The position numbers and the translations under genes are program-made. The notes beneath the pieces are model-generated. The model saw only the letters and a list, made by a program, of their open reading frames with translations. It searched no databases and was not told where the DNA came from. This document shows positions 1 through 41,011 of a stretch of DNA of 41,011 nt, piece by piece (position 1 is the stretch's first letter; every line of letters begins with the position of its first letter). Source of the stretch: Candidatus Iainarchaeum sp. (GTDB lineage Archaea; Iainarchaeota; Iainarchaeia; Iainarchaeales; GW2011-AR10); the NCBI GenBank assembly GCA_016198165.1, contig JACQJF010000052.1:1-41011 (forward strand), in the 5' to 3' direction.

Positions 1-7
1 ATGGTTT

Positions 8-355
8 ATGGATAAGATTTTTATCGCGATTCTGGGTGTCGGAAAGGGCACCTGGGGTCATGTGGCAAGGATTATTTCCGACCAGGAATTTGACAAGAGG
101 CTCCTTATTTCCACTGAATGGGTGAAAGAAAATTTTGCACCCCCCAAGGAATGCGAGTGGATTCTGATTAACAACCGCGCAGGCTTTGACGTCATAAAGG
201 ATGAAATAAAGTCCAAGTTGCCAAAGGGCGAGCTTGTGGTTTCAATTGTTTCTGGTTCCGGTAAGGAGCACATGGCGCTCATTGCGGCTTTCAGGGAAAT
301 CGGCGTTGACTACAAGCTTGTCACCCTGACTGGTGACGGCGTCAAATACTACTAG
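8..355 (+). CDS. conserved hypothetical protein (115 aa)
   Basis: Complete ATG ORF with protein-like composition (MDKIFIAILGVGKGTWGHVARII...); no family recognised. Confidence 0.7.
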   Translation: MDKIFIAILGVGKGTWGHVARIISDQEFDKRLLISTEWVKENFAPPKECEWILINNRAGFDVIKDEIKSKLPKGELVVSIVSGSGKEHMALIAAFREIGVDYKLVTLTGDGVKYY

Positions 356-383
356 CCAGAAAAAAAAGGGGGGCTGTTTTTTT

Positions 384-752
384 TTGGCAGACCTGGTTCT
401 CCTCGTCCTGCTCTCCCTGGCAATACTGCTTGGAGCCGCGGCTTTTTTTCTCCTGCGTAAAATTTCTGTGCTTGAACAAAGGATTTCTGACTTGTTGTTT
501 GACAGGTCGAGTTCTGCCGTGCGCTTTGGAAAAATGTCAGAGCAATTAATGCCGTTTTCCGGCAAGACTCCATTTTCCCCCGGGAATTTTCGCTTCATTG
601 GCGCGCCCATTGACGGCATTGCCTTTGAAGACGACTGGATTGTTTTTTGCGAGTTCAAGTCCGGTGGCGCGGTTCTTTCCGAGCGCCAGAAAAAAATCAG
701 GAAACTTGTGGAGGAAAAAAAAGTGCGCTGGGAAGAAATCCGGCTTTCTTAG
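384..752 (+). CDS. membrane-anchored endonuclease-like protein related to archaeal Holliday junction resolvase
   Basis: N-terminal TM (LADLVLLVLLSLAILLGAAAFFLL) then FIGAPIDGIAFEDDWIVFCEFKSGGAVLSERQKKIRKLVEEKKVRWEEI, resembling the PF10107-type nuclease core. Start uncertain: TTG at 384 preferred, ORF track begins at 333. Confidence 0.75.
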   Translation: MADLVLLVLLSLAILLGAAAFFLLRKISVLEQRISDLLFDRSSSAVRFGKMSEQLMPFSGKTPFSPGNFRFIGAPIDGIAFEDDWIVFCEFKSGGAVLSERQKKIRKLVEEKKVRWEEIRLS

Positions 753-1792
753 TATTTCATCCTGTAGCGCAGAAGGCAACTGGTTCCGCCAAGGCCGCTT
801 AGTTTTTTCCCTGCTTCGGTCTTTGAAGAGATTATGTGTATTTTTCCGCCGCTTTGTTCAACCATTGCAAGGAGTTCTTCTGCGTGCTTCCTGTTTTTGA
901 GGAGATAATCATCGCTTAATAGAAAATGTTCGGCGGCTCCTGTCCGGATTGCTTTTCCGCATTCCTCAGGAGTTACAACCGCAAGCCCGCTTCCGCGCCC
1001 CAGCTCTTCAAGTACTTTTTCCAGGAGCCTTGTTTCTTTCGCCAATTGTGACTGCGTGATTATTTCCTCTATCGCGCCGCTTTTTATGAGCTCGTTTAAG
1101 CCTGTTACCCCGACTGAGTCTGTGTGCAGGTAAAATGCGGGGAGTTTTATTCTTTTGTCCTCGAGGAATTTTTTGAAGTTGTCTTTTGTAAAGCCGGGGC
1201 CTGCAAAGATGGCTTTTTGCGGTGCTTCCTCGACGGCTTTTTTTGCTATTGTTTCAAAGAAAACGTCTTTTTTTTCCTGGGTGAAAAACATTTTCCCGCT
1301 TTTCTGCGACCTGATTCTTGCCTTTGTCTCAAAGCCTTTTTCTGCAAGCAGGGCGATTTCCGCTTCCTCGTCGTCAAGCACTATGATGAGTGTCTTGCCT
1401 CTTCCTGATGCCTGTTTGGCTTCTTTTAGGCGTTCAACCTGGTGGTTTTTGAGGGCTTTTTTCTTCACTTTGACTTCTTTTCCGGGGAAAATGTCAAGGG
1501 CGTGGTGTGCCTTCATTTCCACGAGCTCGGGGGGCTTTCCGCCAACTATTACCCCGAGTATACGCAGGTGGCCGCTTGACTCGTGGAACTCTATCCTTTC
1601 AGCCTCGATTTCGTAGTAAACGTTTTCCTTGGTGACTTCCATGCCTTCCTCTCTGGGCTTTATTTTCCGCTCTGTTTTTGCGCATACCGTGTCCATGGGC
1701 TCGATGATTCTTTCAAGGTGCCACAGGTCGTCAAGGTTGTCCGGCACGACTTCAAAAAAACCGTTTTTTGTGTCAATCTTTAAAATGCGCAT
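749..1792 (-). CDS. pelA: mRNA surveillance / ribosome rescue protein pelota
   Basis: 347 aa; N-terminal MRILKIDTKNGFFEVVPDNLDDLWHLERIIEPMDTVCAKTERKIK and eRF1-like domains. Confidence 0.92.
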   Translation of the reverse strand: MRILKIDTKNGFFEVVPDNLDDLWHLERIIEPMDTVCAKTERKIKPREEGMEVTKENVYYEIEAERIEFHESSGHLRILGVIVGGKPPELVEMKAHHALDIFPGKEVKVKKKALKNHQVERLKEAKQASGRGKTLIIVLDDEEAEIALLAEKGFETKARIRSQKSGKMFFTQEKKDVFFETIAKKAVEEAPQKAIFAGPGFTKDNFKKFLEDKRIKLPAFYLHTDSVGVTGLNELIKSGAIEEIITQSQLAKETRLLEKVLEELGRGSGLAVVTPEECGKAIRTGAAEHFLLSDDYLLKNRKHAEELLAMVEQSGGKIHIISSKTEAGKKLSGLGGTSCLLRYRMKY

Positions 1793-1901
1793 AAAACCAC
1801 TGCATTAAAGCCAGTGCCCCGAAAAAGAGTTAAAATATGGCGCAATGCAAAACCATTTTTTCTTCTTTTTTTAACCTTTTTTCTATGGAATACTTGTTTG
1901 C

Positions 1902-3326
1902 ATGTGCTCGATTGCCGGTGCGGTAGCCAGGGGTGGCAAGGACGTTTTTCCCGTTCTTGTGGAACTGCTTTCATTCATGCCCCACAGGGGCCCTGACGGC
2001 TTCGGGGTCGCGGTGAATGGCCAGGCCGTGCACGCAAAAACCATTGCCGGGCTAGCCGGGGAGAAACCTTTGCCGGGCCATCTTGGAATCGGGCATTCCC
2101 TGCTTTCAATTACAGGGCATGGAAAACAGCCGTTTTCATCCTGTGATGGCAAGGCTTTTTTATGCCACAACGGCCAGATATACAACCACGAGGAAATCAG
2201 CAGTGGCCTTTCGGGGAAACATTCTTTTGTCTCGACGTCCGATTCTGAAGCGATTCTTCATTTCCTCGAGGAGCACGGCTTTGACTTTGAGGAATTCTTT
2301 TCTGTTTCGCGTGGAGTGTTTTCCTGTGCCGTTGCCCTGCAGGATACACTTGTTGCTTTTCGTGACATCATCGGGGAGAAGCCCCTTTGGTTTGGATGGA
2401 CGGGTGATTTTTTTGTTTTTGCTTCCGAGCCGCAGGCGCTGAAAAGAATCGGGGTAGCGTTCCCGCGCCCTCTTGAACCTGGGTTTTGCCTGACTGTTTC
2501 AAAAAAAGGGTTTCGGGTGAAAAAAGTTTTTTCGATTGCGGATTTTTTGAAAACCGTGCCAAAAAAACACTCTTTTGATTCCCTTTTCGGGTCGTTTCAG
2601 GAAAGCGTTCAATTGCAGACGCGCACTGTAAAAAAGGCGGGCGTTCTTTTTTCGGGCGGGATAGATTCGAGTGTGATTGCAAAAGCGGTTTCTGAAAGCG
2701 TGAAAGAAGCCTGCCTTTTCACGTGTGGGGTTGAAGGCAGCCATGATCTTTCGGTTGCAGACAACACGGCTCAAGCGTTTGGCCTGAAACTTGTTGCAAA
2801 AGTTGTTGCAAAGGACGAAGTCCCGCAAATGGCGTTGAGTGCAGCAAGTTCTTTGTTTTTTTTTGACAAAATGCAGCTTGGAATCGGTCTGCCGTTGTTT
2901 GGGGCATGTCAGGAGGCTTCCAAAAAAGGTTTTCGCGTGGTTTTTTCTGGCCAGGGAAGCGACGAGGTTTTCTGCGGTTACTCATACTACATGAAAGCCC
3001 TGCGTGAGACTGGTTTTGCGGGGGTTGAAAAAAAAATCCGGGAATCCCTTGAACAAATGTGGTTTCACGACCTTTTGCGCGATGATGCGTTGTCGATGGC
3101 GAATTCCGTTGAACTGCGCCTGCCTTTTTTGGAGATGGAATTTTTGAGGCAGGCACTCGCTGTCCCTGTGTCAGAAAAAATAAAGTCCGCAAGTGACAAT
3201 CTTAGAAAGCACCCTGTGCGAAAAATCGGTGAAAAGCTTGGGCTTTCAGAAGAACTTGTTTTCAGGCCAAAGAAAGCAATGCAGTATGGTTCCGGTTTTG
3301 CAAGAGAGCTTGAAAAACTATTTTAG
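1902..3326 (+). CDS. asnB: asparagine synthase (glutamine-hydrolysing)
   Basis: Cys2 N-terminal nucleophile (MCSIAGAV), HRGPDGFG, PP-loop GVLFSGGIDSS, SVELRLPFLE. Confidence 0.93.
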   Translation: MCSIAGAVARGGKDVFPVLVELLSFMPHRGPDGFGVAVNGQAVHAKTIAGLAGEKPLPGHLGIGHSLLSITGHGKQPFSSCDGKAFLCHNGQIYNHEEISSGLSGKHSFVSTSDSEAILHFLEEHGFDFEEFFSVSRGVFSCAVALQDTLVAFRDIIGEKPLWFGWTGDFFVFASEPQALKRIGVAFPRPLEPGFCLTVSKKGFRVKKVFSIADFLKTVPKKHSFDSLFGSFQESVQLQTRTVKKAGVLFSGGIDSSVIAKAVSESVKEACLFTCGVEGSHDLSVADNTAQAFGLKLVAKVVAKDEVPQMALSAASSLFFFDKMQLGIGLPLFGACQEASKKGFRVVFSGQGSDEVFCGYSYYMKALRETGFAGVEKKIRESLEQMWFHDLLRDDALSMANSVELRLPFLEMEFLRQALAVPVSEKIKSASDNLRKHPVRKIGEKLGLSEELVFRPKKAMQYGSGFARELEKLF

Positions 3327-3328
3327 TT

Positions 3329-3877
3329 TCACTGTGTGAACTCGGTTTCCGAGTCGAGGTCTCTTATGGTTACAGTGCACGGATTACTGTTAATGGTGTC
3401 AAGCCGCAGTTTGTTGAAGTCGTAGTTTTTTGTTATCTCTACAAAAATCCTTTCTTCCGGCATTCCGGTTTTGCATTTTACTTCTATGGCTGCATTGTAT
3501 TGTTCAAGGCCGGTGTTTGGAGGTTCTGGCGGTACAAGGCTTGAGTCAACAAGAGTCGCATTGCAATCCTGGTTTTCCGGCTGGTTGTTTATTGTAGTTA
3601 AATATGTTCCTGTTTGTGAGTCTAGCGTGCCTTTGATGGAAAGTGCATCGCAATTCCCTCCACTTGTTTGCTCAAGCGCGTGGTCTGCAAAGGCTTCCGT
3701 TACTGCCTGGTCTGCGAGGTAGCGCATGACGAGTTTTTTCTGGTCGGTTTTTTCAATGAAAGAGTAGACCGCGCTTTTTTCGCCTTCAAACCCAAGTGGC
3801 CCGAACAGGGAAAAAGCCGCGACCAGGGCGGTGATTGCAATCAGGGCTACTGCCGAGTTGGTCATTCCTTTTTCCAT
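3329..3877 (-). CDS. pilin-like secreted/anchored protein (locus 1)
   Basis: Single N-terminal hydrophobic helix (MTNSAVALIAITALVAAFSL) with extracytoplasmic-looking remainder; last gene of a 4-gene run. Confidence 0.6.
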   Translation of the reverse strand: MEKGMTNSAVALIAITALVAAFSLFGPLGFEGEKSAVYSFIEKTDQKKLVMRYLADQAVTEAFADHALEQTSGGNCDALSIKGTLDSQTGTYLTTINNQPENQDCNATLVDSSLVPPEPPNTGLEQYNAAIEVKCKTGMPEERIFVEITKNYDFNKLRLDTINSNPCTVTIRDLDSETEFTQ

Positions 3878-4212
3878 TCAATCACCCTGCAGTATTCTTT
3901 TGGCGAGTTAAAGTCGGACTGGCCGCTGCCCGGTTGGAGGTTGAATATCCTGTGTCTTGTGCACTCGTAAAACTCTTGGCCATTGAGGCTTCCCGGTTCG
4001 TCAAGCCCCAGGCCCACCCCGTCCTTGGCCGTGTAAAAACCAATGATTGCCCCGTCGTTTGTCTCGGGCCCGGTTTTTTTTGCAAAATCAGGGGTATTTC
4101 CAGCTTCGATGTAGTGGAACGACAAGAGGCTCAGGACAAAGAACACTGCAAGCATCCCGTACGTGGCGTCAACCGAAAAAATTATCCCCTTTTTCATGCC
4201 TATTGCCTCCAA
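3862..4212 (-). CDS. pilin-like protein (locus 1)
   Basis: MKKGIIFSVDATYGMLAVFFVLSLLSFHY; overlaps neighbouring genes as in an operon. Confidence 0.6.
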   Translation of the reverse strand: MEAIGMKKGIIFSVDATYGMLAVFFVLSLLSFHYIEAGNTPDFAKKTGPETNDGAIIGFYTAKDGVGLGLDEPGSLNGQEFYECTRHRIFNLQPGSGQSDFNSPKEYCRVIEWKKE

Positions 4213-4715
4213 ACGGCTATTGTGAGATTGGCGTCAGCCAACGGGCAGTTCACGCTGTTCACGCATTTTTCCAGCGCCAGTTTGTTTACATCCGGAGCGC
4301 CGTTTTTTACGAGTATTTTTCTTGTCATGGAATAATAGTTTTCCACGTCATCGGGGGTTTCATCCAGACAACCTGTGCCTGTGAAAATTCCAGCAGGCAT
4401 TATAGCGCATCCAAACCAGGCGGGTATTCCAAGCTTTTCTTTTGTCAGCCTTCCTGGTTCACTTGGTATGCAGTTTGGGAGAACGCCGATGTCTTTTGTG
4501 TCTGCATTGTTTGTGAGTATGCATGCAATGTCGGGGCTTGCAAGCGCAAGCCTTGTGGCTCCCTGTGCAATCGATTTCAGCTCGTTTTCCAGTTGTGCCT
4601 CTTTTGCGTTCACTGCCTGCAGTTCAAAGAAATTGAGGAGTAACCCGATTGCAAGCATTATGAGTATGAGTGAAATCACGTAGTCAAGCGAAACTATCTG
4701 CCCCCGCGTTTTCAT
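4200..4715 (-). CDS. class III signal peptide / pilin-like protein (locus 1)
   Basis: MKTRGQIVSLDYVISLILIMLAIGLLLNF. Confidence 0.65.
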   Translation of the reverse strand: MKTRGQIVSLDYVISLILIMLAIGLLLNFFELQAVNAKEAQLENELKSIAQGATRLALASPDIACILTNNADTKDIGVLPNCIPSEPGRLTKEKLGIPAWFGCAIMPAGIFTGTGCLDETPDDVENYYSMTRKILVKNGAPDVNKLALEKCVNSVNCPLADANLTIAVWRQ

Positions 4716-4720
4716 TTTTT

Positions 4721-5167
4721 TCAGCTTCCTGTTTTCCTGATTGCCAAGAGGGAGCCACAGCCTGTATTCAGGTCGTGGCTGCCTGCGTATGGAATGGTTT
4801 CACTTATTGTTTCGGTTTCACCAAGGCGCGGGTAGTGGTTTTGGTCAATGGTCAGGCTAATCAGGCCTTCCACTGGGTCTACTTCGATGTCACAGCTTGC
4901 CAGTGCGCGTGAGCCATTTTTCTGTGCGGATGAAAGGCTCATGAGCGGGATGGCGTAGTTTATGGTGTAATTGTTGTCTTTTTCCAGTGTATGCGCGTAT
5001 TTGAATGCAAGCCCCAGGTCGTTTATTACCCGCTTTGCCTGGAGCCTTACCGCGGTTTTTTCCTGGTTGAGTGAAAAATTGTCGCCAAAGCCCTGGAGCA
5101 CCTGTATTAGTATGAGCGTCATCACGAGTGCTATCAAGAGGTCAAGGCTGAGTTGTCCTTTGTTCAT
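4721..5167 (-). CDS. class III signal peptide / pilin-like protein (locus 1)
   Basis: MNKGQLSLDLLIALVMTLILIQVL; G-Q-x-S-x-(D/E) pattern. Confidence 0.7.
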   Translation of the reverse strand: MNKGQLSLDLLIALVMTLILIQVLQGFGDNFSLNQEKTAVRLQAKRVINDLGLAFKYAHTLEKDNNYTINYAIPLMSLSSAQKNGSRALASCDIEVDPVEGLISLTIDQNHYPRLGETETISETIPYAGSHDLNTGCGSLLAIRKTGS

Positions 5168-5199
5168 CCCAAGGATAATGTTTCTGGAATTATTTAAGG

Positions 5200-6750
5200 T
5201 TAGCGGATTTTTTCAACCAGCGTCATTCCTGTCATTTCCATTGGCTTTTCAAGCCCGAAGAGTTCTATTATTGTAGGCGCAATGTCTGATAATGCCCCGT
5301 GTTTTCGGAGCCGTGCTTTCTGCAGTCCGGTGTCTTCTGACGCGAGTATGAAGGGCACGGGGTTTGTGGAATGGCTTGGGATTTTTTCTCCGAGAGGCGA
5401 GATTTTTTCCTCGGCATTCCCGTGGTCAGATGTAACAATGACAGTGTAATCGTTTTCAAAAGCGGTTTTACAGACTTTTTCCAGGCAAGCGTCGACCACT
5501 TCAATTGCTTTCACGATTGCCGGAATGTTCGCTGAATGCCCCACGAGGTCCGGGTTTGCATAGTTGATTGCCACAAAGTCAAATTTTTTCGCGGCAAGCT
5601 GTCCGCATGCCTTTTCAGTTATCTCGTGCGCGGACATTTCTGGCGCCATGTCGTAGCTTGGCACTTTTTTTGAAGGCACGAGTATTCTTTCCTCGTTTTT
5701 GTTCGGCGTTTCCGCCTGGGAATTGAAAAAATACGTGACGTGTGCGTATTTTTCCGTTTCCGCAACCCGCAGCTGCCTCATGCCTGCCCTGGAAATTATT
5801 TCGCCAAGGTTGTTTTTTACTTTGCCGGGGTTGAAGACGGGCGCGCATTTTTTTTCCGGTATCGTTTCATCTGTCTGGACGAAAGAGTAAAATGCCACGG
5901 CGGGCCGTTTCTTTCTCTCAAAGTACGGGAACTCATCCTGTGTAAAGCACTTGATTAACTGCCTCACTCTGTCTGTCCGCGTGTTGAAAAAAACAACTGC
6001 GTCGTTGTCATTGATTGTTGCAACGGGTTTTGCGTTTTCCAAAATAACGGTGGGTTGGATATAATAGTCTGTCTGGTCGTTGCGCGCATAGGCTTTTTCA
6101 ATGGCTTCGAAAACATTGCCCGCTGTAAATCCTTTTCCTTGCGTGAGAAGTTCGAATGCTTTGTGTGTCCGGTCAAAATTGTTGTCGCGGTCCATTGAGT
6201 AAAATCTGCCGACAAGCGTGGCTATTTTCCCGGTTCCAAGTTCTGCTGTCTTTTTTTCTATCTGTTCTGCGTATTTTTTCGCGGTTTTTTCGCCTACGTC
6301 GCGGCCGTCGGCGAAAAAATGTATGAAGACTTTTTTCACTTTTTCCTGTTTTGCCATTTCGAGTAGTGCAAGCAAGTGGCTTATCGTGGAGTGCACCTGG
6401 CCGTCCGAGCACAGGCCCATCAGGTGCAGTGCCGCGCCTGGGCTTTTTGCGTTTTCCATTGCGTTTAGAAGGGCCTTGTTTTTGTAGAACTCGCGGTTTT
6501 TTATCTGTGCGTCAATCAGTGCAAGCGGTTGCCAGACGGTTCTCCCGGCTCCCATGTGCAGGTGCCCTACTTCGCTTGTCCCCATTGCGCCTTGGGGCAG
6601 GCCGACTGCGTTCCCGCTTGCCTCAAGTTCCGTGTGCGGGAATTTTCGGAGAAGCGAATCGTAAAAAGGGGTTTTGGCACGCGAAATGCAGTTGCCAAGG
6701 CCAGGTGGCGCGATTCCAAACCCGTCGATTATTATCAGGGCTATCCTCAT
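5200..6750 (-). CDS. gpmI: 2,3-bisphosphoglycerate-independent phosphoglycerate mutase (bacterial GpmI type)
   Basis: MRIALIIIDGFGIAPPGLGN, GTSEVGHLHMGAGR, DGRDV, RFYSMDRDNNFDR, TSDHGNAE; start set to internal ATG (track starts at 6807). Confidence 0.93.
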   Translation of the reverse strand: MRIALIIIDGFGIAPPGLGNCISRAKTPFYDSLLRKFPHTELEASGNAVGLPQGAMGTSEVGHLHMGAGRTVWQPLALIDAQIKNREFYKNKALLNAMENAKSPGAALHLMGLCSDGQVHSTISHLLALLEMAKQEKVKKVFIHFFADGRDVGEKTAKKYAEQIEKKTAELGTGKIATLVGRFYSMDRDNNFDRTHKAFELLTQGKGFTAGNVFEAIEKAYARNDQTDYYIQPTVILENAKPVATINDNDAVVFFNTRTDRVRQLIKCFTQDEFPYFERKKRPAVAFYSFVQTDETIPEKKCAPVFNPGKVKNNLGEIISRAGMRQLRVAETEKYAHVTYFFNSQAETPNKNEERILVPSKKVPSYDMAPEMSAHEITEKACGQLAAKKFDFVAINYANPDLVGHSANIPAIVKAIEVVDACLEKVCKTAFENDYTVIVTSDHGNAEEKISPLGEKIPSHSTNPVPFILASEDTGLQKARLRKHGALSDIAPTIIELFGLEKPMEMTGMTLVEKIR

Positions 6751-6766
6751 GCAGAGATGGGGGTTG

Positions 6767-7132
6767 TTAAACTGTTTTAATTTTAACTTCCCTTCCAGTT
6801 TGGTCAAAAGCCCTTATTGACGTGGTTGAAAAGGGCCTGCATGCAATCAGGTGGAGTGTGCCTGTTTTTTGGAATGTGCGCACGTCCTGGCTGGATGGCC
6901 TGTTTGAGAATGATGGGTGTGAGTGGCAGGTGCCGATGATTGGCTCGCTTAGCGGGAGCATGTGGAGGTAAATCTGTGAAAATGTCTCCCCGAAAACCGC
7001 GGGGACGACGACGAGTTCTTCGACGGCCATGTTTTTTTCATTGCCTGCAAGCAGGCCGATGAATTCGTGCGGGAAAGTGTTTTTTGAGGCTTCGAGGAAT
7101 GCTTCGATGACTTCGTTTTTGACTGAGAACAT
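6767..7132 (-). CDS. JAMM/MPN-domain metalloprotease
   Basis: PHEFIGLLAG...HSHPSFSNRPSSQD = JAMM motif (E...HxHP...SxxD). Confidence 0.85.
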   Translation of the reverse strand: MFSVKNEVIEAFLEASKNTFPHEFIGLLAGNEKNMAVEELVVVPAVFGETFSQIYLHMLPLSEPIIGTCHSHPSFSNRPSSQDVRTFQKTGTLHLIACRPFSTTSIRAFDQTGREVKIKTV

Positions 7133-7150
7133 TTGCAGTATTTTTTTTGT

Positions 7151-8341
7151 TCAGTGGTTTACATAAAACAATATCGTTGGGAGTATGAGGAATGCCATGC
7201 AGCAGCTCCGGTTGACTTTGCTTGAAACCGCTAAAAGCCCGATGCAGGTTGCAGTCAGGAGCGCGATTAACCCGAGTGGGCCGGCAAGCAGGAGAATCAG
7301 TGCGAGTATGAATGCAAGCGTTGCCCTGGTCAGGAGGGCGTAGTCTGTTTTTTCGAATTTTTTCACGGCGTGGCCTGCGATTATTTCGGTTGCAAGGCCC
7401 GCTAGTCCGCCTGCCGTGACTGCGGCTGCCATTGCAAAGAAGAGTGTTTCGCTTGTGAGCGGGAGTGCCTGTTTTACAAACACTGCCGTGCCTGTGCGCG
7501 TTTTGCCTATGAAGTAAAGCGCTGCAATGCTTGTCACATAGTTTGCTGTCGTGATTCCGCCTGTTAAAAGGAGGTAGCGGGTGCGGCTTGGCTTTGCCGA
7601 GAACTCGCTTGAGGCAAGGATTGCCTCGTTTGGCCCGATGGCGGGCAGGAACACCGTGAAGCAGGAAGCGATGCTTGACAAGAACCCGGCTTTGAGTGCT
7701 TTTCCCGAGTGGATTTTTTTTGCCGCGTAATTTTGTTTTGGGAGGGCGCTTTTCTGTGAAAGGGCAATGAGGAGCATGGGCATAGTGAAAAAACCGGTTA
7801 CGAGTACGAAGAGGTTGCTTTGGAAAAGCGAGTTGTTCAAAAGCGCTGCACCGCTCAGGCCTGCAAGGGCGACAACAAGGAGTGTGAGCAGTTTTTTCTC
7901 CAGGGTTTTCTCCCTCGCTATCATGAAAACGAGGATTCCTGCAAGGGCAACCGGCGTGAGTGGGGCAAAGTCATTGAAAGTTTTTTCAAGCAGTTTTCCC
8001 ATGAACGGTGTCAGTGCAACTGAAAACAACAATGCGGAAAGGCCGCCTGCTATTGTCAGCCTGATTGCGTGCAGAGCCATGCCTTTTTTTGCAAAAAAAT
8101 GCCCGGGTAGCACTGCGAGGGCCTTGTCCTCGCTTGGGATTCCAAGGAGCGTGGCTGGGATAAAGTTGACAAAAGAGTGTGTGATGCTTAAAGCAATGAC
8201 TCCGAAGGCGAAATCTGCCTGGGTTTGTGCGGGAAGCGTGAAAAACAGTGCAAGCAGCGTGTTCACGTGCAGTCCCGGGACAAGGCCTGTCACGAGGCCT
8301 GCTCCGACCCCCAAAAGAACCACGAGGATTGTTTCACTCAA
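7151..8341 (-). CDS. TctA-family / DUF112-type integral membrane protein
   Basis: 396 aa polytopic; MSETILVVLLGVGAGLVTGLVPGLHVNTLLALFF typical of the archaeal TctA-like family. Confidence 0.75.
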   Translation of the reverse strand: MSETILVVLLGVGAGLVTGLVPGLHVNTLLALFFTLPAQTQADFAFGVIALSITHSFVNFIPATLLGIPSEDKALAVLPGHFFAKKGMALHAIRLTIAGGLSALLFSVALTPFMGKLLEKTFNDFAPLTPVALAGILVFMIAREKTLEKKLLTLLVVALAGLSGAALLNNSLFQSNLFVLVTGFFTMPMLLIALSQKSALPKQNYAAKKIHSGKALKAGFLSSIASCFTVFLPAIGPNEAILASSEFSAKPSRTRYLLLTGGITTANYVTSIAALYFIGKTRTGTAVFVKQALPLTSETLFFAMAAAVTAGGLAGLATEIIAGHAVKKFEKTDYALLTRATLAFILALILLLAGPLGLIALLTATCIGLLAVSSKVNRSCCMAFLILPTILFYVNH

Positions 8342-8699
8342 TTTTTTCCACTTCTTGCGCGATTATTTCCTGCTCGTTCTCGTATTTTTGCGCCCTTCCA
8401 ATTACGCGCACAAAGCCTATGGTGCCTGTTGCCTTGAGGTCCTCTTTTTCCGGGTTGAATTTCACGATTTTTATGCTTCCTGTGTGGTCTGTAAGCGTGA
8501 AAAAAAGGGTGTTTTTTGACACAAAGGCATTGGTTGCTTTGCCTTCAAGCAGGGCTTTTTTGTTCTCGGAAAGCTCGGAAGCCCCGGTGGCAGTTGTTTT
8601 TACAGGCTGGCTCTGCAGGTCCGCCAGAAAAAGGCCTGCCATCCCGATTAAAGAAACCACCGCGAGTGCGGCCCTGAGGTGGGAAGGTGAAATGTGCAT
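8334..8699 (-). CDS. membrane-anchored OB-fold (nucleic-acid-binding-like) protein
   Basis: N-terminal TM then TNAFVSKNTLFFTLTDHTGSIKIVKF...VRVIGRAQKYENEQEIIAQEVEKIE, OB-fold-like; overlaps downstream TctA-like gene. Confidence 0.6.
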   Translation of the reverse strand: MHISPSHLRAALAVVSLIGMAGLFLADLQSQPVKTTATGASELSENKKALLEGKATNAFVSKNTLFFTLTDHTGSIKIVKFNPEKEDLKATGTIGFVRVIGRAQKYENEQEIIAQEVEKIE

Positions 8700-8736
8700 T
8701 CAGAAGAAAATGGTGCAGAAAAACAAATAAAAAATA

Positions 8737-8752
8737 TTCGTCAATTGACGAA
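8737..8752. promoter_or_regulatory. perfect palindrome TTCGTCAATTGACGAA upstream of the OB-fold gene
   Basis: Same 20-mer (TATTCGTCAATTGACGAAAA) occurs at 25249-25268; next to a TATA-like stretch, 37 nt from the ATG at 8699. Confidence 0.75.
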
Positions 8753-8782
8753 AATAATGTTAATGTTTCTTTTGCCGGTTTG

Positions 8783-8881
8783 TTGCGGACGCAAGTTTGG
8801 CTTTAAGCCAAACAGCGGTGTGAACGGACGCAAGGGCTGTTGAGCGAAGCGAAACGCCCGCGGTGTGAACGGACGCATACC
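8783..8881. repeat. tandem GCGGTGTGAACGGACGCA units separated by hairpins
   Basis: GCGGACGCAAG-[TTTGGCTT T AAGCCAAA]-CAGCGGTGTGAACGGACGCAAG-[GGGC...GCCC]-GCGGTGTGAACGGACGCATACCG. Confidence 0.7.
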
Positions 8882-8883
8882 GT

Positions 8884-9234
8884 TCATGGGCACGTGTCTG
8901 GCAGAGTGCCGTTCATGGTAAGTTCAACGTTTAGCCCTGAGGCCTGTTCTGCCTGGGTTTCCATGTTTTCCAGTTCCTGCCCCAGGTCCAGCCCTTGTGG
9001 GAGTGTCTGGAGGTTTATGTTCATTGTAGCCCCGCATACAAGATATTCGAGTTTTTCCGTCATTGCGTTTTGGTTCAAATCGGAGGCTTTTTCGTAGAAG
9101 CTTTCTTTGACGGTTGCAAGCGCGACAGTGGTTTTTGAAAGGCTTGAAAATTCCCCTGCAATGAAAATGGTTAGTATGAACACTACGGGGAGCGCCAGGA
9201 GGAATTCAATGCTTGACTGGCCTTTTGTCATCAT
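8884..9234 (-). CDS. class III signal peptide protein / pilin (locus 2)
   Basis: MMTKGQSSIEFLLALPVVFILTIF. Confidence 0.8.
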   Translation of the reverse strand: MMTKGQSSIEFLLALPVVFILTIFIAGEFSSLSKTTVALATVKESFYEKASDLNQNAMTEKLEYLVCGATMNINLQTLPQGLDLGQELENMETQAEQASGLNVELTMNGTLPDTCP

Positions 9235-9275
9235 GCGGCAATCAACTTTCCATAGAGCAATTTTTTTTTCCCAGT

Positions 9276-9794
9276 TTATGTTTCTATGTTTCCGGTAATC
9301 GTGACTTCGGCGTCGTTTTTTTCCACTTTCACGCCGGTGATTTTGCCCTTTTCATCCCCCCAGATGGGGAAGCTTCCGAGCGTGCACGTGAAATTAAAGC
9401 CGCTTACCGTGTTGAAATCCTTTGAGCACTCGGTTCCTTCAGGCATCTCATTTCCGCCGTCGCGCTCATCACACGCATAAACGGGTATTCCGAGGGAAAG
9501 GTTGTAGTCAAAAGATATTGTCGCTGGCATGCCGACCGAGGTGATATTGCAGTCTATAAATGTCCGCGCGGGGACGTAGACCCTGATTGTCTGTCGTGTT
9601 TTCTCGCCGCTTAGCGCCACTTCGTTTGCGGTGCTGAGGATTTTTTCCGCTGCAAGCCTTGCCTGGCTGATGCCTGCTATTTCTTTTGCCGTCTTTGCTG
9701 ACAGGTCGACGTTTGGGAGGATTATGACGGTGATGTATAAAAGCATGAGGCTGATTATCAGCAGGTATTCTATGGAGATTTGTCCTTTCCGCAT
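9276..9794 (-). CDS. class III signal peptide protein / pilin (locus 2)
   Basis: MRKGQISIEYLLIISLMLLYITVII; start reset to the ATG at 9794. Confidence 0.82.
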   Translation of the reverse strand: MRKGQISIEYLLIISLMLLYITVIILPNVDLSAKTAKEIAGISQARLAAEKILSTANEVALSGEKTRQTIRVYVPARTFIDCNITSVGMPATISFDYNLSLGIPVYACDERDGGNEMPEGTECSKDFNTVSGFNFTCTLGSFPIWGDEKGKITGVKVEKNDAEVTITGNIET

Positions 9795-9798
9795 TTTT

Positions 9799-10908
9799 TC
9801 AGAACACCACGTTAAGCACAATATCGCCGGTTGCCTGCAGTATGATGTATGCTGCAAGTATTGCGGGCACAAAAGGCGTGCTTTCCTTTATCCTGATTTC
9901 TTTTTCGATAAGCCCCATTGAGGCAAGTTTCTGCAGTTCATTTATCTGTTCAAGCGTCAGGCCGTCTGCCTGTGAGCTTGAAACGATTGTCCTTGCGCTT
10001 GGAGCCAGCATTTCTTTTAGGGCCTCTACATTATTTTCCTTTACGTGCTTTAAAATGCTTTTGATTGAAAGTTTTTGTTCTGTGACCCGGCCGTTTTTTT
10101 CCACGAGCGTGACTGCGGTAATCATGCCTTCCTCAAGCTCATTTACCATGATTTTTTCCCCAAGGCGGGTTCTTGCAAAAAAAAGAAGCTTCACGATTGA
10201 AACAAGTGCTGTTCCGAGCGTGAAAATGAATCCTGCCTCCACAAGCACCGAGTTGTCAAGCAGGAACCCTGTTGCGAAAAGGGCAAGGGAAATTGGCTTG
10301 GAGGTTTTTTTGGCGAAAAAAAACAGGCAAAGCATTGCGGCAATGGCTGCCCAAAAAGGCAGGCCGAGGTTTCTTGCAATCGTGTCTGTTCCTGCTGCGG
10401 CCAGGGCAAAGAAAAAGGACGTAGTGGCTGTTTTTGCGAGTGTTTTTTTCAGCTCGCCTATGGCCTGCGTGTCTTTGGCGGTTTTTTTGAGTGCAATTAG
10501 GGTCCCGAGGGGGAGCATGGCGTAGACGCTGTAAATGAAAAGCGACAGTGAAAAGATTGGCAGGGCCGTGGTTGAAAACAGTTCCCCCTGCAACCCAAGG
10601 AGGTTTCCAATGGCCCTGTGGTTGACGGGGTTGAGGGCTGCAATGCCCGTGAAGAGTTTCACGTCCCCGCCTGCCCAGAAGCCGAGTTTCCAGAGCGCAA
10701 GTGAGCCTGCAAAAGTCGCAGCTGCCGCAAGGAAAGAGTTAATCGCGTACGAACTGTCCCCTGTAGAAACCGAGTAAAACGCGCTTACACCCAACCCAAT
10801 TATTATCATGCCATAGGAAACCCAGTCCGAGACGATTCTTTCCCGCAGGTCAGTGTAGGTTGCAATCAGCAAGCCGGCAAGTGTTATAGTGAAGAGTAAA
10901 AGTTCCAT
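9799..10908 (-). CDS. archaeal prepilin peptidase (A24 family, FlaK/PibD/EppA-like)
   Basis: TDLRERIVSDW and GGDVKLF (GxGD) catalytic motifs in a polytopic protein, flanked by pilins. Confidence 0.88.
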   Translation of the reverse strand: MELLLFTITLAGLLIATYTDLRERIVSDWVSYGMIIIGLGVSAFYSVSTGDSSYAINSFLAAAATFAGSLALWKLGFWAGGDVKLFTGIAALNPVNHRAIGNLLGLQGELFSTTALPIFSLSLFIYSVYAMLPLGTLIALKKTAKDTQAIGELKKTLAKTATTSFFFALAAAGTDTIARNLGLPFWAAIAAMLCLFFFAKKTSKPISLALFATGFLLDNSVLVEAGFIFTLGTALVSIVKLLFFARTRLGEKIMVNELEEGMITAVTLVEKNGRVTEQKLSIKSILKHVKENNVEALKEMLAPSARTIVSSSQADGLTLEQINELQKLASMGLIEKEIRIKESTPFVPAILAAYIILQATGDIVLNVVF

Positions 10909-11064
10909 AATTTTTCAACTTATTTATTCTTTGGCCGCAAGCTTTTAATTCATGAACGGAGAGCGGGAACTGTTTTTTCCCTGGCCAGACGTTTCAAAAA
11001 TCAGTTGTTCAATCCTTTTGCCCCTGGAAAGAAATCACGCGTTAAAAATGCTATGCGTAATTTA

Positions 11065-11352
11065 TTAATCTGCGTTTGGGGGTGTGCAAAGTGATTGTGC
11101 TTCCACTTCGCATGCGTTTGTAGTTATGGGCCAGACACAATCACATGACGTTGAACCGACAACTACTTCGGAGTTCCCGCACGCCGCTTGGGTCTTGAAG
11201 CCGGCGCATAATGCTTTGATTGCGTTGTATTCTGTCTGTTTTCCGCTTGCAGAGCCGACACTTGTTATTATCGTTATTACAATGACTGCGACGAGTATTG
11301 CTCCGCCGATAAGCAAGAGGTACTCAAGTGCTCCTTGTCCTTTTTTGTTCAA
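11065..11352 (-). CDS. short cysteine-rich pilin, class III signal peptide
   Basis: MNKKGQGALEYLLLIGGAILVAV; TTG start; six Cys in the C-terminal part; paralogue of 11713..11988. Confidence 0.85.
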   Translation of the reverse strand: MNKKGQGALEYLLLIGGAILVAVIVITIITSVGSASGKQTEYNAIKALCAGFKTQAACGNSEVVVGSTSCDCVWPITTNACEVEAQSLCTPPNAD

Positions 11353-11452
11353 AATTCAACGCCTCTTTTCTTGTAGTATAATGGACAATTGTGGTATAAA
11401 AACCTGCCTGATTTACCTTACAGTTTTTTTTAGTTGCTCCCAAAGATTGGTG

Positions 11453-11620
11453 TCAGGTCATTATCGCTTCTATTGTGGATGCCCTGTTGTCGAGTATTTT
11501 TGTTTTCACTACAAGTGTGATATTGACAACCTGCAGAGCGACTATGATTACAGCCGCGATTAATATGAGCACGAATGAAAGGGTCAATAGGTATTCAAAT
11601 GAAACTTGTCCGCGCGGCAT
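11453..11620 (-). CDS. 55-aa class III signal peptide mini-pilin (absent from ORF track)
   Basis: Hand translation: MPRGQVSFEYLLTLSFVLILIAAVIIVALQVVNITLVVKTKILDNRASTIEAIMT*; GGTGA Shine-Dalgarno-like motif upstream of the ATG. Confidence 0.82.
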   Translation of the reverse strand: MPRGQVSFEYLLTLSFVLILIAAVIIVALQVVNITLVVKTKILDNRASTIEAIMT

Positions 11621-11712
11621 TTTTTTTCACCAAAAAAAGAAAAAAAGAAAAGGAAGAAATTTTTTCCAAGGGTTTTTTTCTTCCAATATTTCGCTATGAA
11701 TAAATTTTTTTA

Positions 11713-11988
11713 TTAGTCGCCTGCTACACAACTTGCTTGTGGTGTTTCCACGGCGCAAGAAGTGGTCCATATGCAGTCACAAGATGTACTCCCAACTAGT
11801 ACTTCTGCGGCTGTGCAGTTTGCTTGGGTTGCTTTTGAAGCGCATATTCCGCTGATTGCGTTGTATTCTGTCTGTTTTCCGCTTGAGCCTCCCACCTGTG
11901 ATAGTATTGTTATTACTACGACTGCGACTAGGATTGCCCCTCCTATCAGGAGGAGGTATTCTAGTGCTCCTTGTCCTTTTTTGTTCAA
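11713..11988 (-). CDS. short cysteine-rich pilin, class III signal peptide
   Basis: MNKKGQGALEYLLLIGGAILVAVVVITILSQVGGSSGKQTEYNAI; TTG start with GGAGG upstream (track starts at 11994). Confidence 0.85.
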   Translation of the reverse strand: MNKKGQGALEYLLLIGGAILVAVVVITILSQVGGSSGKQTEYNAISGICASKATQANCTAAEVLVGSTSCDCIWTTSCAVETPQASCVAGD

Positions 11989-12021
11989 ATTCAAAACCTC
12001 CCTTTTTCACCTTTTTTTTTG

Positions 12022-12047
12022 AAGCTTATTTTTTAACCGATAAGCTT
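12022..12047. promoter_or_regulatory. inverted repeat AAGCTTAT-N10-ATAAGCTT around a TATA-like sequence upstream of the 11988 pilin
   Basis: 8-bp perfect arms; spacer contains TTTTTTAACC. Confidence 0.45.
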
Positions 12048-12092
12048 GAATTGATGATAAACATGGTTTTTCAAACTATTATTTAAGTCTTT

Positions 12093-12341
12093 TCATTCGC
12101 CGACTTTTTCGGTTGTCTGCTCTATGCCTGTCCTGACTTCCCCTTGCTGGGTGTTGAAGATGTTTTTAAGCGTGATGCCGACAATCATTGCAAGGACAAC
12201 CGCGCCACCGATTAGCAAGAGGGTTTCGACGCTTGCCTGGGCTCTTTTTCCAAGCGGGCCCTTGCGCGAGCCCGCGGCGCGTACATGCCCTGTTTTCAAC
12301 AGGGCGGTAGTATTGTTTTCCATGCCGTCACCAAATTTCAT
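12093..12341 (-). CDS. class III signal peptide protein with an unusually long N-terminal leader
   Basis: MKFGDGMENNTTALLKTGHVRAAGSRKGPLGKRAQASVETLLLIGGAVVLAMIV; start overlaps the upstream FlaJ stop (ATGA). Confidence 0.75.
   Translation of the reverse strand: MKFGDGMENNTTALLKTGHVRAAGSRKGPLGKRAQASVETLLLIGGAVVLAMIVGITLKNIFNTQQGEVRTGIEQTTEKVGE
12259..12313 (-). repeat. double-hairpin dispersed element, copy A (in-frame within the 12093..12341 CDS)
   Basis: AATACTACCG-CCCTGTTGAAAACAGGG-CATGTACGCGCC-GCGGGCTC[GCGCAA]GGGCCCGC. Confidence 0.65.
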
Positions 12342-13285
12342 GCCCCGCCTACAAGTGCCTTTGAAAGGACGCTTGAAGCCGTGTAGGACAGGATTGCAAT
12401 AAACAGTATGATTGGGAAGTATATAATGGTTTTGGAGAGCCTTCCTTCCCTCATGAGCGCCATCATTGCGCTTGCGGCTATTACCTGTGCAACCATGTAA
12501 AACTGCACCCCCAGGTTAATCGTCTCGGCGGCCTTTTGTGCGGCAAGTTTTTCCTCCGGCTTTCCAATGGATGCCGCGGCGTTGATGAGGACGTTGCTTA
12601 TCGTGCCTACGAAACCGAAAATCATTGGAGCCACCACCCCGCCGGCTGCGGTCATGAAAATCACTTGGAGCAGTGTCCTTGTTTTCCTTTCCCTGCCAAT
12701 CTTGTGGGTTTCCCGGACATCGTCGCTGATTTCATCGAGTATTTCCGCAAGCCCCGCCCCTGCCTTGATGGAGTCGATTATTATGGTCACGGTCCTGTTT
12801 ATTATGCGGGAGTCAACGTTGTCCGAAAGGGTCGTCAGGGCGTTTGAAAAATTCTCTCCCTCTTCGAGTTTTCTCAGTATCTCGATGAGTTCTTTTTTGA
12901 GCGGCCCGTACTCGGAGTATGCCACTTCGCGCAGGGCAAACTCGATTGTCCCGCCGCTCTTGAGCGTGTCAGACATCTGCTTTAGGGCATCCGGTAGGTT
13001 TTCCTCTATGCTGTCTACCCTTTGCACTGCTTTTATGTAAGGGTATCCAAGCAGCAGGTCAAGGATGACGATTGTCGTCCCAAAGCCGATGAGCAAAAAC
13101 CCGGGGAGGTAAAAATAGAACATGGCTCCCGCAACCGCGGCTAAAGCCAGGCTTAGCGCTATCCAGATGACCGCGTCTATTTCCAGTTCTATCTGGTCAA
13201 ACATTCTCTGGTACTTTTTCAACGCCCCAATCCGGTTCAAGAACGGGGCCCTGTATGCGAGGTTTAGTGACATTTTTTTTTTCAC
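12338..13285 (-). CDS. type IV pilus assembly membrane protein, FlaJ/TadC-like (T2SS F domain)
   Basis: 315 aa; LPDALKQMSDTLKSGGTIEFALREVA...GEN FSNAL-type T2SSF motifs and TM helices. Confidence 0.88.
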   Translation of the reverse strand: MKKKMSLNLAYRAPFLNRIGALKKYQRMFDQIELEIDAVIWIALSLALAAVAGAMFYFYLPGFLLIGFGTTIVILDLLLGYPYIKAVQRVDSIEENLPDALKQMSDTLKSGGTIEFALREVAYSEYGPLKKELIEILRKLEEGENFSNALTTLSDNVDSRIINRTVTIIIDSIKAGAGLAEILDEISDDVRETHKIGRERKTRTLLQVIFMTAAGGVVAPMIFGFVGTISNVLINAAASIGKPEEKLAAQKAAETINLGVQFYMVAQVIAASAMMALMREGRLSKTIIYFPIILFIAILSYTASSVLSKALVGGA

Positions 13286-14418
13286 ACGCTTGGCTGTATT
13301 GATTTTATGTAATAAATGAGAAACCCTAGGATTCCCGGGAATATCATGGTATATAATGCAAGGATTATTGATGGCGGCATGCTGACACTTGCAATCGGCA
13401 GTCCAAGCGGCGCGTTGAGGATTGTCCCGATTATTGCAATGAATACGGGGATGACGATGGCGCCGAAAATGAATATTACCCCGAAAAAGTTCATTTTTTC
13501 GGCAAAGTCACGGATGCTCAGCTGCAAGTCAAATGACACGTCTTCTGCTATTTCGTTCATGACGTTTGAAAGCTTTCCGCCGGTCTTTAGGGCCCTGATG
13601 ATGTGGAACAAGGCGTTTCGCAGTGACTTTGACTGTGTGCGCAGGGCAAAGTGGCGCAGTGCCTCTTCAGTCCCGGTGCCCTCCTCGATTTCGTTGATTG
13701 TCCTTGCGAACTCCACTGACAACAACCCATAGTTGCTTGAGGCGATTGTTTCAAGTGTCTTGTAGAGGCTTATGCCGGCTCGAAGCTCGGTTGACATGTG
13801 GCGAAGCGCAAACGGGAGTTCCCTGCTTATTTCTTTCCCGCGTTTTTGTGCAATGCTTTTCGGAATCATTAGCACCATTATCAGCGTGAGGAAAAACATT
13901 CCAATGCCTATCGCAAAAGCCAGTGCGATGTCGAATTTGAGTGCAATGCTTGCCACAATTCCAATTGCCGTGGAAACAACAAACGCGAGGCCTGCAATCG
14001 TTACCGAGAGCGCAAGGTACTGCCTTGCGGAATAGTTTACGTTTGCACTGTACAGGTAAAACGCGAGTTCCTTTGAAATGGGGAACCTTTTAACCCCGCT
14101 GATTAATGGTTCAAGGAGGAGCCGTGTTGACAAAAAAATCCTTCCAAGCGTGCTTACAAGCGGGGATTTTATCTCTATGAGCTCTTCAACCGGTTGTGTC
14201 GAGACTTTGACGCTTTCTGTTCCGCTGACCATTCCGCGCAGTTCGTAAATGCTTTCTTTTGCCGGCTCCTGGGCTCTTCCTTCTTCGCGGTATTTTTTCT
14301 TCATTTCGGAGACAATCTTGTCCACTGTTTTTGGGTCAATCCTTAACTGTTCCTCCTGCTGTTCTTTTTTCTGTTTTTTTGATTCCTCGATTTTTTTCCT
14401 GATGTCTTCAAAATTCAT
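13282..14418 (-). CDS. type IV pilus assembly membrane protein, FlaJ/TadC-like (second paralogue)
   Basis: LPFALRHMSTELRAGISLYKTLETIA..., TM helices; start reset to MNFEDIRKK (track starts at 14451). Confidence 0.88.
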   Translation of the reverse strand: MNFEDIRKKIEESKKQKKEQQEEQLRIDPKTVDKIVSEMKKKYREEGRAQEPAKESIYELRGMVSGTESVKVSTQPVEELIEIKSPLVSTLGRIFLSTRLLLEPLISGVKRFPISKELAFYLYSANVNYSARQYLALSVTIAGLAFVVSTAIGIVASIALKFDIALAFAIGIGMFFLTLIMVLMIPKSIAQKRGKEISRELPFALRHMSTELRAGISLYKTLETIASSNYGLLSVEFARTINEIEEGTGTEEALRHFALRTQSKSLRNALFHIIRALKTGGKLSNVMNEIAEDVSFDLQLSIRDFAEKMNFFGVIFIFGAIVIPVFIAIIGTILNAPLGLPIASVSMPPSIILALYTMIFPGILGFLIYYIKSIQPSV

Positions 14419-14425
14419 TTTTTTT

Positions 14426-16132
14426 TCAGCCTGTTGGTTTTTCCTTGTCAATAAAATCGAGGCACATTTGTGTCACCTTGTCCATTGCGTGCGTTTCGTT
14501 GTCTATAAGTTCCTTGAGGAATTTTTCCCTTTTCTTTATTTCTTTTTCCACGCTGTCAACCGTTTTTCCGGAAAATATCGCAACCGCCTTGAGGTACTCT
14601 GAAGAGTTTTTTGTCCTTGAAATCGAGTCGCTTGCAGGGTCATACTGGAATATGGCCACTGTCTTGGTTTTCCCTTCAAGGCTTCCGGCGACTTCGGCTA
14701 TTTCCGTTACCCTGCGTATTGTCCCTTTTTTCTTGTCATGCAGCCTGTGTTCAACGAGGATGAAATCAAGCCCGCTGAGCATGACTTCTGGCACGTTCAT
14801 GGGCGGTGAAACCACTCTCACCACGGTTTCTCTTGGGGAGTTGGCGTGTATGGTGCCAAGGCAACCGGAATGACCCGTGTTAATTGCCGTGAAAAACGTG
14901 AAGGCCTCTGCGTGCCGTATTTCCCCGACGATTATCCTATCGGGCCTCATCCTCAGAGAGTTTTTTGTGAGAATGTCAAGTGTTATTTCCCCCTTGCCTT
15001 CAAGCCCGGGTGGTTTTCCCTCAAGCCTTATCCAGTGTTTTAACGGCAGGTTGAGTTCAGCGGTGTCTTCAATGCTTATTATCCTCTCATAGGGCGGGAT
15101 GAATGCAGCCAGGGCATTGAGGCTTGTGGTTTTTCCACTCCCCGTGCCCCCTGAAATCAGTATGTTTGCGGGTTTTACATTGAGTCCTTCCACGCAGAGC
15201 CACAGGAATGCCCCGACTTCCGTGTTTATAGTGTTTGAGGTTATGAGGTCAATTATGCTGTAGGGGTCTTTGCGGAATTTCCTGATTGTGAGTGTCGAGC
15301 CGTCAACTGACGCGGGTTCAACGGTCGCGTTCACCCGGCTCCCGTCAGCCAGCCGCGCGTCAAGCATTGGGGAGCTTATGTCCACGCGCCTTCCCACGAG
15401 CCTGGCAATCCTATTGACGAGGTCTATTATTTCCTGGTCCGAGTAGAACTCGATGTTTGTGGTCATCATTTCGTATTGCCTGTGGAAAATGTAAACAGGT
15501 TTTTTCGGGCCGATTACCATTATTTCCTCTATTTTGTCGTCGTTTACAAGCGGGTCTATCAGGCCGTATCCGACCATTTCGCGGACCACGGATTCCGCGT
15601 AAAATTCCCACCTGTGCTGGGGTATTCCAAGTTGTGGAGAGTTTTGTAGTATTTCGATTACTTTTTGGTAGTAGACGTTCCGCCTTTCCTGCTGGTCGCG
15701 TATCTTGAAAGGCGCAATTGTAATGAGGCGCGTGGCGGCTTCCTTTATAGTGTTGATTATCGCTTTTTCCGCGGCGGTGGGCCTTGGGACAGGGGTCGTG
15801 TATTCGGGGATGAATTCGCCCTGTACCGTGTATATTTTTGCGTTTCCATAGGACGTGACCAGTTTTTTCTTCCGGTTGTCCTTTTCCTGCTCCCGTGCCT
15901 CTTCAACCTGGCCCTGGGTTAGTGTTTCTGCGGCACCTGTCTTTTGTGCAGGTTTTGGCTCTTCAGCCTTTTTGAAGATTTTTTGCTCTTTTTCGCCTTT
16001 TTTTTCCTTGGAAAAAATTTCAGGGATTTTTTCTTCTTCCGGTTCCACTGGTTTGGGTTCGCCTGCTTCCTGTTCTGCAAGCCTTTTTTTCTTTTTTATC
16101 TTTTCAATCATTTCATCCATGTAATTAGGCAT
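14426..16132 (-). CDS. type IV pilus/secretion ATPase (TadA/VirB11/FlaI family)
   Basis: Walker A ISGGTGSGKTTSLNAL, RMRPDRIIVGEIRHAEA, GHSGCLGTIHANS; start at MPNYMDEM or MDEM (16120); track starts at 16156. Confidence 0.93.
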   Translation of the reverse strand: MPNYMDEMIEKIKKKKRLAEQEAGEPKPVEPEEEKIPEIFSKEKKGEKEQKIFKKAEEPKPAQKTGAAETLTQGQVEEAREQEKDNRKKKLVTSYGNAKIYTVQGEFIPEYTTPVPRPTAAEKAIINTIKEAATRLITIAPFKIRDQQERRNVYYQKVIEILQNSPQLGIPQHRWEFYAESVVREMVGYGLIDPLVNDDKIEEIMVIGPKKPVYIFHRQYEMMTTNIEFYSDQEIIDLVNRIARLVGRRVDISSPMLDARLADGSRVNATVEPASVDGSTLTIRKFRKDPYSIIDLITSNTINTEVGAFLWLCVEGLNVKPANILISGGTGSGKTTSLNALAAFIPPYERIISIEDTAELNLPLKHWIRLEGKPPGLEGKGEITLDILTKNSLRMRPDRIIVGEIRHAEAFTFFTAINTGHSGCLGTIHANSPRETVVRVVSPPMNVPEVMLSGLDFILVEHRLHDKKKGTIRRVTEIAEVAGSLEGKTKTVAIFQYDPASDSISRTKNSSEYLKAVAIFSGKTVDSVEKEIKKREKFLKELIDNETHAMDKVTQMCLDFIDKEKPTG

Positions 16133-16136
16133 AAAC

Positions 16137-16154
16137 GCGTCTAAGATTAGACGC
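16137..16154. promoter_or_regulatory. palindrome GCGTCTAA-GA-TTAGACGC between a TATA-like box and the start of the pilus ATPase gene
   Basis: 8-bp perfect arms, 2-nt centre, TATTAAATATC on the minus strand just upstream. Confidence 0.5.
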
Positions 16155-16175
16155 AATTATGATATTTAATAATAG

Positions 16176-16312
16176 CGGGGCCCGTGCAGGGCTCGTACCC
16201 TGCCGGGCACAAGCGACGCGTGCGGCCTAGCGGCCCTACTTGCCTTGCGGCAAAATCGCCTTTGCGTGGGCCCGCGGCGCGTATGTGTCTCCTCTTCGGG
16301 GAGACTGTAATA
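16176..16312 (-). repeat. double-hairpin dispersed element, copy B, extended by about 100 nt of highly structured GC-rich sequence
   Basis: TATTACAG-TCTCCCCGAAGAGGAGA-CACATACGCGCCGCGGGCCC..., then TTGCC-GCAA-GGCAA, GGCC-GCTA-GGCC and GCCCGGCAGGG-TACGAG-CCCTGCACGGGC hairpins. Confidence 0.6.
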
Positions 16313-16380
16313 CATTTCTATTGAACCGCCGCCAAGTAGATGAGTAAATTTTTTTTATAGTAATCCAAAATTATATACTC

Positions 16381-16437
16381 TATTACCGCCCCATTGAAAA
16401 TGGGGCACATATGCGGCGCGTGTGCCCCGCAGGGTAT
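16381..16437 (+). repeat. double-hairpin dispersed element, copy C
   Basis: TATTACCG-CCCCATTGAAAATGGGG-CACATATGCGGCGCG-TGTGCCC[CGCA]GGGTATA. Confidence 0.65.
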
Positions 16438-16457
16438 AAACTCCAGCAAGGGTTTTT

Positions 16458-18353
16458 TTATTGGCCGTTGAATTGTTCCAGGAAATCCTGCAACTTGACG
16501 TTAAAACTGACCTGGGCGAATCTGTCGCGCACTGCAATCGTCCCATTTTTCTCCTCTTTTTCGCCAAGGGTAAGGATGAATGGCGTTTTTTGGAGTTGTG
16601 CGTTGCGGACCTTGTATGCAACGGTTTCGTTTGACAGGTCAAGTTCCGTCCTGATGCCTGCTTTGGAGAGCTGTGCGTGGATTTTTCTTGCATAATCCGC
16701 GTGCTTTTCGCTCACGGGAAAAAGAACTGCCTGTACGGGGGCAAGCCAAGTGGGGAAGCTTCCGCCGAAGTGCTCCACGAGGATTCCAATGAATCTTTCA
16801 AGCGAGCCATAAATCGCCCTGTGCACGATGACCGGGGTTTCTTTTTTGTCCTCGGAATTGATGAAGTAAATCCCGAATTTTTCGGGCATTGAAAAATCCA
16901 CCTGGATTGTGCCGACCTGCCAGTTCCTCCTCAAAGAATCCGTTATGTGGAAGTCTATTTTGGGGCCGTAGAATGCGCCGTCGCCGCTGTTTACCTTGTA
17001 ATTGATTTTTTTTTCCTTGAGCGCGTCTTCAAGGGCGCGTGTCGCGTTCTCCCAGATTTCCTTTGACCCCATTGCCTTTTCCGGGCGCGTGGACAACTCC
17101 ACTCTGTACTCGAACCCGAATTTGTTGTAGATTGTCGTGGTGAGGTCAATCACGTCGACCAGTTCTTTGCGCAGCTGCCCGTGGCTTGCGAAAATGTGTG
17201 CGTCATCCTGTGTGAATTTCCTGACCCTGAACAGGCCGTTGAGGACTCCTGACAGTTCGTGGCGGTGGACGGTTCCAAACTCCGCAATCCTTAGTGGCAA
17301 TTCCCGGTATGACCTTCTTTTTTCCCCGAAGATGAGTATGTGCCCGGGGCAGTTCATCGGCTTGACCGCAAAGTCTTCCTCGTCTATTTCGACAAAGTAC
17401 ATGTTTTCCTTGTAGTGTTCAAAGTGCCCTGATTGTTCCCACAGTTTTTTCTTCATTATCATGGGCGTGATTACTTCAAGGTAGTTTCTTTTTTCTTGTT
17501 CCCTGCGCAAAAACTCCATTAGCTTGTTGTAAATCACCGTTCCCTTCGGGTGGAAAAATACCGTGCCTGGTGCTTCCTCGTGCATTGAGAACAGGTCAAG
17601 TTCTTTTCCGAGTTTGAGGTGAGAGTTTTCAGCGGCCTTTTTCTGCATCTCCAAATACTCGTCGAGCATTTTTTTTTCAGGGAACGCTATGCCGTAGATT
17701 CTCTGAAGCGACTTGTTTTTCTGGTCCCCCCGCCAGTAGGCCCCGGATGTCTTGAGTATTTTCACTGCCTTTATCTTCCCGGTTTCGCTCACGTGGCCGC
17801 CCTTGCACAGGTCGGCGAATTTTCCAGTGAAGTAAACAGTCAGTGTTTTTCCCGCTCCTGTGAATTCTTCTATTAGCTCTTTTTTGTACGGGTTTTTTTC
17901 AAACAGCCTGATTGCGTCTTTTTTTTCGAGTTTTTTCCCGTGCACTTTTTCCTTGCGCGAGATTATTTCAATCATTTTTTTCTCTATTTTTTCAAGATCC
18001 TCTTTCGTGAACGGGTGTGAAACGTCAAAGTCGAAGTAGAAACCTTCGTCTATTGGTGGCCCGATTGCGGGCAATGCGTCTGGAAATACTTCCTGCACTG
18101 CTTCGTTGAGCACGTGTGCGGCCGTGTGCCAGAGGGCTTTTTTTCCCTCAGCGTCATTCCACGTTAGGATGCGGAAATTTCCGGATTCTTCAAGCGGTGC
18201 GTCAAGCTCGATTGTCCGTTCGCCCAGTTTTACCGCCAGTGCGTCGCGTGCGAGCCGCTCGCCGATGCTTGCTGCAACTTCAAGCCCCGTCGCCCCTTTG
18301 CGGAACTCTTTTTTCTTCCCGTCGGGAAAAACGAGGGTTATCTTATCAAACAT
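16458..18353 (-). CDS. thrS: threonyl-tRNA synthetase (bacterial type, TGS plus HxxxH editing domain)
   Basis: TGS domain MFDKITLVFPDGKKKEF, HTAAH, CKGGHVSETGKIKAVKILKTSGAYWRGD, MNCPGHILIF, class II core; start set to MFDK (track 18383). Confidence 0.95.
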   Translation of the reverse strand: MFDKITLVFPDGKKKEFRKGATGLEVAASIGERLARDALAVKLGERTIELDAPLEESGNFRILTWNDAEGKKALWHTAAHVLNEAVQEVFPDALPAIGPPIDEGFYFDFDVSHPFTKEDLEKIEKKMIEIISRKEKVHGKKLEKKDAIRLFEKNPYKKELIEEFTGAGKTLTVYFTGKFADLCKGGHVSETGKIKAVKILKTSGAYWRGDQKNKSLQRIYGIAFPEKKMLDEYLEMQKKAAENSHLKLGKELDLFSMHEEAPGTVFFHPKGTVIYNKLMEFLRREQEKRNYLEVITPMIMKKKLWEQSGHFEHYKENMYFVEIDEEDFAVKPMNCPGHILIFGEKRRSYRELPLRIAEFGTVHRHELSGVLNGLFRVRKFTQDDAHIFASHGQLRKELVDVIDLTTTIYNKFGFEYRVELSTRPEKAMGSKEIWENATRALEDALKEKKINYKVNSGDGAFYGPKIDFHITDSLRRNWQVGTIQVDFSMPEKFGIYFINSEDKKETPVIVHRAIYGSLERFIGILVEHFGGSFPTWLAPVQAVLFPVSEKHADYARKIHAQLSKAGIRTELDLSNETVAYKVRNAQLQKTPFILTLGEKEEKNGTIAVRDRFAQVSFNVKLQDFLEQFNGQ

Positions 18354-18412
18354 GGGAAATCCACAAAGATTATAACAAACCAAAAAAATAATTCGGCAAA
18401 TTTTTCATGGTT

Positions 18413-18465
18413 CCTTGCAAATGCTTTTGCATTTGCGAGGCCTCGCAAAGCTTCGCTTTGCAAGG
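18413..18465. repeat. tandem double hairpin able to re-pair as a four-way (cruciform) structure
   Basis: CCTTGCAAATGC-TTTT-GCATTTGCGAGG followed by CCTCGCAAAGC-TTC-GCTTTGCAAGG. Confidence 0.75.
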
Positions 18466-18472
18466 TGTTATC

Positions 18473-18517
18473 TGTCAAACCATGCTAATATGCCTAAAAT
18501 ATTTTCATGGTTTGACA
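18473..18517. promoter_or_regulatory. 12-bp inverted repeat TGTCAAACCATG-N21-CATGGTTTGACA upstream of the 18609 ORF promoter
   Basis: Perfect arms (18473-18484 / 18506-18517); GTATAAAAACC TATA-like box follows near 18535. Confidence 0.6.
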
Positions 18518-18608
18518 TATTTTAAGCAAAAAAGCGTATAAAAACCATGCCTTTTTTTCCCTTTTCCAAAGGCAAAGTTAATAACTCGGCTTGAAGTTAT
18601 TTTTTCTT

Positions 18609-19259
18609 ATGCGCTGGAGAGCACACCCTGTTTTTGCATCGCGTTTACCCCACTTAAAGCCATTCTCTAAAATAGGAAATCATCGTGTTTGGCGCGTGGA
18701 AGATATAGGGCAGCAACTTAGCAAGCTTTTGGAAACGGAGAAAATAACCCCTGAGCAGGCAAGCAGGGTATTCACTTATGTTATAAACACTGCCAATGAC
18801 CCTTCAAAGCCTCTGCCCAAAGGAACTATTGAGTTAAGGCGTAAATACCCTTTTCTTCAGCCCCACCAGCCGGAAAACGTGGTCAGAGTGGAACGCGGGG
18901 TTTTTTCACGGATTCCTGCCCGCAGGGAAAGGGCTTTTAGGCGTTACAGGATTTACGCCAATGCAGGAAAATACATAAGTAAACATTTTGGCCAAGTGCT
19001 CAATCCAGTTCAAAGACGCGAGCTTAAAGATATCTTCATGGGTTGGTTCAGGCTGCGTTTTTCCAACACAGGCAGAATCCCTGATGCGGCAACTTCAGAA
19101 GAGTTTCTTGGGCATTTTGCGGATTTTTTGCAAAGACAGCGTAAAGTGGGAAACCGGGCTGATTTTCAAGCCAGCGTGAATTTCGCCGTAACCATGTTTG
19201 AGCGCGCACTAACAAGCAGGGCTCGCAGACCCCCATCGAGAAAGCCTCCTGTTCGTTAA
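18609..19259 (+). CDS. hypothetical basic protein (orphan)
   Basis: MRWRAHPVFASRLPHLKPF... 216 aa, R-rich; track starts at TTG 18591. Confidence 0.65.
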   Translation: MRWRAHPVFASRLPHLKPFSKIGNHRVWRVEDIGQQLSKLLETEKITPEQASRVFTYVINTANDPSKPLPKGTIELRRKYPFLQPHQPENVVRVERGVFSRIPARRERAFRRYRIYANAGKYISKHFGQVLNPVQRRELKDIFMGWFRLRFSNTGRIPDAATSEEFLGHFADFLQRQRKVGNRADFQASVNFAVTMFERALTSRARRPPSRKPPVR

Positions 19260-19295
19260 AAACTCTTTTACCATTTTTCCATCCCTCATTTTTTC

Positions 19296-20543
19296 ATGCA
19301 AAAGATTTCACCACAGCTTTGCGTGCGCTGCAAGGGCCGCCTCTGGTGCGGCCTGTCGGCATGCCCCATTATGGAAAAATTCGAGTCACAGAAACAGTCG
19401 CTTGCACTGGTCAAGGGCACGAGGTTTGAGGGTTCGAACCCGCCTGGTTTTCTCGTCACGCACAAAAATTACCCCAACATCCAGGCAGGCCCTGTATCAC
19501 TGCCTGGGGTGGAAAAGGACTCGTCTTTTTTCGATGACCCCACAAAATGGTTCGGCATGTCAGCGCGCGAAATCATTTCCATGCGCGCACGCTTGTTGTC
19601 TTCAAGTGTGCCTGTCAAGGCAAGTGATGCATCCAACCCAAAGCGCGGGCTTTTGGAAATGCAGGAAGTCGTGCTTTCAAGAACCCCCGTGTCTGCAGAG
19701 TTTGAGTTGAAAGAAAAGCCAAAACATGTCCTGTCTTTTAGTGACACTGTTGCCCCGGTTGGCGCGCGTGCGCGCCTTGAAAAAATGTCCCTTTCAGGCT
19801 CGCCGAGGCTCCCGAAGAAGGCGGAGTATTTCTGGAGTGACTCCGACGCAAAAGCCATTGAAGCCCTGGAAGGCCTGTTCCAATCTGGCATGCCCGTGCA
19901 TTACCTGTACAAGGCGCTCAGTTCCGGCGCATTCGGGGTTAAAAAAAACCGCAAGCTTGTCCCAACGCGCTGGTCAATTACGAGCGTGGATTCCCGGTTG
20001 TCAGGGTTTTTAGTGGACAAAAAAATCAAGTCATTTAGGGAACTTGGGCCAGTAGAAGTTTACGCAGAATCTTTTTTGGGAAACCATTTTTTTGTCGTGC
20101 TTGTCCCGCGTGAGTGGGGTTTTGAAATGCTTGAATCCTGGCTTCCTGGCGCAGGCTGGGCGGCTTTTGCTGAAAAAAAAGAATTCCATGTCCTGTGCGA
20201 CCACGAGGGTTATGACGGGCGCAGGGATTACGCGTCAAACATTACCGGGGCCTATTACGCCGCGCGCCTGCCGGTTGCAGAGCATCTCGTGCGCAAAAAG
20301 CGCCAGGCATCGGTTTTCGTTTTCCGTGAAATAGATGAAACATACAACATCGGCCTTGGGGTGTGGGTCATCCGCGAGACAATGAAAAAGGCGCTTGAAA
20401 AAAAGCCACAGGTTTTTTCTTCGCTGAATGAGGCTTTTTCTTTTGTCTCCCCGCGTTTGCAGGTGCCTTTTGCTTTGTATGAGAAAACGAGCAGTCTCAT
20501 GGGGCGCGTGAGGTTCCAGTCCAGACTATCGGATTTTTCTTGA
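19296..20543 (+). CDS. nreA: DNA repair protein NreA
   Basis: N-terminal CVRCKGRLWCGLSACP zinc-binding-like motif, Nre-family core, C-terminal QSRLSDFS resembling a PCNA-interacting peptide. Confidence 0.88.
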   Translation: MQKISPQLCVRCKGRLWCGLSACPIMEKFESQKQSLALVKGTRFEGSNPPGFLVTHKNYPNIQAGPVSLPGVEKDSSFFDDPTKWFGMSAREIISMRARLLSSSVPVKASDASNPKRGLLEMQEVVLSRTPVSAEFELKEKPKHVLSFSDTVAPVGARARLEKMSLSGSPRLPKKAEYFWSDSDAKAIEALEGLFQSGMPVHYLYKALSSGAFGVKKNRKLVPTRWSITSVDSRLSGFLVDKKIKSFRELGPVEVYAESFLGNHFFVVLVPREWGFEMLESWLPGAGWAAFAEKKEFHVLCDHEGYDGRRDYASNITGAYYAARLPVAEHLVRKKRQASVFVFREIDETYNIGLGVWVIRETMKKALEKKPQVFSSLNEAFSFVSPRLQVPFALYEKTSSLMGRVRFQSRLSDFS

Positions 20544-20557
20544 ACGCGGGGCAAAAT

Positions 20558-21532
20558 TTATTCGTGCTGTTTTTTGTGCTTTGCAAACTGTGCAAGCATT
20601 GCCTCAAGCTGTATTCTTTCGCTTGCGCCCTCTACAAGCCTGAAATCGTATTCGCCGATGATGTCTGCAAGGTCTGCCTTGAGTTTGAGCGGGATTACGG
20701 TGTCATCTGAGTTCATCATTTCCCTGTAGAGCTGCCCGATTACGTCTTCCCCGCTCATGCCGTAAGCGTAGAGCAAATAATCGAGTTTGTCGCGTGCTTC
20801 GAGGAATTTTCCCGAAAGCGCAAGCGTAATCATTTCCTTTATTTCCGCGGGGTTTGCGCGGCTTGAAATGGAAAAAACTTCCTTGTCCGAGATTTTTTTG
20901 TCCGCGCTTGAGGCCGCCTGGAGGACGTTGATTGCTTTTCTCATGTCTCCTTCCGAGACGTAGACAATTGCGTCAAGCGCGCTTTTTTCAAGCTCCACTT
21001 TTTCGCTTTCCGCCACTTCCAAGATTTTTTTTTCAACGTCTTTTGAAGGCAGGCTCTTGAAGCGGAAAACGACACAGCGTGACTGTATGGGTTCAATTAG
21101 CTTTGATGAAAAATTGCATGACAAAATGAAGCGGCATGTTTTCGAGTATTTTTCCATGGTTCTCCTGAGTGCCTGCTGTGCGTCCTGCGTCAAGGCGTCC
21201 GACTCGTCGAGGAAAATTATCTTGAAGGAAGAGTCGAATGCAAGCGTGCGCGCGAAGTCCTTGATTGTCCCGCGAACGACATCGATGCCTCTTGCATCAC
21301 TCGCATTCAACTCTAAAAAATTCTGTTCAAAGCTTTTTGGGAACAGTTCTTTTGCCAGGGCGATTGCCGCTGAGGTTTTCCCTATTCCTGCGCGGCCTGC
21401 AAAGAGCATGTTCGGAACCGACCGGTTTTTTGCGTATTCCTCGAGTTTTTTCGTTATTTCCCCGTGGCCAACCACTTCTTTGAGTGTTTTTGGCCTGTAT
21501 TTTTCAATCCATGGAAGCCCTTCGTTCATCAA
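20558..21532 (-). CDS. rfcS: replication factor C small subunit (clamp loader)
   Basis: PWIEKYRPKTLKEVVGH, GRAGIGKTSAA, FLDESDALTQDAQQALRRTMEKYS, SRC motif; no intein seen. Confidence 0.95.
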   Translation of the reverse strand: MMNEGLPWIEKYRPKTLKEVVGHGEITKKLEEYAKNRSVPNMLFAGRAGIGKTSAAIALAKELFPKSFEQNFLELNASDARGIDVVRGTIKDFARTLAFDSSFKIIFLDESDALTQDAQQALRRTMEKYSKTCRFILSCNFSSKLIEPIQSRCVVFRFKSLPSKDVEKKILEVAESEKVELEKSALDAIVYVSEGDMRKAINVLQAASSADKKISDKEVFSISSRANPAEIKEMITLALSGKFLEARDKLDYLLYAYGMSGEDVIGQLYREMMNSDDTVIPLKLKADLADIIGEYDFRLVEGASERIQLEAMLAQFAKHKKQHE

Positions 21533-21670
21533 AAAAACCTTTTTTTTCTTTGAAATCTTTGAAATATTTTCTTCCCGTGAAGGTGTTTTAAAAGCATAAG
21601 GGGGCCTCTTTCTTGTAGCTTTTAATTATTAATGTTACAAAAAGTAGTGTGTTTTCATGTTAACCCAAAA

Positions 21671-21732
21671 TATTACCGTCCCTTCGCAGGAAGGGGCACA
21701 TATGCGGCGTAAACCTGCGCACAGGTTTTTTT
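21671..21732 (+). repeat. double-hairpin dispersed element, copy D, forming the 5' leader of the 21734 gene
   Basis: TATTACCG-TCCCTTCGCAGGAAGGGG-CACATATGCGGCGT-AAACCTG[CGCA]CAGGTTTTTTT-C-ATG; TATA-like TTTTAATTATT near 21620. Confidence 0.65.
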
Positions 21733-21733
21733 C

Positions 21734-22306
21734 ATGAACCGGGATAACGCGTTAAAGATTGGCTTTGTTTTCATTGTCAGTTACGTTTTTTTGTTCGTGC
21801 TTTCATCGCTTAGCGACCTGACCGGTTTTCGGAAATGGGGTTTGACAACGGATATTTTCCGCCTTGACTACATGTATGCCCTCCTGCCTGTCGCAGGCTT
21901 TTTCTTCATGTTTTTCCTTGTTGACTGGATTGAGTCTTTTTTTGAAACAAGGTTCACGCGCACGCCGTGGTTTGGGGTGTTTGTCCTCGTGATGGGCATT
22001 GTGGCTTTCTACATTGCGTCTTTCTGGTTTTTCTGCAACGTTTTCGGGTTTTCGACAAATGAGGCGTGCGGTCAGCAGGGTGCAAAGAACACTCTTGAGT
22101 ACCTGTCTGCAAATGCTGATACCAGAAACGTAATCATCGGCTTTTTGTCAGGCTTGCCGGGGGTAGGGCCTTTTTTCGGGTCTTTTCTGGGCACGAATTT
22201 TTTCAGGCTTTTTCTGGAGAGCGCCTTTGTTCTTTTCCTGCTTTCGGCAGTTTTCGGCTGGGCGGCAAGACTTATTTACTTTAAGCTTGAAGGGGCAAAG
22301 GCTTAA
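21734..22306 (+). CDS. hypothetical polytopic membrane protein
   Basis: 190 aa, several TM helices. Confidence 0.75.
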   Translation: MNRDNALKIGFVFIVSYVFLFVLSSLSDLTGFRKWGLTTDIFRLDYMYALLPVAGFFFMFFLVDWIESFFETRFTRTPWFGVFVLVMGIVAFYIASFWFFCNVFGFSTNEACGQQGAKNTLEYLSANADTRNVIIGFLSGLPGVGPFFGSFLGTNFFRLFLESAFVLFLLSAVFGWAARLIYFKLEGAKA

Positions 22307-22320
22307 ACCACTCCCCGTTA

Positions 22321-23112
22321 TTGCGGGGGTTTTTTAAAAGTTTTCGAGGAATTGTTTTTTTTGGGGTTAAGGGGGTGTCGTTTATTTTCAGGACTGCGTT
22401 GAAGCTTTATTTTTCAAACATTTCAAGCGTGCTTGGGTTTGGGCTTCTCCTGGTTTTCGTGCTTTTTTTTCTCGGCATGCAGGGGGTTTTTACTTCAAGC
22501 GGCTCGATTTTTTTCACTTATGCTGTCCCGGCTGCCGGGTATCTCGAATCCCTGATTTTTGGCCTCGTGTTTCTTGGGTTTATTTTCGCATACTCGGTTT
22601 TCACAATCACGGTTGTGTTTGCGGTGCGCTCACAGCTGAGCCGGGTAAAACTCCACTATTATTTTTCCGAGAAAATAAGGCGGTTTGCAGTCAAGTATTT
22701 CGTTTTTCTGGCCTTGTTTTCGCTTGCATCATTTTTCCTTTCCGTTCTTTTGGGGTTTGCAGGGTTCAAGGCACTGGGTTTTCTTCTTTCAGCCGCCGTA
22801 GTGTTCTTCCTCATGTTTTTGCCCCAGGCGATAGTTGTTGACGAGGAAAGCATGCAGTCATCACTGCAGAACGCATTTGAGTTTTCATTGAAGCACAAAA
22901 AAACGACGTTCCTGGTTTTTTTGTCAGCCCTGTTGGCTGTTTTTGCCCTCTCGGTTTTGGAGTTTGCCCTCAACGTGTTTTTGCTTCCGGGTGAGTTTTT
23001 GTCGCTTCTTGTGGTTTCATTTTTTCTTGTCCCGTTTATCGAGGTTGTCAAGACTATTTACTACATGGAAAAAATGGGCCTCGTGAAAAACGTTTCACTG
23101 AAACTGCAGTGA
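22321..23112 (+). CDS. hypothetical polytopic membrane protein
   Basis: 263 aa, about 6 TM helices; start codon uncertain (TTG 22321 or a downstream GTG). Confidence 0.7.
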   Translation: MRGFFKSFRGIVFFGVKGVSFIFRTALKLYFSNISSVLGFGLLLVFVLFFLGMQGVFTSSGSIFFTYAVPAAGYLESLIFGLVFLGFIFAYSVFTITVVFAVRSQLSRVKLHYYFSEKIRRFAVKYFVFLALFSLASFFLSVLLGFAGFKALGFLLSAAVVFFLMFLPQAIVVDEESMQSSLQNAFEFSLKHKKTTFLVFLSALLAVFALSVLEFALNVFLLPGEFLSLLVVSFFLVPFIEVVKTIYYMEKMGLVKNVSLKLQ

Positions 23113-23118
23113 GTTTTG

Positions 23119-24630
23119 TCACTCTCTTTTTTCAATGGTGCAGGCAAGCGCGTTTTTTGAGAACAATGACTCCATTTCGTCCGCGTCCATGGCGTGAAAG
23201 TTTTTCTGCAGGCCATTTTTGAGCAGCCCCATGTTTTCCTCAATCCCTGTTTGCCAGTCGCTTTCAATGAAAATTCCTGTGCCGCTTTTAAGCGCTTTTT
23301 TCGCCTCCGCGGAAATAACTGAAATTTTTTCCGCGAAATTTTCCGGTTTTTGGGCCCTCACAATTATCGCGTTGTCGCATTCGGGTGTTGAAATTCTTTT
23401 TTCTTTCTCCGAGAATGCCTCCTGCAGGGCTTTGAGCGCCGCCAGCATATCTTCTTTCGGGCTCCCTGCTTTTTTGTCGAAAAACTTTTCCTGGAAAAGC
23501 TCTGCTGCCATGCCAAGCGTGCTGGTGCTACCGTGGATTTGCTCCGTGAACAGGAATTTTTTCTGCTTTTGGCAGTTGAGGAAAATCATGGAGTGTGTTT
23601 TCTCGAAAAGTTTAAGCTTGTACCTTGAATCGATTGCCGCTGCCAGGGCAAAATGCCTGCTTTTTCCTGCCTGGAACGCTTTTGCGAAATGTTTTGCGAA
23701 CTCGACTGCTTTTTCTTTTTGCCTTTGCGGCATTTCCGTTTCCTCGCCGGGGGACATGTTGAGCGTGACTGCCGGAGTGAAATGACCGGTGTTATGCATG
23801 TACGACTGGTTGAGCTGTTCAAGCGCGAACACTGCGGTTGCTTTTGTTTCAGCCGCGCTTTTTTTTTCAAGTGGTTTTGCAAAAAACTCGTTTAATCCCC
23901 TGAGGGCCGGTTGGATTGTAGTATTTTTTGCCTGTGTGAAAAAAATTCCCTGCAGTTCGAGGAAAGAGAAAGGATGGTTTTTTTGCGCGCAGGGAAGCAA
24001 GAAGGACGCGGCGAAAGGTTTTGTCGAGTAATCGTGGATGCCGTGGAGAAATATTTTCTGCTTGAAGTGAAGCTCTTTTGCTTTTTGTGGCACTGCCGCA
24101 AGCCAGTTGTACTGCCTTGAAATCTCGTTTTCGGGCACTGCTTCTTTTGCAGTAATTTTTTTTTCGGCGTCAAAAACGGGGAGCCCGAGCCTTGAGTACC
24201 GGTAGTATGTTTTTGTCTGCCCGAATTCAAGTAGTTTTTCTGCAGCCATGTCCCGTATAAGTGAAGTGGTGAAATATCGTGTTCCGAGCGTTTTGAGTTT
24301 TTCCTCGACTTCGGAGCTTATTTTTTCCGCCAGCTGCCTATTGAGCCGTGTTTCATTCACAAGCGACTTGGTTATGTTTCCCCTGTTGAATGGCTCAAGC
24401 TTTTCTTTTGAAGTGAAAACCCTCATTTTGCGGAACGAATAGAAGACTTTTGCCGCGTCAGGGTTTATTTTTTTCAGCTGTTCGAAAGCGTTTTTGAGGG
24501 TCTGTTTTTTGTCAAGCTCCAGGCCCTTTAGCTGCTGGATTATCTTGAGTATTTCCCATTTCGTGGCTCCGGCTTCCTGGAACTCTTTTGCGATTTTTTC
24601 AATGAACGGGTTGACAAGTTTTTCAGGCAT
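23119..24630 (-). CDS. ATP-cone protein resembling the N-terminal part of an anaerobic ribonucleotide reductase (NrdD-like, apparently non-catalytic)
   Basis: ATP-cone FTSKEKLEPFNRGNITKSLVNET...LIRDMAAEKLLEFGQTKTYYRYSRLGLPVFD; no recognisable glycyl-radical RVxGY-type C-terminus. Confidence 0.65.
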   Translation of the reverse strand: MPEKLVNPFIEKIAKEFQEAGATKWEILKIIQQLKGLELDKKQTLKNAFEQLKKINPDAAKVFYSFRKMRVFTSKEKLEPFNRGNITKSLVNETRLNRQLAEKISSEVEEKLKTLGTRYFTTSLIRDMAAEKLLEFGQTKTYYRYSRLGLPVFDAEKKITAKEAVPENEISRQYNWLAAVPQKAKELHFKQKIFLHGIHDYSTKPFAASFLLPCAQKNHPFSFLELQGIFFTQAKNTTIQPALRGLNEFFAKPLEKKSAAETKATAVFALEQLNQSYMHNTGHFTPAVTLNMSPGEETEMPQRQKEKAVEFAKHFAKAFQAGKSRHFALAAAIDSRYKLKLFEKTHSMIFLNCQKQKKFLFTEQIHGSTSTLGMAAELFQEKFFDKKAGSPKEDMLAALKALQEAFSEKEKRISTPECDNAIIVRAQKPENFAEKISVISAEAKKALKSGTGIFIESDWQTGIEENMGLLKNGLQKNFHAMDADEMESLFSKNALACTIEKRE

Positions 24631-24684
24631 CCATTGATTTGTTGGAAAACTTAATTAAAAACATGACACGCAAAAAACCCGCTT

Positions 24685-24698
24685 AAGTTTGCAAACTT
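24685..24698. promoter_or_regulatory. palindrome AAGTTTGCAAACTT next to a TATA-like sequence upstream of the Lrp gene
   Basis: 14-bp perfect palindrome followed by TTTATTAATT. Confidence 0.5.
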
Positions 24699-24756
24699 TT
24701 TATTAATTGTTTGTTCAATTAGTTAATCATTTGGTTTTTGTGGGGGGGATTTTTTT

Positions 24757-25233
24757 TTGCCTGTGTCTGAGCTTGACAAGATTGACCTGCGTATTCTTCA
24801 GAGCCTTCTTTATGACGGCAGGATTTCTTTCAGTGCCATTGCAAAGGAGGTCGGCCTGACTGACGTTGCTATCAAGAAGCGTTTTGAACGCCTCAAGCGC
24901 AAGGGCGTTATAGCGTCAATTTCGGCAAACCTTGACCTCAAGACGCTTGGGTATGAGAACCCTATTTTTGTCCAGATTCGTTCAGAGATTTCAAAAAACA
25001 AGAATCTGGTCAAGAGGCTTCGGGAGTTTGACTCGATTGTGGAGCTTTACCAGGTTCTTGGGGAATACAACCTGCTTGCAAAACTCGTGGTCCCAAACCT
25101 TGAAATGGCTGAAAAATTCATCGAGTCGCTTGGAACACTTGACGGCGTTTTGGACATAAAGGCATCGGTAATCCTTTCTGAACTGAAAAAAACCAATTCC
25201 CTGCCGATTTTTTCGCTCCAAAAAAAACTCTGA
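24757..25233 (+). CDS. Lrp/AsnC-family transcriptional regulator
   Basis: LDKIDLRILQSLLYDGRISFSAIAKEVGLTDVAIKKRFERLKRKGVI HTH plus RAM-like C-terminal domain; TTG start. Confidence 0.92.
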   Translation: MPVSELDKIDLRILQSLLYDGRISFSAIAKEVGLTDVAIKKRFERLKRKGVIASISANLDLKTLGYENPIFVQIRSEISKNKNLVKRLREFDSIVELYQVLGEYNLLAKLVVPNLEMAEKFIESLGTLDGVLDIKASVILSELKKTNSLPIFSLQKKL

Positions 25234-25250
25234 AAAACCCCACAAGCCTA

Positions 25251-25266
25251 TTCGTCAATTGACGAA
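25251..25266. promoter_or_regulatory. perfect palindrome TTCGTCAATTGACGAA upstream of pilin locus 3 (+ strand)
   Basis: Identical to 8737-8752; followed by CTTTTTATTT; 34 nt to the ATG at 25301; immediately downstream of the Lrp gene. Confidence 0.8.
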
Positions 25267-25300
25267 AAGCTTTTTATTTTCTTTGGCTCACCGTTTTTTC

Positions 25301-25480
25301 ATGGTTTCTAGGTTTCATTCAAGGGCACAGGTTTCAGTGGAACTCATAATAATTTTTGCCGCGGTGGTCGCAGTTGCCCTGCTCCTCATAACACAACTCC
25401 AGAAGACAACCAAGGAGGGTTCTGAAGTCATTGAGGACAAGGCAGAAGACATTTTTGACCAGATAAGTGACATAAAGTGA
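25301..25480 (+). CDS. class III signal peptide protein / pilin (locus 3)
   Basis: MVSRFHSRAQVSVELIIIFAAVVAVALLLI; start reset from 25259. Confidence 0.75.
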   Translation: MVSRFHSRAQVSVELIIIFAAVVAVALLLITQLQKTTKEGSEVIEDKAEDIFDQISDIK

Positions 25481-25899
25481 GTGCAGGGAAAGCCCAGTCA
25501 AGCATTGAGTTTCTAATGCTTCTTGCAGCGTCCACGGCAGTCCTGCTTGTCCTCGTCGGGGCCTCCAAGTCAGTGTTTTTTTCCGGGCTTTTTGCACTTG
25601 ACATCCAGACAGCGCAGGGTTTTCTTTCCGAGCTGAACGCAAAATCCGACATGCTCTCTTTTTTCGGCGAAGGCTCAATCCTTCAGGCAAAGGCGAGTTT
25701 TTTCGGTTCCGCGAGGATTTTTTCAGAAGATGGTTTTGTCCTCATCGAGGTAAAAAGCCCGGTTCTTGTGCAGTCAAAACTTCTTTCGCAAAAAACTTCA
25801 ACCGATGTAAACGCTTTTGTCCCTGAAACAAGCGGGCCTGTCAGGGTTGAACTGGTGCGCACAGGGACGGGAGTTTTAATCAAAGACGGTGACCCTTAG
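25477..25899 (+). CDS. class III signal peptide protein / pilin (locus 3)
   Basis: GKAQSSIEFLMLLAASTAVLLVLVG. Confidence 0.78.
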   Translation: MSAGKAQSSIEFLMLLAASTAVLLVLVGASKSVFFSGLFALDIQTAQGFLSELNAKSDMLSFFGEGSILQAKASFFGSARIFSEDGFVLIEVKSPVLVQSKLLSQKTSTDVNAFVPETSGPVRVELVRTGTGVLIKDGDP

Positions 25900-26226
25900 C
25901 CTGACTGGTTTGAGGTTTTCGTCAAGGAAAAAAGTTTCGGAAGAAAACGCCTTTGCCCCGTGGGGGTTTCCTACGGGAATTTTTTCCTCTCCCGCAATTA
26001 TCTCGCCGTTTTTTTCGCCAAAAGCCAGCCTGAAATCTTTTCTCAACTCTTCTGGTGAAACAATCTTTTCTGCCTGCCACACTGCCAATAGGTCGTGGGT
26101 TTTCTGTGCAATTGCAAGGCTTGTGAAATTGTTCATTTCAGGTGCCTCAAGCGTGGAAAGAAAAACAACGATGACGATGAACCCGAGAATGCAGTCAAAA
26201 AGCGCATAATGGCCGTGCCTATCCAC
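25876..26226 (-). CDS. pilin-like protein (locus 3)
   Basis: MDRHGHYALFDCILGFIVIVVFLSTLEA; 3' end overlaps 25477..25899 by 24 bp. Confidence 0.6.
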   Translation of the reverse strand: MDRHGHYALFDCILGFIVIVVFLSTLEAPEMNNFTSLAIAQKTHDLLAVWQAEKIVSPEELRKDFRLAFGEKNGEIIAGEEKIPVGNPHGAKAFSSETFFLDENLKPVRLRVTVFD

Positions 26227-26686
26227 AGGCAGTCACCTCAAGGAGAATTTTCTCATTTTTTTCCAAGTCTACGATGAATCTCTGTGCGGCAAGGCATTCT
26301 GCAAAACTTGTTTTGCCGTAATCAAAGATTGTTTCCTTTTCCCCGTTTTCATGCACCGCCTCTACTTTTTTCACGGTAACTCCTGCGATTTGCGCGTGTT
26401 CCCTGCCTGCATTTCTGAGTGCCTCAAGTGAAATGACGTTTGCCCTCACGCGCCCAAGGAGGGGGTCAAAGACTGCCGCGCCCAGAAAAGGGTTTTCCGT
26501 GTTGTGGTTTTTCACCATTGCGTCTGCAAGGAAGATTGTTTTTCTCCAAAACTCGGCGTTTTTTTCGTTTGCAAGCGTTTTTCCAGCCAGGCTGCTTACC
26601 GAATGAATCATTGCCATGGCTATGAACAGCATGCCGATTAATGCAAAAGCTCCCTGGAAAGAAAAAAGCCCTCCTTTATCCCGCAT
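26219..26686 (-). CDS. pilin-like protein (locus 3)
   Basis: MRDKGGLFSFQGAFALIGMLFIAMAMIHSV; start reset from 26704. Confidence 0.6.
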   Translation of the reverse strand: MRDKGGLFSFQGAFALIGMLFIAMAMIHSVSSLAGKTLANEKNAEFWRKTIFLADAMVKNHNTENPFLGAAVFDPLLGRVRANVISLEALRNAGREHAQIAGVTVKKVEAVHENGEKETIFDYGKTSFAECLAAQRFIVDLEKNEKILLEVTACG

Positions 26687-27023
26687 AGTGTGCCTCCACT
26701 TCAACTTCGATTACAACGCCGTTTTCGTTTGTAGAGATTTTTTTTGCAGGCGCGATTGTCATGGAATTTTTGGCAAAACCGTTTTTTGCCGCCCATATTT
26801 TTTCATCTGCCGCGTGGCATTCTGTTTCAAGCTCCGCGAATTTTCCCCCGCTGTTTGCATAAAACGAGTCGATGAGTGCTGCGCATTTTTCCGCCTCCAC
26901 CTTTGCCCCAAACGCGTAGAACGCGCCTTGGGTTTTTTCATGCAGTGTCGTGGCCGCCTCAAGCCCGAATCCTGTTACAAGGAGCACGATTATTGCCGAC
27001 ATTGTAAAGTCAATGGTGTTCAT
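26676..27023 (-). CDS. pilin-like protein (locus 3)
   Basis: MNTIDFTMSAIIVLLVTGFGLEA; start overlaps the upstream stop (track starts at 27149). Confidence 0.6.
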   Translation of the reverse strand: MNTIDFTMSAIIVLLVTGFGLEAATTLHEKTQGAFYAFGAKVEAEKCAALIDSFYANSGGKFAELETECHAADEKIWAAKNGFAKNSMTIAPAKKISTNENGVVIEVEVEAHYAG

Positions 27024-27562
27024 TTGAGGGCCACTACCGCTGCCATTGAATAGCCGATGGGAAGCATGAATTCGGTTGAATAATTCGGCCCGCTTATCCG
27101 TGCCTTGAAATGCGTGTCCCGCAGAATTCCTCCTGTGAAAAAAAACCATGCAGTGGTGATTCCTTCTTCGCTTATGACAAGGACTGAAGAGGATTCTCCC
27201 AGGATAGTGTCCGAGATTTTTTCTTTTGCCCCATGTTTTTCAATGAAAAATTCCGCTTTTATGCTGCCTGAGTCAAACAGGCCCTGTTCAGAAAGCCAAA
27301 TGATTTTTTCCACTGTTTTTTTCTTTATTTCTTGCGCGTCAAGGTTGTTGTTTTTGATTTCGTTTTCAAGCGCGGTTTTCACCGTGTCGTCGAAAATGTT
27401 TTCCATCTGGGTTCTTGTGAAAGTGACTTTCTCCATTTCAAGTGCCTGTGTCAGGACAGTGTCTGCTTGTTTTTCCGCGTTAAAGCGCGTGTTTTGAAGC
27501 GAGATTGTCGCAGCCAGTGCCGCAAGGGCAATTACTGCAAAGGAAAACCCGCGCCGGTTCAT
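27020..27562 (-). CDS. pilin-like protein, first gene of minus-strand pilin operon (locus 3)
   Basis: MNRRGFSFAVIALAALAATISLQ; start reset from 27604. Confidence 0.65.
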   Translation of the reverse strand: MNRRGFSFAVIALAALAATISLQNTRFNAEKQADTVLTQALEMEKVTFTRTQMENIFDDTVKTALENEIKNNNLDAQEIKKKTVEKIIWLSEQGLFDSGSIKAEFFIEKHGAKEKISDTILGESSSVLVISEEGITTAWFFFTGGILRDTHFKARISGPNYSTEFMLPIGYSMAAVVALK

Positions 27563-27596
27563 CCATGGACTAATGCCTGAAAACAAACTTAAATAT

Positions 27597-27612
27597 TTCG
27601 TCAATCGCCGAA
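27597..27612. promoter_or_regulatory. near-palindrome TTCGTCAATCGCCGAA, third copy of the TTCGTCAATTGACGAA motif
   Basis: On the minus strand TTCGGCGATTGACGAA followed by AATATTTAAG; 34 nt to the ATG at 27562. Confidence 0.65.
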
Positions 27613-27624
27613 AACCGTTTTGTT

Positions 27625-28272
27625 GTGGTTTTTTATTGTTTTTGCCTTTTTAATGTGTTTTACTGGTGTTTTTTGGTGGACAGGGAAAAAAGGGACCTCA
27701 TTGTAAGCTGGCTGACGGTGAGTTTTGCTTTCGCCTGGGCAGGGCCCCAGATTTTTTTTTCAAGCAGGATTTTTGGGGATTTTTTGTTCAATTTTTTTGT
27801 CGTGCTCATAGCCGTTGGCTTTGGTTTTATACTTCATGAGCTTGCGCACAAGTACGTCTCTCTCCATTACGGGGTTCATGCGGAGTTCCGTGCCTGGAAT
27901 TTCGGGCTGGTCCTGGCGGTTTTGTTTGCTTTTCTCACAAACGGGGTGTTCACTTTCGCGGCTCCCGGTGCGGTTTACATTCTTGGCGAGGTTTCAAGGA
28001 AACAGAACGGGATAATCTCACTTGCCGGCCCGCTTACAAACATTGTCATCGGCCTTGCTTTTTCCGCAGTGGCTTTTTTGTTTGCGGGAAGCATTGTGTC
28101 GGAAATAGCTGGGTATGTTGCGTACATAAATTTTTTCCTTGCGGCTTTCAACCTGCTTCCGATTCCCCCGCTTGACGGCTCGAAAGTCATTAACTGGAAT
28201 GCTTTGGTGTGGGCGGTCTTTTTCATCCCGCTTGCGCTCTTCATTTTCCTGCCGGGCTTTTTCGGGTTTTAG
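27625..28272 (+). CDS. M50-family (site-2-type) membrane metalloprotease
   Basis: HELAHK (HExxH) in a TM helix and [13 protein letters not shown]; start uncertain (GTG 27625 or GTG 27676). Confidence 0.88.
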
Positions 28273-31200
28273 CGCACGTAGCTTAGCCTGATTGTGGAGT
28301 AGTTTTTGCGGAACTGGTCGTAGGCGTTCATTACGTCCATGGAAATTGATGGCGGGATTTTTTCAAGGGCGGTGTCGATGTCGCTTTTGGTTACTTCAAG
28401 TGTTTTTCCCCTGTTTTTCTCGATTGCAATGAGGGCGGCTTCGCGTATAACTCCCTGCAGGTCGGCGCCGCTGTAGCCTTCGGTCTTTCTTGCGATTTCC
28501 TCAAGCCTGACGTCTTTCCCAAGGGGGGTTTTTTTCGTGTGCACTTTGAGTATTGAAAGCCTTGCTTTTTCATCAGGGGCCCCGATCATTATTATCTTGT
28601 CTATCCTTCCGGGCCTCAGCAGGCCGGGGTCAATGAGGTCAGGCCTGTTTGTCGCGGCAATGAAGACAACGTCCTTTAGTTCCTCGATTCCATCGAGCTC
28701 CGTGAGCAACTGGTTTACGACCCGCTCGTTTGTGCCCGAGTCGAATGCCTGGCCGCGCATGCTTGCCATTGCGTCAATCTCGTCGAAGAAAATTATTGTC
28801 GGGCTTACTTGGCGCGCGCGGTGAAAAACCTTGCGGATTCCCCGTTCGCTGTTGTGTGCAAAAATGCCGCCAAAACCTGCTATAAAATTCTGGCAGGGTT
28901 CAACTGAAACATCAAAAACATTGTCCGTATACTCAACAGGCACTATTTTTTTCACCAAGTCCCAATAAATATCTGATTCGCATAGTTTCCAGAGTTCGGA
29001 GTATTGTTGTTTTTGGCTATCCACCATAACTAGCGCTTCGCGCACTTTTCGGAGGCTGACTGTTTGATTGTTTGCATAACTGACAAATGCCTCTCTCAGA
29101 AGATTTTTGATTTTTTCATTAACCGGAATTGCATTGCCTCTTTTCCATTGTACTTCCATTATGTAGTTCTGGAGCGCGTTGTTACGGTGAGAGTCTATAA
29201 ATCCGGCAGCTTGGAATTTTTTCAGGTTTTCAACTCCAAAAATCTGTACCCTAAAGCTTATGCTGCCGGTCCATTCTTTTTTAGTTCTGCAAAAGGCAAC
29301 AATCCCTTGTTTTAGCAACAGATAAAGCAAATCATTGGCCAAAGTTTTGCTGGTTGTAGAAGATTCTACCATTGCGCTATGGCCATTAAATCTGAAGGTT
29401 CCATCCCCACTAAAATAACCCCTCAAGAATGCATTTGTTTGAACATTATTGGAAGTGAACAGCAACCCGGGTATTTTTTTATTAAATGCCCCTGATTTCA
29501 AACCCATTTCTACAAATACATCATGCAACGTTGTACTGTTAATTACAATAGAGTATTCATATTGTGATGCTTGCAATCCTAAGTGTGCAATAGCTTTCAA
29601 TAAGCGGGTGCGGATTTCCTGATCTGCGGCTGTAAACCTCAGCATTTCGTTATTGAATTCACCTTCAGCAATCCATAACCCCGTCATTTCCCAGAAGAAT
29701 TCATCTAACGGCAACAACGCGGGCAAAGAGTGTCTTGCACCTTTACGGGAAATTCTGGCAATGGGCCACTGGGGGGCAAGTTCTGCTGATTTAAGTAATA
29801 GCAAAAAGCTGGCAAGTGAAACCGGCAATTTTTTATCAACTATCTCATACAAAAACTTGGTTTTTTTGTGCAATAATTTGGCAGCCACTGTATATCCTGT
29901 TTTTTTAATGGACTCCACTATTTGTGGGCTTTCAATGAAATACTTTTCTTTTTTTGAAAACAGTTCGGGCAAATTTAAAAACTGGTTTTCAATTGAAACA
30001 TTTGGTAGCTTTGCCGGTATCGCAATAACGCTTTTTCCATTTACTAATTGATCCGGCGTGACAGATTCAATCTCGTTTTCAACCAAGGAAAATACTGAGT
30101 GCTTGTCTGTTACCCTGAGTTTTCTGCCTGTTCTTGTGGTGATCTCAAGCATTTTTCCGTTTAGCGGATGACTAATATAGTCTACGATTTTTGAAAAAAG
30201 AACCCTCCCATCGTTGTCAAACGTAACCACTTGCAGGGGAAGCTTTTCTTCCACGATTTTACCAATTTTTTCCCTGAATATTTTTTTCCCGTCAAAAACA
30301 AGCAATTCTTCCTCATAAGGGAGGCTTTCGCCGACCCAAAGACTTATTAACTGCGGGCCTTTTACCGAAATGAAGTTTGCCTCGCTTTCGGTTGCAACCG
30401 CTTTTGCAAGGAGTGTTTTTCCAGTTCCGGGCGGGCCGTACAACAGTATCCCGCTTGGTGCCTTGATTCCGAGTTTTTTGAAGTCATCAGGCCTTTTCAG
30501 TGGCCATTCAACTGCCTGCCTTAATTCGTTTTTCACGTTTTCAAGCCCGCCGATGTCGTTCCACTGGATGTTTGGTATCTCAATTGTGACTTCGCGCAGG
30601 GCGCTTGGCTGTACATCGCGCAGTGCATCGAGGAAGTCCTGTTTGTTGACTTCAAGGCTTTCAAGGACCTCTGCAGGAATCGTTTCTTCCTCAAGATTGA
30701 TTTTTGGCAGGTACCTGCGCAGTGCTTTCATCGCGGCTTCCTTTGCCAAAGCCTCGAGGTCCGCGCCTACAAAACCATGCGTTATTTTTGCAAAGTTGTC
30801 CAGGTCTACATCCTCTGCAAGTGGCATTCCGCGCGTGTGAATCTGGAGTATTTTTTTCCTGCCCTCTTTTGAAGGAACCCCGATTTCTATTTCGCGGTCA
30901 AACCTGCCGGGCCTTCTTAGTGCCTCGTCTAAGCTGTTGACCCTGTTAGTAGCCGCGATAACAATGACATTTCCGCGCGACTCCATGCCATCCATTGCAG
31001 CGAGAATCTGTGCAACAACGCGCCGCTCGACTTCCCCGATTACTTCTTCGCGCTTTGGGGCAATCGAGTCTATTTCGTCAAAGAAAACAATGCTTGGAGA
31101 GTTTTTTTCCGCTTCCTTGAACACGTCCCGGATTCTTTCCTCGGCTTCCCCGACAAATTTTGAGTTATGCATTACAAGCAATGAATGCCCTGCTAAAAAG

Positions 31201-33371
31201 TTTGAGTAAGGCTCGACACTCAGGTCGAACAATTCTTTATTCCCTTCCTGTTTTATATTTTCAATTTTTGTCCAACTGACTTGCGCTTTTGCAAGTTTTT
31301 GAAGGCGTGCATCAGGCATGAACTGCGTTATTTCTTCCAGTTTTCTTTGTGTCAGGTAATCCCTGCCGGAAATATACCTTTCTGTCGGGCCTTCTGGAAG
31401 GTTTTTGCCGTAAAAATAATTATTTTTTTGCTTTACTTGCTTTAAAAGCGGGGAAATGTTTGGTATTCTTAAGTCATCTCCAGTTTTTTTTCTCCCGGCG
31501 TACCATTTCTTTATAATTGAAAATTTTTCTGTGTTCGACTTTGCCTGTTCTGCAAATATTTCGCGTGAGCGGTTCCCGACAACTACAAGTGCAAGCATGT
31601 CGGAAAATTCTGTCTTCCAAGGGACAATTTTAGTTATAATCCCTAATTTCCTGCAAAGTATTGACAAATCCTCAAGGACATTTCTTGTAATTGAATAGAA
31701 CCGGATGGTCGGGTACCCGCCAGTCCCTTTGCTTGTAGTGCCATCGCCCTCCAAAAAACCGGTCAAAAACTCCATTGTTTCTTTTTTTGTCAATCCGAAA
31801 ATCCATTCCGGCAGTGAATAATTGCCTTTTTTCCCAATTGGCGGGAATTGAAGGGTTTTTTCGAAAAAGTGTTTTAATGCAACAGAGTAACAAAAAACTT
31901 TTTCTTTTTTTATTTTAGGCGTTATTCCAAAGAGTTTTTTTGCAAGATTTGCAAACTCTTGCTTCAGTATTTCATCCCTGTTTGCAAATTGGAGGCCATC
32001 CTGCTGCAGGTTTCCTTCTGAATACATGAGCCCCAAAATCCTCAGAAGTTCTGGCGAACTTTTATTTGGAAGGACAGTAAACTCGTGTTCTTTTATTTTT
32101 CTTCTTTTGGAAGCAATTTTTATCCCGGTTATTTCTTTTTGCTTTCCTTTAAACTCTCCAAGCTTCATTACCCCTTTTTTTGTCCTAATCCACGTGCCTG
32201 CGTCAAAATTTTTCAAATAATTGAATTTCCTGGTTTTTCCTTCAGGAAGCGTTTTGGCTATTGCAATCAGGTCTTTTCTTGAGAGTTCCTTTGCAGTTTT
32301 CCACACGATGCTCCCAAATGAGTCCATGCAGGCAAAAGGATGGTTTTCCGAGCAGACAATTTCTTCCTCAAGCCCTGTTTTTATGCGGAAAGTTTTTGCC
32401 TTTAACCTGGTTATGTGAGTGATTTTTCCCTGCTTTATTTTCAGGTTTTTATCAAGGGAAAAAACAGTTCCAGGTTTTTTTAATTCAATTATTTTCATTT
32501 TTCCATCTTTAATTGTTTTTCCGGTTTTTTCAGCCTCCAAAAAGAGTTCCTTAACCGCTTTTCCTCCGTGCGGGTTGGTGAGAATCCTTGTACCGCCGCC
32601 AACACACATAACTGCCGGGCTGTTGACTGCAATAAAGTGTGCCTGTGTCTCGTTTGCAACCGCTTTTGCAAGGAGTGTTTTTCCCGTTCCCGGGGGCCCG
32701 TGCAGCAAAACCCCCTTGGGTGCGTTTATGCCAAGTTTCGTGAAAATTTCCGGGTGGCGCAGTGGAAGCTCTATCATTTCCCTGATTTTCTGCACCTGTT
32801 CTTCCAGGCCCCCGATGTCCTCGTAGGAAATTTTTTGGAGCTGGTCAACCTCGTCCTTCACCGGCTCTTCGCGGAGGATGAATTGCGTGAAATCAGTGAT
32901 TTTGACGATGCCTTTTGGCGCGGTTTCAACGACCTTGTAGACAAAGCCCGAGCCAAACACGCTTATCCAGACGTTGTCTCCTTTTGCAAGCGGGCGGCCG
33001 ATGAAATTTTTTTTGAGTATCCTGTCATAGCCTGACGCTATTATCCTGACTTCCTGTGTCGGGGCAAGGACGACTCTTTTTGCTTCAGCGTAAATTGCGC
33101 GCCTGATTGTGACTTTTTCCCCAAGGCCGGTTCCAGCGTTGTGGCGTATGAGGTTGTCCATCCTGATTATTGCCTTTCCCTCGTCTTCCGCGCGCGCGGG
33201 CCAGATGACTGCCGCGGTTTTTTTCGTGCCCTCGATTTCAACGATGTCCCCCGAAGTAACGCCAAGTTCTTCTTTGGTTCTCTTGTCAAGGGTTATTATG
33301 TTTCTTCCAACGTGGCTTGGGTCTGGCTCCTCGACGCGCAGCACGACTTCTTTTTTTTTCTGGCCAAGCAT
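28269..33371 (-). CDS. CDC48/VCP-family AAA ATPase precursor with two inteins
   Basis: 1700 aa; two [15 protein letters not shown] Walker A motifs and two FFDEID Walker B motifs; extein about 727 aa after removal of 481- and 492-aa inteins. Confidence 0.95.
28851..30326 (-). other. intein 2 (D2 domain), with LAGLIDADG-type endonuclease
   Basis: [17 protein letters not shown]...TDKHSVF...MTGLWIAEG...[10 protein letters not shown]...[11 protein letters not shown]; Ser1, C-terminal HN, +1 Ser. Confidence 0.9.
31164..32606 (-). other. intein 1 (D1 domain), with LAGLIDADG-type endonuclease
   Basis: [15 protein letters not shown]...ENHPF...[11 protein letters not shown]...[10 protein letters not shown]...[19 protein letters not shown]; Cys1, C-terminal HN, +1 Ser. 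Confidence 0.92.
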
Positions 33372-33549
33372 AGGTGAAAAACCCTTTAATTGAACTCTTG
33401 GTCCAGTAAGATTAATAATCTGAACCGCTGGAAATAATCAGGAAAAATAAAAAGTAGAAAAAGAAGGGGAAAAAAAGGAAAAAAATTTGGCCCGGTTTTT
33501 TTTTCAACCCAGGCCAAACGCGCCTGTGGGAGTAGTATTTCCAAGCAGG

Positions 33550-34107
33550 CTAAATACTTGTTGCCCCTATTAGCACAATTGCGATTATGACCAGCACCAC
33601 TACTATTATCGGCGGAATCAAAATCGTTGCTATTGATTTTCCAGTTGAGAGTTCCTGTGATTCCCTGACTGCAATAACCTCAAGCCACAGCAGGTAGAGC
33701 ATTACAAGTATTCCTACGTAGGGTATCCAGCTGATGAGCGAGAAAACCACCAATGGAAGTGAAACCAAATACAAAAGCGCTGTAAAGTTTCCCTTTCCGC
33801 CTAAAATCTTGGAAGCAACAAAAATAACTGTTGTCCAAATTATACCGATTACTATTGTTGCAACTGGCATTACTATGCTAATTCCAGCTATGTCGCTCAA
33901 TGGAAGTGGAAGAGTTGATGGCTGGTAACCATAAATAGAAAAAAACTGGTTTGGGAAAAGCGCAAAAATCAAGTAACTAATAAGCGCGGACATAAATCCC
34001 GCGATGAAAAAGTTAATACTTCCTTTTCCAGCAGTTGCGTTTGCCTTTTCCGCAGCAAAAGTTTCGCTTGGTTTAATGAAAGCATCAATCCATACTTTAA
34101 ACGTCAT
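33550..34107 (-). CDS. Yip1-family-like integral membrane protein
   Basis: N-terminal WIDAFIKPSETFAAEKA then multiple TM helices, Yip1-like layout. Confidence 0.6.
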   Translation of the reverse strand: MTFKVWIDAFIKPSETFAAEKANATAGKGSINFFIAGFMSALISYLIFALFPNQFFSIYGYQPSTLPLPLSDIAGISIVMPVATIVIGIIWTTVIFVASKILGGKGNFTALLYLVSLPLVVFSLISWIPYVGILVMLYLLWLEVIAVRESQELSTGKSIATILIPPIIVVVLVIIAIVLIGATSI

Positions 34108-34187
34108 TTTTTTTTACACCCCGAAAAAAAGCGCCCAAAAAGAACGCCATTTCTATTTCAGATAATCGGAACTGTTATATAATCCTT

Positions 34188-34982
34188 TCATTTTGCGAGT
34201 TCTATGTTGACTTCCCCTGGGGGGAGTGCCTGGATGATTTCGTCAAGTGACAAGCGTGCGCCTTTTTTTTCAAAGAATTTCCTGATTTTTTTCGCGGCAT
34301 CGGTTTTTTTCTCGCTTCCGGGAAGGACTCGGAAAAAGTTTTCCGCATTTTTTTTCACCGCGCTTTCCGGGCCGGAAACAATCCCGCTTTTTTCGTCCAC
34401 GCCAACAGCGAATTCGAGCGGGGTTTTTCGGAACCATTCGCGTTTTCCGTAAACCATGAACGCCCCCGTGCCTATTGATTCGCCGCTTGGGGCTTGTTTT
34501 GTGACCTGTTCATACTCGGCAGAGTACACGTCTGCGCTTGCAAGTTTTTCCCGCCATGCCTTGCACATAACGGCTGCAAACTGCGCAGCCTCCCTGGCAG
34601 TCTGTCCAGGGATTTTTTTCCCGCCTGTTTTGACTATCACATGGGCTGAACCTGCGATTTCTGCATGGAAAAAAACGTCGCCTTTTTCAAAATGCTTTTT
34701 GAGCAGTTGCTCGTTTGATTTTGCGTCGCGCCCCGCAAGGACCAGAATGCCGTCGCTTGAATAGAACCACCTGAATTTTTCAAACCATTTTTTTTCCTTT
34801 TTTTTCTCAATGGTTTTTGCCCCCGGCAGGGTTTGCCCGGCATGCGCTGATTCAATCCGTTCATTCATTTTCAGTATTGCGGTTTTGAGGCCGCCCAGTT
34901 TTTTCCTGGCTTTTTTCGCTTTTTCAAAATACATTGCCGCGTTTTCCTGTGCCGTCCTGTCAAACCTGAGTGTGACTTTCAT
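34188..34982 (-). CDS. stand-alone NFACT-R (DUF814)-type RNA-binding protein, RqcH/Rqc2-related
   Basis: KKWFEKFRWFYSSDGILVLAGRDAKSNEQLLKKHFEKGDVFFHAEIAGSAHVIVKTGG; coiled coil before it; no NFACT-N/Fpg-like half. Confidence 0.8.
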   Translation of the reverse strand: MKVTLRFDRTAQENAAMYFEKAKKARKKLGGLKTAILKMNERIESAHAGQTLPGAKTIEKKKEKKWFEKFRWFYSSDGILVLAGRDAKSNEQLLKKHFEKGDVFFHAEIAGSAHVIVKTGGKKIPGQTAREAAQFAAVMCKAWREKLASADVYSAEYEQVTKQAPSGESIGTGAFMVYGKREWFRKTPLEFAVGVDEKSGIVSGPESAVKKNAENFFRVLPGSEKKTDAAKKIRKFFEKKGARLSLDEIIQALPPGEVNIELAK

Positions 34983-35521
34983 TTCCTGTCAATTCCCTTG
35001 TGTTTCCTTATTATCCTTATGAGCGCCTCGGTCCTCGAGGCTGCCTTGTAGAACGGCTCTGTTTCAAAGATTATCTGCCTGTCCTTTATTGCGTCAAAAA
35101 CACCTGGAATGCTTTCGTAGTATTTTTTTGTAATGTCCTTGTGGTATGATTCGACGTCCCTGTAAATGTGGTGGGACAAAAAATTCCAATTGTGTGGGCC
35201 GATTATGCCTGAAAGCCTGTAGAGGTTCTCATCTTTTTTCGCAGTTTCCACTATTTTCTGGAAAACAGGCCTGTTTGATATGTCAATCTGCCACAAAACC
35301 ACGGCTTCAAGCCTGTAGTCGAATTTTTTGAAGTCGATTTTCGGGCCAAAACCCGTAAGCACTCCCTCTTTTTTAAGAAAATCAAGCGATGACTTTATTG
35401 TTGCCTTGTGGTAGCCGGTGCGTTTTTGTATCTGGCGTATGTTTGGCGAAACAGTGTTTTCCGAAAGCAGGGCCTCGAAAATGTTCAGCCTTATCTCGTC
35501 ATCAATCCGCATGATTGCCAC
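34979..35521 (-). CDS. Lrp-like winged-HTH transcriptional regulator
   Basis: MRIDDEIRLNIFEALLSENTVSPNIRQIQKRTGYHKATIKSSLDFLKKEGVL; overlaps the NFACT-R gene start by 4 nt. Confidence 0.75.
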   Translation of the reverse strand: MAIMRIDDEIRLNIFEALLSENTVSPNIRQIQKRTGYHKATIKSSLDFLKKEGVLTGFGPKIDFKKFDYRLEAVVLWQIDISNRPVFQKIVETAKKDENLYRLSGIIGPHNWNFLSHHIYRDVESYHKDITKKYYESIPGVFDAIKDRQIIFETEPFYKAASRTEALIRIIRKHKGIDRK

Positions 35522-35679
35522 AACAAACCACCGCTATATTTTTGGTACACTTTGATTAAAAAAAGTATCCTAAAAAGTCCATGCAATGCTTGTCAATGTA
35601 TATAAACTTTGACACAAGAGATATTTTTGATAGTAAAATTGGGGGGATCCAATCCTAAATAAAACTGACATCACATCAC

Positions 35680-35737
35680 TTGGAACAGGGTTAGGCTCAC
35701 CAAGCTTATTGGTTTTCATCCAAGAACCCTGTTCCAA
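35680..35737. repeat. 13-bp inverted repeat enclosing a second hairpin, downstream of topA
   Basis: TTGGAACAGGGTT...[ACCAA GCTTA TTGGT]...AACCCTGTTCCAA, followed on + by ACTTTTTTTT. Confidence 0.7.
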
Positions 35738-35746
35738 ACTTTTTTT

Positions 35747-37804
35747 TCAAGCGGCTTTTGCTTCCTTTGTTTTTTCCTTCTTTTTCCCCCACTCCGCCTT
35801 GCTTGGGCAGTTCATTTCAATGCACATCTCGTAACGGAAGCGCGGGCCGATTACTTTTATCATGGGTTTTTTGCATTGCTCGCATTTTTTGTCAAGCGGG
35901 ATTATTTTGCCTTTCTGCGGCAGGGGGTAAGTGTTTTTGCAGGCCGGGTAATTGTTGCACGCAAGGAACCATTTGCCGTTCCTGCTTTTGAGTTTGCGCA
36001 GCTTCCCAGTTTGGCATTTGTCGCAGTCCCCAAGGATTGAGTCTGCCTGGAGCGCTTTTCGCAATTCTGAGCCGATGTCGTTCTTTTTTTCGAGCAGTTC
36101 GTCAAGTATCCTGCCGAGTTTTTGCGTGGAATCGTTCACTACTTCCTGTTTTGCTTTTTTCCCGGAGGCAACCTCATCCATTTCCGCTTCGAGGTCCGCG
36201 GTCATTTTCGGCTCCGTAACCGTGCGCGCGTATTTTGAAAGCGAATCAATTACAGCAAAGGCGATTTTATTTGGCTCGATTGCCTTGAGGCCGGAAATGT
36301 AGTGGCGTGAATAGAGTTTCTGTATAATTTCATGGCGCGTAGCTTTCGTGCCAAGTCCAATGTCATCCATGAGCTTTATGAGTGAGGACTGCGAGTACCT
36401 TGCAGGCGGCTGGGTTTCTTTTTCAAGCATTTCGATTTTTTTCACGTTCACGATGTCGCCTTGTTTCAGTTCTGGGAGGATTGTTTCGCTTATTTTCGAG
36501 TAGGGGTAGAATTCTTTCCACCCTTCCCTTATGATTGTCTGGCCGTGCGCCACAAACGGCTCCCCGTTCACGATGATGGTCACCGTAATGTTTTCCGTCT
36601 CGGCGTCCTCTGACAATACGGCAAGGAACCTTCTTGTGACAAGCTCGTAGACTTTCCACTGCTTGTCGCTCAGGCTCTCTTTTTTTGCCGGCTCTGACGG
36701 GTAAATCGGCGGGTGGTCCTTTGTCTCCTTTGGGCCCCTTGAGGGCACGAGTTCTTTTTTTGCAAGAATCTTTCCTGCCAAAGGCGCGAATTCTTTTACC
36801 TGGCTGATTTTTTTCAGTATGTCGGCAAGGTCGATTGTTTTGGGAAAAACCGTGTTATCCGTTCTCGGGTAGGAGATGAGCCCCTGCTGGTAAAGGGACT
36901 CTGCGACATTCATCGCGTCCCCCGCTGTCAGCCCAAGGACGGTTGCGGCCCGCAGGAACTCCGTTGTATTAAATGGGGTTGGGCGCGCGAGGTTTTTTTT
37001 CTTTTTCACTATTTTTTCGACTGTGCCCTTGTTGTCTTTTTTTGCCAGGGTTTCCTCGGCTTTTTTTTTGTCCCAGAATTTTCCTTCCCTGTGCTCTCCG
37101 ATGAATTCTTTTTTGTCTTTTTCAAAAAGCGCGTTTATTACCCAGTATTTCTCTATTCTGAATGCGAGGCGCTCCTTTTCCTTGTTGACTATAAGTGCAA
37201 GTACGGGCGTCTGCACGCGTCCGGCTGAAAGGAATTCCTTTCCAAGTTGCCCAGAGACAAGCGAGAGGTATCTTGTGAGCACGGCTCCCCAGGCTAGGTC
37301 GATTTCCCTTCGTGAATCGGCGGAGTCGGCAAAATTGTAGTCCAGTTTTGAAAGCTCGTCAAATGCAGTTGTCACGTCTTTTTCCGTCAGTGCTGAAAAA
37401 TATGCCCTGTGTATTTTTATTTTCGGGTTTGTTTCCTGTATGAATCGCAGGGCTTCGACGCCGATGCTTTCGCCTTCCCGGTCTGCGTCGGTTGCAATGA
37501 TTACTTCGGAGCCGGTTTTTCCGGCTTCGCGCAGGGAACTTATTATTTTTTTTTCCTTTTCAATGTACTCGATGGGTGCGTGGACGAGTTTTCGCAGGTC
37601 GGTTCCAAGCCAGTAACTGTAGCTCTTTGGAAAATCGATGTCGACTATGTGGCCCCGCAGGGGGACGACGGTGAATTTTTCGCCCTTTTTTTCAAACTCG
37701 AAAACAGGGTTTTCCTGCAGTGCCCCCTGTGAGTATTTTCCGGCTGACAAAATGCCTGCTATCCTGTTGCCTGCAATGGCTTTTTCCGTGACGATTATTT
37801 TCAT
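35747..37804 (-). CDS. topA: DNA topoisomerase I (type IA)
   Basis: TOPRIM IIATDADREGESIG, SAGRVQTPVLALI, SYPRTDN active site, two C-terminal Cys zinc-ribbon-like motifs. Confidence 0.95.
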   Translation of the reverse strand: MKIIVTEKAIAGNRIAGILSAGKYSQGALQENPVFEFEKKGEKFTVVPLRGHIVDIDFPKSYSYWLGTDLRKLVHAPIEYIEKEKKIISSLREAGKTGSEVIIATDADREGESIGVEALRFIQETNPKIKIHRAYFSALTEKDVTTAFDELSKLDYNFADSADSRREIDLAWGAVLTRYLSLVSGQLGKEFLSAGRVQTPVLALIVNKEKERLAFRIEKYWVINALFEKDKKEFIGEHREGKFWDKKKAEETLAKKDNKGTVEKIVKKKKNLARPTPFNTTEFLRAATVLGLTAGDAMNVAESLYQQGLISYPRTDNTVFPKTIDLADILKKISQVKEFAPLAGKILAKKELVPSRGPKETKDHPPIYPSEPAKKESLSDKQWKVYELVTRRFLAVLSEDAETENITVTIIVNGEPFVAHGQTIIREGWKEFYPYSKISETILPELKQGDIVNVKKIEMLEKETQPPARYSQSSLIKLMDDIGLGTKATRHEIIQKLYSRHYISGLKAIEPNKIAFAVIDSLSKYARTVTEPKMTADLEAEMDEVASGKKAKQEVVNDSTQKLGRILDELLEKKNDIGSELRKALQADSILGDCDKCQTGKLRKLKSRNGKWFLACNNYPACKNTYPLPQKGKIIPLDKKCEQCKKPMIKVIGPRFRYEMCIEMNCPSKAEWGKKKEKTKEAKAA

Positions 37805-37872
37805 TCAAACGAATTTCTTTGGCAATGTTTTTTAAAAGCCGGGTGCAAAAACCCGTCTGATGCAGGAGCGGC

Positions 37873-38208
37873 TCAGATGATGAAAATGAGTATGAGGCCG
37901 AGGAAAAGTATGACTGCAATGTCGCGGTTGTAGTAGGCAATGACGGCTGCCACGAGGGGCGCGAGGAGAATCGGGTTTGTTTCTGATGGCGGGATTTTCA
38001 GGACTATCACCGTGAAAACCACGCCTATGAAAATGAGTATGAACAGGAATGCGACAAAACCGGCTATTTTGTCTGTGAGGTAATCGTTTATTTTCTGGAA
38101 CACGGAATCCATTTGTGAGGAGATGAAGTTGTTTGGGCTGCTTGGGGCCGGAGTGCTTGCATGGGCTTCCGAATGGGCGGGCGGTGCATGGCTATGGTCG
38201 TCAGTCAT
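37873..38208 (-). CDS. small membrane protein with His-rich N-terminus
   Basis: MTDDHSHAPPAHSEAHASTPAPSS... then two or three TM helices. Confidence 0.65.
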   Translation of the reverse strand: MTDDHSHAPPAHSEAHASTPAPSSPNNFISSQMDSVFQKINDYLTDKIAGFVAFLFILIFIGVVFTVIVLKIPPSETNPILLAPLVAAVIAYYNRDIAVILFLGLILIFII

Positions 38209-38325
38209 ACATGATTTTCTCCTGATTTAAGCTTTTTAAACATATTACCAGGTATTCACAGGAAGATATTAATATTTAGTCATTTAATTATCTTCAAGGA
38301 GTTTGTCTTTGCCAGGGTTTTTTTT

Positions 38326-39183
38326 ATGGCTGATTTTTCCGGTTTTTCCGATTATTTTTCAAATACCCTGGTTAAGGGCGTGCTTGCAGGCGAGCCTACC
38401 TCGATAGTCATAGTGGGTGTCCTGGTCCTGATTCTCTTGGCGGTTTTTTTCAAGCTAAGCCAGCTCGTGTACGCCCTGGTGAAGCGTTTTTTCCTTTTCC
38501 TTGTCGTATTGCTTTCCCTTTACTTTTTTGCAGTTAATTTCCAGGACAAGATTTTTTCAGAGTCCCCTGACATGTTTATCCTTGCTGTCGGCATACTCGG
38601 GCTTCTCATAGGGCTTGTGGCTTTCGTGATTTCGGTTTTTTCTTTCCACTCAAGCTATTCATCCTTTAAGGCAAGGTCAGGTGAGGACAGCGATACTGAA
38701 ATAACCTTGCCAAAGAAAAAAAGCGTTGTTGTAGAGCCGTCCGCGCCGGTTGTCAAGCCGACACAGATACAGCAGCCTGATTTTTTTTCGCAGCAGTTTT
38801 TGAGCCGCCAGGCTTTTTCCGAGAGCATGGCAAGCGACCGCAGCCTTTTGGCAGTCCTGAGTTATGCGATTATCGCCCAGTTTGGGGTGTTTTCAGGGGT
38901 AACCGTTTCAGCTCCGAGCTTTGAAGTAGGGCTGGCGTTTTTCATCGCTTTTTTCATCGGGGCGTTCATTTTCATAAAAACCTCTTACCACAGTTATGCC
39001 CGGGGAATCACGCACCTTGTTCTTGCCTCTGTTTTCGGTTTTGGCCTGTCTATAGTCCTTGGCCATTACTGGGGCACAATCCCCTTTGAAGTCCTTTTAT
39101 CCACAGGTTACTTCACTTCGCATGCCCTTGTCGCCTTTGTCACGGGAATAGCGGTTTCCCTCCTCATGGGTTCAAAGCATTAA
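38326..39183 (+). CDS. hypothetical polytopic membrane protein
   Basis: 285 aa; TM helices with a soluble linker. Confidence 0.75.
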   Translation: MADFSGFSDYFSNTLVKGVLAGEPTSIVIVGVLVLILLAVFFKLSQLVYALVKRFFLFLVVLLSLYFFAVNFQDKIFSESPDMFILAVGILGLLIGLVAFVISVFSFHSSYSSFKARSGEDSDTEITLPKKKSVVVEPSAPVVKPTQIQQPDFFSQQFLSRQAFSESMASDRSLLAVLSYAIIAQFGVFSGVTVSAPSFEVGLAFFIAFFIGAFIFIKTSYHSYARGITHLVLASVFGFGLSIVLGHYWGTIPFEVLLSTGYFTSHALVAFVTGIAVSLLMGSKH

Positions 39184-39360
39184 ACTGGCGTTTCCATTTT
39201 TTCACCCTGTTTGTTATGGGGGCAATATACTTACAAGTTGGAAATTCTTACTGCAAAAATCTACATTAAACTCCTTTTGGACAATAAACCCGCAAAGCCC
39301 TGCTAGCGAAATGATTTTCTACTCGGAAAGCATAGAATTTACACCGATAAGGTAAGTTTT

Positions 39361-40086
39361 ATGCCTTGGCCATTTAGAAGAAAAAAACAAACGCCCAATT
39401 TCGTTTCCCGGACCAAAGGCACAACGGTGAGATTACGTCGGGCGCCTCGTAGTCCTTTTCAGGGCAGATTAAGAAAAAAACTGATTGCAAGTGCCGTGGG
39501 CGCGGCCATGGGTGCTTGGAGCGGAGCAGGCATTTCACGCGACATCATGTCCAAACAAATGGATACAGTCCGTGCAAAGGAAAACGCTGCATTAATGGGG
39601 GAGCTTGCTGCAGAAGACAAATATGTTTTGGCCCTTAAAGGCAGGAACAAGATGGAAATTGAAGAAGCACAAAAAGAGCTAGATCGGGCCAAGATGGCTT
39701 GGGAAAAAGAGTTGGCAAAAGTTTGGCAGACTGAAAGAATTGCTCGTAAAGCCCATGCTGATCGGCTGGGTAGAGTAACGACTGCGGGCGCTGTTTTTGG
39801 GGGCCTGCTTGGTTATTCAGCCGCCCAGTTTGTGCAAAGAAGAAAACAACGGAAATACCAGCGCAAGTTTCGGGGCATTGTGGTTTCGCCGCAGATGTAC
39901 GATTCAACGGAAATTGAGGATGCAATACGCTCCTTTCAACGGGCTCGGGGAATCAAAAGCCGATTGGAAGCAACACGGTATCTTCAAACCCTCATAAACG
40001 AATCACCCAATACTTATATTTCAAGAGCAAGGGAACAAAGAAAGTCGTTTTTCGTTGACAATGACGGAAACCTAATTTTTGATTGA
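39361..40086 (+). CDS. hypothetical basic protein with two Gly/Ala-rich TM segments and a coiled coil (orphan)
   Basis: RRKKQ...RLRRAPRSPFQGRLRKK, LIASAVGAAMGAWSGAGI, AEDKYVLALKGRNKMEIEEAQKELDRAKMAWEKELAKV, AGAVFGGLLGYSAAQFV. Confidence 0.65.
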   Translation: MPWPFRRKKQTPNFVSRTKGTTVRLRRAPRSPFQGRLRKKLIASAVGAAMGAWSGAGISRDIMSKQMDTVRAKENAALMGELAAEDKYVLALKGRNKMEIEEAQKELDRAKMAWEKELAKVWQTERIARKAHADRLGRVTTAGAVFGGLLGYSAAQFVQRRKQRKYQRKFRGIVVSPQMYDSTEIEDAIRSFQRARGIKSRLEATRYLQTLINESPNTYISRAREQRKSFFVDNDGNLIFD

Positions 40087-40341
40087 TGGCTCAAAAAATA
40101 AAAACTGACTTCCCCAACTGAACCGTGAGAAAAAGCTCATGTGCTCGGCCCGGAAAACTCGTGTGGCAAGCCAGTTGCATTTTTTTGCCACTCTTTTTAG
40201 GTTCCGGTAAAACGTTAATCTTTCTCGATTCGCACTCCATTAGCTGTTTTAAGCGGTGGGAATCGAAAATTGATTCCATACAATCACTCCTTATTCCAGA
40301 ATTTATAAGGGGCGAGGAAAGGCTATTAACTTTTCACTGAT

Positions 40342-40388
40342 TAGCCCCGGAGGGGTTCGAACTCTCGTCCCTAAGTGCCTGATTTGAC
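40342..40388 (-). pseudogene. tRNA 3'-half fragment (anticodon loop to position 73), tentatively tRNA-Leu(CAA)-like
   Basis: GTCAAATCAGGCACTTAGGGACGAGAGTTCGAACCCCTCCGGGGCTA: T-loop TTCGAAC, 3' acceptor CGGGGCT + A; no 5' half or D-arm found upstream. Confidence 0.5.
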
Positions 40389-40408
40389 ATAAAAACCTTT
40401 TTAAATTT

Positions 40409-40426
40409 ACACATAATACACATAAT
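40409..40426. promoter_or_regulatory. tandem direct repeat (ACACATAAT)x2 in the toxin-antitoxin promoter
   Basis: ACACATAATACACATAAT between a TATA-like TTTTTAAATTT and the RBS GAGGTGG. Confidence 0.45.
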
Positions 40427-40449
40427 ATATTGCAAAGAGGTGGTTTTTG

Positions 40450-40665
40450 ATGGTTAACATTACTTTATCTGTTTCATCGGAAATGAAAAAGGAAATGGGG
40501 CAATTTCCTGAAATTAACTGGAGTGAAATAGCAAGGGCGGCTATCAAGGAAAGACTTGAAATGCTTGTAAAATTCAAAAAATTCACAGAACAAAGCACTA
40601 TGACAGAACAAGAAGCAGTTACGCTTGGCAGGCAATTAAAACAAAGAGTAGTGGCAAGAAGGTAA
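40450..40665 (+). CDS. VapB-type antitoxin
   Basis: 71 aa MVNITLSVSSEMKKEMGQFPEINWSEIARAAIKERLEML, RHH-like, followed by a PIN-domain ORF. Confidence 0.78.
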   Translation: MVNITLSVSSEMKKEMGQFPEINWSEIARAAIKERLEMLVKFKKFTEQSTMTEQEAVTLGRQLKQRVVARR

Positions 40666-40669
40666 ATTT

Positions 40670-41011
40670 GTGGAACTTGTTTTGGACTCAAACATCCTGT
40701 TTGCAGCACTCATAAAGGACGGCAAAACAACAGAACTCCTTTTAGACCCGAGGCTAAAACTTTATCTGCCAGAATTTGTTTTACAGGAATTCGCAAAATA
40801 TGAAAAAGAGCTTTTACAAAAAACCCACAGAACAAAAGAAGAGTTTTACGAAATATATGCAATTTTGCAAAAAATAATCAAAATAATACCCAGAGAGGAA
40901 TTCAGAAACAAAATCAAAGTAGCCGCAAAAATTTGCCCAGACAAAGGAGACATTGACTATTTTGCACTTGCATTCAAATTGAATAGTCCACTCTGGAGCA
41001 ATGACAAAAAA
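40670..41011 (+). CDS. PIN-domain (VapC-type) toxin, truncated by window end
   Basis: Hand translation from GTG: VELVLDSNILFAALIKDGKTTELLL...LPEFVLQEFAKYEKEL...CPDKGDIDYFALAFKLNSPLWSNDKK; no stop in window, hence absent from ORF track. Confidence 0.85.
   Translation, partial: MELVLDSNILFAALIKDGKTTELLLDPRLKLYLPEFVLQEFAKYEKELLQKTHRTKEEFYEIYAILQKIIKIIPREEFRNKIKVAAKICPDKGDIDYFALAFKLNSPLWSNDKK

Follow-up and report, generated by a model that had tools for sequence, protein, structure and literature searches.

The 41,011-nt stretch of DNA analysed here (the window) carries one palindrome ahead of several operons, two of them encoding pilins or pilin-like proteins, and an Lrp/AsnC gene lies close to one of the copies. 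The question that this locus raises is what the palindrome coordinates and which protein would bind it. A first-pass annotation of the sequence had proposed a local Lrp-type regulon coordinating pilin expression. We followed the element through the window, the source genome and the families of the order.

Position of the palindrome at promoters

The 16-bp palindrome TTCGTCAATTGACGAA is present in the window as exact copies at 8737-8752 and 25251-25266. Each copy lies within the 20-mer TATTCGTCAATTGACGAAAA that had been reported at 8735-8754 and 25249-25268, and the near copy described at 27597-27612 is likewise found, as TTCGTCAATCGCCGAA, with two mismatches to TTCGTCAATTGACGAA. Box 1 (25251..25266, plus strand) is perfect, is conserved in the loci L028 (G001), L030 (G002) and L042 (G027) of relatives, and precedes a pilin operon. 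The TATA-like octamer TTTTTATT lies 4 nt past it (25271..25278, +), and 34 nt past it is the ATG, at 25301, of a class III signal pilin of 59 aa (25301..25480, +; Pfam PF04021, 1.2e-06), which shares its operon with a second pilin-like gene (25477..25899, +; no Pfam match). Box 2 (27597..27612, minus strand, where it reads TTCGGCGATTGACGAA) is flanked by two divergent promoters, and its counterpart in the sister species G001 (L028:6354) is a perfect palindrome. On one side is a minus-strand pilin-like operon of four small membrane proteins (divB1-4; 25876..27562, -; no Pfam match), with its TATA-like octamer TATTTAAG at 27588..27595 (-) and its ATG, at 27562, 34 nt from the box; across the box is an M50 membrane peptidase (27676..28272, +; PF02163, 1.4e-12) with orthologues in relatives. 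Box 3 (8737..8752, minus strand), again perfect, belongs to the OB-fold/TctA operon. The octamer TTTTTATT recurs past it (8726..8733, -), and the ATG, at 8699, of a membrane-anchored OB-fold protein (8334..8699, -; PF01336, 1.5e-08) is 37 nt away; the TctA-like multi-spanning membrane protein that shares the operon (7151..8341, -; PF01970, 9.8e-35) has orthologues in 67 of 91 genomes of relatives. The TATA-like box (1-4 nt after each of the three palindromes) and the spacing of 34, 34 and 37 nt to the start codons are therefore as first described, and the identities given to the Lrp/AsnC, class III pilin, OB-fold and TctA genes agree with Pfam.

The type IV pilus machinery of the window (8884..16156, -) comprises a TadE-like protein, a class III protein, a prepilin peptidase, two T2SSF proteins and a T2SSE ATPase, and has no boxes of its own. 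The intergenic stretch beside box 3 (8790-8900) contains imperfect GGTGTGAACGGACGCA-like repeats. Elsewhere in the window, a CDC48-type AAA ATPase of 1700 aa (28269-33371, -) contains two intein-splicing stretches and LAGLIDADG domains, apparently two inteins.

Allowing up to three mismatches, the window holds four matches against 0.29 expected, a count reached in 0 of 100 shuffles. We extended the pattern searches to the source assembly (961,484 bp, 67% complete), where up to two mismatches gave five sites against about 0.25 expected under uniform base composition. All five lie 33-37 nt upstream of a start codon; they include an exact site on contig 33, 34 nt ahead of the GTG opening a lipoprotein gene, and a two-mismatch site on contig 22, 33 nt ahead of an XRE-type HTH gene. 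Up to three mismatches gave nine matches against four for a reversed-pattern control, and because this is near the control level only the best five sites are meaningful. The three-mismatch sites C15:34239, C29:3420 and C39:60 were accordingly set aside as a class, one lying in a coding gene and one in a long ORF; C15:34239, the fourth match of the window and the one within a coding gene, is noise. In the source genome, a VapB-like gene is divergent from the lipoprotein gene.

The genome-wide search upstream of start codons that the first-pass annotation had proposed thus returns promoter-placed sites in five of five cases and no random spread. Two identical 20-mers within one window could still reflect chance, or a dispersed palindromic repeat. 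That origin is extremely improbable, given the promoter placement of all five sites, their genome-wide rarity, and the retention of the box at orthologous promoters whose flanks are not kept; a dispersed repeat is rejected because the flanks differ and the position is fixed.

Conservation and gene content of the putative regulon

Of 98 genomes, 15 contain the motif with no more than one mismatch. In the neighbourhoods that we read, the box keeps returning ahead of four targets: the operon of the class III pilin, the OB-fold/TctA pair, the gene for a lipoprotein of ~1370 aa, and the divergent pilin-like operon together with M50. In the relaxed form TTCG-N8-CGAA, its centre drifting, the box stands at these same promoters in further families, and in all about 11 families of the order carry it at orthologous promoters. 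Family f8, for example, has TTCGGCAAAAAACGAA between pilin and M50 and TTCGTTGAAAAGCGAA ahead of OB/TctA. At the OB/TctA promoter, at least seven of the eight outer bases are present 25-50 nt before the ATG in 24 of the 47 genomes with a callable start, compared with 21 of 3640 background windows. The positives group by family (f1, f2, f5, f6, f8, f10, f11, f15, f16 and f18), and no box was found at this promoter in f7, f9, f14, f17 or f19; in two f2 genomes without the OB gene the box stands directly ahead of TctA. The M50/pilin region carries a box in all 14 f8 genomes examined, in most of f10, in both f3 genomes and also in f1, f5, f15 and f16, and a search of this region in f20 found none. 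Nine genomes, from six families, have the box 33-34 nt ahead of the lipoprotein start. Summed by hand over f1, f5, f15, f16, f18 and G027, the pattern TWCGNYNATNRNCGWA gives 82 matches against 14 for the reversed control, and it shows no excess over that control in box-negative families.

Comparison of upstream regions in relatives, also suggested at first pass, therefore finds the box conserved ahead of orthologues. Because the motif is neither randomly placed nor lost upstream of orthologues, neither observation that would speak against the original proposal was made. Promoter position and cross-family conservation give strong support to a shared promoter element that coordinates the OB-fold/TctA pair with the pilin operons. 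The word "local" is too narrow, since an exact site precedes the lipoprotein gene on another contig, a two-mismatch site precedes the XRE gene, and the putative regulon is order-wide.

Two further observations concern the reach of the element. The large lipoprotein (L027:1083-5198 and orthologues), a box target across families, has a C-terminal membrane anchor and no Pfam match; it is possible that it acts as a DNA receptor or pilus partner. In three genomes of family f22, from another order of the class (G086, G087 and G089), TWCGNYNATNRNCGWA gives nine matches against none for the control, and TctA was not found there.

The gene content of the putative regulon has a precedent in Methanococcus maripaludis, where transposon mutants screened for lost natural transformation identified, among other hits, a type IV-like pilus, the OB-fold protein MMJJ_13020 and the adjacent TctA-like MMJJ_13030, as well as the M50 peptidase MMJJ_13210 from one insertion only; deletions of the OB-fold and TctA genes were completely defective in transformation, and TctA is required in a second archaeon, Methanoculleus thermophilus, too (Fonseca et al. 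2023, PMC10133366). The window contains the pilus components of this transformation system (ATPase, membrane protein, prepilin peptidase and class III pilins) and an OB-fold gene adjoining a TctA-like gene. Since pilus, OB-fold, TctA and M50 are all hits of the screen, the box marks a known archaeal transformation gene set, with the large lipoprotein and the second pilin-like operon in addition. We infer that these archaea, too, use the set to take up DNA. The palindrome probably serves a conserved competence-type regulon of uncultured Diapherotrites archaea as its operator, most likely bound by Lrp, and the distribution of the palindrome suggests that one regulator, probably the neighbouring Lrp, switches on the putative DNA-uptake machinery.

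Type IV pili are commonly adhesive, and some boxes stand ahead of toxin-antitoxin genes, so the regulon might instead serve adhesion, biofilm formation or cell contact, with the OB-fold/TctA pair in another role. We regard this as rather unlikely, because OB-fold, TctA, pili and M50 appear jointly in the transformation screen, the OB-fold and TctA deletions are completely defective, and TctA is needed in a second archaeon.

The toxin-antitoxin genes are concentrated in f15 and f16 (G058 and G018), where many further boxes precede them. Some were assigned by Pfam (PIN, RHH_6, MazE), and other genes downstream of boxes in these families were judged by eye to be RHH- or VapB-like. Altogether about 16 antitoxin-like or PIN-toxin genes of unrelated families (PIN, RHH, MazE-like) follow a box in f15 and f16, beside the competence operons (loci L259, L263, L266, L272-L274, L277-L283, L285-L287 and L046). 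So many boxes ahead of toxin-antitoxin genes imply a regulon wider than competence. It is tempting to speculate, though only tentatively, that one regulator runs a switchable competence state, coupling DNA uptake (pili, OB-fold/TctA, M50 and surface lipoprotein) to a toxin-antitoxin battery.

Promoter spacing and candidate regulators

The distance from the palindrome to the TATA-like octamer divides the families into two groups, A (f1, f5, f6, f15, f16 and f18) and B (f2, f3, f8, f10 and f11). The median is 2 nt in group A, where in four cases an octamer too far downstream was picked by mistake, and 12 nt in group B; most values are 0-4 nt, overlapping the BRE, or 10-13 nt. The distance from box to ATG moves in parallel (30-37 against 39-46). 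The binding sites of archaeal Lrp activators are tightly constrained in position and lie just upstream of the BRE (PMC2995911), and a constrained site a few bp upstream of the BRE is what we find. Spacings of 2 and 12 nt differ by one helical turn. Contact between a bound protein and the initiation complex would account for this better than occlusion by itself, which favours an effect that would be mainly activation. A sizeable though lesser chance goes to the box being mainly a repressor operator, at which a dimer over the BRE would block TFB/TBP and keep the regulon off until a signal arrives. The group A octamer, at a median of 2 nt after the palindrome, means that the site must overlap the BRE, and the symmetric placement between divergent promoters also suits repression; against it, the group B box is about 12 nt from TATA and clear of the BRE, with the one-turn spacing. 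Repression through BRE occlusion is possible, above all in group A, and activation remains the favoured reading overall.

The Lrp/AsnC protein at 24757..25233 (+; Pfam PF13404/PF01037) is probably the box binder. It carries an AsnC-type HTH and a RAM domain, and its closest solved structure is PH1519 (1ri7/2cyy), with LrpA and Lrp among its other PDB matches; most of its named relatives come from Candidatus Diapherotrites assemblies, the complete one of archaeon GW2011_AR10 among them. There the Lrp orthologue lies at CP010424.1:1110326-1110784, and boxes are at 859028, 1092952, 1110802 and 1113158. One strong orthologue is present in most genomes of the order, and in most it shares a contig with the M50/pilin locus, at a distance of 6-12 kb. 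Sequence identity of Lrp separates box-positive from box-negative genomes with an AUC of 0.86, against 0.53 for XRE, a comparison in which box status was assigned partly by hand, families share ancestry and phylogeny is uncorrected; Lrp conservation is lower in the box-negative families. Residue 45, in the recognition helix, tells the two box/spacing groups apart better than any other of the 158 Lrp positions (R in 14 of 14 against 1 of 21, phylogeny uncorrected), whereas the best-separating XRE positions lie outside the XRE recognition helix. Lrp is favoured because of the pilin/M50 linkage in most families, the lower conservation in box-negative families and the covariation of residue 45. 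Presence and absence across genomes do not single out the binder, because Lrp and XRE are both near-universal and the assemblies incomplete.

Several observations weigh against Lrp, among them the boxes of G027 and the related half-site ahead of the XRE gene in nearly all families, both described below. No box was found in the Lrp promoters, which have instead a different conserved 13-bp element, TTYG-N5-CWAA; such an own-promoter copy is not strictly required of an Lrp-type regulator, as Ptr2 illustrates. G008 has an Lrp 73% identical and yet no box at M50/pilin, and family f3 has Arg45 despite the second box type. The boxes are mostly single, near-perfect 16-bp palindromes, two occurring only at the XRE promoter, whereas imperfect sites in clusters are the rule among known Lrp targets, the co-crystallised FL11 site being 13 bp (PMC2995911). 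In other respects the box resembles an Lrp-type dyad with conserved arms and an AT-rich centre (in group B, 1.1-1.9 bits in the arms and 0.2-1.2 bits in the centre), although 16 bp is atypical. The Lrp-promoter element, TTYG-N5-CWAAC in its longer form, lies ahead of TATA at about 24680-24710 of the window and in L056, L077 and L190; in the source genome it is a perfect palindrome, AAGTTTGCAAACTT, and possibly an autoregulatory site.

The universal XRE-type HTH regulator (C22:6602-7300 in the source genome; L005:1550-2251) could bind the boxes instead, autoregulated through a related element and also controlling the pilus/DNA-uptake operons. The two-mismatch box lies 33 nt before the XRE start in both the source genome and the sister species, a second, weaker site lies 41 bp upstream, the XRE promoters of nearly all families carry GRCAATTGACGAAAC, and in f1 and f15 this core is similar to the pilus box. 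XRE is the main rival to Lrp, though a quite improbable one. In its element one half is kept and the outer TTCG half drifts; in the pilus boxes both outer arms are kept and the drift is in the centre, so that the conserved positions are not the same in every family, as they would be for one autoregulatory operator. In f8 the two elements clearly differ, which together with the different conserved positions weakens the idea that XRE explains everything. Moreover, the boxes change while the XRE recognition helix hardly varies, and both gene and promoter element persist in box-negative families. The asymmetric GRCAATTGACGAAAC sits right before the TATA of the XRE gene, for example at L111:1452, L119:1450 and L191-L210.

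It is also conceivable, if unlikely, that a third regulator binds the boxes, Lrp being merely a neighbour and XRE merely a target or look-alike. G027, a 75% complete assembly in which no Lrp orthologue was detected, has perfect or near-perfect boxes at four promoters despite that lack; against this stand the order-wide Lrp linkage and the recognition-helix covariation. A possible regulator of this kind, an HTH_10-like gene lying behind a G002 box (L264), is a single case.

On the preferred reading, a homodimeric HTH regulator, most likely the Lrp/AsnC protein, would bind TTCG-N8-CGAA at short-leader or leaderless promoters, where the site adjoins the BRE on its upstream side or overlaps it. 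From there it would coordinate the type IV pilins, the second pilin-like operon, the M50 peptidase, the large surface lipoprotein and the OB-fold/TctA pair, for which a role in carrying DNA across the membrane has been proposed.

Comparison with known systems

Bacterial competence regulons are built on ComK boxes or CRP-S/Sxy sites. The arrangement described here is like them in placing one operator class at pilus and DNA-import promoters, and unlike them in its regulators, transcription machinery and import channel; archaea are reported to be without ComEC (PMC10133366). The closer relative is the M. maripaludis transformation set, which likewise unites a type IV-like pilus, an OB-fold gene followed by a TctA-like gene, and M50 (PMC10133366). 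Here these genes stand under one promoter box, while no regulator or operator is described there, and we found none described for archaeal natural transformation in the open-access literature. The two sets also differ in content: the M. maripaludis list is without the large lipoprotein as such, a box target here, and none of its hits MinD, thermonuclease and archaeosortase turned up under the box.

As a sequence signature, the box would bring the large lipoprotein, the second pilin-like operon and perhaps also toxin-antitoxin modules into the DNA-uptake set of a DPANN lineage. Since the operator is conserved and has a named candidate regulator, the regulation of archaeal natural transformation can moreover be tested in vitro without culturing these archaea.

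Compared with the operators of archaeal Lrp proteins (Ptr2, LysM and Ss-LrpB; FL11/PH1519), the box shares the palindrome with conserved arms, a drifting and often AT-rich centre, and a constrained distance just upstream of the BRE; the candidate regulator is itself a clear Lrp/AsnC member with PH1519 as its nearest PDB entry. It departs from them in being a single near-perfect 16-bp palindrome rather than a 13-bp site (FL11) or a cluster of imperfect sites, and in differing from the element ahead of the regulator gene itself, a difference that has a precedent in Ptr2. The archaeal Lrp activators act on amino-acid or ferredoxin metabolism, whereas the candidate targets here are pilus and putative DNA-uptake genes.
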